From: an uncultured Methylocystaceae bacterium
GTDB lineage: Bacteria; Pseudomonadota; Alphaproteobacteria; Rhizobiales; Beijerinckiaceae
DNA length: 64,000 bases
Reading direction: 5' to 3'
Assembly: GCA_903870245.1 (NCBI GenBank)
Contig: CAIQCB010000052.1
Location: 124,001-188,000, forward strand
Part shown: one piece after another, positions 1 to 64,000 of the stretch
How the letters are laid out: the number at the start of each line of letters is the position of its first letter
Numbering within the stretch: position 1 is the stretch's first letter
Notes under the pieces: generated by a model
Seen by the model: only the letters and a program-made list of their open reading frames with translations
Told to the model about the DNA's origin: nothing
Databases searched by the model: none
Made by a program: the position numbers and the translations under genes

Positions 1-165
1 GCCCCCGGCCCGGAAAGTCAGGCGCTTGCGCGCCGGCGCGCCGAAGCGATCGTTCGCTATCTCAATCGCGAGGGACTGGACCATCGCCGGGCGATCGTTG
101 CGGATACGGAGCCGACGAACAGCCTTGAGCCCGGAGCGATTAGCCTCGGCGTCCGAAAATTCTGA
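1..165 (+). CDS. 3' end of a possible OmpA-domain protein (partial)
   Basis: Frame 1 is open from the window edge to TGA at 163-165, giving 54 residues. The stretch ALARRRAEAIVRYLNREGL resembles the helix of OmpA/MotB peptidoglycan-binding domains, where an RAxAVxxYL pattern precedes a short strand. The last strand (ISLGVRKF) would take the place of the usual final RRVE strand. The rest of the gene is outside the window, so domain and function are inferred from this fragment only. It lies 68 bases upstream of the EnvC-like gene on the same strand. Confidence 0.45.
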   Translation, partial: APGPESQALARRRAEAIVRYLNREGLDHRRAIVADTEPTNSLEPGAISLGVRKF

Positions 166-233
166 CGCTGCGCCCAAATCGGACCCGAATTCGCCCTCAT
201 GATCGCGGTCATCTCGAAACAGGGACGCGCGGC

Positions 234-1511
234 GTGAAACGGCAAAGATCGACCGGCCTCGCCGCCCTTTTCGCTTTGATCGCAGGCCAGGGGATCGCAG
301 GCCAGGGGATCGCAGGCCCAAACACTCAAAAGCCCATCGATCTTGACAGCAAGCGTCAGCAGCTACGCCAGATCGAGACCGGCGCCGAGGCGGCGCAGAA
401 CCGCTCTCGCGATCTCGCCGGCGCCATGGCCGACATTGCCGCAAGCCAGGCGCAAATGAAGATGCGGTTGCTTGAAGCCGCCTCCGCCCTTCAGCAAAGC
501 GAAACACAGGCGGCGGAGATCGAAATCCGCATCGACTCGCTGTCGCAACAGGAAAAAAACCTCGCCGGCGCGCTGGCCAGCCGCCGGGGCGACATCGCAA
601 AAATTCTGACGATCCTTCAGCGTATGGGGCGCAAGCCTCCGCCCGCCGTGCTGACCCGACCGCAGGACATGCTCGACGCGCTCAGAGGCGGACAGGCCCT
701 GGAAACGGCTCTGGAGCCGATCCGGACGCAGGCGAAAGTCCTGCAGGCCGACCTGACCGCTTTGTTGGCCCTGCGACGGCAGCTTGGCGTCGAACAGGCC
801 CGGCTGGCCGAGGCCAGCGCCCGGCTCAAGGCCCAGCGGGAGGAGTTGACGCAAACCGTCCAGGCTCGCCAGAAACAACTCGCCGGGGCGCAAAACGAGC
901 TGAACGCCGAAAAAGACAAGGCCAAGTCGCTGGCGCGACAGGCGACGACGCTGAAGGAGCTGATCAGACGGCTTGAAGGGCGGGAGGCCCTGAGCCGTCG
1001 CGACGCCGGGACGTCGCCGGCAGATGGGGCGGCCCTGCCCCGGGACCCCGGCCGTCTGGAGCCCGTGGTCGCGTTCGCCGATCTCAAAGGCAAGCTTCGA
1101 CTTCCCGCCGTCGGATCGATCGTTCGAGGCTATGGCGCGACAAACAACGAAGGTCTGGAAAAGGGCGTCTCCATCGCGACGCGCGAGAACGCAATCATCG
1201 TCGCCCCCAGCGATGGCCGGGTCTCCTATGCGGGACCCTATCGCAGCTATGGCCAACTCTTGATCATCAACGCCGGCGGCGGCTATTATATTGTGCTTGC
1301 CGGAATGAACCGCGCTAATGTGAACGTCGGCCAGTTCGTCCTTTCAGGCGAGCCAATCGGCGTTATGGGAGACGGCGTCGCGCAGACGACGGCGAGCATA
1401 GCAATTGGCGCTTCTAAACCCATTTTATACGTCGAGTTCCGTAAAGACGGAGCCTCGATTGACCCAGGCCCATGGTGGGCTACGTCAAGCAGTCGGAAGG
1501 GCGGCGGATGA
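234..1511 (+). CDS. EnvC-like murein hydrolase activator, degenerate LytM domain
   Basis: 425 residues from a GTG start. A short hydrophobic N-terminus (signal peptide) is followed by a long Gln/Ala/Glu/Arg-rich coiled coil (about residues 35-260) and a C-terminal LytM/M23 domain (about 300-415). The M23 domain lacks the HxxxD and HxH zinc ligands: the region from VSIATRENA to YVEFRKDG contains no histidine. This is typical of EnvC/NlpD-type proteins, which activate amidases rather than cut peptidoglycan themselves. The ending YVEFRKDG...IDPGPWW is usual for the family. It acts in the periplasm at division sites. Its TGA overlaps the ATG of ctpA, so the two are probably co-translated. The signal region carries an in-frame 15-base tandem repeat. 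Confidence 0.85.
   Translation: MKRQRSTGLAALFALIAGQGIAGQGIAGPNTQKPIDLDSKRQQLRQIETGAEAAQNRSRDLAGAMADIAASQAQMKMRLLEAASALQQSETQAAEIEIRIDSLSQQEKNLAGALASRRGDIAKILTILQRMGRKPPPAVLTRPQDMLDALRGGQALETALEPIRTQAKVLQADLTALLALRRQLGVEQARLAEASARLKAQREELTQTVQARQKQLAGAQNELNAEKDKAKSLARQATTLKELIRRLEGREALSRRDAGTSPADGAALPRDPGRLEPVVAFADLKGKLRLPAVGSIVRGYGATNNEGLEKGVSIATRENAIIVAPSDGRVSYAGPYRSYGQLLIINAGGGYYIVLAGMNRANVNVGQFVLSGEPIGVMGDGVAQTTASIAIGASKPILYVEFRKDGASIDPGPWWATSSSRKGGG
278..318 (+). repeat. 15-bp tandem repeat inside the envC signal-peptide region
   Basis: GATCGCAGGCCAGGG occurs at 278-292 and 293-307, with a partial third copy (11 bases) at 308-318. The unit length is a multiple of three, so it encodes the repeated pentapeptide seen as AGQGIAGQGIAG without shifting the frame. 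It looks like a slippage duplication. Confidence 0.9.
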
Positions 1512-2902
1512 TCATTCGCAAAACAGCTTTAGTCGCTACGGGGATCGCTATTGGAGTCGGCGCCGCGACTCTCGGTCAGGAAGCGCGGGCGCTTATGGGA
1601 TCGTCGCAGGCGCTGGCGGCATCCGCTGACACCTACAAACATCTCAGCCTGTTCGGCGATGTTTTCGATAAAGTCCGCGCCGATTATGTCGAGAAGCCGG
1701 ACGAACAGAAACTGGTTGAAAACGCCATCAATGGCATGTTGACCTCGCTCGACCCGCATTCGAGCTACCTGGACGCCAAGGGCTTCAAGGACATGCGGAC
1801 CCAGACCGAGGGCAAGTTTGGCGGTCTGGGCATTGAGGTCACGCAGGAAGACGGCATCATCAAGGTCGTTACGCCCATCGATGATACGCCGGCGTCGCGC
1901 GCCGGGCTTCTCTCCGGCGATCTGATCGGCGCCATCGACGACGAAAGCGTTCAGGGCATGACCCTCAATCAGGCCGTCGACAAAATGCGCGGCCAGATCA
2001 ACACGCCTGTGAAACTGACGATTTTCCGCGGCAAGGATAAACAGAAAATCGAGGTCAAGCTCACTCGCGCCGAGATCCACATCAAATCGGTGCGCTCCCA
2101 CAAACAGGGCGACGACGCTTATTATGTCCGCATCTCGCAGTTCAATGAGGAGACGGCGGACGGTTTGCGCACCGCCATGAACAAGGCGCAGCAGGAAATC
2201 CCCGCCGATAAATTCAAGGGCTACATCATCGATTTGCGCAACAATCCCGGCGGCCTCCTCGATCAGTCTATTCAGGTGGTCAACGCCTTTATCGACAAGG
2301 GCGAGATCGTCTCGACGCGCGGACGCAACGCCGAAGAGACCCAACGCTACAATGCGCGTCCGGGCGACCTCTCAAAAGGCAAGCCCGTCGTCGTCCTGAT
2401 TAACGGCGGCTCCGCCTCGGCTTCCGAAATCGTCGCTGGCGCCCTTCAGGATCACAAGCGCGCGACGCTGATCGGCACCCGCTCATTCGGCAAGGGTTCG
2501 GTGCAGACGATTATTCCGCTGGGCGGCAACAGTGGCGCCCTGCGACTGACGACGGCGCGTTATTACACGCCGTCGGGCCGCTCGATCCAGGCCAAAGGCA
2601 TCGATCCCGACATGATCATCCTGCAAGATGTGCCGGACGATCTGAAGGGCAAGGACGACACGAAGGGCGAAGCCTCGCTCAAGGGCCATCTGAAAAACGG
2701 CGAAGACGAGAAAACCGGTTCTCAGGCCTATGTTCCGCCGGACGAGAAAAAGGACAAGCAACTGACGGCCGCTATCGAACTGCTGCATGGCAAGCCAAGG
2801 GCGCAAATCCTCGCCGATCTGCAAACGAAAGAACCGGCCAAAGACGCCAAAGAGTCGAAAGACGCCAAGGACGCCGACAAGTCGGCGCCAAAGGCGAACT
2901 AA
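1508..2902 (+). CDS. ctpA: Carboxy-terminal processing protease CtpA (S41 family)
   Basis: 464 residues from ATG 1508, chosen because it overlaps the envC stop (ATGA) and follows a G-rich GGAAGGGCGGCGG. The order is an N-terminal signal/anchor, a PDZ domain (about 85-170) and the S41 serine protease core. The SASASE motif gives Ser304, and FGKGSVQ gives Lys329 and Gln333. The 25- and 4-residue spacings match the Ser-Lys-Gln set of E. coli Prc. The C-terminal tail is very rich in Lys, Asp and Glu. CtpA trims C-termini of envelope proteins. Linkage to envC suggests control of peptidoglycan hydrolysis, which is inference. Confidence 0.95.
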   Translation: MIIRKTALVATGIAIGVGAATLGQEARALMGSSQALAASADTYKHLSLFGDVFDKVRADYVEKPDEQKLVENAINGMLTSLDPHSSYLDAKGFKDMRTQTEGKFGGLGIEVTQEDGIIKVVTPIDDTPASRAGLLSGDLIGAIDDESVQGMTLNQAVDKMRGQINTPVKLTIFRGKDKQKIEVKLTRAEIHIKSVRSHKQGDDAYYVRISQFNEETADGLRTAMNKAQQEIPADKFKGYIIDLRNNPGGLLDQSIQVVNAFIDKGEIVSTRGRNAEETQRYNARPGDLSKGKPVVVLINGGSASASEIVAGALQDHKRATLIGTRSFGKGSVQTIIPLGGNSGALRLTTARYYTPSGRSIQAKGIDPDMIILQDVPDDLKGKDDTKGEASLKGHLKNGEDEKTGSQAYVPPDEKKDKQLTAAIELLHGKPRAQILADLQTKEPAKDAKESKDAKDADKSAPKAN

Positions 2903-2918
2903 GACCAGCAATTTCAGG

Positions 2919-2942
2919 GGTCGGACGTCTCGGCGTCCGACC
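2919..2942. other. Perfect hairpin between ctpA and ccmC
   Basis: GGTCGGACG and CGTCCGACC form a 9-bp stem around a 6-base loop, 17 bases after the ctpA stop. No T-run follows, so it is not a classical intrinsic terminator. It may attenuate read-through or protect the ctpA mRNA end. Confidence 0.6.
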
Positions 2943-2966
2943 TAGCAAGCGTGAAACGACGGCGCG

Positions 2967-3731
2967 ATGCCCAATATTCTCGACTACGCCAATCCGACGC
3001 GCTTTCTGAATTTCGCGCGCATTACGCTGCCCTGGCTCGGCGGCCTGAGCCTTGCGCTGCTTGCTGTCGGGCTTTACGGCGCCTTCACCGCGCCGCCCGA
3101 TTACCAGCAGGGCGAGACGGTGCGGATCATGTATATTCATGTGCCGGCGGCCTGGCTGGCGATCTTCGCCTATGTCGTCATGACCTCGGCGGCGCTTGGC
3201 GTTCTGGTCTGGAAACATCCGCTCGCCGACGCGGCGCAAAAAACCGCTGCGGGCCTTGGCGCCGCTTTCACCTTTGTTTGCCTCGTCACCGGCTCGCTGT
3301 GGGGCAAACCTATGTGGGGAACCTACTGGGTCTGGGACGCGCGGCTGACTTCCATGCTGGTGTTGTTCCTGCTTTACCTCGGCCTGATCGCGGTGCGCCA
3401 GACTATGGACGACACGCCGCGCGGAGCGCGCATCGCCTCAATCATGACGATCGTCGGCGCCATCGATATTCCGATCATCAAATATTCCGTCGACTGGTGG
3501 AACACGCTGCACCAACCGGCGTCAGTGTTTCGCGTCGGCGGACCGACGATCTCCGCCTCGATGCTCTGGCCCTTGCTGGTAATGGCGCTGGCCGCGACGA
3601 CACTGTTTTTGACGCTCCATTTCATGGCGATCCGCAATGAAATTCTACGCCGGCGACTTGCGAGATTGTCGATGCAGGCGCTGCATGAAGAAGCCCGGGC
3701 CGAGGAAATCGCGCTTGAGGCCGCGCCATGA
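2967..3731 (+). CDS. ccmC: Heme exporter/handling protein CcmC
   Basis: 254 residues, mostly hydrophobic with about six membrane segments. The tryptophan-rich heme-binding motif reads WGKPMWGTYWVWDARLTS, with conserved histidines in flanking loops (MYIHVPAAW; NTLHQPA). CcmC loads heme onto the chaperone CcmE in system I cytochrome c maturation, on the periplasmic side of the inner membrane. The stop overlaps the ccmD start (ATGA). The ccmA and ccmB genes often found upstream are absent; ctpA is there instead. Confidence 0.95.
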   Translation: MPNILDYANPTRFLNFARITLPWLGGLSLALLAVGLYGAFTAPPDYQQGETVRIMYIHVPAAWLAIFAYVVMTSAALGVLVWKHPLADAAQKTAAGLGAAFTFVCLVTGSLWGKPMWGTYWVWDARLTSMLVLFLLYLGLIAVRQTMDDTPRGARIASIMTIVGAIDIPIIKYSVDWWNTLHQPASVFRVGGPTISASMLWPLLVMALAATTLFLTLHFMAIRNEILRRRLARLSMQALHEEARAEEIALEAAP

Positions 3732-3886
3732 CCGAACACGCCAGCTTTGTGCTTCTCGCCTATGCGACATGCTTTGTGACGATTGGCGGCGTCGCCTTGC
3801 GGATCGCGCTCGAGTATCGGCGTCTGCGCGGCGAACTCTCACGCTATAATCAGAACGCATCTTCTCATTCGGGAGATGACGCTTGA
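3728..3886 (+). CDS. ccmD: Heme exporter protein CcmD
   Basis: 52 residues. It begins MTEHASFVLLAYATCF, has one membrane helix, and continues with a charged juxtamembrane stretch (ALEYRRLRGELSRY) and a polar tail. This size and topology are typical of CcmD, which helps release holo-CcmE from the CcmABC complex. The ATG overlaps the ccmC stop, and its own TGA overlaps the TTG start of ccmG, so all three are translationally linked. Confidence 0.92.
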   Translation: MTEHASFVLLAYATCFVTIGGVALRIALEYRRLRGELSRYNQNASSHSGDDA

Positions 3887-4506
3887 GCAGCCCGGAGCGA
3901 GACGCGCCGCAAAAAGCCTCCGGCCTGCGCTTTTTGCCTCTTGTTCTTTTCGCCTTGCTCGCCGCTTTGTTTCTTGCGCGGCTGTTCGCGGGCGATGCGG
4001 CGCGATTGCCCTCCGCGCTGATCGACAAACCGGCGCCGGATTTTGAATTGGCGGCGCTGCCCGGCATGGATGCGACGCCCGGCCTCAAGACCGGAGATTT
4101 GCGCCAGGGTCATGTCAGCATCGTCAATGTCTTCGCGAGCTGGTGCGCGCCCTGCCGGATGGAGCATCCGACGCTGATGCAACTTTCCCGGGACGAGTCG
4201 CTGAAGGCGATGGGCGTTGAACTCTACGGCCTCTCCTACAAGGACGAACCGGAAAACGCCCTCGGCTTTCTGAGAGAAGAAGGCAATCCGTTCCAGCGGA
4301 TCGGCGTCGATCCCGCCGGCCGCACGGCCATCGACTTTGGCGTCTACGGCGTGCCGGAAACCTTTATCGTGGCTGGCGACGGCGTCATCGCCTACAAATT
4401 TGTCGGGCCGCTGACGCCTGGCGCGGTGGCGAAGTTCCTGATGCCGGCCATTCAGCAGGCCGCGCACAAAACCCAGCCTGCCGCCGTAAAAGCTAACCAG
4501 CCCTGA
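3883..4506 (+). CDS. ccmG: Thiol:disulfide interchange protein CcmG/DsbE
   Basis: 207 residues from a TTG start that overlaps the ccmD stop (TTGA). There is one N-terminal membrane anchor (FLPLVLFALLAALFLARL) and a periplasmic thioredoxin fold. The active site WCAPC places the redox pair at Cys88 and Cys91, and a family-typical GVYGVPETF segment (cis-proline) lies in the C-terminal half. CcmG reduces apocytochrome c thiols before heme ligation. The last 14 bases overlap the convergent permease gene. Confidence 0.95.
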   Translation: MSSPERDAPQKASGLRFLPLVLFALLAALFLARLFAGDAARLPSALIDKPAPDFELAALPGMDATPGLKTGDLRQGHVSIVNVFASWCAPCRMEHPTLMQLSRDESLKAMGVELYGLSYKDEPENALGFLREEGNPFQRIGVDPAGRTAIDFGVYGVPETFIVAGDGVIAYKFVGPLTPGAVAKFLMPAIQQAAHKTQPAAVKANQP

Positions 4507-5233
4507 GAAACAGGCCCACCGTTAACGCCGCACCGACGCATAGAACAAGGGCGCGCAAGAGTTTCGGATCGATAACCTGTAACAGCCTGGAGCCGAACAC
4601 GCCGCCAATCGTCGCGCCGACGGCGGTGATGAGCGCCTGTGTTGCGTGCAGATCCGGCGAGAATACAAATATCGCAACAGCCGAAGCGTTCATGACGCCG
4701 GCGAGAACATTTTTGGTTGCGCTGGCCGCACGCACGTCCTGACCCGCCGTGGTCAGGGCCGCCATCATCAAAAAGCCGATGCCGCCGCCGAAATAGCCGC
4801 CGTAAATCGAAATCAGAAACTGTAGCAAGCCGACGAGCGGCGCCGGCGGATGAACATGCGATGCGCCGGGTTTTCGCAAGAAACTACCCCAGCCGAAAAT
4901 CGCCGTGGCGAACAACACCAGCCATGGCGCGAGTTGCGCGAATAGCCCGCGCGGGGTCAGCAACAGGACGCCTGCGCCGATCACTCCGCCGGCGATGCTG
5001 ATCAGGAACAATGTTCGAAGCGACAGGCCGCCAGCGCCTGAGGCGAATTTGCGGCCTGTCCAACCCGTGGCGATCTGCGCCGGAAACAAAGCGACGCAGG
5101 ATGTGATGTTGGCGGCAAGGGCGTCCATGCCGGTGAACATCAGCGTCGGCAAGGTCAGAAAGGAGCCGCCGCCAGCAAGCGCGTTCTGGGCCCCCGCCCA
5201 CATCGCGACGAAGAACAGGATCACAAAGGCCAT
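4493..5233 (-). CDS. TSUP (TauE/SafE) family membrane permease
   Basis: 246 residues, almost entirely hydrophobic with about seven to eight membrane segments. The family motif region is present twice: GAQNALAGGGSFLTLPTL near the N-terminus and YGGYFGGGIGFLMMAAL in the middle. TSUP proteins move sulfite, sulfonates or other small anions across the inner membrane; the substrate cannot be told from sequence. It is convergent with ccmG (14-base overlap) and lies downstream of hss on the same strand. Confidence 0.88.
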   Translation of the reverse strand: MAFVILFFVAMWAGAQNALAGGGSFLTLPTLMFTGMDALAANITSCVALFPAQIATGWTGRKFASGAGGLSLRTLFLISIAGGVIGAGVLLLTPRGLFAQLAPWLVLFATAIFGWGSFLRKPGASHVHPPAPLVGLLQFLISIYGGYFGGGIGFLMMAALTTAGQDVRAASATKNVLAGVMNASAVAIFVFSPDLHATQALITAVGATIGGVFGSRLLQVIDPKLLRALVLCVGAALTVGLFLRAG

Positions 5234-5303
5234 GACAGCCTATGACAGGGCGCGCCAACAGAGACAAGCGCCCTGCATGGCGGTCTCTCCAGATTACGAG
5301 AAC

Positions 5304-5333
5304 CGCCGTCCCGAACCTTGGAATGGGACGGCG
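5304..5333. other. Strong hairpin between hss and the TSUP gene
   Basis: CGCCGTCCC and GGGACGGCG form a perfect 9-bp stem with a 12-base loop, 22 bases after the hss stop on the minus strand. There is no T-run after it in either direction, so at most it is a pause or processing site between hss and the downstream permease gene. Confidence 0.55.
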
Positions 5334-5355
5334 TTGAACAGCGGGCTCTGGAGGG

Positions 5356-6789
5356 CTAACGCGCCAGAATATTTTTGAACTGCCAGGGATCGCTCTCGTC
5401 GATATCCTCGGGGAAAAGTCCCGGCCGACCGTGAAGCGGCGTCCAGTCGGTGTAATAGCCTTTCACCGGGCCAAGATAGGGTAATTGCACTTCAAGGCAG
5501 CGTTTGTAGTCGACCTCGTCGGCCTCGACGATGCCGGACTCGGGATTCTCCAGCGCCCAAACCATGCCGGCCAGTGCGGCTGAGGAAACCTGAAGGCCCG
5601 TAGCGTTCTGGTAGGGCGCGAGATCGCGGGTCTCCTCAATGGAAAGCTGCGAGCCATACCAATAGGCGTTCTTTTTGTGGCCGTAGAGCAGCACGCCCAG
5701 TTCATCAACGCCATCAACGATTTCATGCTCGTCGAGAATTTTCCAGCTATCTTGCATCTTGCCGGCCTGGCCGAACATTTCATGCAGCGACAGCACAGCG
5801 TCGTCGGCCGGATGGTAGGCGTAATGACAGGTCGGTCGATACACCGCCTTTCCGGCGGCGTCGCGCACGGTGAGATAATCTGCGATCGAGATCGATTCAT
5901 TGTGCGTGACCAGAAAACCATACTGCGGTCCCGGCGTCGGCGCCCAAGAACGCACGCGTGTGTTGGCGCCGGGAGAAAGCAGATAGATCGCGGCGCCGCA
6001 GCCGGTCGAATGGGTTCGGCCGATATCCGGCAAAGTTTTTTCGTGCGTGCCCCAGCCCAGTTCGGCCGGCTGCAAGCCCTCGGAGACAAACCCCTCGACA
6101 GACCAGGTATTGACGAAGACGTTGCGCGGCTTGGGTTCGCGCGCCCGTTGGGTGTCGCGTTCCGCAATATGGATGCCCTTGACGCCAAGTTTTTGCGCCA
6201 GAGCGCCCCAGTCGGCGCGCGTCTGCGGCTCGCTGTCCAGCGCGCCCAGGTCTTTGGCGATATTGACGAGCGCCTGTTTCACGAACCAGGACACCATGCC
6301 GGGATTGGCGCCGACGCAGGAGATGGCCGTCGCGCCACCCGGATTGTTGCGGCGTTCCTCAAGAATAGTTTCCCGCAGCGCGTAATTGGTGCGAGCGTCA
6401 TTGCCCTTGTTTTTGTCGAAATAGAAACCGGGCCAGGGCTCGACGACCGTGTCGACATAGAGCGCCTTGAGTTCGCGCGCGAGCTTGATGATCGCCAACG
6501 ACGAAACATCGACCGAGAGATTGACGATGAAGGGCTGGCCGCCGCCTTTGGTCAGCAAAGGGGTCAATATTTGCCGGTAATTCTCTGGAGTCAGCTTTTC
6601 CTGGAGGAACGCAAGGCCGCGCTCGTCGAGCAGCCGGCGATGGGCATCCACCGGATCGATCACGGTAAAACGCGATTTGTCGAAATCGAAGTGCCGCTCG
6701 ATCAACGGCAGAATGCCTCGGCCAATAGAGCCAAAGCCAATTAAAACAACAGGTCCGGTGATTTTTCCATAAACGGGCCAGACGGACAT
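5356..6789 (-). CDS. hss: Homospermidine synthase
   Basis: 477 residues, the same length as I recall for the well-studied Blastochloris viridis enzyme. The start is ATG 6789 (MSVWPVYGKITG), which has AGGAG about 10 bases upstream; an in-frame ATG 22 codons earlier has no such site. The N-terminal Rossmann motif GFGSIGRG binds NAD. The enzyme makes sym-homospermidine from putrescine (or putrescine plus spermidine) with NAD as a prosthetic group, in the cytosol. Homospermidine is the main long polyamine of many alphaproteobacteria. The divergent CHAD-domain gene starts 148 bases away. Confidence 0.95.
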   Translation of the reverse strand: MSVWPVYGKITGPVVLIGFGSIGRGILPLIERHFDFDKSRFTVIDPVDAHRRLLDERGLAFLQEKLTPENYRQILTPLLTKGGGQPFIVNLSVDVSSLAIIKLARELKALYVDTVVEPWPGFYFDKNKGNDARTNYALRETILEERRNNPGGATAISCVGANPGMVSWFVKQALVNIAKDLGALDSEPQTRADWGALAQKLGVKGIHIAERDTQRAREPKPRNVFVNTWSVEGFVSEGLQPAELGWGTHEKTLPDIGRTHSTGCGAAIYLLSPGANTRVRSWAPTPGPQYGFLVTHNESISIADYLTVRDAAGKAVYRPTCHYAYHPADDAVLSLHEMFGQAGKMQDSWKILDEHEIVDGVDELGVLLYGHKKNAYWYGSQLSIEETRDLAPYQNATGLQVSSAALAGMVWALENPESGIVEADEVDYKRCLEVQLPYLGPVKGYYTDWTPLHGRPGLFPEDIDESDPWQFKNILAR

Positions 6790-6937
6790 TCGGCTTTTCT
6801 CCTGCGGGCGGAACATGCTGCGCTGCGATAAAGCAAGAGCCGGCTTTATAATCAAGTGCGACGCGCGCGCCGGATTTCTCGCTGTTGATTATGACAGTCG
6901 CCTCGCCACACTGTTCTTGCGCCATGGGCCGGGACTA

Positions 6938-7882
6938 ATGAGCCACAAAACAGAATTGCCGTCGCCCCTCGGCGACGGGGCTAGAGCCGCCGTCGGCGGC
7001 GCGCCGATCCGGATTGCGACGCACGACTCCATTGAGACGGCGGCCAGCCTGATTATTAACGATTGTCTTGATCGTTTCGTCGCCAACAGAGCGATCTTCC
7101 TGCAGAGGGAGACGGAGGAGAGCGTCCATCAGATGCGGGTGGCGCTGCGCCGCTTGCGCGCTGCTCTCGGTCTTTTTCGCGTCGCGTTGAGCGGAACGGC
7201 GCTGACCTCGGCGGCGGCGCGCGCGCAAAGCATTGCGAGGGCGCTCGGCGACGCCCGCGACGGCGATGTGTTTCTGGAGATGCTGGCGACCGGCCCCGGC
7301 GACGCCGAAGACGCTCCGGATCTTGCAATGCTCCGGGTCGCAGCGCGACAGCGACGCGACGCAGGTTATTCGTGCGCAAGCAAAATCCTGAAAGACGCTG
7401 CGACGACGCTTTTCGTCGACGATTTGCGACGCCTGCTCGCTGCGCGGGACTGGAGCGTCATGCCTGGCGCCGAGGCGGCGGGGTCGGCGCGCGATTTCGC
7501 TCGCAACGCCCTCTCCAGACTGAAAAAGCGGGCGCGTCGAAAGTTCCGGGACCTCGCCGCTCAAACGCCGGAGGAGCGCCACGAAGCGCGTATCGCACTC
7601 AAGAAATTACGTTACGCAGCCGAATTTTTCGAAGATCTTTTCGGACGTCAAAAGGCGGCGCGCGCCTGTATTCGCGCGCTCGCCGCGCTACAGGATGGGC
7701 TTGGCGGATTTAACGATCTGGCCGCCGCGAAACGCCAGATCGACCTCTTGCACGCCAACGAAGGTTCGCTGGCGCTCGCGGCCGGTTTTGTGCGTGGCTG
7801 GTTCGCCCATGCGGCTTGCGCGAGCATCGACCATGCGCATGAGAGCGAAAAAAACTTTAAAGACCTCAAGACATTTTGGTGA
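6938..7882 (+). CDS. CHAD domain protein
   Basis: About 314 residues from ATG 6938; an in-frame ATG at 6815 would add 41 unconserved-looking residues. The whole protein is a helical CHAD domain with the basic, histidine-containing repeats of the family: ESVHQMRVALRRLRAAL in the first half and EERHEARIALKKLRYAAEFF in the second. CHAD domains bind polyphosphate through such basic surfaces. No CYTH/triphosphatase domain is fused. Its 3' end overlaps the convergent LplT-Aas gene by 17 bases. Divergence from the polyamine gene hss is notable because polyphosphate and polyamines bind each other; any functional link is inference. Confidence 0.85.
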   Translation: MSHKTELPSPLGDGARAAVGGAPIRIATHDSIETAASLIINDCLDRFVANRAIFLQRETEESVHQMRVALRRLRAALGLFRVALSGTALTSAAARAQSIARALGDARDGDVFLEMLATGPGDAEDAPDLAMLRVAARQRRDAGYSCASKILKDAATTLFVDDLRRLLAARDWSVMPGAEAAGSARDFARNALSRLKKRARRKFRDLAAQTPEERHEARIALKKLRYAAEFFEDLFGRQKAARACIRALAALQDGLGGFNDLAAAKRQIDLLHANEGSLALAAGFVRGWFAHAACASIDHAHESEKNFKDLKTFW

Positions 7883-10800
7883 TCGGCCTTTCGACGGATA
7901 CTGACGACGCGTCGCGCTCACGCGCAAATTTAGCCACTGCGGCGAAATCGATTTTCCCGGAACCCAGCAACGGCAGGCGTTCGAGGACGACAACTTCGGC
8001 CGGGAACATGAGTTCCGAGATGCCTTTACTGCGAGCATAGGCGACAAAATCGCCGCGAGCGGCGCCCTCGCGTTGCGTGACAAGGATCACGCGCTCGCCC
8101 TTGCGCGAATCGGGCAGGGCCGTCGCCGCGGAGAGGTCGTTCGGCCATAATTCCGCAGCGAGTTGTTCGATCGCCGCCAGCGACACCATCTCGCCGCCAA
8201 TCTTGGCGAAGCGTTTGGCGCGTCCCTTGATCACGACGAACCCCTGCGCGTCGATGGAGACGATGTCTCCAGTGTCGTGCCAGCCATCCTCCGGCGGCTG
8301 CACGACTCCGGGCCGATCCTCCTTGAGATAGCCAAGCATGATATTGGGCCCTCTCACATACAGGCGACCGCCCTCGGCGACGCCCGGCACGGGCTCCAGC
8401 CGGTAATCAACGCCGGGCATCAATCGTCCGACCGTGCCGAATTTGTTGAACATCGGCGTATTCAGCGCCAACACCGGCGCCGTTTCAGTCACGCCATAGC
8501 CCTCTAAAATTCGAACGCCGAATTTTTCGAGCCAGACCTCCCGCGTTGCCTGACGCACCGGTTCGGCGCCGGCAAGCACGTAACGGATCGAGCGAAAATC
8601 ATAAGCGTGCGCGGCCCTGGCGTATCCTGCCAGAAAGGTGTCGGTGCCAAACAGAATGGTCGCATTGGTCGCATAGACCAGCTCCGGCACGATACGGTAA
8701 TGGAGCGGCGACGGATACAGATAGATCGGCACGCCATAAATCAGCGGAAGAATCAGGCCGACAGTCAGGCCAAGGCTGTGAAACACCGGCAGCACGTTGA
8801 ACACCTTGTCGGTTCGGCCAAAATCGATGCGCGCTGCGGCCTGGGCCGCATTGGCGAGAATATTGCGATGCGACAGCGCAACGCCTTTTGGCGCGCCCTC
8901 CGAACCTGAGGTGAACAGAATCGCCGCCATATCGTTCGGGCGGCGCTCAATGACCGGACGGCGCATTGACAGCCAGGCGCGCGCCTTATCATAGGCTCCA
9001 ATCAGCGATCGCAGATCCTCAAGGTAGACGAGCCTGACTTTTTCGCCCAGCGTCGCAACGAGATTTTCGAGATGCGCCTTTTCGACAAACTTCCGCGAGG
9101 TGAGGATCGTCTCGACGCGCGCCGAACGACACCCCGAAATAATATTCGCCGCGCCGGCGGTGTAATTGATCATCGCCGGCGTGCGCCCCGCCGATAATGT
9201 TGCAAAGACCGCGACTCCCGCCGCATTCGCGTTGGGCAGCATCAGGCCGATCGCGTCGCCTTCGGCGCCTATTCCGGCGATCTTTTCGCCCAGCGCGCGC
9301 ACGCCAATGAGAACATCGCGATAGTTCATCGCGCCGCCGACCGGATCTTCCAAAGCCGCACGCGACAGGCCATGCTTCTCCGCCGCGTCGACAAGCGAGT
9401 GAAACAGCGTTCTGTCGATCTTCGTTGTGCGGAACACCAATTCAGACATGATCTGATAAAGCGCGGCTCCGGCGGCGATGCGTCGCGTCTTGCCTTTTAG
9501 ATTTTCGTCCAGTTGCAGCCGAACCGGCTCCAGAAAGGTGAGGGTGAATTTGGGAAACCAGCGCCGCCGCGCCTGTTCGGGCGTCAGGCGCGAAAACATC
9601 GTCGCCTCAGGCCCCTCGATCCGCGTGGGCAAAACAAACGCCGCGGATTTATCGGCGATCAATCCGGCGCCGTCATAAACCTTCATTAAACTCCCGGTGA
9701 CCGTGAGACGGCCTTCGGGAAAAATCACCAGCGGTTCGCCATCCTTCACCGCATTCACCAGCGTGCGCGTTCCCAATGGCTTTGTCGGATCGAGCGGAAT
9801 GGCGCGCACGAAATGCAAAAATGGCCTGACCCACCATTTCTGCGAGGTGGCCAGATCGATGGCGAAAACCGGCTGCCTCGGCAAAACAGAGAGAATCGCC
9901 CCTGCATCGAGAAAGCTTACATGATTGAGAGCGATAATCGGATTTGGTCCAGCCCTGTCGAAATTCTCCAGCCCTTTCGTCTCAAGACGATAAAAGGCGC
10001 GAAAGAAAATCGACAAGGCGTCAAGAAAAGGGTTGCCGATCACGCGCCTCCAGATCCAGACCGCGCTGGCCGCCGCCACAAGGGCCATGACGGCCAGCAG
10101 CGTCGACAGGGATATGCCTGCCCCTTGCAGCCCCGCAACAGCAACGCCGCCCAGGGCCATGAAAGCTGCGTTGTGGATATTTACAGCCGCGATCAGACGG
10201 GCGCGCTCCGTCGGCGGACTGAGCGATTGAACGGCGGCAAAAGCCGGCACGATCATCAATCCGCCTGCCAGCGCCAGCAAACCGAGATCGACAGCGGCAT
10301 AAATCGCCTCCGTTTGAGCGAAATAATCGGCCAGCGAAAGTCGCGCGCCATTGCCTGAGGGAGAAAGTCCATAAAGCGTAGACGCCAGTGCGCCGGACGC
10401 CGCAGCGACCAACGCCGAGCCGACGGCCGCCGGCAACAGCACGATACGGCCTTTGAGAAGAAAGGCGGCGAGTCCCGATCCTATCGCGATGGCGATGGCG
10501 AAGATCGCCAGATGAGCTGTAACGACGCTGTCTCCGCCCTTGAGATATTGCGTGACCAGCGGCGGCATCAAGGACATCGCGATCGAACCGAAGAGCCAGA
10601 ACAGGCTAGTGACCATGGCGAGACGCCACAGGTTTCGATCCGCGCGCAACAAGGCGAGAAGCTTGAAGGTCGATTTGAAGATATTTCGGTTGACGGTCAG
10701 ATCGGGCGCCGCCGGATCAGTCATCGGGATCAACCATGCGGCGGCGACGCTCATCAGCGCCACGGAAATGACTCCACTGGCGAAAATCATTGCGCCTTGC

Positions 10801-11294
10801 TGTTGCATAACGACGCCGCCCGCGATAGCGCCGGCGAGGATGGCCAGAAATGTCGCGCTTTCGACAAGCGCGTTACCCGCCGGCAATTCATCCCCGGTCA
10901 AAAGATCGGGCAAAATGCCGTATTTCACCGGGCCAAACAGCGCGCCCGTAAGACCAAACAGAAACAAAGCGCCAAATAGCGCCGGTATGCTGGCGAGGAG
11001 AAAGCCTGCGGCGGCCAATGCCGCAACACCGCAATCAGCATAGCTCAACCAGCGTGCAAGCTGCGCCTTGTCAAATTTGTCGGCCAGTTCGCCGCCAAGC
11101 GCCGAAAACAAAAAAAATGGCGCAATAAACACAGCCCCGGCAAGTGAGATCAGCGCCGAGCCCTGCGCGTCGCCCAGATGCGAAAGGATCAGCAACACCA
11201 GCGCGTTTTTGACGAAATTATCGATGAAAGCCGCAAATAGTTGCCGGAAGAATAACGGCGCGAAGCGGCGCGACACGAGGAGGGATTGCGTCAT
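7866..11294 (-). CDS. aas: Fused LplT transporter / PlsC acyltransferase / acyl-ACP synthetase (Aas)
   Basis: 1142 residues from ATG 11294, which overlaps the stop of the upstream small gene (ATGA). Three parts follow: an MFS-type LplT-like lysophospholipid flippase (about 10-400); a PlsC 1-acyltransferase with NHVSFLD (HX4D, near residue 458) and FPEGRLT; and an AMP-binding acyl-CoA/ACP synthetase (about 640-1130) with the P-loop TSGSEGAPKG. E. coli splits this into lplT and aas. The protein would import lysophospholipids across the inner membrane and re-acylate them. The in-frame extension upstream to 11417 is judged non-coding because it overlaps the coupled gene. Confidence 0.92.
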   Translation of the reverse strand: MTQSLLVSRRFAPLFFRQLFAAFIDNFVKNALVLLILSHLGDAQGSALISLAGAVFIAPFFLFSALGGELADKFDKAQLARWLSYADCGVAALAAAGFLLASIPALFGALFLFGLTGALFGPVKYGILPDLLTGDELPAGNALVESATFLAILAGAIAGGVVMQQQGAMIFASGVISVALMSVAAAWLIPMTDPAAPDLTVNRNIFKSTFKLLALLRADRNLWRLAMVTSLFWLFGSIAMSLMPPLVTQYLKGGDSVVTAHLAIFAIAIAIGSGLAAFLLKGRIVLLPAAVGSALVAAASGALASTLYGLSPSGNGARLSLADYFAQTEAIYAAVDLGLLALAGGLMIVPAFAAVQSLSPPTERARLIAAVNIHNAAFMALGGVAVAGLQGAGISLSTLLAVMALVAAASAVWIWRRVIGNPFLDALSIFFRAFYRLETKGLENFDRAGPNPIIALNHVSFLDAGAILSVLPRQPVFAIDLATSQKWWVRPFLHFVRAIPLDPTKPLGTRTLVNAVKDGEPLVIFPEGRLTVTGSLMKVYDGAGLIADKSAAFVLPTRIEGPEATMFSRLTPEQARRRWFPKFTLTFLEPVRLQLDENLKGKTRRIAAGAALYQIMSELVFRTTKIDRTLFHSLVDAAEKHGLSRAALEDPVGGAMNYRDVLIGVRALGEKIAGIGAEGDAIGLMLPNANAAGVAVFATLSAGRTPAMINYTAGAANIISGCRSARVETILTSRKFVEKAHLENLVATLGEKVRLVYLEDLRSLIGAYDKARAWLSMRRPVIERRPNDMAAILFTSGSEGAPKGVALSHRNILANAAQAAARIDFGRTDKVFNVLPVFHSLGLTVGLILPLIYGVPIYLYPSPLHYRIVPELVYATNATILFGTDTFLAGYARAAHAYDFRSIRYVLAGAEPVRQATREVWLEKFGVRILEGYGVTETAPVLALNTPMFNKFGTVGRLMPGVDYRLEPVPGVAEGGRLYVRGPNIMLGYLKEDRPGVVQPPEDGWHDTGDIVSIDAQGFVVIKGRAKRFAKIGGEMVSLAAIEQLAAELWPNDLSAATALPDSRKGERVILVTQREGAARGDFVAYARSKGISELMFPAEVVVLERLPLLGSGKIDFAAVAKFARERDASSVSVERPITKMS

Positions 11295-11587
11295 GAACCT
11301 GGCTTTTCGAAACAGGGCGGGATCGGATCTCGGACGCAAGGTATTTTCGGCCAGACCGCCTCGGCCCGCACATAGAGGGCCCCGTCTGATACAGGGTTGC
11401 CGCCGGCTATACGCCATCCCTTTCGACGGCGTAACCTGAATAATTCATCCAGAAGCCGCCCCGGATACGGAAATTCACTGGCCGCCACCGCAATGTGATG
11501 GTCAATCGCGCCGGGCGGGAATGAATATTCCTCAAATGCGGCGCACCTGTCGAGACGCGGCTCTATCACCTTAACGACAGAAGGCAT
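11291..11587 (-). CDS. Small protein of unknown function, coupled to the Aas fusion
   Basis: 98 residues. It has an AGGAG site 8 bases before ATG 11587, and its stop overlaps the aas start (ATGA), which together argue for a real gene. There is no signal peptide or membrane segment. Features: many prolines and tryptophans, one acidic stretch near the start (AAFEEYSFPPG), a basic centre (LFRLRRRKGWR) and two cysteines. I do not recognise a family. Its position suggests a role tied to phospholipid repair or co-regulation with it, but that is inference. Confidence 0.6.
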   Translation of the reverse strand: MPSVVKVIEPRLDRCAAFEEYSFPPGAIDHHIAVAASEFPYPGRLLDELFRLRRRKGWRIAGGNPVSDGALYVRAEAVWPKIPCVRDPIPPCFEKPGS

Positions 11588-11963
11588 ATTCCAACTCCTC
11601 TCGCGGCGCAGATATTATCTATAAATCGCCATATCCAGTTGCTGCGAGCGACACATGCGATGCGTCATGACATCATGAATCATTCTCTGTGACCGATCCT
11701 CAATGACTCAATCAATTTGCGAAAGTTCTTTCCTAGACCAGCAATTAACGTAAAAGATTCCAAATCTTCAGCGTCGAGGCGTCATTAAATCACGAATTTT
11801 TTACATTGAGCTTACGTTGTATGTGAAGAGACCCTTGCTCAAAACTTTGTTTGATCCTGACGCACAGGCTCACAAGCATCCCCAAATCGCCCCGCGGCGC
11901 CAGGAACAGCCTGACGCGTGTCATCAAATTCTTTTACGCAGGCCGCACGAGGCGGGAGAGGGG

Positions 11964-11995
11964 TTGCCTAAGCCATAAATGTTCTTTATATGTTC
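11964..11995 (+). promoter_or_regulatory. Sigma70-like promoter overlapped by an alphaproteobacterial LexA (SOS) box
   Basis: TTGCCT (11964-11969), a 17-base spacer and TATATG (11987-11992) form a vegetative-type promoter facing right. GTTC-N7-GTTC, the direct-repeat SOS box established for alphaproteobacterial LexA, lies at 11981-11995 and covers the -10. LexA bound there would block the promoter. The predicted transcript starts near 12000, about 185 bases before the TTG of the radical SAM gene. Confidence 0.7.
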
Positions 11996-12132
11996 CGTAT
12001 TCGCGTTATGTTCCGCCCGGACAGGTCGAGTTCTGGTGGGACATAGAGTCCCCGTAAAGGCGTCCGGTCAGCGTCGAGGTTCCTGCGTATGCTGAACGCG
12101 AAGGGCGGCGCAAGCCGCCTCCGGACGTCCAA

Positions 12133-12175
12133 GGGGAAGGTTTTGGGGAGCGTTTGGGGAAGGTTTAGGGGAGCG
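12133..12175 (+). repeat. Imperfect 20-bp G-rich tandem repeat in the radical SAM leader
   Basis: GGGGAAGGTTTTGGGGAGCG (12133-12152) recurs after TTT as GGGGAAGGTTTAGGGGAGCG (12156-12175), with one mismatch. It provides four GGGG runs separated by 8, 7 and 8 bases, and two copies of GGGGAG. The second copy (12168-12173) sits 9 bases before the TTG start and is the likely ribosome-binding site. The four runs could fold into a G-quadruplex in the mRNA, although the loops are long. Confidence 0.75.
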
Positions 12176-12182
12176 GCGGGTC

Positions 12183-13307
12183 TTGGACGGATTTGTCGAA
12201 ACATCTGACGTCGATCCCGGCTGTTTGTCGCCGGACACAGGCTCCGTCATTGCCGCCGAGCGGCGACGCGGTCGGGGCGTTTTGAGCAACGCCAGCGGGC
12301 GCTTTGAAGCCGAACGCCGTGAACCCATCGACGACGGCTGGGACGCGCTCGCCACGCTTGAGGCGCTGAGAACAAATGTCCATCCCGAGAAGCCGCGCAG
12401 CATCATCACCCGCAATGACTCGCCGGATATCTCCTTTGATCGTTCGATCAATCCCTATCGCGGCTGCGAACATGGTTGCGTTTATTGTTTTGCGCGTCCC
12501 AGCCACGCCTATGTTGGTCTGTCCCCTGGATTGGATTTCGAGACCGAGATTTTCGTCAAGGAGGGCGCCGCGCAACTTCTTGAGCGCGAGCTTTCGGCGC
12601 CAAATTACACGCCGCGCACAATCGCCATTGGCGCCAACACCGACCCCTATCAACCGGTTGAACGACGCTATCGTGTCATGCGCCAGATACTCGAGGCCCT
12701 TGCGCGGGCGCGCCATCCTGTCGCCATCGTCACCAAGTCGGCGCTGGTGTTGCGCGATCTCGATATTCTCGCGCCGATGGCGCGCGACGGCCTCGTCAAG
12801 GTTGCCATCTCGGTGACCACACTCGATCCCAAACTTGCGAGGATAATGGAGCCGCGCGCGGCGACGCCGGCCCGGCGTCTTGAGACCATTGAAAAGCTGT
12901 CGGCGGCCGGCGTTCCCACGGCTGTAATGACAGCGCCGATCATCCCGGCGATCAATGACGACGAAATCGAGACAATTATGACCCGCGCGCGCGGGGCCGG
13001 CGCGCGCGAGGCCGGCTATATTTTGCTGCGCCTGCCCCATGAATTGCGGGAGTTGTTTGAAGAATGGTTAACGGCGCATTTTCCAGACCGGAGGGCGCGC
13101 GCACTCTCGTTAATCCAGTCGACACGCGACGGTAAACTTTACGATTCCGCCTGGGGCAAACGCATGACCGGCGTCGGTCCCTACGCCTGGATGATCGGGC
13201 GGCGATTTGAAGTCGTCAGTAAGCGTCTCGGCTTTGAAAAGACGACCCTGCGACACGATCTCTTCGAGCCTCCCCGGCGAACCCCCAGACAGCTTGACCT
13301 TTTCTAG
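12183..13307 (+). CDS. PA0069-type radical SAM protein (SplB-like)
   Basis: 374 residues from TTG 12183, the only plausible start: the frame is closed by TGA at 12093-12095, no ATG or GTG follows it, and GGGGAG precedes the TTG by 9 bases. The radical SAM cluster is CEHGCVYC (CX3CX2C). Residues after it (ARPSHAYVGLSPG...FETEIFVK) match the PA0069/Rv2578c group, related to spore photoproduct lyase but without proven substrate. C-terminal ILLRLPHEL and the ending are family-like. The LexA-box promoter upstream suggests induction by DNA damage, consistent with a nucleic acid repair or modification role, which is inference. rnhB follows 34 bases later. Confidence 0.88.
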   Translation: MDGFVETSDVDPGCLSPDTGSVIAAERRRGRGVLSNASGRFEAERREPIDDGWDALATLEALRTNVHPEKPRSIITRNDSPDISFDRSINPYRGCEHGCVYCFARPSHAYVGLSPGLDFETEIFVKEGAAQLLERELSAPNYTPRTIAIGANTDPYQPVERRYRVMRQILEALARARHPVAIVTKSALVLRDLDILAPMARDGLVKVAISVTTLDPKLARIMEPRAATPARRLETIEKLSAAGVPTAVMTAPIIPAINDDEIETIMTRARGAGAREAGYILLRLPHELRELFEEWLTAHFPDRRARALSLIQSTRDGKLYDSAWGKRMTGVGPYAWMIGRRFEVVSKRLGFEKTTLRHDLFEPPRRTPRQLDLF

Positions 13308-13341
13308 TCGGCTTCCACACTGATGTCGTGCTTGCAAATTA

Positions 13342-14013
13342 ATGATTGCGGCAAAGGCTTTGGCGGGTTTTGCTGGTTTGATGAGCGCTCCGGATTATCA
13401 GCACGAAATTCTTTGGCGCCAGCGCGGTTGCTGGCCGGTCGCCGGCGTCGACGAAGTCGGCCGGGGTCCGCTCGCCGGGCCTGTTGTCGCCGCCGCCGTG
13501 ATACTTGATCCCGACAATCTCCCCTCAGGAGTGAATGACTCCAAGGTTCTAAGCGTCAAACAAAGAGAAACCGTTTTCGAAAATATCCTTAAAGGCTCGC
13601 TGGCGATCGGCGTCGCCAGCGTCACGGCCGCAGAAATCGATCGATTGAATATCCGTCAGGCGTCTCTTACCGCCATGGCGCGCGCGGTCGAGGCGCTCGC
13701 TCTGACCCCCGATCATGTTCTCGTCGACGGCCGCGATCGACCGCCGCTGTCCTGTTCTTCATCGCCAATTATCAAGGGTGATTCGATTTCGCTCTCAATC
13801 GCCGCCGCCTCAATCGTCGCCAAAGTTACGCGCGACGGAATGATGCGGAGACTGGCCGGGATTTATCCTGATTACGGATTCGAATCCAACGCCGGCTACG
13901 CCGCGAAACGTCATCTCGAAGCGCTCGCGAGACTTGGTCCAACACCTTTTCATCGTTTCAGTTTTGCTCCGCTGCGCCATACAGGCTTGAGCTTAGCCGA
14001 TATTGACGGCTGA
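13342..14013 (+). CDS. rnhB: Ribonuclease HII
   Basis: 223 residues from ATG 13342; ATG 13381 (MSAPDYQHE) is an equally possible start. The type 2 RNase H motif VDEVGRGPLAGPVVAAAV supplies the Asp-Glu pair. HVLVDGRDRP supplies the third acidic residue, and later conserved segments (KGDSISLSIAAASIVAKVTRD; YGFESNAGY) are present. The enzyme nicks RNA in DNA, including single misincorporated ribonucleotides. It sits between the radical SAM gene and ccrM on the same strand; rnhB beside ccrM is a familiar alphaproteobacterial arrangement. Confidence 0.95.
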   Translation: MIAAKALAGFAGLMSAPDYQHEILWRQRGCWPVAGVDEVGRGPLAGPVVAAAVILDPDNLPSGVNDSKVLSVKQRETVFENILKGSLAIGVASVTAAEIDRLNIRQASLTAMARAVEALALTPDHVLVDGRDRPPLSCSSSPIIKGDSISLSIAAASIVAKVTRDGMMRRLAGIYPDYGFESNAGYAAKRHLEALARLGPTPFHRFSFAPLRHTGLSLADIDG

Positions 14014-14137
14014 TGTTTTCTTTTCATTAAAACTTACGTTCAAAAAAGGGACAGTTGTTTTTAGCGCGTCTATACGCGGCCTTTACCTCGTTCAGGCATG
14101 ATCGCGAACTGTGAGTAGCGTTCTTGGTGTCCAGTAA

Positions 14138-15313
<1,176 letters not shown>

Positions 15314-15366
15314 ATTCGAAAAACCGCCGCGCCGAGACGGATCTCTTTCACCAATAAATGCAAATG

Positions 15367-15408
15367 AAGCCGCTTGTGTCGATCATCTCACAATGCGGCT
15401 TTTCTTTT
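15367..15408. terminator. Intrinsic terminator between convergent ccrM and uppP
   Basis: AAGCCGCTTGTG pairs with CACAA-T-GCGGCTT (one bulge) around a 10-base loop and is followed by TTTCTTTT on the plus strand. It terminates ccrM, and the hairpin may also slow uppP transcripts from the other side. Confidence 0.8.
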
Positions 15409-15417
15409 AGAGCGTTA

Positions 15418-16290
15418 TCAGGCCAGGAAGCCGCCGTAAAAACCAACCAGCAGGACTACGCCGATAAAGGCGCGATAAATCACGAATGGCCAGGCCGAAA
15501 ATCGCTCCAGGACCCGCAATAACCCCCAGATCGCGGCGAATGCGGAAATCGAGGCGATAAGTAAACCGAGCGACAGCACCGACCAGCCATGCGCGTCGAG
15601 ATGGGCCTTGTGTAATTCCCAGAGCTCCTTGAGACCGGCGAGAGCGATCGCCGGCAAGCCAAGGAGAAAGGAAAAGCGGGCCGCTTCCTCGCGTTTCAAA
15701 TCGAGGAACAGCGCGGCGGTCAACGTCGAGCCCGAGCGAGACACGCCGGGAATCAGCGCGCCAACCTGCGCAAAACCGACAATCATCGCATCCTTGAGCG
15801 ACACATGATCGAGCGAGCGCGAGTGATTGCAGTAAAATTCGGCGATCGCGAGCAGCGCCGCCATCACGATGCAGGAGACGCCGATCACCGGCAGCGTGCG
15901 CAACGGCGATCCGCAGGCGTTGAGGGTATGAGACAATAAGAGCCCGGCCAGACCGATCGGCACGGTGGCCAGCGCAATCCACACGGCGAAGCGGAAATTC
16001 CAGTCGCTGAAGTCTCGGGTCCGAACCGCATGGATCGAACCGAAGACGATATTTCGAATATCGCTCCAGAAATAACTCACGACGGCGGCGAGCGCGGCAA
16101 GCTGCATAGCGGCGGAGAACGCCGATCCCGGATCCTTCCAACCCAGCAACGCCGGCACAATCCGCATATGCGCCGTTGACGAAATCGGCAGTAGCTCGGT
16201 GATGCCCTGCACCACGCCCAGCACAGCGACTTTCATATAGCCAAGATCGACGAAACCCGTATCGAGACCGTTGGTGCAACCTGTCGCCAT
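15418..16290 (-). CDS. uppP: Undecaprenyl-diphosphatase UppP (BacA family)
   Basis: 290 residues from ATG 16290, with GGAG 6 bases upstream. It is a polytopic inner-membrane enzyme. The two family signatures are present: VVQGITELLPISSTAHMRI near the N-terminus and PGVSRSGSTLTAALFL in the middle. It dephosphorylates undecaprenyl diphosphate to recycle the lipid carrier for peptidoglycan and polysaccharide synthesis. It lies downstream of the OFA transporter on the same strand, separated by 105 bases. Confidence 0.95.
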   Translation of the reverse strand: MATGCTNGLDTGFVDLGYMKVAVLGVVQGITELLPISSTAHMRIVPALLGWKDPGSAFSAAMQLAALAAVVSYFWSDIRNIVFGSIHAVRTRDFSDWNFRFAVWIALATVPIGLAGLLLSHTLNACGSPLRTLPVIGVSCIVMAALLAIAEFYCNHSRSLDHVSLKDAMIVGFAQVGALIPGVSRSGSTLTAALFLDLKREEAARFSFLLGLPAIALAGLKELWELHKAHLDAHGWSVLSLGLLIASISAFAAIWGLLRVLERFSAWPFVIYRAFIGVVLLVGFYGGFLA

Positions 16291-16395
16291 GTCTACTCCC
16301 GGGCGTTTAGGATATTGCCAGGCTTTCGCCTGCGAAGCTGCTAGGGCTTATTATCTGCGATTATGGTTAAAGGAGAGCAAAGGCGCAGCGGGCGC

Positions 16396-18105
16396 TTACT
16401 GGAAAAGCTTCAGGGCCTTGAGCAAAGTGATCGACACCCCCCACGCCAAGGGCAGGCCGACGGCCGACCAGGAGAGCAGGAGTAGAAACAAAGAGCCGCG
16501 GGAAGAGGCCTGAACGGGAGGCGAACGACCTGAATCCGCAACCGCAATGGGATCTTCCTCAATGAAATCCTCGAAATCCGCGTGGATTCCATCCTGATCG
16601 TCGGCTAGCTGCGATGCAGATATTTTCTTGTCCGCAGCCACCTCTTCGTCAGTCATGTAATATTTTTCCGCCACCGGACGCACGAGCAGATTGCAGGCGA
16701 GACCCGCCAGCAAGAGGCCGGAAAGCACGTACATTGTCTGATTGTAGGCCGCCTCTCGCGGCACGCCGGAAGCAAGTTGATATTCACGAATGTAATTGAC
16801 CAGAACCGGACCCAAAACACCCGCCGTCGACCATGCGGTCAAAAGCCGTCCGTGAATCGCGCCAACCATATGCGTGCCGAAAATATCCGCCAGATAGGCT
16901 GGGATCGTCGAGAAACCGCCGCCATACATTGTAATGATAACGGCAAGGATCAACACGAACAGAAACACGAGGCTGCGGGATGTCGCGAAGGGAACGGCGG
17001 CGTAAAGCAGAAAACCGGCGACGAAAAAGATCGCATAGGTCATCTTGCGGCCAAATCTGTCGGAGGCCGACGCCCAACCTAACCGGCCGCCAATATTGCA
17101 GAGGCTGAGCAGTCCGGTAAAACCTGCGCCTATCGCCGCGATCTGTTGTTTCTGACCCGGGTCCAGCGAGTCAAATCCCGCATCGACGCCGATCAAGCGA
17201 CCGCCAAACACCTCCTGCAACATCGGCGAGGCCATGCCGAGCACGCCGATGCCTGCAGACACATTCAGACATAATACGCCCCACAACAACCAGAACTGAG
17301 GCGTTTTCCATGCGGTATTGAGATGAACATGCCGAGTTGTCACCATGAGTCCGGCATTTTGCAGCGGCGGCGTCCAGCCGGGAGGGGTCCAGCCTTCCGG
17401 CGGCACTCGATAACCAAGCGCGCCCGCGACCATGAAAAGGAAATAGATGCCCGCCAGCGCGACGAAGGTTTGCCAAACGCCGGGAGCCTGCGTCGTCGCG
17501 AAATAACTCATCAGCCTGTCGGCGAGCGGCGCGCCGATCATCGCCCCGCCGCCAAAGCCCATGATCGCCAGACCCGTCGCGAGGCCACGACGGTCCGGAA
17601 ACCATTTAATCAGGGTCGATACAGGCGATATATAGCCTAATCCAAGACCGACGCCGCCAATCGCGCCGGAACCCAGCCACAGCATCCAGAGCTGATGCAG
17701 GTGAATGCCGAGCGCAGAAATCAGCAAGCCGCCGCACCAGCAAAACGCCGCCGCCAGCCCGGCCTTGCGCGGTCCCGCCGTTTCCAGCCAGTGGCCAAAT
17801 ATCGCCGCCGAGGAGCCCAGCAGCACGAAAAACAACGTGAATGTCCAGCCGAGTTGGCTTATTCTCCAGTCGCACTCCGTCGCAACGAGCGATGCGAAAA
17901 AACCCGTTGTTTCCGGACAGAGCCTGGGCTGCGCGCCGCCGACAAGCCGAGACAAGGGCAACCAGAAAACACTGAAGCCATAAGCCATGCCGATGCACAA
18001 ATGGATGGCGAGGGCCGCGGGGGGAACAAGCCAGCGATTAAAGGACGGTCCGGCGACCGTGTTCTCCCGGCTCAGATACGCAATCCCGGCGTCAACGGCT
18101 TTCAT
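16396..18105 (-). CDS. OFA (oxalate/formate antiporter) family MFS transporter
   Basis: 569 residues from ATG 18105, with GGAGGGAG a few bases upstream; a TTG five codons earlier is less likely. A typical 12-helix MFS protein: FNRWLVPPAALAIHLCIGMAYGFSVFW at the start, a long loop before helix 2 (LCPETTGFF...CDWRISQLGWTFT), the MFS loop FPDRRGLATGLAIMGFGGGA, and a C-terminal cytosolic tail rich in Asp/Glu. The family includes OxlT, and large OFA proteins with such tails are common in proteobacteria. Oxalate, formate or another carboxylate are candidate substrates. It is the last gene of the apparent ecm-BLUF-transporter operon. Confidence 0.88.
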   Translation of the reverse strand: MKAVDAGIAYLSRENTVAGPSFNRWLVPPAALAIHLCIGMAYGFSVFWLPLSRLVGGAQPRLCPETTGFFASLVATECDWRISQLGWTFTLFFVLLGSSAAIFGHWLETAGPRKAGLAAAFCWCGGLLISALGIHLHQLWMLWLGSGAIGGVGLGLGYISPVSTLIKWFPDRRGLATGLAIMGFGGGAMIGAPLADRLMSYFATTQAPGVWQTFVALAGIYFLFMVAGALGYRVPPEGWTPPGWTPPLQNAGLMVTTRHVHLNTAWKTPQFWLLWGVLCLNVSAGIGVLGMASPMLQEVFGGRLIGVDAGFDSLDPGQKQQIAAIGAGFTGLLSLCNIGGRLGWASASDRFGRKMTYAIFFVAGFLLYAAVPFATSRSLVFLFVLILAVIITMYGGGFSTIPAYLADIFGTHMVGAIHGRLLTAWSTAGVLGPVLVNYIREYQLASGVPREAAYNQTMYVLSGLLLAGLACNLLVRPVAEKYYMTDEEVAADKKISASQLADDQDGIHADFEDFIEEDPIAVADSGRSPPVQASSRGSLFLLLLSWSAVGLPLAWGVSITLLKALKLFQ

Positions 18106-18144
18106 CCAGTCTCCCTCCAAAAAACAAATAAATCCAAGGCGACT

Positions 18145-18552
18145 CTAGTTTAGCGATAAAAACGCCCTGATCATGGATTTCACGTCCGCGCTCGACAATT
18201 CGACCAATGCGTCGGCGATTTCCTGATTAAGCCGCAGCAGACTGTGCTCACCGTGATCGGAGTCGATATCTTTGAGTTTCATGCCCCATTCCGGATAGGA
18301 GAGCGCCTCAACGTTTTCGGTTTTGATCAAAGTGACGCCGGCGTGTCGGGGATCCCTCGTGATCCGCTCATACAGTTCCTCCACCTTGCCGCGCGGACCC
18401 TCCAGCACCTGGAGAAAATTAAGTCCGTTGAACAGCAGGATGCCGGTGACGCCATTGGCAAGATTGCGAGCGACGGCGCATGAGAGAATATTCTCGAGTT
18501 CGGCGGCGCCGAGCCCCAGCCGCGCCGTGCTGAAATAGATGAGGCGGAGCAC
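18145..18552 (-). CDS. BLUF-domain blue-light sensor (short, stand-alone)
   Basis: 135 residues from a GTG start with AGGGAG upstream. All flavin-site residues of BLUF domains are present at the right spacing relative to AppA: Tyr6 (Y21), Asn30 (N45), Gln48 (Q63) and Trp89 (W104), in the contexts LIYFSTA, ARNLANGVTG, FLQVLEGP and YPEWGM. A helical C-terminal cap (about 95-135) follows and there is no output domain, so signalling must be by protein contact. It lies 29 bases after ecm and 39 bases before the OFA transporter, all on one strand. That points to light input on carbon metabolism or transport, which is inference. Confidence 0.95.
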   Translation of the reverse strand: MLRLIYFSTARLGLGAAELENILSCAVARNLANGVTGILLFNGLNFLQVLEGPRGKVEELYERITRDPRHAGVTLIKTENVEALSYPEWGMKLKDIDSDHGEHSLLRLNQEIADALVELSSADVKSMIRAFLSLN

Positions 18553-18581
18553 CGTCTCGCTCCCTTTATCCTGCGCGCGAC

Positions 18582-20555
18582 CTAAACGACGGCCTCCTCG
18601 ATAATGTGCGCAAGGTCGGTCATGATCTTGTTCAGGTCGTAGTTCTTGGGGGTGTAAACCGCCGCGACGCCGGACTCGATAAGCAGCTTCTCGTCGGCCG
18701 GCGGAATAATGCCGCCGACGACGAGCGGCGCGGACACGCCTTCGGCCTTCATCAGTCGCATCACTTCATGCGCGAGCGTCACATGCGACCCCGACAGGAT
18801 CGACAGACCGACACAATGCACGCCCTCTTTTTTCGCGGTCTCGACCAGTTCGGCCGGCGTCGAGCGAATGCCGGCGTAAATCACATCGAACCCCGCGTCG
18901 CGCGCCCGCACGGCAATCTGCTCCGCGCCGTTGGAGTGGCCATCGAGCCCCGGTTTCCCGACAAGGAATTTGGCGCGCTGACCAAGCTTCTGGGACACCC
19001 GCTCGACCTCGCTGCGAACGGCGTCGAGCTGGCCGCCGACCTGACGGGCCGTGGAGGAGACGCCGGTCGGCGCGCGGTATTCGCCAAACACGCCGCGCAG
19101 CACATGGCCCCATTCGCCGGTGGTGACGCCGGCGTTCGCGGCGGCGATGGACGGTTCGACCATGTTGCGGCCTTCCTTCGCCGCGCGCTCCAGTTCCGCA
19201 ATCGCCGCCTGCGCCGCTTTCTGATCGCGCTGTGCGCGCCACGCCTGGAGACGAGCGATCTGATCGGCCTCGACATGCTCGGGCACGACCATGATCTGGT
19301 TGTCGCCCGAGGTTAGCGGCGAGGGTTCGCCTTCCATGAATCTATTAACGCCAACGACGGTTTGCTCGCCCGCCTCGATGGCCTCGAGCCGTGCGGTGTT
19401 CGCCTCGACCAGTTTCGACTTCATGTAACCAGTCTCGACGGCGGCGGCGGCGCCGCCCATGTCGTCGATTTTTTTCAGTTCGGCGCGCGCCTCGTCCTTG
19501 AGGGCGGCGACCTTCTTCGCGATCACCGGCGAGCCGTCGAAGATATCGCCATATTCGAGAAGGTCCGTCTCATAGGCCATGACCTGCTGCATCCGCAGCG
19601 ACCATTGCTGATCGAAGGGACGCGGCAGGCCGAGCGCCTCGTTCCACGCCGGCAGTTGCACCGCGCGGGCGCGGGCGTTTTTGGACAACACCACCGCCAG
19701 CATTTCGATCAGGATGCGCGTGACGTTGTTTTCCGGCTGCTGTTCGGTAAGGCCCAGCGAATTGACCTGGACGCCGTAGCGGAAACGACGAAGCTTCTCG
19801 TCCCTGACGCCATAACGATCGCGCGTGATCTCCTCCCACAGTTCGGTGAAGGCGCGCATCTTGCAAAGTTCGGTGACGAAACGCATGCCCGCGTTGACGA
19901 AGAAGGAGATTCGGCCAACGACCTGCGCGAAATCAGCCTCCGGCATGCCAGAGGCCTTGACGCCGTCGAGGATTGCAACGGCTGTCGCCAGCGCAAAGGC
20001 CAATTCCTGCGAGGGCGTCGCGCCCGCCTCTTGCAAATGATAGGAGCAGACGTTCATCGGGTTGAATTTCGGGCATTCCTTCGTCGTGAAGAGAATGAGA
20101 TCCTGCGTCAGTCTCAGCGATTGTTTCGGCGGAAACACATAGGAGCCGCGCGAGAGATATTCCTTGATGATGTCGTTCTGGGTCGTGCCCTGCAATTTGA
20201 CGCGCGGGACCCCCTGCTCGCCGGCGGCGGCGATGTAAAGCGCCATCAACCACACGGCGGTGGCGTTGATGGTCATCGAGGTGTTCATCTCGCCAAGCGG
20301 TATGCTCTCGAACAGGGTGCGCATATCGCCCAGATGCGAGACCGGCACGCCAACCTTTCCGACCTCGCCGCGCGACAAAATATGGTCGCTGTCGTAGCCG
20401 GTCTGGGTCGGCAGATCGAAAGCAATGGAAAGACCTGTCTGGCCCTTGGCGAGATTGGTGCGATAGAGACGGTTCGAATCCGCCGCGGTCGAGTGACCGG
20501 CGTAGGTGCGAAACATCCAGGGCTTGTCGCGACGCGGAGCGGACATGTCGTTCAT
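18582..20555 (-). CDS. ecm: Ethylmalonyl-CoA mutase (MeaA type, B12-dependent)
   Basis: 657 residues from ATG 20555, with AGAGGAG just upstream. The long in-frame N-terminal extension is rejected because families of this type begin near RRDKPWMFRTYAGHS. It has the methylmalonyl-CoA mutase TIM barrel (FDLPTQTGYDSDH, NTSMTINATA, QNDIIKEYLSRG) and then a B12-binding domain with DGHSNG (DXHXXG) near residue 535. It is shorter than classical Mcm large subunits and, with ccr divergent and mcd nearby, is assigned as Ecm: ethylmalonyl-CoA to methylsuccinyl-CoA in the ethylmalonyl-CoA pathway. First gene of the apparent ecm-BLUF-OFA operon. Confidence 0.92.
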   Translation of the reverse strand: MNDMSAPRRDKPWMFRTYAGHSTAADSNRLYRTNLAKGQTGLSIAFDLPTQTGYDSDHILSRGEVGKVGVPVSHLGDMRTLFESIPLGEMNTSMTINATAVWLMALYIAAAGEQGVPRVKLQGTTQNDIIKEYLSRGSYVFPPKQSLRLTQDLILFTTKECPKFNPMNVCSYHLQEAGATPSQELAFALATAVAILDGVKASGMPEADFAQVVGRISFFVNAGMRFVTELCKMRAFTELWEEITRDRYGVRDEKLRRFRYGVQVNSLGLTEQQPENNVTRILIEMLAVVLSKNARARAVQLPAWNEALGLPRPFDQQWSLRMQQVMAYETDLLEYGDIFDGSPVIAKKVAALKDEARAELKKIDDMGGAAAAVETGYMKSKLVEANTARLEAIEAGEQTVVGVNRFMEGEPSPLTSGDNQIMVVPEHVEADQIARLQAWRAQRDQKAAQAAIAELERAAKEGRNMVEPSIAAANAGVTTGEWGHVLRGVFGEYRAPTGVSSTARQVGGQLDAVRSEVERVSQKLGQRAKFLVGKPGLDGHSNGAEQIAVRARDAGFDVIYAGIRSTPAELVETAKKEGVHCVGLSILSGSHVTLAHEVMRLMKAEGVSAPLVVGGIIPPADEKLLIESGVAAVYTPKNYDLNKIMTDLAHIIEEAVV

Positions 20556-20810
20556 GGATTTCTCCTCTATCGGCTGCGATAGCACATGACCCTGTTTTGA
20601 CAAGACGCCGCAACCCAAAAGCCCCGCCATCTCCATCCCCCGGAAGAGTTTTTCGCCGGCGCCGCCCCCGACGCGCGCCCGGCTCAGGATTGCCGGCCTT
20701 TATCGGAAAAATTGACTGATCCATAGATATTTTAGGGCTATCCGGGCCACAAACAGCGCTTTATAAAACGCGCCCGAATTGATGCGCCGCACTCTGACCG
20801 GAGCCTGATC

Positions 20811-22064
20811 TTGAGCGAGAAAAAAGACCTCTACGAACTGGGCGAACTCCCGCCGCTCGGCCATGTGCCCAAAAACATGTACGCCTGGGCGATCCGCAGG
20901 GAGCGGCATGGGCCGCCGGAGACGGCCATGCAATTGGAAGTATTGCCGACCTGGGAGCTCGACAGCCACGACGTGCTCGTTCTGGTTATGGCGGCAGGCG
21001 TCAACTACAATGGCGTTTGGGCCTCGCTTGGCGAGCCCATTTCGCCGTTCGACGGTCACAAGAACCCTTTCCACATCTGCGGATCGGACGCCTCGGGCAT
21101 CGTTTGGGCGGTGGGGTCCAAGGTCAAGCGCTGGAAAGTCGGCGACGAGGTCATCATCCACTGCAATCAGGACGATGGCGACGACGAGGAATGTAATGGC
21201 GGCGACCCCATGCATTCGACCTCCCAGCGCATCTGGGGCTATGAGACGCCGGACGGCTCATTTGCGCAGTTCTGCCGCGCGCAGGACCGACAATTGCTGG
21301 AGCGGCCGAAACACCTGACATGGGAAGAGTCGGCCTGCTACACGCTGACGCTCGCCACCACCTATCGCATGCTCTTCGGTCATGAGCCGCATGAGCTGAA
21401 GCCTGGCCATAATGTTTTGGTCTGGGGCGCTTCGGGCGGCCTTGGCGTTTTCGCCGTGCAGCTTTGCGCGGCCTCTGGAGCCAACGCCATCGGCGTCATC
21501 TCGGACGACTCGAAGCGCGATTACGTCATGTCGCTGGGCGCCAAAGGCGTGATCAACCGCAAGGATTACAAGTGCTGGGGTCAATTGCCAAAAGTCAATT
21601 CTCCTGAATTTCATGAATGGACCAAGGAAGCCCGCAAGTTCGGCAAGGCGATCTGGGACATCACCGGCAAGAAGGATGTCGACATCGTTTTCGAACATCC
21701 TGGCGAGTCGACCTTCCCGGTCTCCTGCATGGTCGCCAAGCGCGGCGGCATGGTCGTGTTCTGCGCCGGCACCACCGGCTTTAATCTGACCTTCGACGCG
21801 CGTTATGTCTGGATGCGTCAGAAACGCATTCAGGGCTCGCATTTCGCCCATCTGAAACAGGCCTCGGCGGCCAATCAATTCGTGATCGACCGGCGCGTCG
21901 ATCCCTGCATGTCGGAAGTCTTCGCCTGGGAAAAAATCCCGGAGGCCCACACGAAAATGTGGCGCAACGAGCACGCTCCCGGCAATATGGCCGTTCTGGT
22001 GAACGCTCCGAAGCCCGGCCTGCATACGGTTGAAGATGTGATTGAGGCCTACAAGGCGAAATAA
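20811..22064 (+). CDS. ccr: Crotonyl-CoA carboxylase/reductase
   Basis: 417 residues from TTG 20811, with GGAG eight bases upstream; no ATG fits before the conserved KDLYELGELPPLGHVP. It belongs to the medium-chain reductase fold: ICGSDASGIVWAVG, a nucleotide-binding WGASGGLGVFAVQ, and family-specific CNQDDGDDEECNGGDP and FEHPGESTFP. The enzyme reductively carboxylates crotonyl-CoA with NADPH and CO2 to ethylmalonyl-CoA, the committed step of the ethylmalonyl-CoA pathway. It is divergent from ecm across 255 bases and ends before a strong terminator. Confidence 0.97.
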   Translation: MSEKKDLYELGELPPLGHVPKNMYAWAIRRERHGPPETAMQLEVLPTWELDSHDVLVLVMAAGVNYNGVWASLGEPISPFDGHKNPFHICGSDASGIVWAVGSKVKRWKVGDEVIIHCNQDDGDDEECNGGDPMHSTSQRIWGYETPDGSFAQFCRAQDRQLLERPKHLTWEESACYTLTLATTYRMLFGHEPHELKPGHNVLVWGASGGLGVFAVQLCAASGANAIGVISDDSKRDYVMSLGAKGVINRKDYKCWGQLPKVNSPEFHEWTKEARKFGKAIWDITGKKDVDIVFEHPGESTFPVSCMVAKRGGMVVFCAGTTGFNLTFDARYVWMRQKRIQGSHFAHLKQASAANQFVIDRRVDPCMSEVFAWEKIPEAHTKMWRNEHAPGNMAVLVNAPKPGLHTVEDVIEAYKAK

Positions 22065-22088
22065 TCATAGGGCGAGCAGCGTTTTTTG

Positions 22089-22121
22089 ACGGCGCGACGG
22101 GAAACCGACGCGCCGTTTTTT
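22089..22121 (+). terminator. Intrinsic terminator of ccr
   Basis: ACGGCGCG (22089-22096) and CGCGCCGT (22109-22116) form an 8-bp perfect stem with a 12-base loop, followed by six Ts. It lies 25 bases after the ccr stop. Confidence 0.9.
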
Positions 22122-22586
22122 AATGGTCGCAGGATGTCGCTTGAGGCGTCGGGGTTGGTGACGGCGCCGGCGCCGCCCGTTTCCAGATCAGCGCTGAGGC
22201 TTGGCCAAGCGCCGGCCACTTGCGGACACGCACGGCCGACTATGCCAAGCAAGACGAGAGCGGCCACGCGCGGCCACAGCGCGGGTCATCCGCCTTTACT
22301 GCTGGCGTTGGCGGCCGTCCGTGACTGGGTCCGTTGCAAGCCGCGATGATCCGGCGCAGACGGGAAGGTTGCGCCGCGGCAAAAATGGCGGCATGAAGAC
22401 ATCAGATTTCGGGAGTTTTGCGGACGCCCTCTGATGATCCAGACCATCTCCTCATTCTTCCGGACGTTTATCGGGGGCGGCTCAGCGGCGGAAACGCCAG
22501 CGACTGTGTCCGTCGACCTCTCCCCAGTGTCTGCGCCGGGTGATTTCTGCCCGGGAAACACCGGGGAAAAAATCGAGGAAAAAACA
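22122..22586. other. Gap between ccr terminator and mcd, 465 bases
   Basis: No gene is convincing. The frame of mcd stays open upstream to ATG 22434, but the 51 extra codons do not resemble the family and the strong ribosome site is at 22576-22580. A 13-codon reading frame starting at ATG 22393 ends in TGATG, overlapping ATG 22434, and could be a leader peptide; there is no further evidence for it. The mcd promoter must lie here. Confidence 0.55.
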
Positions 22587-24260
22587 ATGAACGCAGTCGT
22601 CGCGTTAAAAATCGAACCAGAGAGCTGGCTCAACGAAGCCAAATCCGCGCTCGCCGCCGTCGAGGGCCTGTATAACGACTCTCTCGCCAGCGTTCGCGCC
22701 CGCGTGTCTCGGGACGGCAAGATCGCCAACGATCTCTTCGAGGCCGATCAACACGCCGCTCACGGGATCGCCTGGTTCGCAACCTATGTTCAGGGACTTC
22801 GTGAGTTGATCGCCTACGCCGAGCGCCTCCAGTCGGAGGGGGCCTATGGCGAGACCGAGGAATTGCTGAACCGCATCGGCTTCGCCGAATTATTGGCGCA
22901 GATCTTTGGCGGCGTTCCAATGAGCCAGGGCGAGACCGTCCGCCTCACCGATTTCGGGCTCTCGGCGCAACAGATCGCCGCCCGTCGCCCCGCCGCCATC
23001 GACAGTCTGATCCTGTCCGGCAACACGCCGGCGAACCGCGCCCGCCTCGCCGAATTGATCGATCACCATGCCGCCGCAGAGACCATCGGCGCATCGGGCC
23101 TCGACGAAACCCTTGAGGCGATCCGCAGCGAAATGCGGAAATTCGCCACCGCCAATGTGACGCCCCACGCGCAGGATTGGCACGCCCAAAACGCCTATAT
23201 CCCGCTTGATGTCGTGGCCGGGCTCGCCGAACTCGGCGTCTTTGGCCTGACGATCCCAGAAGAATACGGCGGCTCCGGCATGGGCAAGATCGCGATGTGC
23301 GTGGTCTCCGAGGAGCTTTCGCGCGCCTATATCGGCGTTGGCTCGCTTGGCACCCGCTCGGAGATCGCCGGCGAACTGATTCTCGTCGGCGGCACCGAGG
23401 AGCAAAAAAAGAAATTCCTTCCCGGCATCGCCAGCGGCGAAATCCTGCCGACCGCAGTGTTCACCGAACCCAATAACGGGTCCGATCTCGCCGGGTTGCG
23501 CACCCGCGCGACCCTCGAAGGCGATGTTTACAAGGTCGTGGGCAACAAGACCTGGATCACGCACCCGGTCCGCGCGGACATCATGACCCTGCTGGTGCGC
23601 ACCAATCCCAATGAAAAGGGCTATAAAGGCCTCTCCATGCTGATCGCCGAGAAGCCTCGCGGCACGGATGAAAATCCGTTCCCGGCGCCGGGCATGACCG
23701 GCGGCGAGATCGAGGTGCTGGGTTATCGCGGCATGAAAGAGTTCGAGATCGGCTTCGATAATTTTGTTGTGCCGGCCGCCAATCTTCTTGGCGGCGAGGA
23801 AGGCAAAGGCTTCAAGCAACTCATGGAGACCTTCGAGTCAGCGCGCATCCAGACCGCCGCGCGCGCGCTCGGCGTTGCCCAGTCGGCGCTCGACCTTGGA
23901 CTGAAATACGCCAAGGAACGCATTCAGTTTGGCAAGCCGCTGTTCTCTTTCCCGCGTGTTTTCAACAAAATCGTGTCAATGGCCGTCGAAATCCACATTG
24001 CTCGTCAGATCACCTATTTCGCGGCGCGCGAAAAGGACGAGGGCAAGCGTTGCGATCTCGAAGCTGGCATGTCCAAGCTGCTCGGCGCCCGTGTCGCCTG
24101 GGCGGCGGCGGACAACGCCCTGCAAATTCACGGCGGCAACGGCTTCGCTCTGGAGTATCCCGTGTCTCGGGTGCTCTGCGACGCTCGTATTCTCAATATC
24201 TTCGAGGGCGCGGCGGAGATTCAGGCGCAGGTCATCGCCAGACGCCTGCTCGAAGGCTGA
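22587..24260 (+). CDS. mcd: (2S)-methylsuccinyl-CoA dehydrogenase
   Basis: 557 residues from ATG 22587 with GAGGA eight bases upstream. An N-terminal helical extension of about 150 residues precedes an acyl-CoA dehydrogenase core, an arrangement characteristic of Mcd rather than ordinary short-chain dehydrogenases. Core motifs: GLTIPEEYGGSGMG, TEPNNGSDLAGLRTRA, WITHPVRADIMTLLVRT, the helix LLGGEEGKGFKQLM, and the C-terminal HGGNGFALEYPVSRVLCD. It oxidises methylsuccinyl-CoA to mesaconyl-CoA with FAD. Mcd follows Ecm in the ethylmalonyl-CoA pathway, and the gene follows ccr here with its own terminator. Confidence 0.95.
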   Translation: MNAVVALKIEPESWLNEAKSALAAVEGLYNDSLASVRARVSRDGKIANDLFEADQHAAHGIAWFATYVQGLRELIAYAERLQSEGAYGETEELLNRIGFAELLAQIFGGVPMSQGETVRLTDFGLSAQQIAARRPAAIDSLILSGNTPANRARLAELIDHHAAAETIGASGLDETLEAIRSEMRKFATANVTPHAQDWHAQNAYIPLDVVAGLAELGVFGLTIPEEYGGSGMGKIAMCVVSEELSRAYIGVGSLGTRSEIAGELILVGGTEEQKKKFLPGIASGEILPTAVFTEPNNGSDLAGLRTRATLEGDVYKVVGNKTWITHPVRADIMTLLVRTNPNEKGYKGLSMLIAEKPRGTDENPFPAPGMTGGEIEVLGYRGMKEFEIGFDNFVVPAANLLGGEEGKGFKQLMETFESARIQTAARALGVAQSALDLGLKYAKERIQFGKPLFSFPRVFNKIVSMAVEIHIARQITYFAAREKDEGKRCDLEAGMSKLLGARVAWAAADNALQIHGGNGFALEYPVSRVLCDARILNIFEGAAEIQAQVIARRLLEG

Positions 24261-24290
24261 ACCGGTCATAGCCAGGGAAATCATGTCCTG

Positions 24291-24322
24291 CGGCCCGACG
24301 ATCAACGTCGGGCCGTTTTTTA
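24291..24322 (+). terminator. Intrinsic terminator of mcd
   Basis: CGGCCCGACG (24291-24300) and CGTCGGGCCG (24306-24315) form a perfect 10-bp stem with an ATCAA loop, followed by TTTTTTATT. It is 30 bases after the mcd stop. Confidence 0.93.
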
Positions 24323-24407
24323 TTGCGCAGCATTTATCGCTGCAATTAAAATAATATTATATATTACAGTAACTTATCAAAATTGCTGCGCTGCGACAAA
24401 TTTGCGC

Positions 24408-24437
24408 TGGCGCTAATCGTGCAATGCACAATATAAT
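24408..24437 (+). promoter_or_regulatory. Promoter with consensus -10 and palindromic operator
   Basis: In an A/T-rich gap, TATAAT (24432-24437) is an exact -10 element. The -35 region about 17-18 bases upstream is poor, which suggests an activator or alternative recognition. The perfect palindrome GTGCAATGCAC (24419-24429) lies in the spacer, where a bound regulator would block or remodel the promoter. The first downstream start is ATG 24496. Confidence 0.5.
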
Positions 24438-24495
24438 CTTTGTTGCGACGCACCAATTATTGCGTCCCTGAATGTCGCTACCGTTGGAGGCCATC

Positions 24496-24762
24496 ATGGA
24501 AGCGATCAAAAGCTGGTTGCAGGACTGGTCGGACGCCTGCGTTTATGCGCGTGAATGCGCGCCGGACTTCAGCGCTTTTCCTCTGCCGGGCGGCGAACCC
24601 TTCTCCGCCCTAGGACTGATCGCCGGTCTCTGTTTTCTGGCATGGGCGATCAATGAGCGCCGTCTGGCGCAGCGGGTCCATACCCCCCGTAAAGCCGGGG
24701 CAACGGTCGCCATAAAACGCGCGCCGCTCATCGCCGAGGCCGGCCGTAACGCGACCGCCTGA
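24496..24762 (+). CDS. Small single-pass membrane protein, unknown function
   Basis: 88 residues from ATG 24496, chosen because TTGGAGG lies five bases upstream; ATG 24472 has nothing comparable. A polar, Trp- and Cys-containing N-terminal part is followed by one membrane helix (SALGLIAGLCFLAWAI) and a basic tail (NERRLAQRVHTPRKAG). I do not recognise a family. It is separated from the host-attachment gene by 86 bases on the same strand and probably shares the palindrome-containing promoter. Confidence 0.6.
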   Translation: MEAIKSWLQDWSDACVYARECAPDFSAFPLPGGEPFSALGLIAGLCFLAWAINERRLAQRVHTPRKAGATVAIKRAPLIAEAGRNATA

Positions 24763-24848
24763 ACCCTCAGCGGCGACAAAACGTCCTCTTGTCGTTCATG
24801 ACGGACGACAACAAATCCTGTTCTGTACACGGATTTAAGGAGGACAAG

Positions 24849-25301
24849 ATGGATCGGCTCGTCGTGCGAAATGATGCATGGGTTATGGTGGGCGATGGTC
24901 GCAAATCTCTATTTTTTATAAATAAAGGTTCGCCGGATCTGCTCGATTTACGGGTCCTTGAGACCCGCGTCGACGATAATCCCGCCACGCGCGATCAGGG
25001 TTCGGATCGCCCGGGCCGCGCCTTCGCTTCGGTTGGCGGGGCTCGCAGCGCCGTTGGCGACACTGACTGGCATGTTTTGGAGGAAGAGCTCTTCGCCCGC
25101 GCCATCGCCGAACGGATCAACGCCGGCGCCGAGTCAGGAGAATTTTCCGAAATCATTATCGTCGCGCCGCCACGGACGCTTGGGGAAATTCGGAAGGATC
25201 TGTCGAAAAAAGCCCGGGGTCTGGTCGCCGGGGAATTGGGCAAGGACCTGACCCGTCACCCGCTCGTGGAGATCGAGAAAGCCTTAACCCTCTCAAGCTA
25301 G
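24849..25301 (+). CDS. Host-attachment family protein
   Basis: 150 residues from ATG 24849, with a perfect AAGGAGG five bases upstream. It has the pattern of the 'protein required for attachment to host cells' family: an N-terminal strand (DAWVMVGDGRKSLFFINKG), a Gly/Arg-rich loop with DQGSDRPGR, WHVLEEELFARAIAERIN, and the C-terminal IIIVAPPRTLGEIRKDLS with a closing LTRHPLVEIEKAL. The name comes from plant-associated bacteria. The fold resembles release-factor-like domains, and a general RNA- or stress-related role is possible. Confidence 0.85.
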   Translation: MDRLVVRNDAWVMVGDGRKSLFFINKGSPDLLDLRVLETRVDDNPATRDQGSDRPGRAFASVGGARSAVGDTDWHVLEEELFARAIAERINAGAESGEFSEIIIVAPPRTLGEIRKDLSKKARGLVAGELGKDLTRHPLVEIEKALTLSS

Positions 25302-25474
25302 AAGAAGGGCAAGGCTCTGATGGACCGCGCGTCCGGGCGTCTTCGCGTTTGAGCCGTATTCCGCGGGAAAACCGAAGGAATTCCCGAATGCGCGGCGCAA
25401 TCCTTCGGGATTGGTCATATTGCGGACGCATCTGCGCCTAGAATGACGCAGGCAAGCGTTTTCACTTAGGCATT

Positions 25475-26731
25475 GTGACCCAATCCATGATCTTCAAACA
25501 ATCCCGCCACATGCGATTTCTTTTACTTGCGGTTTCTCTTCTCGCGGCGGCGGGGTGCGGAGGGCGTCCCCATGGGGTTCTGTTGCCGGTTCACGCACAG
25601 CCGCCGGGGACGGACCTTGTCAACATGCTGGTTGTCACGACCCGCAGCGAGGACCCGGAGCCCGGCGTCATGTTTTCGGGCGAACGCGGCGATCACATTT
25701 CCTACGCGGATATCGCCGTCTCAATTCCGAAAGAACGCATCGTTGGGGAAGTTCAGTGGCCCGCAGAGCAAACCCCCGATCCCTCGCGCGAATTCACAAC
25801 GGTCAACGCCCGCGTTCTGTCCAAGGGCCAGGCGATAGCGGCGTTCGACAGTCGCATTCACAAAACCCCCAAACGGCAGGTTTTGCTCTTTGTGCATGGA
25901 TTTAACACCAAGTTCGAGGAAGCTGTTTACCGCTTCGCGCAAATCGCTCATGACTCCGACGCCTCGATCACGCCCGTCCTGTTCACCTGGCCATCGCGCG
26001 GCAACCTTCTGCAATATGGATATGATCACGAGAGCGCGAATTACTCCCGCGACGCGCTGGAAGGCGTACTGCAATTCCTCGCCCGCGACTCCAATGTTGG
26101 GGAAATCTCGATTCTCGCCCATTCAATGGGCAATTGGGTGACGCTGGAGGCCCTGCGCCAGATGGCGATCCGTAACAAGGGACTGCCGGCAAAGATCAAG
26201 AACATCATGCTGGCTGCGCCGGATGTGGATTTTGACGTGTTCCGCCGGCAGATTCTGACGATGGATGCAAAACCCTCATTGTTCACCGTTTTCATTTCGC
26301 GCGACGATGAGGCGCTCGCGGTGTCGCGGCGGGTGTGGGGCAACAAACCGCGTCTCGGGGCGGTCGATAAAGACGCCGAACCCTATCGCGACCAGCTCGA
26401 TCAAGAGCGCATTACCGTCGTTGATCTGACCGATGTCGACTCTCCCGATCGACTGGGCCATGGCAAATTCGCCCAGTCGCCGGAGGTCGTGCGCTCGATC
26501 GGGGCGCGTCTGGCTTCGGGACAGACGCTCAGCGATGGCCACGCCGGCGTCGGTCAGAAATTTGGTTATGTCGCGGCCGGCGCCGTCTCGACGGTCGGGG
26601 CGGCGGCGGGCGTCGCCGTCTCCGCGCCCTTCGCGATTGTCGATCCGCGCACGCGCGAAAGTCTTGGCGAACACATCCAGTCGGTTGGGGAGCCCTTGCA
26701 GGCCGCCGGCGATCGATTGAATGCGCGATAA
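25475..26731 (+). CDS. Alpha/beta hydrolase of the DUF900 family, probable lipoprotein
   Basis: 418 residues from GTG 25475; ATG 25487 and ATG 25511 are also possible. The segment from 25511 reads as a signal with lipobox-like AAAGC, so the mature protein may be lipid-anchored at Cys. The DUF900 core contains LLFVHGFNTKFEEAVYRFAQI, the nucleophile elbow LAHSMGNW (Ser) and APDVDFDVFRRQI. A C-terminal glycine/alanine-rich helix region (VAAGAVSTVGAAAGVAVSAP) is unusual and could contact the membrane. Substrate unknown. The last 11 bases overlap the TspO gene. Confidence 0.85.
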   Translation: MTQSMIFKQSRHMRFLLLAVSLLAAAGCGGRPHGVLLPVHAQPPGTDLVNMLVVTTRSEDPEPGVMFSGERGDHISYADIAVSIPKERIVGEVQWPAEQTPDPSREFTTVNARVLSKGQAIAAFDSRIHKTPKRQVLLFVHGFNTKFEEAVYRFAQIAHDSDASITPVLFTWPSRGNLLQYGYDHESANYSRDALEGVLQFLARDSNVGEISILAHSMGNWVTLEALRQMAIRNKGLPAKIKNIMLAAPDVDFDVFRRQILTMDAKPSLFTVFISRDDEALAVSRRVWGNKPRLGAVDKDAEPYRDQLDQERITVVDLTDVDSPDRLGHGKFAQSPEVVRSIGARLASGQTLSDGHAGVGQKFGYVAAGAVSTVGAAAGVAVSAPFAIVDPRTRESLGEHIQSVGEPLQAAGDRLNAR

Positions 26732-27233
26732 TTTGCGCGCGGCGGGAAAAACCCGGGCGCGGCCGCCAGCGGTCGACGCGCTGATCGCCGCCGCGCTGGT
26801 GATCCTGGCGGGCGGAATTGGCAATCTCGCCACAATTCCCAATATCCCGACCTGGTACGCCAGCCTGACCAGACCGCCGCTCACGCCGCCGAACTGGGTC
26901 TTCGGCCCTGTCTGGACGCTGCTTTATTTTCTCATGGCTGTCGCATTTTATCGCGTGCTGAGGGCAGAGTCTGACTCACCGGGGCGTACACGGGCGCTGG
27001 GCGTTTTCTTTTTGCAACTGGCGTTGAACGCTGCCTGGTCCTTCGCCTTTTTCGGGGCGCACAGTCCCGCGCTGGGTCTCCTGACGATCACCCCCTTGCT
27101 GACGCTGATCGTCGCAACCATCGTCCTGTTCAGACCGCTCGATACCATCGCCGCATGGTGCCTTACGCCCTATGCGGCATGGGTTTGCTTCGCGACCTAT
27201 CTCAACGCCGGCTTCTGGTGGCTCAACCGCTAG
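26721..27233 (+). CDS. tspO: TspO/MBR family protein
   Basis: 170 residues with five membrane helices. Family signatures: WYASLTRPPLTPPNWVFGPVWTLLYFLMAVA in the first third, LALNAAWSFAFFG in the middle and the end AAWVCFATYLNAGFWWLN. TspO proteins bind tetrapyrroles and cholesterol-like ligands and regulate porphyrin-linked gene expression in photosynthetic alphaproteobacteria. The start is inside the end of the DUF900 gene (11-base overlap), which suggests translational coupling. It abuts the convergent hydrolase gene. Confidence 0.92.
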   Translation: MRDNLRAAGKTRARPPAVDALIAAALVILAGGIGNLATIPNIPTWYASLTRPPLTPPNWVFGPVWTLLYFLMAVAFYRVLRAESDSPGRTRALGVFFLQLALNAAWSFAFFGAHSPALGLLTITPLLTLIVATIVLFRPLDTIAAWCLTPYAAWVCFATYLNAGFWWLNR

Positions 27234-27234
27234 A

Positions 27235-28377
27235 TCAAAAGGGCGCAGCCTTGCCGGCGGCGACATAGGCGTCGGCGTCCTGCGGCAGCAATAGGCGCTC
27301 GCGCACGAGCCTGTCTGCGACAACGCGCAAGGTCGCCACATAATAAGCGCGCGAGCCGTAGCGTTCGACAAGCGACAGTCGCGGGTCCCTATTCGCTTCG
27401 CGCGAGGCGCGGGTCGCGGCGAAAGGGAGCGTCCCGGCCCCCGCACAGGGCATTCCCGATGCGGCGCGCAGCGCGTCAAGGTTCAGATGGGTTGCGACCG
27501 GCAAGGCCTGATCGGGCATAAGCAAGCCTGTCGTTTGATTGCCGTCGACGTCAATCCTGAGAGCCAACCGGTCATCGCCGGGCGACAAAGGAAAATCGGG
27601 AATTTTCGGCGACTTCAGCATTCGCGCCGGGACCAGATCCGCAACGCCGGGAAAACGCGAGGCAGGCGGTTTCTCGCCGCGCGTCCAAGCGTCCAGCGCC
27701 ACAAGCAAAGACCGGCGCGCCGGATCGGCGGAGGCAGGATCGTTGGTCGTCTTGCAAGATGGATCGCGCGCCGGCGGCGCCAGCGGCGTGTTCGTCAGAT
27801 AGAAACGTCGCTGATTAACGGGCTCGGCCTCGCGGGCGTTTATGGCCTGAGATAGCTTCGCCAGACCATCCGCGCCGACCAGCGCGATTATGCGTGGGGC
27901 TTTCAGCGAAGAGGGAGGCGCGACGTTTTCGATGAGGAGTCCGTCAAAAAGCGTGGCGTTGACGATCAGCATGGGGGAGGACAAGGCGTCGCCATGCGCG
28001 AGGACCTGCGCCGCCGCGGACTCTGTCTGAAGTTTTGCGATCAGATGGCGAAGCGCCTGGCCACGCCAGGCCTCCGGCAAACGCGAAAGATCGATTGTCG
28101 CAATGGTCATGCTGCGCAAATTCGCCAGCGGCGAAAGGGCCTCGCCCTTTCCCGTCTCGATCACAAGGGTCCTCCCGCGCTGAATCGCGGAGGGTCTGAT
28201 GACGCGCAGATCAATATCCAACTGCGTCGAATCGATTTTAAGCCGAGCGCGAACAGCGCCGGCCTGCGTGGTCGAGGGAGTCCAGGCGATCACGTCGCCC
28301 CGCGCGCCGACGATGCTCAGGCTCAATCCCGCGATAACAATTCCGATGAACCGCACAAAAGGCCGTAGCATCGTCAT
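27235..28377 (-). CDS. Exported protein resembling the C-terminal part of alpha/beta hydrolase-domain proteins
   Basis: 380 residues with a signal peptide (FVRFIGIVIAGLSLSIVGARG). The C-terminal third (PDFPLSPGDDRLALRIDVDGNQTTG; DPRLSLVERYGSRAYYVATLR; LLPQDADAYV) resembles secreted 'alpha/beta hydrolase domain' proteins of about 600 residues. The length is much shorter and I see no GXSXG nucleophile elbow, so it may be inactive or a divergent relative; the assignment is tentative. The start abuts the stop of the upstream RBBP9-like gene on the same strand, so the pair is an operon. Confidence 0.55.
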   Translation of the reverse strand: MTMLRPFVRFIGIVIAGLSLSIVGARGDVIAWTPSTTQAGAVRARLKIDSTQLDIDLRVIRPSAIQRGRTLVIETGKGEALSPLANLRSMTIATIDLSRLPEAWRGQALRHLIAKLQTESAAAQVLAHGDALSSPMLIVNATLFDGLLIENVAPPSSLKAPRIIALVGADGLAKLSQAINAREAEPVNQRRFYLTNTPLAPPARDPSCKTTNDPASADPARRSLLVALDAWTRGEKPPASRFPGVADLVPARMLKSPKIPDFPLSPGDDRLALRIDVDGNQTTGLLMPDQALPVATHLNLDALRAASGMPCAGAGTLPFAATRASREANRDPRLSLVERYGSRAYYVATLRVVADRLVRERLLLPQDADAYVAAGKAAPF

Positions 28378-28926
28378 TCAAAGTTTCGAGATGAAATGCG
28401 CCAGCGCGAGCGAACCTTCCGGCCAGGGTCCATGACCGCTCTCGACATTGATATGTCCTGAGTCGCCCGCATCGATAAAGTGCGCGCCGATGTCATCCGA
28501 CAGCGCGCGCGCAAAGGTCGGATCGGCGTAGGGATCGCTGGCGCTGCCGACGAGCGCCGCCGGATACGGCAACCTTGTCCGCGGATAAGGCAGGAAGGCC
28601 GCATCGACCGCGGGCAGCTCGCGCAGCGCCGCCTCAGAGGGCGGCGCGACGAGAAAAGCGCCGGAAATCCTCTCGCCCACCTCCTGCGACGCGTGCAGCA
28701 ACGCCAGAACGCCGAGCGAATGGGCGACGCACACTACCGGCCTCGCCGATCTTGACGACTCGCGAACGATAGCCTCGACCCAGGCGTCTCGCCTGGGAGA
28801 GTCCCAACTCTTCTGTTCAACCCGCCGCGCGGTGGAGAGCCTTTGTTGCCATCGGCTCTGCCAATGGTCAGGTCCGGAGTTCAAGAGGCCAGGGATGATC
28901 AAGATATCTGCATCAGCGGCGCGCAT
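28378..28926 (-). CDS. RBBP9/YdeN family serine hydrolase
   Basis: 182 residues from ATG 28926 (MRAADADILIIPGL); an in-frame ATG 17 codons upstream is less likely. Motifs: IIPGLLNSGPDHWQSRW at the N-terminus, the nucleophile elbow VAHSLGVLALLHAS (Ser), GSASDPYADPTFARAL with the acidic residue, and the catalytic His in DSGHINVESGHGPWPEG. Bacterial members are small cytosolic esterases of unknown substrate. The stop is directly before the start of the exported hydrolase-like gene. Confidence 0.88.
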   Translation of the reverse strand: MRAADADILIIPGLLNSGPDHWQSRWQQRLSTARRVEQKSWDSPRRDAWVEAIVRESSRSARPVVCVAHSLGVLALLHASQEVGERISGAFLVAPPSEAALRELPAVDAAFLPYPRTRLPYPAALVGSASDPYADPTFARALSDDIGAHFIDAGDSGHINVESGHGPWPEGSLALAHFISKL

Positions 28927-29001
28927 CGGGTATCCTGCTTGCGAGTCGCGCCGCAAGTTATACCCTCGCCGAGACAAAGTCTTTGCCGAGGCGCCGCGCT
29001 G

Positions 29002-30024
29002 CTAGGGCTTCAGAAGAACCTTGCCGAGATTCTTGCGATCCTGAAGATAATGATGCGCCAGGGGAGCCTCGTCGAACAGGAAGGTTTTGGCGATCTTCGG
29101 CTGGACGACGCCCTGGGCCCAGAGGTCGAGCAGATCGTCCATCCAACTCTTCAAAAGATTGAAATCATCCGAGGTCTTGAGAAGATTGACGCCAAAAACG
29201 CCCTTGTTCGCATTGATTAACGCGAGCGGCGTGAAGGTAAACCACGGCATCGTCGCAATCGTCCTGATAACACCTGCAAGATTGCGACTTTTGGCGCTCG
29301 CGAGGGCGGAGGCGCCGAACATTCCCAGGCGCCCTGTCGGCGCCAACAGCCGGTAACTCTGTTTGAAGGACTCTCCCCCAACGGGGTCCAGCACGAGCTC
29401 TACGCCCCGTCCGGCGGTGATTTCAAGCACGCGCGATTCGAGGTCCTCTGCGGCGCCGTCAATCAGATGATCGACGCCAATCGACCTCAGCTCGGCGTGT
29501 TTCCAGGCCGATGCGACGCCGATGACCACGGCGCCGATATGTCGTGCAATCTGCGTCGCCGCGACGCCGACACCCCCGCCCGCCGAATGAATCAGGATTT
29601 TCTCGCCGGGCTTGAGCGCCCCCATGACCGTGACAAGCTGCCAGGCCGTCAGATAGTTGACCGGAAGCGCCGCGCCGATGTCGGCGGACATGCCCGCCGG
29701 TCTGACAAAGACCTCTCGCAGCGGCAAGCATACCACGTCCGAGTAGCCCCCAAAGCGGGTCATCGCGAGCACGTCGCGGCCAATCCAGGCCGGATCTGCG
29801 CCCGCGCCGACTGCGTCGATTCGGCCAGCGATCTCATATCCGGGAACGACGGGGAGTTTAGGAAGATCCGGGTATAGTCCCATACGCCCCATTGCGTCTG
29901 CGAAATTTACGCCGCTCGCTTCGACGCGGATGCGCGCCTCCCCCGGCTTCGGCTCCGGATCAGGAGCCTCCTTGATTTCGAGCGCTTCAGGCGGGCCTGC
30001 GCGTGTGATCCAAATCTGCTTCAT
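29002..30024 (-). CDS. Quinone oxidoreductase-like medium-chain reductase (zinc-independent)
   Basis: 340 residues from ATG 30024, with AGGAG nine bases upstream. N-terminal GroES-like domain (VEASGVNFADAMGRMGLYP, VVPGYEIAGRIDAVG), then a Rossmann domain with the NADPH motif SAGGGVGVAATQIA. The cysteine and histidine zinc ligands of alcohol dehydrogenases are missing, as in zeta-crystallin/QOR enzymes and synaptic vesicle protein VAT-1-like members. It would reduce quinones or enones with NADPH. No operon partner is closer than 75 bases. Confidence 0.88.
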   Translation of the reverse strand: MKQIWITRAGPPEALEIKEAPDPEPKPGEARIRVEASGVNFADAMGRMGLYPDLPKLPVVPGYEIAGRIDAVGAGADPAWIGRDVLAMTRFGGYSDVVCLPLREVFVRPAGMSADIGAALPVNYLTAWQLVTVMGALKPGEKILIHSAGGGVGVAATQIARHIGAVVIGVASAWKHAELRSIGVDHLIDGAAEDLESRVLEITAGRGVELVLDPVGGESFKQSYRLLAPTGRLGMFGASALASAKSRNLAGVIRTIATMPWFTFTPLALINANKGVFGVNLLKTSDDFNLLKSWMDDLLDLWAQGVVQPKIAKTFLFDEAPLAHHYLQDRKNLGKVLLKP

Positions 30025-30162
30025 GGCGAAATCGCTCCTGGCGCATAAAGCCGCCTGGACAATCTTCTGGGGAAGCAGAACTTAAGCTGAGCAATTAAGC
30101 CGGTCAAGTTGAATACGCTCACCGGGATCCTGTAACGCCCGGCGAGGCTGCGACTGCGGGCG

Positions 30163-31848
30163 TCAGCCTGCCGGCGTCAGAAACGCGCCGGCGAGCGCGT
30201 TGGCGATCAGTTTGCGCGTCTCGGCGACGCCATAAAGCGCGACGAAGGAGCCAAAACGCGGCCCGCGCTTCTCGCCGAGCAGCACCTCATAGAGCATATT
30301 GAAGAAATCGTTGGAGACGCCCGGACGCTCCGGCGTCGCGCCCTTTGCATCGAAATCCTGATAGCGCGGCACAGCGCGCGCGACGTCATAAAGACCGGTT
30401 TGAATGCTTTCGGCGCTGGCGTCGATGGCAAGATCGCCCAGCATGGCGTCGATCTGTTGCAGGACTGCCCGCTCAACATCGTCGGCGGCGCGATAGCTTT
30501 TGGCCGGTCGGACAAAATCGCGAAAATAGGCGACAGCGTAACCGACAAGCCTGTCGAGACGCGGATGGCTTTGCGGCGACACCGCCGGCGCGTAGCGCTG
30601 CAGGAACCCCCACAGCACCGACGGGTCCTCTGCGTTGGCGACAGCGGCGAGATTAAGCAACATGGCGAAGGAGATGGCTGCGCCCTTGCTCTCGCCCGTA
30701 TGCACGAGGACTTCGGCCGGCGGCGGGTCGCCGGCGTGAATGTGCCAGACCGGATTGCCGAGGCGTTGCTTCCAGTCCTGGCGCGGATAGGCGTCGAGAA
30801 AACTCAAATAATCGTCGACAGCGCGCGGAATGACGTCGAAAGAAAGCCGCTTCGCCGCCGTTGGTTTCTGGAACATGAATTGCGCGAGGCTCTCGGGGCT
30901 GGCGTAGGTCAACCATTCCTCGATGGTCAGTCCATTGCCCTTCGATTTCGAAATCTTCTGGCCTTTTTCGTCGAGGAACAATTCGTAATTAAATCCCTCC
31001 GGCGGCTTGCCGCCCAGAGCGCGCACGATCGCGCCCGAAACTTTCACCGAGTCGATCAAATCCTTGCCGGCCATTTCGTAATCGACGCCCAGCGCATACC
31101 AGCGCATCGCCCAGTCCGGCTTCCACTGCAGCTTGCAATGACCGCCGGTCACCGGCGTTGTGAAGGCCTCGCCGTTGTCAGGATCGACCCAGTCTATGGC
31201 GCCGGCGACGGCGTCATAGCCGGTCAGCGCGACCTGCATGACGACGCCGGTTTTGGGGTGGATCGGCAAAAAAGGCGAGTAGGTCGCGGCCCGCTCCTCG
31301 CGAAAGGTCGGCAGCATGATCCGCATCACTGCGTCGTAGCGTTCGAGCATGTGTTTGAGCGCGGCGTCGAACCTGCCGCTTTTGTAATATTGCGTCGACG
31401 ACGCGAATTCATAGTCAAATCCGAAAGCGTCCAGAAAGGCGCGCAGCCGGGCGTTGTTATGCGCGCCGAAGCTGTCATGCGTGCCGAAGGGATCCGGCAC
31501 CTGCGTCAGCGGTTTGCCGAGATGCGCCGCAACCAGTTCCTTGTTGGGGATATTGTCCGGAACCTTGCGCAGCCCGTCCATGTCGTCGGAGAAGGCGATC
31601 AACCGCGTCACGATCCTGCCCTCGGTCAGGACTTCGAAGGCGTGGCGCACCATGCTGGTGCGCGCCACCTCGCCAAAAGTGCCGATATGCGGCAGGCCCG
31701 AGGGTCCATAGCCGGTCTCGAACAAAACATGTTTCTGGCCGCTCGCCTCGATGCGCGCGAGGATTTTGCGCGCTTCTTCGAATGGCCAGGCGGGAGAGAC
31801 GCGCGCAGCGTCGAGAAGTTCCGGGGGCAGCGACGGGAACGCAGACAT
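30163..31848 (-). CDS. lysS: Lysyl-tRNA synthetase, class I
   Basis: 561 residues from ATG 31848 ([15 protein letters not shown]); ATGs at 31857 and 31893 are alternatives. No clear ribosome site separates them. This is the class I form, built on a Rossmann catalytic domain, with the HIGH-type motif in [15 protein letters not shown] and the KMSKS-type motif KISKSKGNG near residue 298, followed by an alpha-helical anticodon-binding region. It charges tRNA-Lys. Class I LysRS occurs in archaea, spirochaetes and many alphaproteobacteria, while most bacteria use the unrelated class II enzyme. Confidence 0.95.
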
Positions 31849-32015
31849 GGATCTCATGGATCGGATTTGGCGCTTCGGCAGATTGAGGAGCAACCGCCGT
31901 GCGGCGGTGCGGCACAGTAGGAAGGCGGCGCCGAAGCGTCAACGTCGCGATAAACGAAAAGGCGAAGGGCCGTCCGGCGCCTCCGCCAATTTTTCGGTCA
32001 GTTGTGTAGTCGCGC

Positions 32016-32327
32016 CTAGTTCACGCAGGAAAGTTCCCGGGCATAGGCGGTATGGCCTTTTGCATCCGTCTTCGGGGTCATGACCAGCGTGCAGTCCTCG
32101 TCCTCGCCATCGAAGGCGCGACCGACACGAATGCCGGGACCCGGCGCGAGGGGGCGGATAACGTCGCCATTGACCGAGATCGCCGCCTTAACCGGCGATT
32201 TACCCACGGATCCGGTTGAGACGCTCGGCGCGGCGGCGACAGCGGCGCCAAGGCACATGACAATGGCGCTGCCAAGAACGACACGAGACGTGCGGCTGGA
32301 AAAGGGATTGTCGAACGTAACGGCCAT
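32016..32327 (-). CDS. Small exported protein, unknown function
   Basis: 103 residues from ATG 32327, with AAGGAG six bases upstream. A signal peptide (VVLGSAIVMCLGAAVAAAPS) is followed by a short mature protein of about 65 residues with two cysteines (one in DEDCTLVMT and one near the end in ELSC), which could form a disulfide in the periplasm. I do not recognise the family. It lies downstream of moaA on the same strand, 189 bases away. Confidence 0.7.
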   Translation of the reverse strand: MAVTFDNPFSSRTSRVVLGSAIVMCLGAAVAAAPSVSTGSVGKSPVKAAISVNGDVIRPLAPGPGIRVGRAFDGEDEDCTLVMTPKTDAKGHTAYARELSCVN

Positions 32328-32516
32328 GGCGGTCTCCTTGGAAAACATCGGCCCTTCATGCCCGGCAATTGACACGCAATTGAACGGTTGGCCCGGTTTC
32401 CGTAGGGAGGTAACGCCATGCGGCCGCATTTGGTTGCGCCGCATTGCAAAAAAATTTAACCGCGGCTCATGATTTCCCGCGCTTTCATTCCGGACTGGCG
32501 TCGCACGATGGCGGGG

Positions 32517-33551
32517 TCAGCCGCCGGTCATGCTCATGTGGCGTGACACGGCAGGATTCTGGGTCGCCCGGTCGATGACGAAATCGTGCCCTTTCGGCTT
32601 TCGCGCAATGGCGGCCGTGATCGCGGCGTGCAGGGGGCCGTCGCCCGGGTTGGCGCGCAGCGGCTCCCGCAGATCGGCGGCGTCCTCCTGACCGAGGCAC
32701 ATATAAAGCACGCCTGTGCAGGTGACCCGCACCCGATTGCAGCTCTCACAGAAATTATGGGTCAGCGGGGTAATGAAGCCGATCCGCCCGCCGGTCTCGG
32801 CCGCCGTCACATAGCGCGCCGGCCCGCCGGTGCGGTAGGCGCTGTCGGACAGACTGAAGGATTGCGCCAGCCGCGCGCGCACCGCCTGCATCGGCAAATA
32901 CTGATCGAGCCGATCCGGGCCGTCGAGTTCGCCAAGCGGCATGACTTCGATAAAGGTCATATCCATGCTGCGGGCGTGGGCGAAGCGCACGAGCGCTTCG
33001 AACTCGTCCTCGTTGACGCCTTTCAGGGCTACGGCGTTAAGCTTGACCTTAAGTCCGGCGTCCAGCGCCGCATCGATCCCGGCCATCACTTCAGCATGGC
33101 TCCCTGTGCGGGTGAGAGCGCGGAAACGATCGGGATCGAGGGTATCGAGGGAAATATTGATCCGCCTCACCCCGCAATCGGCCAGTTCCCGCGCAAAGCG
33201 AACGAGTTGCGAACCATTAGTGGTCAACGTCAGCTCCTCCAGCGCGCCGGAGACAAGGTGACGCGAAAGGGAACGAAAAAGCCTCATCACATCATGGCGC
33301 ACCAGGGGTTCGCCGCCAGTGATGCGCAATCGTTTCGTCCCGCGCGCCACAAAGGCCGAACAGAGCCGGTCCAGCTCCTCCAGCGTCAGCAGGTCGCGTC
33401 GCGGCAGGAAGGTCATGTGTTCGGCCATGCAGTAAACGCAACGAAAGTCGCATCGATCCGTTACAGACACCCGCACATAGGAGATCGCCCGGCCGTAGGG
33501 ATCGATCAATGGCGACGACGCGGCGGCGGCGCGCTCAACTGGCGCAGGCAT
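32517..33551 (-). CDS. moaA: GTP 3',8-cyclase MoaA
   Basis: 344 residues from ATG 33551, with GGAG nine bases upstream; the frame stays open further upstream but the extension has no family features. N-terminal radical SAM cluster in [10 protein letters not shown] (CX3CX2C), TGGEP, then the C-terminal second iron-sulfur cluster in [13 protein letters not shown] with a later Cys in LYMC. The chain ends in Gly-Gly, the conserved MoaA tail needed for activity. With MoaC it makes cyclic pyranopterin from GTP in molybdenum cofactor synthesis. The DUF971 gene diverges 123 bases away. Confidence 0.96.
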
Positions 33552-33674
33552 GTGCTTTAACTCCGAACTCGCGAGCAGGGCCGCATTCTGGCGCTGGACC
33601 TGATCCTCATATATTTCGCCCGGACGGCGGCGGAAAGCGCAAAACCCGCGCCCGCGAGCAGAAGGAACGACAAC

Positions 33675-34073
33675 ATGCAAAAAAGCAGGGACCCGGAAAG
33701 CAGGATCGAGCCCTGGCCCAGCGAAATTCGCGTGCTTGACGAAGGGCGAACCCTGCGAACGACCTTCGACGATGGGGCCGTCTTTTCGCTCAGCGCCGAA
33801 TTGCTTCGCGTGCGCAGCCCCAGCGCCGAAGTGCAGGGACATTCGGCGGCCGACAGGAAAACGATCGGCGGCAAGCGTCAGGTTGCGATCCGCGCCGTGA
33901 GCCCGGTTGGCAATTACGCAGTGCGTCTGGCCTTCGACGACATGCACGACACCGGCATCTTCACCTGGCGCTATCTGCGCCAGCTGGGCGAGACGGCGGC
34001 CGGGAGTTTCGACGCTTACCTCGAGGAACTCGCCGCCAAGGGACTCGATCGCGATCGTCCGGGAGAAAAATAA
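33675..34073 (+). CDS. DUF971 (GBBH-like N-terminal domain) protein
   Basis: 132 residues with AAGGA before ATG 33675. The DUF971 pattern is clear: [67 protein letters not shown]. This domain is the N-terminal part of gamma-butyrobetaine hydroxylases. Stand-alone bacterial copies often accompany iron-sulfur or molybdenum cofactor genes, as here beside moaA. Function unknown. Confidence 0.88.
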
Positions 34074-34090
34074 ACGTCCCGGAATTCAGG

Positions 34091-34110
34091 CGGCCGGCGA
34101 CAGCCGGCCG
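34091..34110. other. Hairpin between convergent DUF971 and L,D-transpeptidase genes
   Basis: CGGCCGGC and GCCGGCCG form a perfect 8-bp stem around GACA. A T-run appears only about 20 bases to the right, so it is not a standard terminator, but it is placed where one is expected for both convergent genes. Confidence 0.45.
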
Positions 34111-34134
34111 TCGATTGGCGTTTCAAGGATTTTT

Positions 34135-34767
34135 TTAGCGCGTCACCACCACGCGGGTGCCGACATTCACGCGATTGTAAAGATCGATCACATCGTCATT
34201 GGTCATGCGAATGCAGCCCGACGACACCGCCTGACCAATCGTCTCCGGCTCGTTGGAGCCATGGATGCGATAGAGCGAACCCGAGAGATACATGGCGCGG
34301 GCGCCAAGGGGATTATTGACCCCGCCCTGCATATGACGCGGCAAATCGGGACGACGCTTCAGCATCTGTGCGGGCGGCGTCCAGTCCGGCCACTCGCGCT
34401 TGCTGGCGATGAAGCGCGTCCCGGCCCATTCGAAGCCCGGACGGCCGACGCCGACGCCATATCGAATCGCCTGACCATTGCCCAGCACGTAATACATGCG
34501 TCGCTCGCTGGTCGAGATAACGACTGTGCCCGGCGTATATTTCGCATCATAGGACACAACCTCACGCGGGATGGCCACGGCCTGCGGGCGTCCATCCTGA
34601 CCGCGCGGCGCGGCGGTCATCGCTTCACCGAAGCCGCCGAACAAACTCGTCAGCGGATCGACCGCAGCCGGTTGCGCTTGCGGCGTGTTTTGACGGGCGA
34701 GAGCGGATGAAGATAAAGCGCTTGTTGCGCCAAGCGCGCATATGAACGCTATGAGAAGGCGTCGCAT
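34135..34767 (-). CDS. L,D-transpeptidase (ErfK/YbiS/YcfS/YnhG type)
   Basis: 210 residues from ATG 34767 with AGGGGA six bases upstream; signal peptide (RRLLIAFICALGATSALSSSALA). A proline- and glutamine-containing linker leads to a YkuD domain with the active-site motif YRIHGSN...SSGCIRMTNDDVIDLY; the Cys in SSGC is the nucleophile. It forms 3-3 peptidoglycan cross-links or anchors proteins in the periplasm, the dominant cross-linking mode in many Hyphomicrobiales. A second YkuD protein is at 41621. Confidence 0.93.
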   Translation of the reverse strand: MRRLLIAFICALGATSALSSSALARQNTPQAQPAAVDPLTSLFGGFGEAMTAAPRGQDGRPQAVAIPREVVSYDAKYTPGTVVISTSERRMYYVLGNGQAIRYGVGVGRPGFEWAGTRFIASKREWPDWTPPAQMLKRRPDLPRHMQGGVNNPLGARAMYLSGSLYRIHGSNEPETIGQAVSSGCIRMTNDDVIDLYNRVNVGTRVVVTR

Positions 34768-35130
34768 AAGAGTCCCCTTGTGATTTATGCAGGTCGATGT
34801 GGTTTGTGCAGGTCGATCGTGTTTTTGCGCACCGTCCGGAGAGCGACGCGATTTTTTTGACACAGTTGTGCCACGATTACTCCCGCAGCGAGCGCGACGA
34901 CGCAAGCGCGCGAACGTCAAAAAACGACAAAACGCTTTATTTTGTTAACCATAGTTGTATTTCTGCAACAGACATAAGGTGCGAGCGAACCCATCTTCAG
35001 AATGTGTCAAATAGTTTTTCGCAAGAGCGTCGGGCGCGTCGTTTGCAGGGGCGGCCGGGACGATAGGTCGACGCCCGAAACGATTTTCGGCGGCTTGGGT
35101 CGTCCAGGCGTATTCGGCAGGAGTTCGGCC
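34768..35130. other. Intergenic region between divergent genes, 363 bases
   Basis: No gene is supported. It holds a direct repeat of GCAGGTCGAT (34789-34798 and 34808-34817, 19 bases apart) just upstream of the L,D-transpeptidase gene. A TTAACCAT (34945-34952), identical to the half-site bound by CtrA in Caulobacter, sits in a locally A/T-rich stretch. Either could be regulatory; neither is proven. Confidence 0.5.
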
Positions 35131-35400
35131 ATGCAAACGCAGAAAAAGCACCGGTCTCGCCCGGCGATTTTTATTATCGGCGCGCTCATCGCAATGCTCG
35201 CGAACACACCCGTCAGCGCCGTGGGTCTTCGGTCGGTGATCCGTGATTGCGGCGGCGATGGCGAGAGTTACTGCCAGGGCGTTGGCTATGGCGCGCCCAT
35301 GCAGACCTGTCTGGCCCGCCACTACAAAAAATTGACGCCTGCCTGCCGAGCCATCATGGACCGCCTGAACAAGGGCGAGACTGTCGAGATTTTCGGCTAG
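35131..35400 (+). CDS. Small exported cysteine-rich protein
   Basis: 89 residues from ATG 35131, with AGGAG seven bases upstream. Signal peptide (RPAIFIIGALIAMLANTPVSAVG) and a mature domain with four cysteines in the order CGGDGESYC ... MQTCLARHYKKLTPAC, followed by RAIMDRLNKGE. The pattern resembles cysteine-rich (GLG1-like) repeats, which occur in small secreted alphaproteobacterial proteins. Two disulfides are likely. Function unknown. Confidence 0.75.
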   Translation: MQTQKKHRSRPAIFIIGALIAMLANTPVSAVGLRSVIRDCGGDGESYCQGVGYGAPMQTCLARHYKKLTPACRAIMDRLNKGETVEIFG

Positions 35401-35507
35401 CGCGGCTGGCGCCGAACCGTTTTCCGCTTCGGCGATAAAAAAGCCCAGAGAATCATACGCCAGACCCTCTCTGCGATTTAAGCAGGCCGGGTGAAAACTG
35501 GAGCGAT

Positions 35508-35801
35508 CTATCCCGGCTCGGAAGTGGCGCGGGCGCTTATCGCCAGCGCGTGGACCCGGCTCGCAAGCTCCTCAGCGAGCAGGGCGTTGATCATTCGATG
35601 CCGCTCGATCCGGCTTTTGCCTTCGAAAGCGTCGCTGACGATCTCGACCCGAAAATGCGTCTCGCCGTCAGGGTGATGATGATGGCCATGCCCGGCGTGA
35701 CGATGCGACTCGTCGATGACCTCAAGAGATTTCGGCGCCAGCGCGGCCGTCAGTTTGGCCTCGATCCCGACCCGAACTGGCGTCTTTGGTTGCTGCGACA
35801 T
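35508..35801 (-). CDS. bolA: BolA family protein
   Basis: 97 residues; GGAGGAGG lies a few bases before ATG 35801. The BolA fold is seen in IEAKLTAALAPKSLEVIDESHRHAGH, a His-rich stretch (GHGHHHHPDGETH), FRVEIVSDAFEGKSRIERHRMI and ALLAEELASRVHALAI. BolA proteins act with monothiol glutaredoxins in iron-sulfur handling and in some species bind DNA. The five-histidine run GHHHH near the metal-ligand loop is longer than in most relatives. Divergent from the DnaJ-domain gene by 76 bases. Confidence 0.93.
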   Translation of the reverse strand: MSQQPKTPVRVGIEAKLTAALAPKSLEVIDESHRHAGHGHHHHPDGETHFRVEIVSDAFEGKSRIERHRMINALLAEELASRVHALAISARATSEPG

Positions 35802-35877
35802 TACACCTCCTCCCCGAACCTGCAGGAAATAACCTGCCCCAGGCGCTTGCGAAGCGCTATCGGGCTATCATAATGCA

Positions 35878-36477
35878 GTGACGATGGACCTGAATTCCCC
35901 CCTTTTCGACCGCATCCGCGCCGGGCGCAAGCCGCAGGAGGAAAAGCGGGAAACCACCATGCGCTGCGAAGCGCCCGGCTGCGAGGCCGAAGGAGCCTAT
36001 CGCGCGCCGATGGGCCGCCTCCGCGAGGGGCAATATTTGTGCTTCTGCCTCGACCATGTCCGGGAATACAACGCCAGCTATAATTATTTCAACGGCATGA
36101 AGGACACGGACGTCGCCCGTTACATGAAAGACGCCACCGTCGGACATCGACCGACCTGGACGATGGGAACCCGTCGCGGCGCGAAAGGTTTTCGCGAGGA
36201 GGGGCGTACGACGGAGGACCCGCTCGGCCTTTATCGCGGCGGCGTTCGCCGACCGCAGGCCCAGAAACGCGAGCCGCGCTACGCGCCGGTGACAATGCGC
36301 GCTTTCGAAGCCCTTGGCCTTGACGAAACGGCTGGTCCCGAGGCTATTCGAAATCGTTACAAGGACCTCGTCAAACGCCTTCACCCGGACGCCAATGGCG
36401 GCGATCGCTCCCGCGAGGAAAAATTGCGGGAAATCATCCACGCCTATAAGACGCTCAGGGCCGCCCGGCTTGTCTGA
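35878..36477 (+). CDS. DnaJ-domain protein with N-terminal zinc-finger-like region
   Basis: 199 residues from GTG 35878, or ATG 35884. The N-terminal half has a Cys pattern (MRCEAPGCEAEGAY ... YLCFCLDHVREYNASYNYF) that could bind zinc. The C-terminal 60 residues form a J domain with the HPD tripeptide in LVKRLHPDANGGDRS. This protein type sits between bolA and cobS in many Hyphomicrobiales. It may be a cobaltochelatase or Hsp70 helper; no direct evidence. Confidence 0.88.
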   Translation: MTMDLNSPLFDRIRAGRKPQEEKRETTMRCEAPGCEAEGAYRAPMGRLREGQYLCFCLDHVREYNASYNYFNGMKDTDVARYMKDATVGHRPTWTMGTRRGAKGFREEGRTTEDPLGLYRGGVRRPQAQKREPRYAPVTMRAFEALGLDETAGPEAIRNRYKDLVKRLHPDANGGDRSREEKLREIIHAYKTLRAARLV

Positions 36478-36507
36478 CGTCTGCGATGGAGCAAACCGCC
36501 GCCGTCC

Positions 36508-37545
36508 GTGACGACGCCGAGGGCGCGGCAAAACGGAGAATTCATTTTGGTCCCAGCAGCTAATGGCGGCGCAAGCCTTGAGGGCCTGCCGGATATCCGG
36601 ATTTCGGCGCGGCAGGTCTTCGGCATCGACACGAACCTGGAAATCCCTGCATTTTCAGAACGTAGCGAGCATGTGCCAGATCTCGACCCCGATTACCTTT
36701 TCGACCGTCAGACTACCCTCGCCATCCTCGCCGGGTTCGCTCACAATCGCCGCGTCATGGTCACCGGCTATCACGGCACCGGGAAATCGACGCATATCGA
36801 GCAGGTGGCGGCGCGGCTGAACTGGCCCTGCGTTCGCGTCAATCTTGACAGCCATGTCTCACGCATCGACCTCGTCGGCAAGGACGCCATCGTCCTGAAA
36901 GACGGCAAACAGGTGACCGAATTTCGCGACGGCATCCTTCCCTGGGCTCTCCAGCACAATGTTGCGCTGGTGTTCGACGAATATGACGCCGGGCGGCCTG
37001 ACGTGATGTTCGTGATCCAGCGCGTGCTGGAAGTTTCGGGCCGGCTGACGCTGCTCGACCAGAACCGGGTCATCCGGCCGCACCCGGCGTTTCGCCTGTT
37101 CGCCACCGCTAACACCGTCGGCCTCGGAGACACCTCGGGACTGTATCATGGCACTCAACAGATCAACCAGGGCCAGATGGACCGATGGTCGATCGTCGCC
37201 ACGCTGAACTACCTGCCGCATGACTCCGAGACAAACATCGTCATCGCCAAGGTCAAATCCTTCGCCGGTTCGAAGGAAGGCCGTGACACTGCGAACAAGA
37301 TGGTGCGGGTCGCCGATCTGACCCGCAACGCCTTCATGGCCGGCGATCTGTCCACGGTGATGAGCCCGCGCACCGTGATCACCTGGGCCGAAAACGCCGA
37401 GATTTTTGGCGATATCGGCTTTGCCTTCCGCCTGACGTTCCTCAACAAATGCGACGAACTGGAACGGCCGCTCGTCGCTGAATTCTACCAGCGTTGCTTC
37501 GGCAGGGAGCTGCCGGAGAGCGCGGTGAATGTGGTGATGACCTGA
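36508..37545 (+). CDS. cobS: Aerobic cobaltochelatase subunit CobS
   Basis: 345 residues from GTG 36508, 30 bases after the DnaJ gene. MoxR-like AAA+ ATPase: Walker A in [15 protein letters not shown], Walker B in [12 protein letters not shown], sensor region in [15 protein letters not shown]-terminal [18 protein letters not shown] and [18 protein letters not shown] are CobS-specific. With CobT and CobN it inserts cobalt into hydrogenobyrinic acid diamide (late cobalt insertion). Its usual neighbour cobT is missing here: prfB follows instead. B12 is required by Ecm at 18.6 kb. Confidence 0.95.
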
Positions 37546-37654
37546 GAAATCCCGATTGAGCGCCCGGGTTTACTTGCCAGAGCGACCGGCCTAGTTTCCG
37601 CGCAGAACCGCTTCGGAGCCGCGCTCCGTTCGCCATAAAGAGAGACCAGCCGTC

Positions 37655-38786
37655 ATGCGCGCCGAGCCGCTAGCGCTTAAAGAACAGATCGAGCAGTCCG
37701 TGGGACTGCTGAGGAGGCATCTTTGACGTCGAGACCGCCACGCGCCGTCTCGCTGAATTGAACGTCAAAGCCGAAGACCCGGAATTCTGGAACGACGCCG
37801 ACGCCGCGCAAAAACTGATGCGCGAACGCACCCAGCTTGAGGAACAACTGGCGGCGCTCTCCCAGTTTGAGCGCGAACTCGACGACGCGGTCACGCTGGT
37901 GGAGCTGGGCGAGGCCGAGAACGACGCCGACGCGGAGAAAGAAGGCGTCGAAGCGCTAAAAACGCTTCTCAAGGAAGCCCAGCGGCGGCAGATCGAAGCG
38001 CTGTTCTCGGGCGAGGCCGACGGCAACGACACCTTTATCGAGGTTCACTCGGGCGCCGGCGGCACCGAAAGCCAGGACTGGGCGCGGATGCTTTTTCGCA
38101 TGTACGCCCGGTGGGCCGAGCGCAAGAAATTCAAGGTCGAGGTGATCGAGGAGACAGCCGGCGAGGAGGCCGGGATTAAATCCGGCACCCTGCTGGTCAA
38201 GGGCCATAACGCCCATGGCTGGTCCAAGACCGAGTCCGGCGTGCACCGTCTGGTCCGTATTTCGCCCTTCGACTCGAACGCGCGCCGGCACACGAGCTTC
38301 GCCTCGGTCTGGGTCTATCCGGTGGTCGACGACCGGATAGAGATCGACGTTAATGAGTCGGATTGCCGTATAGACACGTATAGATCGTCTGGCGCGGGCG
38401 GTCAGCACGTCAATACGACGGATTCCGCGATCAGGATCACCCATATCCCGACGGGGATTGTCGTCGCCTGTCAGGCCGAGCGGTCGCAACACAAAAACCG
38501 CGCCACGGCATGGAACATGTTGCGGGCGCGATTGTACGAACTCGAACTCGAAAAGCGCGAGGCCGAGGCAAATAAAGTGGCGGCGAGCAAGACAGACATC
38601 GGCTGGGGACACCAGATCCGCAGCTATGTTTTGCAGCCCTACCAGCTGGTCAAGGATTTGCGCACCGGCCACACTTCCGGCACGCCGGGCGATGTGCTGG
38701 ACGGCGACCTTGATGATTTCATGCAGGCCTCTCTCGCCCAGAGAATCTATGGCGGCGGCCCGGAACAGGTCGAGGACGTCGATTAG
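37655..38786 (+). CDS. prfB: Peptide chain release factor 2, programmed +1 frameshift
   Basis: 376 residues when read as two joined segments, 37655-37723 and 37725-38786. The first 23 codons end in CTT and an in-frame TGA at 37724-37726; after a +1 shift the frame continues with GAC to TAG 38784-38786. A typical shift site is present. SPF (ISPFDSNARRHTSF, peptide anticodon) and GGQ at residues 248-250 are conserved. RF2 reads UGA and UAA; low RF2 stalls at its own TGA and favours shifting, so the gene is autoregulated. Automated calling would start at TTG 37758 and lose the true N-terminus. Confidence 0.96.
37711..37727 (+). promoter_or_regulatory. prfB programmed frameshift site
   Basis: GAGGAGG (37711-37717), an internal Shine-Dalgarno element, lies three bases before CTT TGA C (37721-37727). 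This matches the canonical layout of an SD-like sequence, a three-base spacer, the slippery CTT and the TGA stop followed by C. Confidence 0.95.
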
Positions 38787-39172
38787 CTGGACCAGTCCTC
38801 GATCGTCAATCCTCGTATATCCTTGAAGTCCGACGCGTTGAGCGTTGTCAGCGTTCTCCCGAGCGCGCGCGCCTGCGCCGCGACCATGCGGTCGAGAACG
38901 CGGCGGCGTTTGGGCTCCAGTTCTTGCAATAAATCGCCGAAAGCCTCCGCCGACGCGCGATCAAAGGGCAGGATGTCGATGGTCTCGCCGATCAAACGGA
39001 TGTTTTCAGCAAGCCGGAGATCCCTCTCCGGCCCGACAGCCATAAGTTCGCTCCAGACGACCGCCGAGGTCGCGACATCCGCCCCCTCAAGCCGCGCCAG
39101 CCGCGCTAGGGTCGCCTGCTCCCCGCAGGCGGCGGCGAACACGACCGTGGCGTCGAGGAGATAGGCCGTCAT
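38783..39172 (-). CDS. vapC: PIN-domain toxin (VapC family)
   Basis: 129 residues from ATG 39172, which overlaps the antitoxin stop (ATGA). PIN features: N-terminal MTAYLLDATVVFAAACG with the first acidic residue, a middle Glu in VVWSELMAVG, and the later acidic pair within FDRAS...LDRMVAAQARALGRTLTTLNASDF. The second position of the usual DTN triad is changed (DAT). VapC toxins are RNases of tRNA or rRNA. The 3' end overlaps the prfB stop by four bases. A chromosomal type II module, possibly degenerate. Confidence 0.85.
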   Translation of the reverse strand: MTAYLLDATVVFAAACGEQATLARLARLEGADVATSAVVWSELMAVGPERDLRLAENIRLIGETIDILPFDRASAEAFGDLLQELEPKRRRVLDRMVAAQARALGRTLTTLNASDFKDIRGLTIEDWSS

Positions 39173-39411
39173 GCTTCGGCGTCGCTCCACACCCGTCGCG
39201 GCGACCGGGACTGCGGACGCGCCAGCGCTCCGGGAGATGGCGCTGCGCCCAGTCTGGCGCAGAGGGCCGGCAAATCGAGGCGCGCCGGACGCACGATCAG
39301 ACTGTCGCCCTGACGCACGACCGTCACGACGCACCCCTCGGGAAAAGCCATGTCGCGCGGTAGCCGAACGGCTAGACTGTTGCCTGATCTGAAGATTTTG
39401 GTGCTTGTCAT
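39169..39411 (-). CDS. vapB: AbrB/SpoVT-type antitoxin (VapB/MazE-like)
   Basis: 80 residues from ATG 39411 (MTSTKIFRSGNSLAVRLPRD), preferred to a start 12 codons upstream that would cover the operator. The swapped-hairpin AbrB DNA-binding domain is evident (SGNSLAVRLP, GCVVTVVRQGDSLIVRP), followed by a flexible Arg/Ser/Pro-rich C-terminus that would wrap the toxin. The stop overlaps the toxin start. The pair should repress its own promoter. Confidence 0.88.
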   Translation of the reverse strand: MTSTKIFRSGNSLAVRLPRDMAFPEGCVVTVVRQGDSLIVRPARLDLPALCARLGAAPSPGALARPQSRSPRRVWSDAEA

Positions 39412-39423
39412 AAAGGATAGGCT

Positions 39424-39447
39424 GACGCCTTGAGGCGTTAAAGTCAA
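39424..39447 (-). promoter_or_regulatory. Candidate promoter and operator of the toxin-antitoxin pair
   Basis: The perfect inverted repeat ACGCCT-N2-AGGCGT (39425-39438) lies 14 bases upstream of the antitoxin ATG. TTGACT on the minus strand (39447-39442) can act as the -35 immediately upstream of the palindrome, so repressor bound to it would cover the promoter. The -10 is weak and not clear. Confidence 0.55.
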
Positions 39448-39535
39448 TCCTTGTATCTACATACTGCGCGATGCCAGCGACAGGTCAAGAAAACCGCTTG
39501 CTTGAATTCCCCGGCGCGAAAGTTACAGTGCCGCC

Positions 39536-39853
39536 ATGCTTAGGCTATTGACCCGCTTTGTCGCACACTTGCTGCTCGCGACGGCTTTCATCGCCCTGAT
39601 CGTCGACGGCACCCGCTCCATCGCCGGGGGGCGACTGGCGGTGACTTCGCTGCAAAATGGTCTCTCCGAGCTTTTCCCGTCGTTTTACGGCGGCCTGCGC
39701 GCCAGCGTCAGCGACCGCGCCCAGTGGCTTTGGGATCCCTTCATGACCAGCCTGTTGAGCATGCCGGTCAGTCTGTCGCTCGCCGGTCTCGCCGCGCTCA
39801 TGCTGCTGATCAGCGCCAGGCGCGAGGCTAACCGGCGCTATTGGCGGCCGTGA
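39536..39853 (+). CDS. Conserved-looking small membrane protein, unknown function
   Basis: 105 residues. Two membrane segments are clear: an N-terminal one (FVAHLLLATAFIALIVDG) and a C-terminal one (SLSLAGLAALMLLI), joined by a loop with WLWDPFMTSLLSMP. A basic C-terminus (SARREANRRYWRP) probably faces the cytosol. It precedes msrA by 22 bases on the same strand and may be co-transcribed. No function assigned. Confidence 0.7.
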   Translation: MLRLLTRFVAHLLLATAFIALIVDGTRSIAGGRLAVTSLQNGLSELFPSFYGGLRASVSDRAQWLWDPFMTSLLSMPVSLSLAGLAALMLLISARREANRRYWRP

Positions 39854-39875
39854 GAGCTGACTTATCTAGAAACTC

Positions 39876-40526
39876 ATGTCCATACTCGACAAAATCGGCC
39901 TCGCCCGTCAGGGCGGCCCTCCGCCCGATCGCGATATGCCCGTCCCGCATGACGCAACCCATTTCGTCACCGGCCATCCGCTAGACCCGCCGTGGCCGGC
40001 GGGCTGCGCGGAAGCGCTGTTCGGCATGGGATGTTTCTGGGGCGCGGAGCGCAAATTCTGGCAGTTGGGAGAAGGCGTCTACGTCACTGCCGTCGGCTAC
40101 GCTGGCGGCGCGACCCGAAATCCGACCTATGAAGACGTTTGCACCGGCCGCAGCGGTCACGCTGAAGTCGTGCGGGTGGCGTATTTTCCCGCCATCCTGC
40201 CCTTTGACGTTTTGCTCAGGACATTCTGGGAAAGCCACGATCCGACTCAGGGAATGCGGCAAGGCAACGATATCGGCTCGCAATACCGCTCAGCGATCTA
40301 TGCAACAACAGAAGATCAGTTGCGCGCTGCGCGAGCGACGAGAGACCGATACCAAAAGGCGTTGACGCAGGCTGGATATGGCGCGATCACCACCGAAATC
40401 GCGACAGCGCCGGCGTTTTTTTACGCCGAAGCCCACCATCAGCAATATCTGGCAAAAAATCCCGGCGGTTATTGCGGTCTCGGCGGGTCCGGCGTCGCCT
40501 GCCCGGGCGGCGACGCGGCCAGCTGA
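39876..40526 (+). CDS. msrA: Peptide methionine sulfoxide reductase MsrA
   Basis: 216 residues. The MsrA active site [11 protein letters not shown] places the catalytic Cys near residue 53. Other signatures: [48 protein letters not shown] and a resolving region at the C-terminus ([18 protein letters not shown]) with two cysteines. It repairs oxidised methionine. A 40-residue N-terminal part ([20 protein letters not shown]) is typical of alphaproteobacterial members. Ends one base before the convergent mepA gene. Confidence 0.96.
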
Positions 40527-41453
40527 TCATCTCGCCCGCAGCACGGTCTGGCAGGCTGTCGGCAACTTCGCCATGGTCATCGGCGGCCAAACCTTGTGCG
40601 ATTTTTTTGGGTGCAACATTTCCTCGCTGAACCAGGCGGCAAGAGAAGCGTCGCAGCCGTCGCCCGCCGGAGTCGGGTCCTGGTCGCGACAGTTCGAGCC
40701 GTCCGGACAGAACAGACGGATATGGAAATGATAGTTGTGCCCGTACATGGGCCGCACCTTGCGCATCCAGGCTTCGCCCGCCGCCGCCCGACACATGGCG
40801 CGTTTGATCGCGGCGTTGACGAAAATACGCTGCACCTGCGGGCTCATCGCGGCGGTGCGGACGATGGCGAGCTGTCCGTCGGTCCAGACGCCCTCGCGAA
40901 CGTCGAGCAAATCGTCGCGCACCATGTCGGTCGCGGACAATTCCTCGCGCTCCTGCGGCGTCAGTTCGCGGTTGGGCGCGGGCGTCAGCCAGACGTCGGC
41001 GTCGAGGCCGATCTGGTGCGAGGCGTGACCCGTGAGCATCGGTCCGCCGCGCGGTTGCGACATGTCGCCGATCAGCAGCCCCGGCCAACCGGCCGCCGTC
41101 GCCGCCCTGGGCGCGAAATCCTTGAGGAAGGCGACCAGCCGGGGGTGGCCCCAGTTGCGGTTGCGCGACAGACGCATCACTTGCCAATGCGAGCCATTGA
41201 TCGGCAATTGCTCGCCCCCCGCCAGACAGCCGCGCGAATAAAAGCCGATGGGATCGGGCTCCAGCGGCGCCGCCTCCCGCGCCCGCCCGAACAATTCTTT
41301 CGCCGGCGTCGCCGGATCGGCGGGATTGGCAAGCGGCGGCAAGGGCTTGGGATCGAGAGTTCCCTTGTCCTGCGCTAGCGCGGCGCCGGGCGGCAAGAAG
41401 CCGGGCGGCAAGAACAGGCATGCCAAAACGAAGAGAGCTTTCAAGGCGCGCAT
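40527..41453 (-). CDS. mepA: Penicillin-insensitive murein endopeptidase MepA
   Basis: 308 residues from ATG 41453, which starts a clean signal peptide (MRALKALFVLACLFLPP); TTG 41501 in frame is less likely. The MepA zinc-site motifs are present: GHASHQIGLDADVWL and the late NYHFHIRLFCP. Four cysteines are spread through the C-terminal half (SRGCLAGG; CRAAA; LFCPDGSNC). It cuts D-Ala-mDAP cross-bridges in peptidoglycan, an activity that pairs with the nearby L,D-transpeptidases. The signal region contains a 15-base tandem repeat. Confidence 0.93.
   Translation of the reverse strand: MRALKALFVLACLFLPPGFLPPGAALAQDKGTLDPKPLPPLANPADPATPAKELFGRAREAAPLEPDPIGFYSRGCLAGGEQLPINGSHWQVMRLSRNRNWGHPRLVAFLKDFAPRAATAAGWPGLLIGDMSQPRGGPMLTGHASHQIGLDADVWLTPAPNRELTPQEREELSATDMVRDDLLDVREGVWTDGQLAIVRTAAMSPQVQRIFVNAAIKRAMCRAAAGEAWMRKVRPMYGHNYHFHIRLFCPDGSNCRDQDPTPAGDGCDASLAAWFSEEMLHPKKSHKVWPPMTMAKLPTACQTVLRAR
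41386..41415 (-). repeat. 15-bp tandem repeat in the mepA signal peptide
   Basis: CCGGGCGGCAAGAAG (41386-41400) is followed directly by CCGGGCGGCAAGAAC (41401-41415), one mismatch. Read on the minus strand it duplicates FLPPG (seen as FLPPGFLPPG) in the hydrophobic signal segment without changing frame. Confidence 0.9.
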
Positions 41454-41620
41454 AACTGCCGTCAATCCCCGAACAAGGCCGGCCAAGAGCCGGCGAATCA
41501 ATCCTTACCCGTCAACCTTAATCGATAAATTGCGTTGCCGCCGACGGCGCAATGAGGAAAGCTTCCCCCCGAAGTTGCGACGGGCGGCCATTGCCGTCCA
41601 TCGTCAGAGCGGAGATGGTT

Positions 41621-42232
41621 ATGCGTTTCAAATCACTGTTCATTGCGTTTTGGGCGATGCTCGCCCTGATGGGTCAGGCCTGGGCCACGGCCAGAATTCA
41701 TATCGATCTGTCGTCGCAACGCATGTATGTGTCCTCGTCGCAGGGCAGCTACACATGGCCGGTGTCGACCGCCCGCGCCGGTTATTACACGCCGCGCGGC
41801 TCCTTTGCGCCAACCGGCATGCAACTCATGCACTACTCGCGCAAATACCATATGTCGCCGATGCCCTATTCGATCTTCTTTCGCGGCGGCTACGCGATCC
41901 ATGGCACCTACGCCACCGGCGCGCTCGGCTCGCCGGCCTCGCATGGCTGCGTTCGCCTCGCCCCCGGCAATGCGGCGACGCTGTATCAGATCGTCCAGAG
42001 CGAGGGCGGCAGCATTTCGATCTCCGGTTCGCCGCCCGGCGGCAAACGCTACGCCAGCGCCGCAAAACGTCACGGCGGCCGTTATGCGGCGAAATCCTCC
42101 GGTCGCCGCCATATTGGCCGCCATATCGCGAGCCGCGCCGGCAAATCGCGCGCCCTGTCCTACGCGCCGACGCGCCGGAGTCGTCACCAGACGGTGCGCG
42201 CCTGGCAATCGCAACCGCTGACGGAGCTTTAA
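41621..42232 (+). CDS. L,D-transpeptidase with basic C-terminal tail
   Basis: 203 residues from ATG 41621, GGAG six bases upstream. Signal peptide (FKSLFIAFWAMLALMGQAWA), a compact YkuD domain directly after it (ARIHIDLSSQRMYVSS...), and the active site YAIHGTYATG...SPASHGCVRLAPGNAATLYQ with the catalytic Cys. The last 60 residues are Arg/His/Lys/Ser-rich (KRHGGRYAAKSSGRRHIGRH), which would bind the anionic wall. It is shorter than most and lacks a wall-binding LysM domain. Confidence 0.93.
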   Translation: MRFKSLFIAFWAMLALMGQAWATARIHIDLSSQRMYVSSSQGSYTWPVSTARAGYYTPRGSFAPTGMQLMHYSRKYHMSPMPYSIFFRGGYAIHGTYATGALGSPASHGCVRLAPGNAATLYQIVQSEGGSISISGSPPGGKRYASAAKRHGGRYAAKSSGRRHIGRHIASRAGKSRALSYAPTRRSRHQTVRAWQSQPLTEL

Positions 42233-42313
42233 AACGGTTGGACGCGTTGCGTCCCGGGAGGCGGAAAGGTAAAGGCCAAGACGTCTGAAGATCCGCCGCC
42301 GGGACGCCCATTC

Positions 42314-43339
42314 GTGACCAAACGCTTCGATTCTCGCCTGCCGCGCCGACGTTTTATCCTCGGCACCGGCGCCCTTGCGTTCTCGGCGCCGGCCAGCGGC
42401 CAACCCGCCATGCCCGCCGCCATGCCCGCCGCCACGCCCGCCGCCATGCCCGCCGCGGGCGAGGAATTGCAGGTGCGCGTCGAAAATAATTCGGTGCCGG
42501 AGCTGTGCGCCGAAAAAGACAACATCGAACTCGATTTCATCTCGCCGCGCCTGCGCCGGCTGCAAATCCAGGCGGTGCATCCCTCCTATATCAACACCAT
42601 CGTCTCGGACCGCTGGGCGCCGGACTGGTCGAGCTGCGATCTGAGGGACAATCCGGAAGCCTTCTTCAAGTCGCAACGTCGCACCTTCTGGGAGACGCCC
42701 GAAATCTGGATGACGGGTTTCACCTTTCCCTCCTTCTGGCGAGGCAATGACGTGCCGGTGCGCGTCGGCGACCATGTCGAACACGGGCTGCATATGGTGC
42801 AGGTGTGGATGTGGCGGCGCGAACGCGCCGAGGAGATCATGGTCTTCTACCCGCCCGACGGCTATTGGCGCGCCAAACCCCTGCCGTTCGAGGATATGCG
42901 CTGGACAGCCTATGGCTCGTCCTTCCTGGTCGGGCCGGTGGAGACGCAGGAGCGGCCGATCGTCGATTTGCAGGAAATCGTCTTCGATCCGCCAACCCGC
43001 AGCTTCACGCTGAAATTCAAACGCGGCGGCGAGGCGCGCCTTTCCCTCAAAAGCGTCGATCAGGATCGCCTGAGGCTTGATGTCGGCTTCAGCGACGCCA
43101 TGCCCGGCGGACGTCCCTTCGCGGCGCTGCGCTCCATGTACACCATGGAGACCATGAGCGACGCCGCCCTCGTCGGCTGGCGCAGCCGGCGCGGCAAGGG
43201 CTGGGAGGAAGCCCCGGTGATCGATTTCAAGGGCGCCAACGCCGCCGAGGTCTGGGTCGGCCGTCATTTGCCGTCGCGGCATAATCTCTCTGCGCCCGAC
43301 ATGGTGTTCGGCAATTTCGAGGGCGAGTCGGCGAAATGA
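42314..43339 (+). CDS. Tat-exported protein of unknown function
   Basis: 341 residues from GTG 42314. The N-terminus has a twin-arginine signal (PRRRFILGTGALAFSAPA). It is followed by a low-complexity AlaPro stretch (repeat AAMP/AATP) and then a globular domain with unusual Trp/Tyr-rich segments (RRTFWETPEIWMTGF, VQVWMWRRERAEE, PPDGYWRAKPLPFEDMRW). A Tat signal implies a cofactor or folded export. I do not recognise the family. The stop overlaps the start of the membrane acyltransferase-like gene (ATGA), so the two are probably a functional pair. Confidence 0.8.
   Translation: MTKRFDSRLPRRRFILGTGALAFSAPASGQPAMPAAMPAATPAAMPAAGEELQVRVENNSVPELCAEKDNIELDFISPRLRRLQIQAVHPSYINTIVSDRWAPDWSSCDLRDNPEAFFKSQRRTFWETPEIWMTGFTFPSFWRGNDVPVRVGDHVEHGLHMVQVWMWRRERAEEIMVFYPPDGYWRAKPLPFEDMRWTAYGSSFLVGPVETQERPIVDLQEIVFDPPTRSFTLKFKRGGEARLSLKSVDQDRLRLDVGFSDAMPGGRPFAALRSMYTMETMSDAALVGWRSRRGKGWEEAPVIDFKGANAAEVWVGRHLPSRHNLSAPDMVFGNFEGESAK
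42410..42457 (+). repeat. 12-bp tandem repeat (4 units) in the Tat-exported protein
   Basis: ATGCCCGCCGCC or near copies at 42410-42421, 42422-42433, 42434-42445 and 42446-42457 encode (M/T)PAA four times, just after the Tat signal. Differences are single bases. The repeat is in frame and could vary in number without breaking the gene. Confidence 0.9.
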
Positions 43340-44280
43340 CCGCGCCGCGCTGGCGGACGCTCGATCTGGCGCGCGGCGTCGCCGTGATCGCGATGATCGT
43401 CTTTCACGGACTCTGGGACGCCAGCCATTTCGGCTACGCGCCGCAAAATCTTCCCTGGACGCCGCAAGTCCGTTTTTTCGGCCACGCCATCGCCTTCGCC
43501 TTTCTGTTCATCGCCGGCGTGGCGCTGACGCTGGCCAACGCCGACGCCATCGACTGGCCGCGCGCGGCGCGGCGGCTGGCGCGGGTTGGCGCCGCGGCTT
43601 TGCTGGTGACGTTCGGCACCTGGCTGGTTTTTCCCGGCGCCTATGTGTTTTTCGGCATCCTGCATTGTATCTTCGCCGCAAGCCTCGCGGGTCTGGCGTT
43701 TTTGCGCGCGCCCTGGCCGCTGACGCTCGCCGCCGCGCTGTTATGTTTTGCCGCGCCGGCATTTCTGACTTCCGAGACATTCAACGCCAGCGGCCTTATG
43801 TGGCTGGGGCTCGGCACGCGCGAAACCCTGACCCAGGACTGGCGGCCGTTTTTCCCCTGGGCTGGCGCGTTGTTGCTGGGCGTCGCTTTCGCCCGCGCCC
43901 CCCTCCCTCTTAGGCGGCGCGCGGCGCCGCAGGCGGCGGGCGAGGGTTTACGCGCCGGCGCTCTCCCGATGAACGAGAGGATCGCGTTTCTGGGTCGCCA
44001 CAGCCTGAACATTTACCTGCTGCATCAGCCGTTATTATTTGCGCTGTTTTCGGCGCTTGTGTTTGTCGCGCCGCCGGCGCCGCAACCAACGGGCTTTCTC
44101 GCGCTCTGCGAACGGCGGTGCGTGGCGAATGGCGAAAGCCAGAAAACCTGCCGCGCGCTCTGCGCCTGCACGTCGCGGGAGGCGACGCGCGCGACGGGGC
44201 TGAGTGAGGCGAGCGACGATTCCGAACGCCGTCGACTGCTTAACGACATCAGCCGATTATGTCGGGAACGATTGCAATAA
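43336..44280 (+). CDS. DUF1624/HGSNAT-type membrane acyltransferase with Cys-rich tail
   Basis: 314 residues; start overlaps the preceding stop (ATGA). It opens with the family motif RTLDLARGVAVIAMIVFHGLWD and has about seven membrane helices, plus RIAFLGRHSLNIYLLHQPLLFALF near the end. Members include heparan-alpha-glucosaminide N-acetyltransferase-like proteins, which transfer acyl groups across membranes. Unusually, the C-terminal 65 residues form a soluble tail with six cysteines (CERRC, KTCRALCAC and one near the end), suggesting a disulfide-bonded periplasmic or metal-binding domain. Confidence 0.85.
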   Translation: MTAPRWRTLDLARGVAVIAMIVFHGLWDASHFGYAPQNLPWTPQVRFFGHAIAFAFLFIAGVALTLANADAIDWPRAARRLARVGAAALLVTFGTWLVFPGAYVFFGILHCIFAASLAGLAFLRAPWPLTLAAALLCFAAPAFLTSETFNASGLMWLGLGTRETLTQDWRPFFPWAGALLLGVAFARAPLPLRRRAAPQAAGEGLRAGALPMNERIAFLGRHSLNIYLLHQPLLFALFSALVFVAPPAPQPTGFLALCERRCVANGESQKTCRALCACTSREATRATGLSEASDDSERRRLLNDISRLCRERLQ

Positions 44281-44304
44281 CGACCTGCATATTCTGCTGA
44301 GGCT

Positions 44305-45543
44305 CTACATCCCGCCGAGATGCTCGGCGACCGTAAAAATGTCCTTGTCGCCGCGGCCGCACATGTTCATCACCATCAGATGATCGCGCGGTTTTTGAGC
44401 CGCGAGTTCGAACACCTTGGCCAGCGCATGCGAAGGCTCCAGCGCCGGGATGATGCCCTCCAGCTTCGAGCAGAGCTGGAAGGCGTCGAGCGCTTCCTTG
44501 TCGGTGGCGTTGAGATAGGTGACGCGGCCGGTCTCATGCAGCCAGGAATGCTCCGGGCCGATGCCGGGATAATCGAGGCCCGCCGAGATCGAATGGCCTT
44601 CGAGAATCTGGCCGTCTTCGTCCATCAGCAGATAGGTGCGGTTGCCGTGCAGCACGCCGGGACGCCCGCCGGTGAGCGAGGCGGCGTGGCCGTTCGGCAC
44701 ATGAACGCCATGGCCCGCCGCCTCGACGCCGTAAATCTCGACCGAGGGTTCGTCGAGGAAGGGATGGAACAAGCCGATGGCGTTGGAGCCGCCGCCGATG
44801 CAGGCGACAAGCGAATCCGGCAGCCTTCCTTCCATCTCCTGCATCTGGACGCGGGTTTCATTGCCGATGATCGACTGGAAATCGCGCACCATCGCCGGAT
44901 AGGGATGCGGCCCGGCGGCGGTGCCGATGCAGTAAAACGTGTCGGAGACGTTGGTCACCCAGTCGCGCAGCGCCTCATTCATCGCGTCCTTCAGCGTGCG
45001 CGCGCCGCTTTGGACGGGATGCACCTCGGCGCCGAGCATTTTCATGCGGAAGACGTTGGGCTTCTGCCGCTCGACATCGACCGCGCCCATGTAAACGATG
45101 CATTGCAGGCCAAAGCGCGCGCAGGCGGTGGCGGTGGCGACGCCATGCTGGCCGGCGCCCGTCTCGGCGATGATGCGTTTCTTGCCCATGCGCCGGGCAA
45201 GGAGAATCTGGCCCAGCACATTGTTGATCTTGTGCGCGCCGGTGTGATTGAGCTCGTCGCGCTTGAAATAGACCTTGGCGCCCAGCCCCTCGCCCGCCGT
45301 CTCGCGCACATGTTCGGTGATGCGTTCGGCGTAATAGAGCGGCGACGGCCGGCCAACGTAATGCTTGTGCAGGCTCGTCAATTCGGCGTGAAAGGCGGGA
45401 TCGTCCTTCGCCTCGGCGTAGGCCTGTTCAAGGTCGAGCACCAGCGGCATCAAGGTTTCGGCGACGAAGCGGCCGCCGAATATGCCGAAGCGGCCGTTGT
45501 CGTCCGGTCCGGCGCGGAAGGAGTTGGGAAGCGGTTTGTTCAC
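44305..45543 (-). CDS. trpB: Tryptophan synthase beta subunit
   Basis: 412 residues from GTG 45543 with AGGA nearby. All TrpB signatures are present: [16 protein letters not shown] at the N-terminus, PLP lysine in [28 protein letters not shown], the phosphate loop [15 protein letters not shown] and [11 protein letters not shown]. It makes tryptophan from indole and serine. The usual downstream trpA is not present; a convergent gene ends 24 bases away. It follows trpF by 52 bases on the same strand. Confidence 0.96.
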
Positions 45544-45595
45544 GGGCGGATGTCCTGTCGGTCGCGCGCTGCGGCGCGGATGTTTTGACGTTCTT

Positions 45596-46264
45596 TTAGA
45601 CTGTCGCGGGCCGGGACGAAAGCGAGCGCGCCGCCGCCACGAAAAGGGCGATCTTTTCCGCGTCCTTGACGCCGCGCGCGCGCTCTACCCCGGAGGACAC
45701 ATCGACCGCCGGGGCCTGCGTCTGGCGCAGCGCCGCAGCGACATTCTCCGGGTCGAGCCCGCCCGAGAGCATCCAGTTTTTCGCCGTTATGTTGCGCAGC
45801 AAATCCCAGTCGAAAACAACCCCGGCGCCGCCGGGCACGGTCGCATTTGGCGCAGGCTTGGCGTCGAACAGCAGCCAATCGACGACGTCCTCGTAAGCCC
45901 TGGCGGCGGCGACATCGGCCGCCGACGCGACACCGATCGCCTTGATGACGGGCAGGCCGAAACGCGCCCTCACTTCGCCGACGCGCGCCGGACTCTCGTG
46001 GCCGTGGAGCTGGAGCAGATCGGGCGCCAGCGCCGCAGCGACGGCGTCAAGCGTCGCGTCGTCGGCGTCGACGGTCAGCGCGACCTTTTGAATGCGCCCC
46101 GCCGCCTGTGCGCCAAGCGCCCGCGCCGCATCCAAATCAATATGACGCGGGCTTTTGTGAAAAAACACAAAACCGGCGAGATCGGCGCCAGCGGCGATCG
46201 TCGCCTCAAGCGTCTGCGGCTCAGACAGGCCGCAGATTTTAACGAGGACGCTCGCGCCGCTCAT
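45596..46264 (-). CDS. trpF: Phosphoribosylanthranilate isomerase
   Basis: 222 residues. TIM-barrel TrpF with [52 protein letters not shown] and the phosphate-binding [14 protein letters not shown], followed by [19 protein letters not shown]. It performs the third step of tryptophan synthesis from anthranilate. The ATG overlaps the stop of manC by ATGA, an unusual coupling to a sugar nucleotide gene. Confidence 0.95.
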
Positions 46265-47673
46265 CCCCGGTTATAGACGTCCTGAAAGCGGACGATGTCA
46301 TCCTCGCCGAGATAGGAGCCGGTCTGCACCTCGATCAGCTCCAGATCGATCTTGCCGGGATTGGTGAGGCGATGCTTGCAGCCGATGGGCAGATAGATCG
46401 ACTCGTTCTCGTGGACGAGGTGCGTCTCCTCGTCACGGCCGACCTCGGCGGTGCCGCGCACTACGATCCAGTGTTCGGCGCGATGGAAATGCTTTTGCAG
46501 CGACAAACGCTCGCCCGGCTTCACCACGATGCGCTTCACCTGATAGCGCTGGCCGCCGTCAATGGACTGATAATAACCCCAGGGCCGGAAGATGCGCTTG
46601 TGCTCGCCCGCCTCGCGGCGGTTCTCGGTCTTGAGCCGGTCAACGAGTTGCTTGACCTTATCGCCATGTTCGTGACTCAGCACAAGCACCGCGTCCTGGG
46701 TCGTAACGACGATCACGTCGTCGACGCCAACCACCGTCGTGAGAATGTCTTCAGAGCGGACGTGAACGTTGCGGGCGTCCATCACAACGGCGTCGCCGCG
46801 CACGGAATTGCCGGCTTCATCGCGCTCTGACAGCTCCCACACCGCGCGCCAGGTGCCAACGTCCGACCAGCCGATGTCGGCCGGGATCAGCGCCGCCTTG
46901 TCGGTTTTCTCCATCACCGCATAGTCGATGGATTTTTTGGTCGCGCGCCCGAAGGCCTCGGGATCGAGCACCAGAAAGCCCAGATCCTTTTGCGCGGCGT
47001 CAATCGCCGCTTCGGCGGCCTCCGCCATCGCCGGCTCGAATTGCGCGATCTCGGCCTGCATCACATCGGCGCGGAAAATGAAATTGCCGCTGTTCCAGTA
47101 ATAGCCGGCGTCGATATAATTTTGCGCGGTCTCGCGGTCGGGCTTCTCGACGAAAGCCTCGAGCTTCAAAACCTCTGAGCCCGCCGCAATCGGCGCGCCG
47201 GGCCGCAGATAGCCGTAGCCGGTCGCCGGATGATCGGGCTTCACGCCGAGGGTGACGATATATCCCGCCGCCGCCGCCGCGCCGGCCTTCTTGCACAATT
47301 CGACCAGTCCCGGCCGGTCGCGAACGACATGATCGGCGGCCAGCACCACCACAACCGTGTCCGGCGCGCGGCGCGCGGCGAGGCTGGCGGCGACGGCGAC
47401 GGCCGGGCCGGAGTCCCGGCGCGTCGGCTCAAGCACGATCTCCGCCTCGGCGCCGATCTCGCGCAGCTGATCGGCGAGCAGGAATCGGTAATCCTTGTTC
47501 GAAATCACAATGGGCTTCTCGAACACCGGATCGACCAGCATTTGCATGGTCGTCTGGAATGTCGAGCGTTCGCCGACCAGCGGAATGAACTGCTTGGGCA
47601 GGGTTTCGCGGGACTCTGGCCACACCCGCGTTCCCGAGCCGCCGCACATGATCACAGGCTGAATTTTTCGCAT
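46261..47673 (-). CDS. manC: Mannose-1-phosphate guanylyltransferase / mannose-6-phosphate isomerase
   Basis: 470 residues with AAGAGG seven bases before ATG 47673. The N-terminal nucleotidyltransferase domain has QPVIMCGGSGTRVWPESRE and FVEKPD; the C-terminal cupin (type II phosphomannose isomerase) has RPWGYYQSIDGG, RLSLQKHFHRAEHWIVVRGTA and SIYLPIGCKHRLTNPG. It makes GDP-mannose for capsule, exopolysaccharide or lipopolysaccharide O-chains. It is the first gene of the manC-trpF-trpB run. Confidence 0.95.
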   Translation of the reverse strand: MRKIQPVIMCGGSGTRVWPESRETLPKQFIPLVGERSTFQTTMQMLVDPVFEKPIVISNKDYRFLLADQLREIGAEAEIVLEPTRRDSGPAVAVAASLAARRAPDTVVVVLAADHVVRDRPGLVELCKKAGAAAAAGYIVTLGVKPDHPATGYGYLRPGAPIAAGSEVLKLEAFVEKPDRETAQNYIDAGYYWNSGNFIFRADVMQAEIAQFEPAMAEAAEAAIDAAQKDLGFLVLDPEAFGRATKKSIDYAVMEKTDKAALIPADIGWSDVGTWRAVWELSERDEAGNSVRGDAVVMDARNVHVRSEDILTTVVGVDDVIVVTTQDAVLVLSHEHGDKVKQLVDRLKTENRREAGEHKRIFRPWGYYQSIDGGQRYQVKRIVVKPGERLSLQKHFHRAEHWIVVRGTAEVGRDEETHLVHENESIYLPIGCKHRLTNPGKIDLELIEVQTGSYLGEDDIVRFQDVYNRG

Positions 47674-47812
47674 TCGCTACCTCTTGCGGCCCGTTCGTCA
47701 CTTTGCGGCCCGAACGCCGCCCAACCCGCGTCGGGCGCGGGTTGGATATCATGTGTCCGGCGCGACTCGAAAATCACTCCCGACGGGAGAAGCCGGCCGC
47801 CCTGGCTCGCTT

Positions 47813-50800
47813 CTAGCTTTTGCCTTTTTTTTCCATCTCCGCTTTCAACGCCGCGAGCTTGGCGAAAGGGGAGTCCGGATCGGGCTGGCGCTCGCGACGC
47901 TCGGGCGCGGCGAAGCCCGCCGGGCGCGGGCCGCGACGCTCGTCGCGGGGCGGTTTGTTGCCCGGCGTGCGGAATTTGTCGAATCGGGCGGCGCGCCCCT
48001 CGCCTGCGCCGGCCTCGCCGCCGGCGGGACGGGGCCGATGCTCGCGGCGGGGCGGCCGCTGCTCGCCGCGCTCCTGACCTTCTACGCGGTGCGACGGAGC
48101 CCGGCGCGGACCACTCTGGGCGTGGCGCTGCGGCGCCCAGATTTCGATCTGAGCGATTTCCGGGGTCTCGGCAGGCGTTTCGTCAAGGCTCTCGGCAGAC
48201 GCGTCGCCGGCCGCATCGCTCTCCAGCGCGTCAGGCGCCGCCGCGACGGATTCGGTCTGGACGGCCTCGATCGCCGGAGCTGAAACCGCCGATTCGTCGG
48301 CAGGCGAAATTTCCTGGACGGACTCGTGTGCGATTTCGTGAGTCGGTTCCGGAGGGATTTCCGGAGCGGACTCCGTCGCCACGACGTTTTCTGGCGGCGG
48401 CGCAAGCGGCTCGGTCGACGCCGCAGGCAGGAGCGGAACCGTGATCGCCGGGCCGGCGCGCCGCGTCGAGGCGTAACCGAGAGATTTGAGTATCGACGAG
48501 AAAGCCTCGCCGGAGCAGCCGGTCAGAGAGGTCATCGCCACGGTCACGACAAAGCCGTCGCTATCCGCCGCGCCGGCGGGCGGCTCGCCAGCGGTGACGC
48601 CGGGCCGGTAGGCGATGGCCGGACGGATCAGATCGGCCAGACGCTCCAGAATATCGACCCGCACCACCCGGTCGCCGCAGACCCGGAAACCGGCGGCGCG
48701 GTAAAATCCCCGCTGGATCGAGGGGTCGGCGGCGAAGGAGGTGCGGCCTGAAGCGGCGAGATGCGGCACATCCTCCAGACCCCTGACCGTATCGAGGCCG
48801 CCGTGATGCAGCGCCCAGAGCAGCGCGGCGAGCGAGCGCGGGGCCGGCTTCAACAACAGCGGCAGGTAAATATGATAGGCGCCGAAGCGGACGCCAAGTT
48901 TGCGGAGCGCCCCGCGTTCCTCTTGCGAGAAGCCCTTGACTTCTTTGGCGACGCGGGCGCGGTCGAGAACTCCCAGATCCTCGGCGATCTGGAAGGCGAC
49001 GCCGCGGGGCGCTCCCTCCAGCCCCTCGCCCTTTTCGAGCTGCAGCAGCGGCCCGAGCAGCTTGCCGACATGCTGGGCGAGCCAGAGATCGACCCGCTGC
49101 TTGACCTTGTCGAGCGCCGCGCCGGCCAATTGCTCATCGGCCAGAACCCGCGTCGTCGGGCTGAGCACGCCGGCGCCGGGGGCGATTTTCGCGACCGGCT
49201 CGCCAAGCCAGCGGATGGCGCCGTCATTGGCGAGGGCGAAAGCGTCGTCGACGGCGTCGAAGACGCGCGTGGCCCGGGCCTCGTATTCACTGGCCAAAGC
49301 CTTGAGCGCCGCCGCATTGAGCGCTTTCGCCGCTTCTCCGGCCGCGCCGGGATCGGGCGTGAAGCGAAAACCCTGAAGGCTTCCGACATGCTGGCCCTCA
49401 ACGAGAACGTCCCCGGCGGCGTTGATTTCGGCTTCTAGCATCGCATTCTCTCTCAGGCGGCGCATCAGCACGCTGGTGCGGCGATCGACGAAACGCTGCG
49501 TTAACCGCTCGTGCAGCGCGTCGGAAAGGCTGTCCTCTACCCGACGCGCGACGCTCTGCCAATGCTCCGCGTCGTCAAGCCACCCCGAGCGGTTGGAAAT
49601 AAAGCTCCAGGTGCGCACCTGCGCCAGGCGATTGGACAATGTGTCGATGTCGCCGTCGACGCGATCGACAGCCGCGATCTGGCGCGCCATCCAGTCACCC
49701 GGGATTTTACCCTTACGGGCGATAAAACCAAAAATCGACAGCGCAAGCTCGGCGTGGGCCGCCGGCGAGGTCTTGCGATAATCCGGGATTTGGCAGGCGT
49801 CCCAGAGCCGCGCGACATCGGCGGGGGATTTGGCGTTGCGCTGGGCGTCCGCGTCCCGGCTCGCCGCCTCCAGGGTGATCTGATCGATGGCGATCGGAGC
49901 GCGGGTGAACCGCGGATGATCGGGCGACTTGTCGAGCGATGTCAGCAAGGCTTCAATCGAGGAAAAATCCAGATCGGAATTGCGCCATTGCAACAGGGTG
50001 ACCGGATCGAAACGATGATCCTCAAGCTGTTCGATCAGATCCGCGTCGAAGGGCGGACAGCGCCCGGTTGCGCCGAATAATCCGTCGCTCATGTGACGCC
50101 CGGCGCGGCCGGCGATCTGGCCAAACTCCGCCGGCGTCAGACGGCGATGACGCCAGCCGTCGAATTTCCGGTCCGAGGCGAAGGCGATGTAATCGACATC
50201 GAGATTGAGACCCATGCCGATGGCGTCGGTCGCGACAACGTAATCGACGTCGCCGGATTGAAACAACTCGACCTGGGCGTTGCGCGTGCGAGGACTCAGT
50301 GCTCCCAACACAACCGCCGCGCCCCCGCGCTGGCGCTTGATCCATTCGGCGATGGCGTAAACCTCTTCCGCCGAAAAGGCGACGATCGCCGTGCGCGGCG
50401 GAAGGCGCGAAATTTTCCGATCGCCGGCGAAGGAGAGTTTCGACAGGCGCGGCCGGCTGAACATCGGCGCGCCGGAAAACAATTCTCCGATCAGCGGCGC
50501 CATCGTGCCTGCGCCGATCAGCAGCGTCTCCTGTCGGCCTCGCCAGCGCAGCAGCCGGTCGGTGAAAACATGACCGCGATCAAGGTCGGCGGCGAGCTGA
50601 ATTTCGTCGATGGCGAGGAAATCCACGGTAACGTCGCGCGGCATCGCCTCGACGGTGCTGATCCAGTAGGCTGGCGCACGCGGTTTGATCTTCTCCTCGC
50701 CGGTAATCAGGGCGACGTTGGCTGCGCCAACTTTTTCGACGACGCGGGTGTAGACTTCGCGCGCCAGCAGGCGCAACGGCAATCCGATCAGCCCGCTGGG

Positions 50801-50977
50801 GAAGGAAAGCATCCGCTCAATGGCGTGATGGGTCTTGCCGGTGTTGGTCGGCCCGAGCACCGCCGCGACCCCCGTGGAGCGGACCTCCGCGCGATCGCCC
50901 GGCAATGACGGCCTCATCGATTTTTCCCGGAGTTTGATCGTCGTTCCGCTCCGCCGCGCAACGTGGCGACGGGCCAT
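47813..50977 (-). CDS. SUV3-like superfamily 2 RNA helicase
   Basis: 1054 residues from ATG 50977, which has GGAG five bases upstream; ATG 50917 (MRPSLPGDRAEV) is an alternative. The helicase core is at the N-terminus: Walker A in LGPTNTGKTHHAIERML, motif II as DEIQ (in FLAIDEIQLAAD), and QIAGRAGRH. These are hallmarks of mitochondrial SUV3 and its alphaproteobacterial relatives. A long middle region follows, then a Glu/Ala/Pro-rich stretch (about 860-970) and an Arg/Pro-rich tail. SUV3 works in RNA decay in mitochondria; the bacterial relative may act in RNA turnover. Confidence 0.9.
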   Translation of the reverse strand: MARRHVARRSGTTIKLREKSMRPSLPGDRAEVRSTGVAAVLGPTNTGKTHHAIERMLSFPSGLIGLPLRLLAREVYTRVVEKVGAANVALITGEEKIKPRAPAYWISTVEAMPRDVTVDFLAIDEIQLAADLDRGHVFTDRLLRWRGRQETLLIGAGTMAPLIGELFSGAPMFSRPRLSKLSFAGDRKISRLPPRTAIVAFSAEEVYAIAEWIKRQRGGAAVVLGALSPRTRNAQVELFQSGDVDYVVATDAIGMGLNLDVDYIAFASDRKFDGWRHRRLTPAEFGQIAGRAGRHMSDGLFGATGRCPPFDADLIEQLEDHRFDPVTLLQWRNSDLDFSSIEALLTSLDKSPDHPRFTRAPIAIDQITLEAASRDADAQRNAKSPADVARLWDACQIPDYRKTSPAAHAELALSIFGFIARKGKIPGDWMARQIAAVDRVDGDIDTLSNRLAQVRTWSFISNRSGWLDDAEHWQSVARRVEDSLSDALHERLTQRFVDRRTSVLMRRLRENAMLEAEINAAGDVLVEGQHVGSLQGFRFTPDPGAAGEAAKALNAAALKALASEYEARATRVFDAVDDAFALANDGAIRWLGEPVAKIAPGAGVLSPTTRVLADEQLAGAALDKVKQRVDLWLAQHVGKLLGPLLQLEKGEGLEGAPRGVAFQIAEDLGVLDRARVAKEVKGFSQEERGALRKLGVRFGAYHIYLPLLLKPAPRSLAALLWALHHGGLDTVRGLEDVPHLAASGRTSFAADPSIQRGFYRAAGFRVCGDRVVRVDILERLADLIRPAIAYRPGVTAGEPPAGAADSDGFVVTVAMTSLTGCSGEAFSSILKSLGYASTRRAGPAITVPLLPAASTEPLAPPPENVVATESAPEIPPEPTHEIAHESVQEISPADESAVSAPAIEAVQTESVAAAPDALESDAAGDASAESLDETPAETPEIAQIEIWAPQRHAQSGPRRAPSHRVEGQERGEQRPPRREHRPRPAGGEAGAGEGRAARFDKFRTPGNKPPRDERRGPRPAGFAAPERRERQPDPDSPFAKLAALKAEMEKKGKS

Positions 50978-51601
50978 GCCATCTCCACAAATGTATCATA
51001 ATGGAACTTTTGCGCAGCCGCGCATTCACACTTCGAACAGTCGACGAACGAATCGCGGCCGAATCGCTGACTCGCCCTGAATCACGCTCTGTTCACACAG
51101 CATATAGGGCTTCACGCGCCTCTTGCCGCCATAATTCGAAAGACGCCCACTTTTGATCACGCGTCACAGCCCGGGACCGGCGGACTCGTTTCAATGTTTC
51201 TGTCAATCGGAGAAATGAAGGATTTTGTCCATCGAATCAGCCAGTGGGTTAACACTTCGGAACGAAGGGGAACGCATCGGGCACGAATCAGCGACCGGCG
51301 CGCGTTTCGGCTTCGTTCGACCAGATTTAGCGCCCAGCGCCCCTCCATCGCGCCTTCATCTGGTAAAGGTCAGACGGCGCCAGACGGTTTGACCTCGCGA
51401 GCACACCCGGGCGCTAAAGAATTTGTCGCATTACGGGACATCTCCATCGGAGGCCGCCCACCGTTTCCTGCGTTCGTCTTAGATGCTGCGCGACGGAAAA
51501 GAATCGATTTATGGTTAATCGTGATCGTCGCTCTTTTGACTTCGCTGCGGCGCACTGGCTACAAGCCGCGCTCTCCCCCGAGCACCAAACGAGGAACAAC
51601 C
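50978..51601. other. Intergenic region between divergent helicase and tex, 624 bases
   Basis: I see no convincing gene or RNA. The tex frame stays open upstream to ATG 51194, but the 136 extra codons are Arg/Ser-rich without family resemblance. The tex ribosome site GAGGA sits six bases before ATG 51602. No tRNA-like T-arm was found. Confidence 0.55.
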
Positions 51602-53944
51602 ATGGCGTCTATTGTCGAACGACTGAGCAACGAGTTGTCGGCGAAGCCCTGGCAAATCGAAGCGGCCGTCGGTCTGCTCGACGAAGGCTCCACCGTTCCC
51701 TTCATCGCCCGCTATCGCAAGGAGGCGACCGGTCAGCTCGACGACATACAATTACGCAAGCTTGAAGAGCGGCTGCGTTATCTGCGCGAACTGGAGGAGC
51801 GTCGCAAGGCAATCCTTGAGTCGATCGACGCGCAGGGAAAACTCGACGACGCGCTGAAACGCGTCATCCTGGAGGCCGACAACAAGGCGCGGCTGGAGGA
51901 TATTTATCTTCCCTACAAACCCAAACGTCGCACCAAAGCGCAAATCGCCATTGAGGCGGGACTGGCGCCGCTGGCCGAAGCCTTGCTGACGGCCCCGGAC
52001 AGGGAGCCGAAAGCGCAGGCGGAAAAATACATCGATGCGGACAAGAATGTTCCAACGATCGAAGCGGCGCTGGAAGGCGCGCGCGCCATTCTGGTCGAGC
52101 GCTTCGCCGAAGACGCTGATCTGATCGGCGGGTTGCGCGAGACATACTGGTCTCATTGCGCGATGATTTCGCGGCCCCGCGCCGGCAAGGAAGCGGCCGG
52201 CGCGAAATATTCGGACTATTTCGATTTCACGCAGCCGATTTCGAAATTGCCGTCGCATCGCATTCTGGCGCTATTTCGCGGCGAAAAAGAAGAAATGCTT
52301 GATCTCGAAATGCGCGCCGAGACGGAACCCGGAGCCGGCGGCTATGAATCACGCATCGCGCGCAGATACGGCATCGAGAATCGCGACCGTGCGGGCGACA
52401 AATGGCTCATCGAGACGGCGCGCTGGGCGTGGCGCACGAAAATCGAACTGCATCTCGGCATCGATGCGCGGGCGCGGCTATGGCGCCTCGCCGAGGAGGA
52501 AGCGATCCGCGTCTTCGCCGAAAATCTGCGCGATCTGTTGCTGGCGGCGCCCGCCGGCGCCCGCGCAACGATCGGTCTCGATCCCGGTTTTCGCACCGGC
52601 GTGAAAGTCGCCGTGATCGACGCGACCGGCAAAATCGTCGCGACGACGGCGATCTATCCGCATGAGCCGCAACGTCGCTGGGACGATTCGATTGCAACGC
52701 TGGCGACATTCGCGCGCCAGCATAAAATTGAATTGATCGCCATCGGCAATGGCACGGCCTCGCGCGAAACCGACCGGCTCGCCGCCGATCTGATGGCGCG
52801 CCATCCTGAGCTGAAACTCACGAAGATTGTCGTGTCCGAAGCTGGCGCGTCGGTCTACTCCGCCTCGGAATACGCCTCGCGCGAATTGCCCGACCTCGAC
52901 GTGTCGCTGCGCGGCGCCGCGTCGATCGCGCGCCGGCTTCAGGACCCGCTCGCCGAACTGGTGAAGATCGAACCGAAAGCCATTGGCGTCGGACAATATC
53001 AACACGACGTGTCGGAGCTTAAACTGTCGCGCGCGCTCGACGCCGTGGTCGAGGATTGCGTCAACGCCGTCGGCGTCGACGTCAATACGGCCTCGGCGCC
53101 CTTGCTGGCGCGCGTGTCGGGATTGGGTGAAACGCTCGCCGCCAATATCGTCGCCCATCGCGACGCCAACGGTCCCTTCCGCACGCGCGGCGAACTGAAA
53201 AAGGTGGCGCGTCTCGGGCCAAAAGCCTTCGAGCAAAGCGCCGGCTTTTTACGCATCGTCGATGGCGACGATCCGCTTGATCGATCCGGCGTGCATCCGG
53301 AAGCCTATCCGCTGGTGCGCCGCATTCTCGACGTTGCGAAAACCGACATTCGCGGCCTGATCGGCAACGCTGTGGAATTGCGCAAGCTGAAGCCACAGCA
53401 ATTCGTCAATGAAAATTACGGCCTGCCGACTATCGCCGACGTATTGGCTGAACTCGAAAAGCCGGGCCGCGATCCGCGTCCGGCGTTCAAAACGGCGACG
53501 TTTCAGGACGGCGTCGAGACGCTCGCCGATCTGCGCCCCGGCATGACGCTCGAAGGCGTCGTCACCAATGTTGCGGCGTTTGGCGCCTTTGTGGACATCG
53601 GCGTCCATCAGGACGGGCTCGTGCATATTTCGGCGCTGTCGAAAAATTTCGTCAAGGACCCGCGCAGCGTGGTCAAGCCCGGCGACATCGTGAAAGTGAA
53701 GGTGATGGAGGTCGACGCGCCGCGCAAACGCATTGCCCTCTCCCTGCGGCTCGACGACGAACCCGGCCAGCAGGCGAAGGCGGGTCCGCGCCGCGATCAA
53801 CAGCCGGCGCGCGCCCCGCAATCGCCGCGTCGCGAAAACGGCGGCGCCGGCGGCGGGGCCAACCCGCCAGCGGGCGGCGCGCTGGCCGATGCGCTGCGCG
53901 CGGCGATGCAAAGCGGCGGGCAGGCCGGGAAGAAAAACGGGTGA
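51602..53944 (+). CDS. tex: Tex-family transcription accessory protein
   Basis: 780 residues from ATG 51602, close to the 773 of the E. coli protein. N-terminal helical region starts with [43 protein letters not shown], a Tex signature. YqgF-like nuclease-fold domain ([21 protein letters not shown]), helix-hairpin-helix ([27 protein letters not shown]), and C-terminal S1 domain ([42 protein letters not shown]). The tail is Arg/Gln/Gly-rich. Tex binds nucleic acid and influences transcription. Confidence 0.96.
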
Positions 53945-53973
53945 GAAGAAAAAGATCGCCGGAGGCCAAAATC

Positions 53974-54047
53974 TGGAGCGGGTGAAGGGAATCGAACCCT
54001 CGTATTCAGCTTGGAAGGCTGCTGCTCTACCATTGAGCTACACCCGC
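53974..54047 (-). tRNA. tRNA-Gly (anticodon UCC)
   Basis: Read on the minus strand from 54047: acceptor GCGGGTG, TA, D-arm GCTC-AATGGTA-GAGC, anticodon loop CTTCCAA with TCC, T-arm GAGGGTTCGATTCCCTT, acceptor CACCCGC, discriminator T and encoded CCA (53976-53974). All stems pair except one mismatch at the base of the anticodon stem. It lies between tex and a plus-strand gene, in the opposite direction to both. Reads GGA and GGG codons. Confidence 0.96.
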
Positions 54048-54080
54048 GCAAGGCTTTCTATGCCAAGCCCGCCGGCGCTT

Positions 54081-54119
54081 GGCAATGGTCCGCGGCAATG
54101 GTCTGCGGCAATGGTCCGT
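54081..54119. repeat. 13-bp tandem repeat, three units, upstream of tRNA-Gly
   Basis: GGCAATGGTCCGC (54081-54093), GGCAATGGTCTGC (54094-54106) and GGCAATGGTCCGT (54107-54119) are contiguous copies. They lie 34-72 bases upstream of the tRNA gene on its own strand, where promoter elements belong. Confidence 0.9.
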
Positions 54120-54247
54120 GAGCGGCCCTCGCCCTGTCGCATTTATCCATTTGACAGGGCGGCCCCGGACAACTAACCGAAGCGCCCAGCCCTATTTCGC
54201 CTCCAGCGGGCGTCTCCACGCTGCTCATTCCAGGGGATCGCTTAACC

Positions 54248-54613
54248 GTGGCCAAACCCGAACTCGGCGCCAAGCGCCACTGCCAGTCCTGCGCGACGAA
54301 ATTCTACGATCTCAACAAGGATCCGATCACCTGCCCGAAATGCGGGGCGATTTTCCATGTCGCCGCTTTCGCGCGCGCCCCGGCCCGCGTTCAGGAGGAA
54401 GAGGACGCCGAGGTCGAAAAAGAAGGCGTTGACACCATCTCCCTCGACGAGGCGGCCGAAGAAGAGGCGGCGGTCGAGACGATCGACGACGTCGAGGACG
54501 TCGAGATCGAGGACGACGATGCGGACGACACCTTCCTCGAAGAGGAAGAGGGCGAGGACGACGACGTCGCCGGCCTGATCGACGGCGACCTCGAAACCGA
54601 CGAGGAAGGTTAG
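54248..54613 (+). CDS. FYDLN-acid family protein (TIGR02300)
   Basis: 121 residues from GTG 54248. The N-terminal zinc-ribbon-like part reads GAKRHCQSCATKFYDLNKDP and TCPKCGAIF (two CxxC pairs), giving the family its name. The rest is extremely acidic (EEEDAEVEKEG, DVEDVEIEDDDADD). A standard alphaproteobacterial protein of unknown function, probably cytosolic. Four bases separate its stop from the CTG start of the next gene. Confidence 0.95.
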   Translation: MAKPELGAKRHCQSCATKFYDLNKDPITCPKCGAIFHVAAFARAPARVQEEEDAEVEKEGVDTISLDEAAEEEAAVETIDDVEDVEIEDDDADDTFLEEEEGEDDDVAGLIDGDLETDEEG

Positions 54614-54617
54614 GCCG

Positions 54618-55619
54618 CTGGACCGGTTTCGCGCCATTCGCGTCGACCGCGACGGCGAGGCCTCCCGAGCCGCCTATGTCGAGATGGACGACGCCGAGCT
54701 CATGCCCGGCGACGTCGATCTCGACGTCACCCATTCGGCGATCAACTTCAAGGATGGCCTCGCCGTCACCGGCGAACGGCCGGTCGTGCGGCGTTTTCCG
54801 ATGATCCCCGGCGTCGATCTGGCCGGCCGGGTGACGCGCTCCTGCCATCCAGACTTCAAACCCGGCGACAGCGTCGTCGCCACCGGTTGCGGGATCGGCG
54901 AATCGCATTACGGCGGCTTCGCCGAAAAAGCGCGTTTGCAGGGCGATTGGCTGGCGCATCTCCCCGAAGGCCTGACGGCGGCGCGCGCCATGACCGCCGG
55001 CACCGCCGGCCTCACCGCCATGTTCTGCCTGCTGGCGCTCGAACGCCACGGACTGACGCCAGCGGACGGGCCGGCCATCGTCACCGGCGCGGCGGGCGGC
55101 GTCGGGTCCTTCGCCGTGGCGCTGCTGGCGCGCGCCGGCTGGCGGGTCGCCGCCGTCACGGGCCGGGGGAGCGAGGGCGACTATCTCCGCCAGCTGGGCG
55201 CCGCCGAAATTCTCTCCCGCGAGTCCCTCTCCGCTCCCGGCAAGATGCTTCAGGAGCAGAAATTCGTCGCCGGCGTCGATACGGTGGGCGGGACGACGCT
55301 CGCGAATCTGCTGGCCCAGACCCGGTTTGACGGCGCGATCGCCGCCTGCGGCAATGTCGGCGGCATGGAGCTGCCGACCAGCGTCGCGCCCTTCATTCTG
55401 CGCGGCGTGTCCCTGCTGGGGGTGGAGAGCGTCCGTCCCCGGATCGCCCTGCGCCGGGCGGCGTGGACGCGGCTCGCGCGCGATCTCGATCCGGCGATCA
55501 TCGACGCCATGCGCGAGAGCGTGACCTTCGATCAGGCGCTGGACAAGGCCAGGTCGATTGTCCGGGGCGCCATTCGCGGCCGCGCCGTCATCGTCATGCC
55601 TGCGGCGGAGGACGCCTGA
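54618..55619 (+). CDS. Acrylyl-CoA reductase-like (AcuI/YhdH) MDR protein, probable CTG start
   Basis: 333 residues if translation begins at CTG 54618. That start yields LDRFRAIRVDRDGEASRAAYVEM, the N-terminal strand this family requires, and it has GAGGAAGG eight bases upstream. The first in-frame ATG (54684) would drop those 22 residues and there is no ATG, GTG or TTG before it in frame. Further motifs: INFKDGLAVTG, FPMIPGVDLAGRV, TAGLTAMFCLLALERHG, the NADPH loop TGAAGGVGSFAVAL. It would reduce acryloyl-CoA or related enones. Family clear, substrate inferred. Confidence 0.9.
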   Translation: MDRFRAIRVDRDGEASRAAYVEMDDAELMPGDVDLDVTHSAINFKDGLAVTGERPVVRRFPMIPGVDLAGRVTRSCHPDFKPGDSVVATGCGIGESHYGGFAEKARLQGDWLAHLPEGLTAARAMTAGTAGLTAMFCLLALERHGLTPADGPAIVTGAAGGVGSFAVALLARAGWRVAAVTGRGSEGDYLRQLGAAEILSRESLSAPGKMLQEQKFVAGVDTVGGTTLANLLAQTRFDGAIAACGNVGGMELPTSVAPFILRGVSLLGVESVRPRIALRRAAWTRLARDLDPAIIDAMRESVTFDQALDKARSIVRGAIRGRAVIVMPAAEDA

Positions 55620-55774
55620 CCCCGACGATTCCATGCGCGGCGAAGCATGAGCGAATTGTCGCAAGTATCGCATAATTCTCGACATATCGGACCGTCTCGG
55701 GTCTAATGTCAGGAAGGGCCGTTTCGGGTCGCTTGTCTTTTCGCTTCGATCTCAAAACTCAAGGATCCTGACGC

Positions 55775-56242
55775 ATGAGCTCGGCTTTCACCAAAGAGCA
55801 GGACGACGACAATCCGCGCGAGGATCTTCCCGACCGCCCGATCAGCTCGCATCGCAATCTCGTCACGCCGGAGGGGCTTGAGCAGATCGAAGGCGAATTG
55901 AGCCGACTGCACAGGGAAATCGAGAGTGCGACCGCCGTCGACGACAGGCGCGCGCTCGCTGTCGCCCAACGCGACCTGCGCTACTGGACGGCGCGCCGCG
56001 CCACCGCCGAAGTGGTTCACGCCATCGCCGATCATTCGCATGTGCGTTTCGGCCACCGCGTCGTCGTCGAACTCGACGATGGCGAACGCCGCGCCTTCAG
56101 GCTCGTTGGCGAGGACGAAGGCGATCCGGCGAAGGGACTCATTCCCTATGTCGCGCCGCTGGCGCAGGGGCTGATGGGCAAGAGCGTCGGCGACAGCGCC
56201 GAAGTGATCCACCACAGCGCCAGGATCGTCGACATCGGCTGA
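55775..56242 (+). CDS. GreA/GreB-family transcription elongation factor-like protein
   Basis: 155 residues. An N-terminal polar region and a coiled-coil (LVTPEGLEQIEGELSRLHREIE...RRALAVAQRDLRYW) precede a GreA C-terminal FKBP-like domain (VRFGHRVVVELDDGERRAFRLVGEDE, YVAPLAQGLMGKSVGDSAEV). The coiled-coil tip has few of the usual acidic residues, so cleavage stimulation by the secondary channel is not certain. It could be a Gre factor homolog with a modified role, such as Rnk or GreA paralogs. Confidence 0.88.
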   Translation: MSSAFTKEQDDDNPREDLPDRPISSHRNLVTPEGLEQIEGELSRLHREIESATAVDDRRALAVAQRDLRYWTARRATAEVVHAIADHSHVRFGHRVVVELDDGERRAFRLVGEDEGDPAKGLIPYVAPLAQGLMGKSVGDSAEVIHHSARIVDIG

Positions 56243-56440
56243 AGCCGACGGCGATGCGTCCGGGACCGGTCGCACATTCTGCACCAAGGACAAGAAAGCC
56301 GGGTCTCGCCGGCGTCAGTTAGTCTCGTTGCGCGACAGGCGGTGACGCCGACATTGCGATCCACGCTTTTCCGGGTGGGTGAGACGGCAAGGGATCATCT
56401 GGCGCCGATGCAGAAATAATAGACTTTTTGCGAGGCGTGG

Positions 56441-57079
56441 ATGGAGCTTAATGCAATAATACTTCAAATAGGCGTAATTTTTTTGCCGGGTCTTGTCTGG
56501 GCGAGCCTGGCCTCGCGATACGCCGCCAAACGGCAAATTTCGGAATTTCAATATTTGCTTCAGGTTTTCATTTTTGGAACGATAAGTTACATAATTACAT
56601 TCGCCTCTTTTCATCTGTTCGGAAAACAATTCGCACTTGCCGACATTAACGAGGCGGTAAAAAACAACACTTTGACGGCTGCGACCATGGAAGAGGTCGG
56701 AATAGCGACTGTCGCCGGCCTTATACTGGGAATTGTCTGGTTATATATTAAAAACCATAAGGTCGATACATGGTTTTTACATAAAATCAGGGCTACCGGC
56801 GAAATTGGCGAAGACGATATCTGGAATTTTACCTTTAACTCTCCAATCGCCCAAGTGGAATATTGTCATTTCAGGGATTTTGAAAACAAACTGGTTTACG
56901 CGGGCTGGGTGTCCCAATTTTCGGAGAAAGAGACCTTGCGCGAACTGGTTCTACGCAATGTAGAGGTCTATGATTTGGGCGGCAATTTGTTGTACACTAT
57001 GCCTCTTGTCTATCTTGCTCGCAAACCCGATAGTATTCACATAGAATTCCCACATGAGCCCAGGGAGAATGAGGGATGA
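56441..57079 (+). CDS. DUF6338-like membrane protein, visibly A/T-richer
   Basis: 212 residues with GAGG five bases upstream. Two or three N-terminal membrane helices (ILQIGVIFLPGLVWASLASRY, LLQVFIFGTISYIITFASF, VGIATVAGLILGIVWLYI) lead to a soluble domain with DDIWNFTFNSPIAQVEYCHFRDFENKLVYAGWVSQFSE, LRELVLRNVEVYDLGG and YLARKPDSIHIEFPHEP. From memory this fits the DUF6338 family, whose function is unknown. The local base composition is clearly lower in G+C than its neighbours, a sign of recent acquisition. Coupled by ATGA to the next small gene. Confidence 0.75.
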   Translation: MELNAIILQIGVIFLPGLVWASLASRYAAKRQISEFQYLLQVFIFGTISYIITFASFHLFGKQFALADINEAVKNNTLTAATMEEVGIATVAGLILGIVWLYIKNHKVDTWFLHKIRATGEIGEDDIWNFTFNSPIAQVEYCHFRDFENKLVYAGWVSQFSEKETLRELVLRNVEVYDLGGNLLYTMPLVYLARKPDSIHIEFPHEPRENEG

Positions 57080-57318
57080 CCAGCCCATCCAGGCCTGCAG
57101 ACGTCGGTCCGATTCTTCGAGAGGGCTATTGGCGCAAGGGCGGAAGCAACACCGCCATATCGCAGGTGAGAACGCGCCCGGCAGCGCCCGCATCATCGGT
57201 AAGCCAGACCCCGGCGGCCACCATATCTGAACCGGAGCGTCCGGAAGTCGCCGCCGCCAAACCGGGCATCGCGCCACTCGCCCGGAAAATTACGCTATCG
57301 CCTCAGGCGGTAAAGTGA
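57076..57318 (+). CDS. Small Pro/Ala-rich protein, coupled to the DUF6338-like gene
   Basis: 80 residues; ATG 57076 overlaps the preceding stop. A folded-looking N-terminus (VGPILREGYWRKGG) is followed by a Ser/Pro/Ala/Glu-rich, probably disordered tail ending in a basic segment (LARKITLSPQAVK). No membrane segment and no known family. The overlap, not conservation, is the main reason to keep it. Probably works with its neighbour at the membrane. Confidence 0.6.
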   Translation: MTSPSRPADVGPILREGYWRKGGSNTAISQVRTRPAAPASSVSQTPAATISEPERPEVAAAKPGIAPLARKITLSPQAVK

Positions 57319-57662
57319 AGCCTGTTTGCTGACCCGTGCGACCTTCCGGCGCACTGCGCCGCCAGACACATGACGGACCGGATCGAACGATCCGCCCCCA
57401 ATGGCCTGGATCGGTCGCCAGATCTCGCAGTCGGGCGACTTGTCGCCTGGTCGGGAGACTGGCGTAGAGGAAACGAATTCGCTTTTGGTCTCTCGTGATC
57501 CGCCTTGCATAACCTGCGACAGGTTACGCAGGTTTTTCCCCCACGGGGGCCAAGTCCAGCCCTACGGCAAGAAGCCGCGGCGCCCTCTCTTGCCGCCGAG
57601 GGTCTGGTATTCGCTCAGGATACGCTGAGTCCGGCGGCGACGAGTCCGGGCCGGTTGGAATC
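57319..57662. other. Intergenic region before rarA, 344 bases
   Basis: No gene is supported. It contains the inverted repeat CGGATCG-AA-CGATCCG (57379-57394) and a terminator-like hairpin at 57511-57538. The rarA promoter must lie after the latter. Confidence 0.55.
57511..57538 (+). terminator. Terminator-like hairpin upstream of rarA
   Basis: AACCTGCG (57511-57518) and CGCAGGTT (57527-57534) form an 8-bp stem around ACAGGTTA, followed by TTT. It may end transcripts from the DUF6338-like cassette. The T-run is short. Confidence 0.55.
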
Positions 57663-58973
57663 ATGTCCGATCTGTTTCAAGCCGCCAAACTCGACAGCGC
57701 CGCGCCGCGGCCATTGGCCGACCGCCTGCGGCCGGCAACGCTCGACGAGGTCGCCGGGCAGGATCATCTGCTTGGCCCCGACGGCGCGCTGAAGCGCCTG
57801 ATCGGCGCCGGCGCCATGGGCTCCCTTGTCTTCTGGGGGCCGCCCGGCACCGGCAAGACCACTGTGGCGCGGCTTCTGGCGAATGAGACGGATCTCGCCT
57901 TCGACCAGATTTCGGCGATCTTCTCAGGCGTCGCCGATCTCAAGAAAACCTTCGAGGCCGCGCGCGCGCGCCGCTTGACGGGCAAAGGCACGCTGCTCTT
58001 CGTCGACGAAATACACCGGTTCAACCGCGCCCAGCAGGACTCGTTTCTGCCTGTGATGGAGGATGGCACGATCACGCTGATCGGCGCCACCACTGAAAAC
58101 CCCTCCTTCGAACTCAACGCCGCGCTGCTGTCGCGAGCCCGGGTGATGATCTTCAGGGCGCTCGACGCCGATGCGATCGAAAAACTTCTGGCGCGCGCCG
58201 AGACCGTTGAGGGCAAACGTCTGCCGCTCGATGCCGACGCGCGCGCGGCGCTGATCGCCATGGCCGATGGCGACGGCCGCGCCGCTCTGACGCTATCGGA
58301 GGAAATCTGGCGCGCCGCCCGCGAGGGCGAAATCTTCGACCGCAGCGCCTTGTCGACGGTCGTGCAACGACGCGCCCCGATCTACGACAAGGCGCAGGAG
58401 GGCCATTACAATCTGATCAGCGCGCTGCACAAAAGCGTACGCGGCTCCGATCCAGACGCGGCGCTCTACTATCTCGCCCGGATGCTCGTCGCCGGCGAGG
58501 ATCCCTTGTTTTTGGCGCGTCGCGTTGTGCGGATGGCGGTGGAGGACATCGGCCTCGCCGATCCCCAGGCGCTGGTCGTCGCCAACGCCGCAAAGGAGGC
58601 CTATGATTTTCTGGGCAGTCCGGAGGGCGAACTGGCGCTGGCGCAAGCGGTGATTTATGTCGCAACGGCGCCGAAATCGAACGCCGCCTATGTCGCCTAT
58701 AAAACGGCGCGGCGTCTGGCGCAGGAAAAAGGGTCGCTTCCCCCGCCGAAAATCATTCTCAATGCGCCGACCGCGACCATGCGCGAGGCCGGTTACGGCG
58801 CAGGTTACGAATATGATCACGACGCGCCCGACGCTTTCTCCGGCCAGAACTACTGGCCCGATTCGCTCAAGCCGCAGAAACTCTATCAACCAGTCGAACG
58901 CGGCTTCGAGCGCGAACTCGCCAAACGACTCGACTACTGGGCGCGGCTGAGACGCGAACGCGGCCAAACCTAG
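57663..58973 (+). CDS. rarA: Replication-associated recombination protein RarA (MgsA)
   Basis: 436 residues. AAA+ core with RPATLDEVAGQDHLLG, Walker A WGPPGTGKTTVARLLA (near residues 58-72), Walker B LLFVDEIHRFNRAQQD, sensor 1 in IGATTENPSFELN and arginine finger SRARV. C-terminal tetramerisation region (YNLISALHKSVRGSDPDAALYYLARML, YRYGAGYEYDHDAPDAF-like ending) matches RarA/WRNIP1. It acts at stalled replication forks. Monocistronic, with the outer-membrane gene 202 bases downstream. Confidence 0.96.
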   Translation: MSDLFQAAKLDSAAPRPLADRLRPATLDEVAGQDHLLGPDGALKRLIGAGAMGSLVFWGPPGTGKTTVARLLANETDLAFDQISAIFSGVADLKKTFEAARARRLTGKGTLLFVDEIHRFNRAQQDSFLPVMEDGTITLIGATTENPSFELNAALLSRARVMIFRALDADAIEKLLARAETVEGKRLPLDADARAALIAMADGDGRAALTLSEEIWRAAREGEIFDRSALSTVVQRRAPIYDKAQEGHYNLISALHKSVRGSDPDAALYYLARMLVAGEDPLFLARRVVRMAVEDIGLADPQALVVANAAKEAYDFLGSPEGELALAQAVIYVATAPKSNAAYVAYKTARRLAQEKGSLPPPKIILNAPTATMREAGYGAGYEYDHDAPDAFSGQNYWPDSLKPQKLYQPVERGFERELAKRLDYWARLRRERGQT

Positions 58974-59065
58974 AGAAAAAGCCGCGCATACAGCCCGATT
59001 CTGTTGCCGATTTGTCACGTCCCCGGGCAATCGCACGGCGGCGAGGCGTTTCGTTCTGCTTTTCG

Positions 59066-59094
59066 TTGACCGTGCAGGGATCGTCGCCATAAGT
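59066..59094 (+). promoter_or_regulatory. Candidate promoter of the outer-membrane barrel gene
   Basis: TTGACC (59066-59071) and ATAAGT (59089-59094) are separated by 17 bases. The predicted start is near 59101, about 75 bases before ATG 59176. Expected for a highly expressed porin-like gene. Confidence 0.5.
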
Positions 59095-59175
59095 TTTTCA
59101 GGACAGCGGCGCTCGCCATCCATAAGGCGGAAAAGACCGCAAGACGTTTTGATCTGGACACAAGAGGGCTCGAAA

Positions 59176-60036
59176 ATGAAAAAGATTATTCTCTCGGCCG
59201 TTTCGCTGGCCGCTCTGACAGCTTCGGCCTTCGCCGCCGATCTGCCGACCCGCAAGGAGCCGCTGCTGCCCCCGCCGCCTTCCTTCACCTGGACAGGCCT
59301 CTATGGCGGCGTCAACGTCGGCTACGGCTTCGGCGCCGGCGGCGCTGACACTGGCGCGCTGAATGGCGTGGCGTCCGCCGCTGGCGGCAATCTCGCCGCC
59401 GTCGCGGCTTCCGCGCCTATCGCCTCCTCGTGGAACAACTCGATCACTCCCTCGGGCGTGCTCGGCGGCGGCCAGGTCGGTTACAACTATCAGTATAATC
59501 CCTACGTCGTTGTCGGCGTGGAGACGGATATTCAGGCCGCAGACATGAACGGCTCAAGCCGCTATCCGGGTTTCGGCACGGGCGCCACCTATGTGACCAC
59601 CACGAAAAACATCGACTGGTTCGGCACGGCGCGCGGCCGCATCGGCCTGACGATGCCGGGCTATTCAAACTTCCTCGTCTATGGCACGGGCGGCTTCGCC
59701 TATGGCCAGGTCGACAACAATGTCGGCATCAGCTACCTGACGGCGGCGGGCGGAGCCAGCGGCACCTCCTCCTACTATCAGACGAAGACGGGTTGGACGG
59801 CCGGCGGCGGCGTCGAGTGGTCGCCCCAGTCGTTCCCGACTTGGTCGGCGAAGGTCGAGTATCTCTACACCGATCTGGGCGCCACCAACCAGAACATCTA
59901 CAGCCTCTTCAGCGCTCCGGCCGGGACCTTCTTCGGCGCGAGCCATCAGTCCCCGACGCAGTTCAACACGGTTCGTGTTGGTCTGAACTGGCACTTCAAC
60001 CCCTTCGTGGGCGCGCCAATCGTCGCGAAATACTGA
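59176..60036 (+). CDS. Omp25/RopB-like outer-membrane beta-barrel protein
   Basis: 286 residues from ATG 59176 with GAGGG six bases upstream. Signal peptide MKKIILSAVSLAALTASAFA, then a proline-rich segment with PTRKEPLLPPPPSFTWTGLYGG, the signature of alphaproteobacterial small porins. The mature protein alternates Gly/aromatic strands (NIDWFGTARGRIG, NFLVYGTGGFAYG, WSAKVEYLYTDLG) and ends in a hydrophobic strand (NTVRVGLNWHFNP). It is followed by a strong terminator. Confidence 0.94.
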   Translation: MKKIILSAVSLAALTASAFAADLPTRKEPLLPPPPSFTWTGLYGGVNVGYGFGAGGADTGALNGVASAAGGNLAAVAASAPIASSWNNSITPSGVLGGGQVGYNYQYNPYVVVGVETDIQAADMNGSSRYPGFGTGATYVTTTKNIDWFGTARGRIGLTMPGYSNFLVYGTGGFAYGQVDNNVGISYLTAAGGASGTSSYYQTKTGWTAGGGVEWSPQSFPTWSAKVEYLYTDLGATNQNIYSLFSAPAGTFFGASHQSPTQFNTVRVGLNWHFNPFVGAPIVAKY

Positions 60037-60061
60037 TTTCCAGTCATTTTGCCGCAATTCC

Positions 60062-60094
60062 AAGCCCGGCCAAACGGCCGGGCTTTTTCTTTTG
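60062..60094 (+). terminator. Intrinsic terminator of the barrel gene
   Basis: AAGCCCGGCC (60062-60071) and GGCCGGGCTT (60076-60085) form a perfect 10-bp stem with an AAAC loop, followed by TTTCTTTT. It lies 26 bases after the stop. Confidence 0.93.
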
Positions 60095-60272
60095 GCGCTT
60101 TTACGCCGTTTTTCACTGGCATGGAAAAGCGGCGCCGGGCCTCGTTGCCCGCCCCGGTCCGAGACATCCGACGGGGTAGATTTCCGGATCGACGTCGTTT
60201 CCCGCGATCGTCAGTATTCCAACGCGTATCATCGATGGTCGCGACGCCTGTGATGTGGATCGAGGGATGAAG

Positions 60273-61466
60273 ATGCCGCGCAACGCCCTCCTCCTCTTCG
60301 CCATCATCACAAGCCTTGCGGCGGGCGCCCTGCTTCCCGGACTATTCGCGCGCCTGACCGCTCCGCCCAGCGAACCCCAGACAGCGTCGGGACCCCCTTC
60401 GGCGTCCGCCGACGCCGTCCGGCTGATTCGATTGACGCCGGAGCAAATCGCCGCCGCAAAGATCGAAACCGCCAAAGTCGGACCCGGCGCGCTGGGACGA
60501 CGAATCGTCGTTCCGGCGACGATCAAGCCGGACCCCGATCACCTGGCCCGCGTCGCGGCGAAGGTCTCCGGAGTCGTCGCGCAGATGCGCAAGCGGCTCG
60601 GCGCGGAAGTCGCGCAACACGAGACCATCGCCGTTATCGACTCGCGGGAGGTCGCCGACGCGAAAAGCGAGTTTCTCGCGGCGACGGTCAACTACGATCT
60701 GCAGACGCAATTATTCCAGCGCGAGAAACGCCTGTTCGAACGTGGCATCACCGCCGAGGTTTTGTTTCTCAAAGCCAAAGCGACCTACACCGAAGCGAAA
60801 TTGCGTTCTGATCTTGCCCGACAAAAACTCGCGGCCCTCGATCTGTCGACGGCCGAGATCGCGTCCTTGTCCGGCACGTCGATCGAAGGCTTGAGAGAGA
60901 AGGATATCCGGGCGCCGATCGCCGGTCGGGTCATCGAGCGTCTGGTCAACATCGGCCAGCCGGTGACCGCCGAGTCCCAGATTTACGTGCTCGCCGATCT
61001 CTCGGTCGTTGAGGCTGATCTCGCCGTGCCGCTCGCGAGCCTCGCCAGCATCCGCAAGGGTCAGATGGTCGCGCTCTCCACGCCGGACGGACATCGCGTC
61101 GAGGGGCAAGTGACGATCGTCAGCGCTATCGTGACGCCGGAAACCCGCACCGGCCATGTCGTGGCCAGTTTCAAAAATCCCGATTTCGCCCTTAATCCCG
61201 GCGCGCTGGTCAATGCGGACATCGCGCTCGCGAAGGCGCCGGTCGAGGTGCTGATCCCGAGGATCGCCATCCAGACGATCCATAATGAACCGACGGTTTT
61301 TGTGAAAGTCGCCGGCGGCTTCGAACAACGCATTGTCGAAACCGGCGACGGCGACGACGCCTTTGTCGAGATCGTCAAGGGATTGAAAGCCGGCGAGACC
61401 ATCTGCGTTCTCAACAGTTTCCTGTTGAAGGCCGAAGCCGGCAAGAACGAAATTCCAGAGGAGTGA
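60273..61466 (+). CDS. czcB: RND efflux periplasmic adaptor (CzcB type)
   Basis: 397 residues from ATG 60273 with GAGGG six bases upstream; GTG 60255 and ATG 60267 are alternatives. One N-terminal helix (NALLLFAIITSLAAGALLP) anchors it. Adaptor features: RVAAKVSGVVAQMRKRLGAEV (lipoyl half), a coiled coil (SEFLAATVNYDLQTQLFQREKRLFERG), IRAPIAGRVIERLVNIGQPV, and VALSTPDGHRVEGQVTIVSAIVTPETRTG. No His-rich metal-binding N-terminus is seen. Part of a Czc-type operon with the following gene, 12 bases away. Confidence 0.9.
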   Translation: MPRNALLLFAIITSLAAGALLPGLFARLTAPPSEPQTASGPPSASADAVRLIRLTPEQIAAAKIETAKVGPGALGRRIVVPATIKPDPDHLARVAAKVSGVVAQMRKRLGAEVAQHETIAVIDSREVADAKSEFLAATVNYDLQTQLFQREKRLFERGITAEVLFLKAKATYTEAKLRSDLARQKLAALDLSTAEIASLSGTSIEGLREKDIRAPIAGRVIERLVNIGQPVTAESQIYVLADLSVVEADLAVPLASLASIRKGQMVALSTPDGHRVEGQVTIVSAIVTPETRTGHVVASFKNPDFALNPGALVNADIALAKAPVEVLIPRIAIQTIHNEPTVFVKVAGGFEQRIVETGDGDDAFVEIVKGLKAGETICVLNSFLLKAEAGKNEIPEE

Positions 61467-61478
61467 CGACGTCGCGCC

Positions 61479-64000
61479 ATGATGCAGCGGATTATCGCCT
61501 TCTCTGTTCGTCAACGCTGGCTGGTCGTGCTGCTGGTCACGCTCGTAGGCGTGTTCGGCGGCTGGGCGCTGATGCATCTGCCGATCGACGCTGTTCCCGA
61601 CATCACCAACAATCAGGTGCAGATCAACGCCCGGGCCCAGGCGCTCTCGGCGATCGAGATCGAAAAACAGGTCACCTTCCCGATCGAGAACGCCATGGCT
61701 GGCATTCCCGGCCTGGAATACACCCGCTCGCTGTCGCGTAACGGCTTCGCACAGGTCACCGTCGTCTTTGCGGACGGCGTCGATATCTATTTCGCGCGCC
61801 AGCAGGTGGCGGAGCGTATGACCCAGGCGCGAGAGGATTTTCCGCCCTCTGTCGAAATCCGTATGGGGCCGATCGCCACCGGCCTGTCCGAAATCTACAT
61901 GTGGACGGTGCGCTACCGGGAACCGAGAAAAACGGCGCTACGCGACGGCGAAGCCGGCTGGCAAAAAGACGGCTCCTATCTCACGCCTGAGGGCGCGCTG
62001 CTCACGACTGCGGTGGAGAAGGACTCCTATCTGCGCACGGTGCAGGACTGGATTATCCGTCCGCAGTTGCGCACCGTGCCGGGCGTCGCCGGAGTGGATT
62101 CTCTCGGCGGTTTCGTCAAGGAATATCACATTCAGCCCGACCCGGCGAAGCTGACGGCGCTGGGCCTGTCTTTCGACGATCTTGCGAACACGGTCGCCAA
62201 AAACAACGTCAGTCGCGGCGCAGGCTATGTCGAACGCAATGGCGAAGGGCTGGTTGTGCGCAGCGGCGGGCGGCTCGAAAATCTCAACGACATCCGCATG
62301 GTCGTCGCCACAACGCGCAATGGCGTGCCGGTGCGGGTCGGGGAAATCGCCACCGTCGGCATCGGCAAGGAGCTGCGCGTCGGCAGCGCCAGCATGAATG
62401 GCGAGGAGGTGGTGATCGGCACCGCGCTGATGCTGATCGGCGCCAATAGTCGCACCGTTTCTCAGGCTGTCGACGCGAGCATGGCGCGCATCGAGAAAAC
62501 GCTCCCGCCAGGAATCGAGGTTCGCACGATCCTGAATCGTACGCTTCTGGTCGAAGCCACCATCAAAACGGTGGCGAAAAATCTGCTCGAAGGCGCTGCG
62601 CTGGTCATTCTGGTGCTGTTCGTCATGCTCAGCGATTTTCGCGCCGCGCTGGTGACGGCGACGGTCATTCCTGTGACGATGCTTTGTCTGGCGATCGGCA
62701 TGTATCTCGGCAAGATCAGCGCCAATCTGATGAGCCTTGGCGCCCTTGATTTCGGTCTGATCGCCGATGGCGCCATCATCGTCGCGGAAAACAGTCTGCG
62801 TCGTTTGTCCGAACGACATCACGCCCTTGGTCGCCCCCTGACCAAGGAAGAGCGCTACGACACCGTGATCTCCTCCGCCGTCGAAATGCGCCGACCGACC
62901 GTTTACGGACAGTCGATCATCATCCTTGTTTATTTGCCGATCCTGAGCTTCTCCGGCGTCGAAGGCAAAATGTTTCATCCGATGGCGATGACGGTGATTA
63001 TCGCGCTGCTCTCGGAATTCCTGCTGTCCTTGACCTTCTTTCCCGCGATGATCGCGCTCTTCGTCTCCGGTCACGGCGAAGAGTCGGAAAACGCGCTGGT
63101 GCGCGGATTGAAAAAATTCTATCGCCCTGCGCTCGCATGGGCGATGGAGCAACCGTTCAAGGTGATGGCCATCGGCCTTGGCTCCTTCGCGTTCGCGGCG
63201 ATCGTCTATTCCGGTCTGGGTCAGGAGTTCATCCCGACGCTGGACGAAAAAAACATCGCCATGCAGGCCAACAGAATTCCGAGCGCATCGCTTGGACAAT
63301 CGCAGGCGATGCAAATCGAGATCGAAAATGTCGTTCGCGCCTTCCCTCAGGTCGCCTATGTGTTTTCGAAAACGGGCACGGCGGAAGTGGCGACTGACCC
63401 AATGCCGCCCAATCTCACCGATACGTTCATCATGCTTAAACCGCAGGAGGAATGGCCCGATCCGCACCTGCCAAAAAACGAATTGATCGAGCAGATCGGC
63501 GATCGTCTTTCCCGGCTTCCCGGCAACGCCTACGAATTCACCCAGCCAATCCAGCTGCGTTTCAACGAGCTTCTGGCCGGCGTGCGCGGCGACATCGCCG
63601 TGAAGGTCTTCGGAGAAGATTACGACGCGATGCTGCGCACGGCGAACCACATCGCCGCCATAATGCGCAAGACGCGCGGCGCGGCGGACGTCAAGGTCGA
63701 ACAGGTCTCCGGACTGCCCTTGCTCGATATCCAGATCGACAAGGCGGCCATCGCCCGATACGGTCTCAGCCTGTCGAACGTTCAGGACGCCATCGGCGCG
63801 GCGATTGGCGGCCAGCGCGCCGGCGTCATCTTCGAAGGCGATCGGCGCTTTCCGATCTTCGTTCGCCTCGGCGATAATCTGCGCGAGAACGCGGCGGCGC
63901 TCGAAACCATCCCTGTGTCCCTGCCGCCCGACGCCGCCGGCCGCGTCTCGACCGTGCAACTCAAACAACTGGCGAAATTCATAACCATAGACGGACAGAA
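61479..64000 (+). CDS. czcA: Heavy-metal efflux RND transporter, CzcA type (3' end outside window)
   Basis: Open from ATG 61479 (ATGATG; 61482 is the alternative) to the window edge, 840 codons. It begins MMQRIIAFSVRQRWLVVLLV and runs LPIDAVPDITNNQVQINARA, a CzcA signature. In the fourth helix DFGLIADGAIIVAEN gives Asp424, Asp430 and Glu437, equivalent to Asp402, Asp408 and Glu415 of Cupriavidus CzcA. That points to divalent cations (Co, Zn, Cd) rather than Cu/Ag. An insertion near residues 148-170 (RKTALRDGEAGWQKDG) looks family-variable. Proton-driven export across the envelope. Confidence 0.95.
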   Translation, partial: MMQRIIAFSVRQRWLVVLLVTLVGVFGGWALMHLPIDAVPDITNNQVQINARAQALSAIEIEKQVTFPIENAMAGIPGLEYTRSLSRNGFAQVTVVFADGVDIYFARQQVAERMTQAREDFPPSVEIRMGPIATGLSEIYMWTVRYREPRKTALRDGEAGWQKDGSYLTPEGALLTTAVEKDSYLRTVQDWIIRPQLRTVPGVAGVDSLGGFVKEYHIQPDPAKLTALGLSFDDLANTVAKNNVSRGAGYVERNGEGLVVRSGGRLENLNDIRMVVATTRNGVPVRVGEIATVGIGKELRVGSASMNGEEVVIGTALMLIGANSRTVSQAVDASMARIEKTLPPGIEVRTILNRTLLVEATIKTVAKNLLEGAALVILVLFVMLSDFRAALVTATVIPVTMLCLAIGMYLGKISANLMSLGALDFGLIADGAIIVAENSLRRLSERHHALGRPLTKEERYDTVISSAVEMRRPTVYGQSIIILVYLPILSFSGVEGKMFHPMAMTVIIALLSEFLLSLTFFPAMIALFVSGHGEESENALVRGLKKFYRPALAWAMEQPFKVMAIGLGSFAFAAIVYSGLGQEFIPTLDEKNIAMQANRIPSASLGQSQAMQIEIENVVRAFPQVAYVFSKTGTAEVATDPMPPNLTDTFIMLKPQEEWPDPHLPKNELIEQIGDRLSRLPGNAYEFTQPIQLRFNELLAGVRGDIAVKVFGEDYDAMLRTANHIAAIMRKTRGAADVKVEQVSGLPLLDIQIDKAAIARYGLSLSNVQDAIGAAIGGQRAGVIFEGDRRFPIFVRLGDNLRENAAALETIPVSLPPDAAGRVSTVQLKQLAKFITIDGQ

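Follow-up and report, generated by a model that had tools for sequence, protein, structure and literature searches.

A predicted short BLUF photoreceptor gene lies directly behind the ethylmalonyl-CoA mutase gene in some Methylocystis genomes

Results

The window analyzed here, a stretch of 64,000 nucleotides, belongs to a Methylocystis genome, and its genes around ecm are listed in Table 1. Gene calls and direct reading confirmed that ecm, a BLUF gene, and a transporter gene follow one another on one strand, with gaps of the lengths proposed in an earlier, sequence-only reading. A consensus scan of the coding (-) strand found nothing terminator-like in either gap, in line with that reading; the single terminator-like match overlapping the ecm-BLUF gap (18546-18563) sits on the opposite strand. 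Between 16250 and 20850, neither strand showed anything promoter-like in the consensus scan, and a tRNA was the sole match in an Rfam search. The case for co-transcription consists of the length of the gaps and a single consensus scan with a negative outcome. The label "ethylmalonyl-CoA pathway operon" is too wide, as ccr and the mcd-like gene lie on the + strand. The latter probably encodes methylsuccinyl-CoA dehydrogenase, a name taken from its context. Two mutases are encoded in the host genome, the ecm product and one at 38% identity; the former combines the mutase fold with a B12 domain, is distinct from the genome's Mcm, and is encoded beside ccr, which together predict an ethylmalonyl-CoA mutase.

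Table 1. Genes and gaps of the ecm-BLUF locus in the window
Feature	Positions	Strand	Description
uppP (undecaprenyl-diphosphatase)	15418-16290	-	PF02673 and TIGR00753
MFS transporter, OFA/monocarboxylate type	16396-18105	-	569 aa counted from ATG; MFS_1; downstream of BLUF
BLUF-transporter gap	18106-18144	-	39 nt, read directly from sequence
Stand-alone short BLUF	18145-18552	-	135 aa, GTG start; PF04940
ecm-BLUF gap	18553-18581	-	29 nt, read directly from sequence
ecm	18582-20555	-	657 aa; PF01642 (MM_CoA_mutase) and PF02310 (B12-binding); predicted AdoCbl-dependent ethylmalonyl-CoA mutase; directly upstream of BLUF
ccr (crotonyl-CoA carboxylase/reductase)	20811-22064	+	TIGR01751, 615.8 bits (cut-off, 378.55); divergent from ecm
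Acyl-CoA dehydrogenase (mcd-like)	22434-24260	+	Acyl-CoA_dh domains

The BLUF protein scores 94.5 bits against PF04940 (cut-off, 25). Its BLUF domain spans residues 1 to 92, and no further Pfam domain was found in the 135-residue chain, marking it as a stand-alone protein. All four flavin-site residues named earlier were recovered: Tyr6, Asn30, Gln48, and Trp89 align with Tyr8, Asn32, Gln50, and Trp91 of Tll0078, with which M91 also aligns. The four are invariant in 23 of 23 aligned BLUF sequences, a set biased by the picking of its rows on patterns in two conserved stretches. An alignment of seven revealed a conserved C terminus, AFL(S/T)LN. Profile matches in the PDB included Tll0078 (E value, 9.4e-22) and BlrB (1.4e-19). 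A first AlphaFold model from seven rows was poor (pLDDT, 58) and was replaced by a model from 23 rows (pLDDT, 75), in which C-terminal helices occupy about residues 102 to 119 and 122 to 133, confidence being below 50 for residues 94 to 105 and mostly 50 to 70 over the last 35. Its top Foldseek match was again Tll0078 (E value, 4.1e-11). Ratios of dN/dS were 0.08 to 0.23 in the 9 of 21 pairs for which dS could be estimated; the protein is under purifying selection. No relative was found on viral contigs. These properties are those of an ordinary short BLUF of the Tll0078/BlrB type, for which flavin binding and a blue-light response are predicted.

Among known systems, the cyanobacterial Tll0078 (TePixD) and Slr1694 (PixD) likewise consist of a single BLUF domain and C-terminal helices. 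Tll0078 has Tyr, Asn, Gln, Trp, and Met at the same positions and is the best match in both sequence and fold; in contrast to the PixD systems, which are 29 to 36% identical in structural alignments, the Methylocystis gene stands in an ecm context. No PixE-like response regulator is present among its neighbors (ecm, transporter, uppP, and ccr), so the locus does not have the PixD-PixE layout. BlrB of Rhodobacter sphaeroides, an alphaproteobacterial stand-alone short BLUF with a 137-residue chain, has a similar fold and is 31% identical in the structural match; to our knowledge, its function is not settled. Nor do we know of partners of short BLUF proteins in more than a few species. The fold search also found BlsA of Acinetobacter baumannii (6w72), a short BLUF with, unlike the protein studied here, a longer C terminus and a proposed alpha5 (accessible portion of PMC6695109).

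To place the locus in the genus, 39 Methylocystis genomes were searched, 37 of which carry ecm. The orthologues in the other 36 are 85 to 92% identical and are set apart from the ~38% paralogue. The synteny check proposed in the earlier reading was run, and a BLUF gene was found directly behind ecm in 7 of the 37, with a gap of 26 to 33 nt in all seven; the six other BLUF proteins are 58 to 81% identical to that of the window. None was seen behind ecm in the remaining 30 genomes, two of which are cut there by contig ends. The adjacency is more than chance and is kept in seven genomes, possibly of one lineage. The full triple is present in G000, G012, and G022; besides the 39 nt of the window, their BLUF-transporter gaps measure 34 and 28 nt. 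In the four without the transporter at this place, uppP directly follows BLUF. An ecm DNA tree placed the seven BLUF-bearing genomes weakly on one side of a branch (support, 73/52); base composition was odd in five of its rows, of which four are BLUF bearing. In a protein tree the seven were scattered. They may represent one lineage and a single retention.

In 19 genomes the transporter gene, in G034 a piece of it, lies downstream of ecm with no intact BLUF between. In G009, this gap holds a scar of the BLUF 3' end (nhmmer E value, 7.7e-5 over 954,513 nt), and in a shuffle test six further genomes gave weaker, collinear matches to the 3' end, each weak singly. That test used one BLUF gene (from G022) as query and at most 400 nt before the transporter, the G034 gap being too short for inclusion. 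Six of the 18 tested gaps reached a p value of 0.010 or less, G008 reached 0.040, and nine others exceeded 0.1; the gaps are akin to one another (those of G025 and G062 are nearly identical), and the tests are therefore not independent. G015 (0.033) and G020 (0.063) were not counted as scars, as they matched other parts of BLUF. By nhmmer alone, G009 was the sole significant case, unrelated stretches scoring as high as the weaker scars, and a search of the translated gaps with the BLUF profile (hmmsearch) returned nothing significant (best E value, 1, in G009). The evidence for a decayed BLUF 3' end is strong in G009, and remains are perhaps present in six more genomes. Given these remnants, the pair appears to go back to an ancestor within the genus, with loss in other genomes and decay in one relative or more.

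Sixteen other Methylocystis genomes carry a related second BLUF, of the M. rosea type, at a locus apart from ecm. It resembles the ecm-linked proteins in length (134 aa) and groups with them apart from the other sampled BLUF proteins (support, 96/87; first 100 residues), whereas it is only 38 to 41% identical to that of the window and occupies another locus with other neighbors, namely, a conserved small protein downstream and a nearby gene that we take to be similar to nicotinate phosphoribosyltransferase. Linkage to ecm is evidently not needed for BLUF persistence, since this clade exists elsewhere, and is dispensable given also the 30 genomes without a BLUF behind ecm. Such observations would suit a passenger, a BLUF that senses light for an unrelated process and for which the ecm promoter is merely a convenient site of expression; the order- and class-wide survey, which revealed no general BLUF-Ecm linkage, and the lack of any Ecm column that tracks BLUF point the same way. 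However, the adjacency has outlasted BLUF divergence to 58% identity, with gaps held at 26 to 33 nt, and we regard a passenger as somewhat unlikely.

Outside the genus, 95 genomes contain both BLUF and Ecm, and in one genus only do both lie within 10 kb, which is about the chance expectation at that scale. There, the gene behind mcd in an EMC cluster encodes a different BLUF; in L118 and L119, the cluster additionally contains a cobalamin adenosyltransferase. This placement in a second genus is one event. AdoCbl is photolabile, and a blue-light sensor made together with Ecm might gate or protect the loading of this cofactor, a role that would fit both the position of BLUF behind the gene of an AdoCbl enzyme and the arrangement in the second genus. 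CarH and B12 photochemistry are the topics of published abstracts. Against this role, none of the Ecm alignment columns separated the 7 proteins of BLUF-bearing genomes from the 30 others, in which Ecm is kept with no BLUF seen behind it, and the second genus is a single case within chance; we consider it quite improbable. The earlier suggestion that Ecm could be the BLUF partner found no support in the same columns, even if the two proteins could still bind.

The transporter proved a poorer candidate than first proposed. Its description as an "oxalate/formate-type" protein is a loose one for an MFS member of the OFA/monocarboxylate type: it scored 124.7 and 106.3 bits against oxalate/formate models TIGR00890 and TIGR04259 (cut-offs, 374.85 and 335), whereas it fell just under the cut-off of the L-lactate model SfMCT (NF049980; 301.5 against 320 bits). 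At 36.1 bits, it also exceeds the cut-off of 24 for a small-subunit tail domain. The oxalate link to the ethylmalonyl-CoA pathway, which depended on that label, loses its footing in the curated models. Light gating of organic acid uptake, with the transporter as BLUF partner, would accord with the 39-nt gap and with the triple in three genomes. However, the transporter does not adjoin BLUF in four of the seven ecm-BLUF genomes; no homologue at an E value of 1e-20 was found in G007 (98% complete), G014 (73%), or G019 (77%), all of which keep the pair, and in G027 one lies at another place in the genome. Together with the 19 genomes that have the transporter and no intact BLUF, this makes such a partnership highly improbable. 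The transporter is a dispensable, not a constant, member of the locus.

The window's genome also has pufL and pufM, on the same contig about 96 kb from ecm, and PpsR (408.4 bits; cut-off, 275.4), likewise on that contig, and the ecm-linked gene is its sole BLUF match. The protein might thus counter PpsR in the manner of AppA and control the photosynthesis genes of this methanotroph. The C-terminal region of AppA binds haem and PpsR, whereas the BLUF protein ends at residue 135 and has no such part. In addition, pufLM were found in only two of the seven ecm-BLUF genomes; G007 keeps BLUF without them, as do four others that are 66 to 81% complete, and 2 of 10 pufLM genomes (G020 and G031) gave no BLUF match. 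An AppA-like function is very unlikely.

Discussion

The explanation that we favor, and to which we give about an even chance, is that an ancestor within Methylocystis set a functional short BLUF photoreceptor directly behind ecm, that the two are co-expressed, and that the photoreceptor acts on a regulator encoded elsewhere. BLUF would probably be transcribed with ecm, which would make its amount follow the need to assimilate acetyl-CoA. It would bind flavin, blue light would cause the usual Tyr-Gln-flavin rearrangement, and the C-terminal helices would relay the signal to the product of a gene at another locus, a transcriptional or response regulator being the likeliest candidate; the adjoining transporter would not be needed. 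A regulator as target is modeled on BlsA with Fur and PixD with PixE. According to the accessible portions of the sources, BlsA steers metabolism by binding Fur (PMC5955987), and PixD-PixE, AppA-PpsR, and BluF-BluR are BLUF systems that act on regulators (PMC5899715). We favor this explanation because of the adjacency in 7 of 37 genomes, the uniform short gaps, the dN/dS ratios, the G009 scar, the invariant residues, and the fold, and because the transporter is dispensable and nothing marks Ecm as partner. Counted against it are the 16 BLUF genes away from ecm, the possible single retention, and the chance-level linkage outside the genus.

The BLUF type is already known; no description of its setting behind ecm was found in the literature searched, which covers a minority of subscription papers, and the accessible portions of PMC10674011 and PMC4770636 do not describe the linkage. 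Control of C2 assimilation by light is an inference, as it was in the earlier reading. It is improbable that the ethylmalonyl-CoA pathway has a blue-light input of its own, in which BLUF adjusts Ecm or the supply of photolabile AdoCbl, and acetyl-CoA assimilation follows light in a methanotroph and, separately, in the second genus with BLUF behind mcd. Ready-made natural controls exist among these genomes, since some keep the pair, at least one has a decayed sensor, and others lack the pair. Position ties BLUF to one central carbon assimilation enzyme in methanotrophs, some with photosynthesis genes, and should acetyl-CoA assimilation indeed respond to light, this would be relevant to the amount of methane carbon that these bacteria retain by day versus by night.

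Organization of the ecm-BLUF-transporter genes in the window

Gene coordinates read in the window (genome G000) confirmed that ecm, the BLUF gene, and the transporter gene share one strand, with gaps of 29 nt (ecm-BLUF) and 39 nt (BLUF-transporter). Consensus scans, which provide weak evidence, found no terminator-like site on the coding strand in either gap, and positions 16250-20850 contained no sigma-70-like promoter in either orientation. The sequence-only reading had assigned the three genes to an ethylmalonyl-CoA (EMC) pathway operon; ccr (crotonyl-CoA carboxylase/reductase) and an mcd-like gene (probably methylsuccinyl-CoA dehydrogenase) lie on the opposite strand upstream of ecm, indicating that the whole pathway is not one operon here. 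A TspO gene is located close to the EMC genes (26721-27233, plus strand), as also observed in genome G007 and two genomes of a genus with an mcd-linked BLUF (loci L114, L118, and L119).

Coordinates of the ecm-BLUF-transporter set in the window
Feature	Position	Strand	Remark
ecm	18582-20555	-	gene of the ecm-BLUF-transporter set
BLUF gene	18145-18552	-	adjoins ecm
MFS transporter	16396-18105	-	adjoins BLUF gene

The window protein scored 94.5 bits against the Pfam BLUF domain (cut-off, 25), and a profile of the protein itself matched Tll0078 (E value, 9.4e-22) and BlrB (1.4e-19) in the PDB. In the profile alignment, Y6, N30, Q48, W89, and M91 correspond to Tll0078 positions 8, 32, 50, 91, and 93, bearing out the earlier assignment of Tyr6, Asn30, Gln48, and Trp89 to the flavin site. 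A predicted model built on 23 sequences adopted a BLUF fold with two helices at the C terminus (mean pLDDT, 75; lower beyond residue 90). Its closest structure was again Tll0078, which shares the five aligned residues, and BlrB and BlsA were also recovered. Of the 21 sequence pairs compared, 9 gave a usable dS, with dN/dS values of 0.08-0.23 (dS was saturated in the other 12). The BLUF protein thus looks ordinary and intact.

Conservation and probable loss of ecm-BLUF in Methylocystis

The genome that the window belongs to is a Methylocystis. Among 39 genomes of the genus, the window's own included, 37 including G000 contain an Ecm ortholog (85-92% identity to the window Ecm); G033 has only a 38% paralog and G011 gave no match. 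The region downstream of ecm was inspected in all 37. A BLUF gene lies directly behind ecm in seven (BLUF+ genomes), always at a gap of 26-33 nt, and the six other proteins are 58-81% identical to that of the window. It is followed by the transporter in G000, G012, and G022 and by uppP (undecaprenyl-diphosphatase) in G007, G014, G019, and G027. The ecm-BLUF pair is present in 7/37 genomes, and the full triple in three of those seven. The transporter is found downstream of ecm in 22/37 genomes, 19 of which lack an intact BLUF (G034 has a transporter piece only). In G013 and G028, the contig stops within 130 nt of ecm, and a BLUF search of both genomes gave the other BLUF type only. In 20 genomes from other genera of the family, the examined stretch by ecm gave no BLUF or same-strand transporter match; uppP directly follows ecm in four genomes representing two genera (L135, L137, L138, and L140). 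In an ecm DNA tree, the BLUF+ genomes fall weakly on one side of a branch (73/52), so they may represent a single lineage that retained the gene. The gene layout is real and under selection, and it looks old. The ecm-transporter junction also holds partial ecm copies in L085 (G004) and L086 (G015) and a partial transporter copy in L095 (G023), and seems prone to rearrangement.

In some BLUF-less genomes, the stretch right before the transporter resembles a BLUF 3' end on the same strand. When the G022 BLUF gene was compared with 18 gaps, using 300 dinucleotide shuffles per gap, six reached a P value of ≤0.010 (G023, G009, and G025, 0.003; G002, G062, and G029, 0.010), and G008 gave 0.040; all seven matches fall in BLUF nucleotides 323-398. 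An nhmmer search of 125 partly overlapping loci (954,513 nt, other BLUF genes among them) recovered the G009 gap at an E value of 7.7e-5, spanning nucleotides 288-399, and this scar is solid. The remaining gap matches had E values of 0.1 to about 6 (G008 was unreported); some unrelated stretches score equally, but the position is as expected, and these scars are likely real, judged by position rather than proven. In the ecm DNA tree, G023 belongs to one main branch of core Methylocystis and G002, G008, G009, G025, and G062 to the other. If the scars are real, the simplest history is that the common ancestor of both branches had ecm-BLUF, which was then lost repeatedly; if the G023 scar is a chance match, that ancestor would be the ancestor of the second branch only. 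A transporter promoter inside the former BLUF 3' end would account for the retention of that remnant.

A BLUF search of 37 genus genomes found the ecm-linked type in 7, a related type elsewhere (the second BLUF, of the M. rosea type) in 16, a third type in 1 (G009), and no match in 13. None of the 37 carries two BLUFs. Were the genomes independent, which they are not, zero overlap between the 7 ecm-linked genomes and the 17 that have any other BLUF would arise with a probability of 0.0075. In a tree of the first 100 residues, with 8 of the 16 second-type proteins sampled, the two Methylocystis types form a group separate from the other sampled BLUFs (96/87; the ecm-linked set alone, only 82/43), suggesting from sequence that the second BLUF may be a relocated ortholog. 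A conserved small protein of about 82-100 aa is encoded next to it, on its downstream side, in 15 of the 16 genomes (the contig stops there in G032) and is a candidate partner or output; the arrangement was examined at L042:6001-6714 and 22 other loci.

BLUF and Ecm beyond the genus

At least 109/297 genomes of the order and 56/385 of the class have a BLUF. Ecm was sought in 157 BLUF genomes outside the genus; this set omits the window's own genome, its congeners, repeats, and three genomes that fell short of the cut-off. Among the matches listed, Ecm was present in 95 (64/80, 15/27, and 16/50; E values up to 1e-150). Read by eye, BLUF and ecm share a contig and lie no more than 10 kb apart in only 3 of these 95 among the matches listed (G057, G105, and G141), all from one genus; in G172, a fourth genome of that genus, BLUF is behind mcd and ecm is on a different contig. 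The mcd-BLUF distance is 108-256 nt in all four, and the mcd-linked BLUF shows 36-40% identity across 58-83 residues. At both L118 and L119, ccr is followed in turn by a gene that we take to be transporter-like, mcd, BLUF, SDR, tspO, and cobalamin adenosyltransferase. We estimate that, with one to two BLUFs in a 4-Mb genome and a target of 20 kb, chance would produce roughly one such event among some 95 genomes at a 10-kb distance; the mcd-BLUF genus alone therefore does not establish a link. Many of the surveyed genomes are fragmented. The four mcd-linked proteins (L118-L121) contain no Trp and thus lack the Trp of the flavin site.

In Hyphomonas and its kin (L039:6001-7640, from Hyphomonas jannaschiana, and L038, L046, L048, L050, and L052), a radical SAM gene comes immediately after a related BLUF, and ccrM lies several kb further along. 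The radical SAM homolog in the window (12183-13307) lies in a block past uppP, about 5 kb from BLUF, reflecting either a shared old neighborhood or coincidence.

Candidate partners of the BLUF protein

The sequence-only reading had named Ecm, the transporter, or a regulator elsewhere as the possible partner. The transporter is not obligate, since the BLUF+ genomes G007 (98% complete), G014 (73%), and G019 (77%) keep ecm-BLUF with no transporter homolog at an E value of 1e-20; G027 has a homolog at another locus. Ecm gave no sign of partnership, as no alignment column separates the 7 BLUF+ from the 30 BLUF-less proteins, although the two proteins may still bind.

A regulator encoded elsewhere is the candidate that remains and is favored, in the manner of BlsA with Fur (PMC5955987) and PixD with PixE (PMC5899715). 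Methylocystis photosynthesis gene clusters are already known (PMC7285482, PMC7660913). We found pufLM in 10 of 39 genus genomes, including G000 and G022, and G000 also encodes PpsR, BchG, PufC, and BchZ. pufLM was not found in the BLUF+ genomes G007, G012, G014, G019, and G027, only the first being near complete, which argues that the partner is not PpsR alone. In G000, pufL, pufM, pufC, bchG, bchZ, and ppsR lie at C52:30000-49900 (L150), on the same contig as ecm and about 96 kb from it.

The window sensor belongs to a known kind of BLUF, of which this gene is a new representative. That light controls C2 assimilation or acid uptake is an idea open to testing rather than a finding, and the genomes with and without ecm-BLUF form a natural control set for it.
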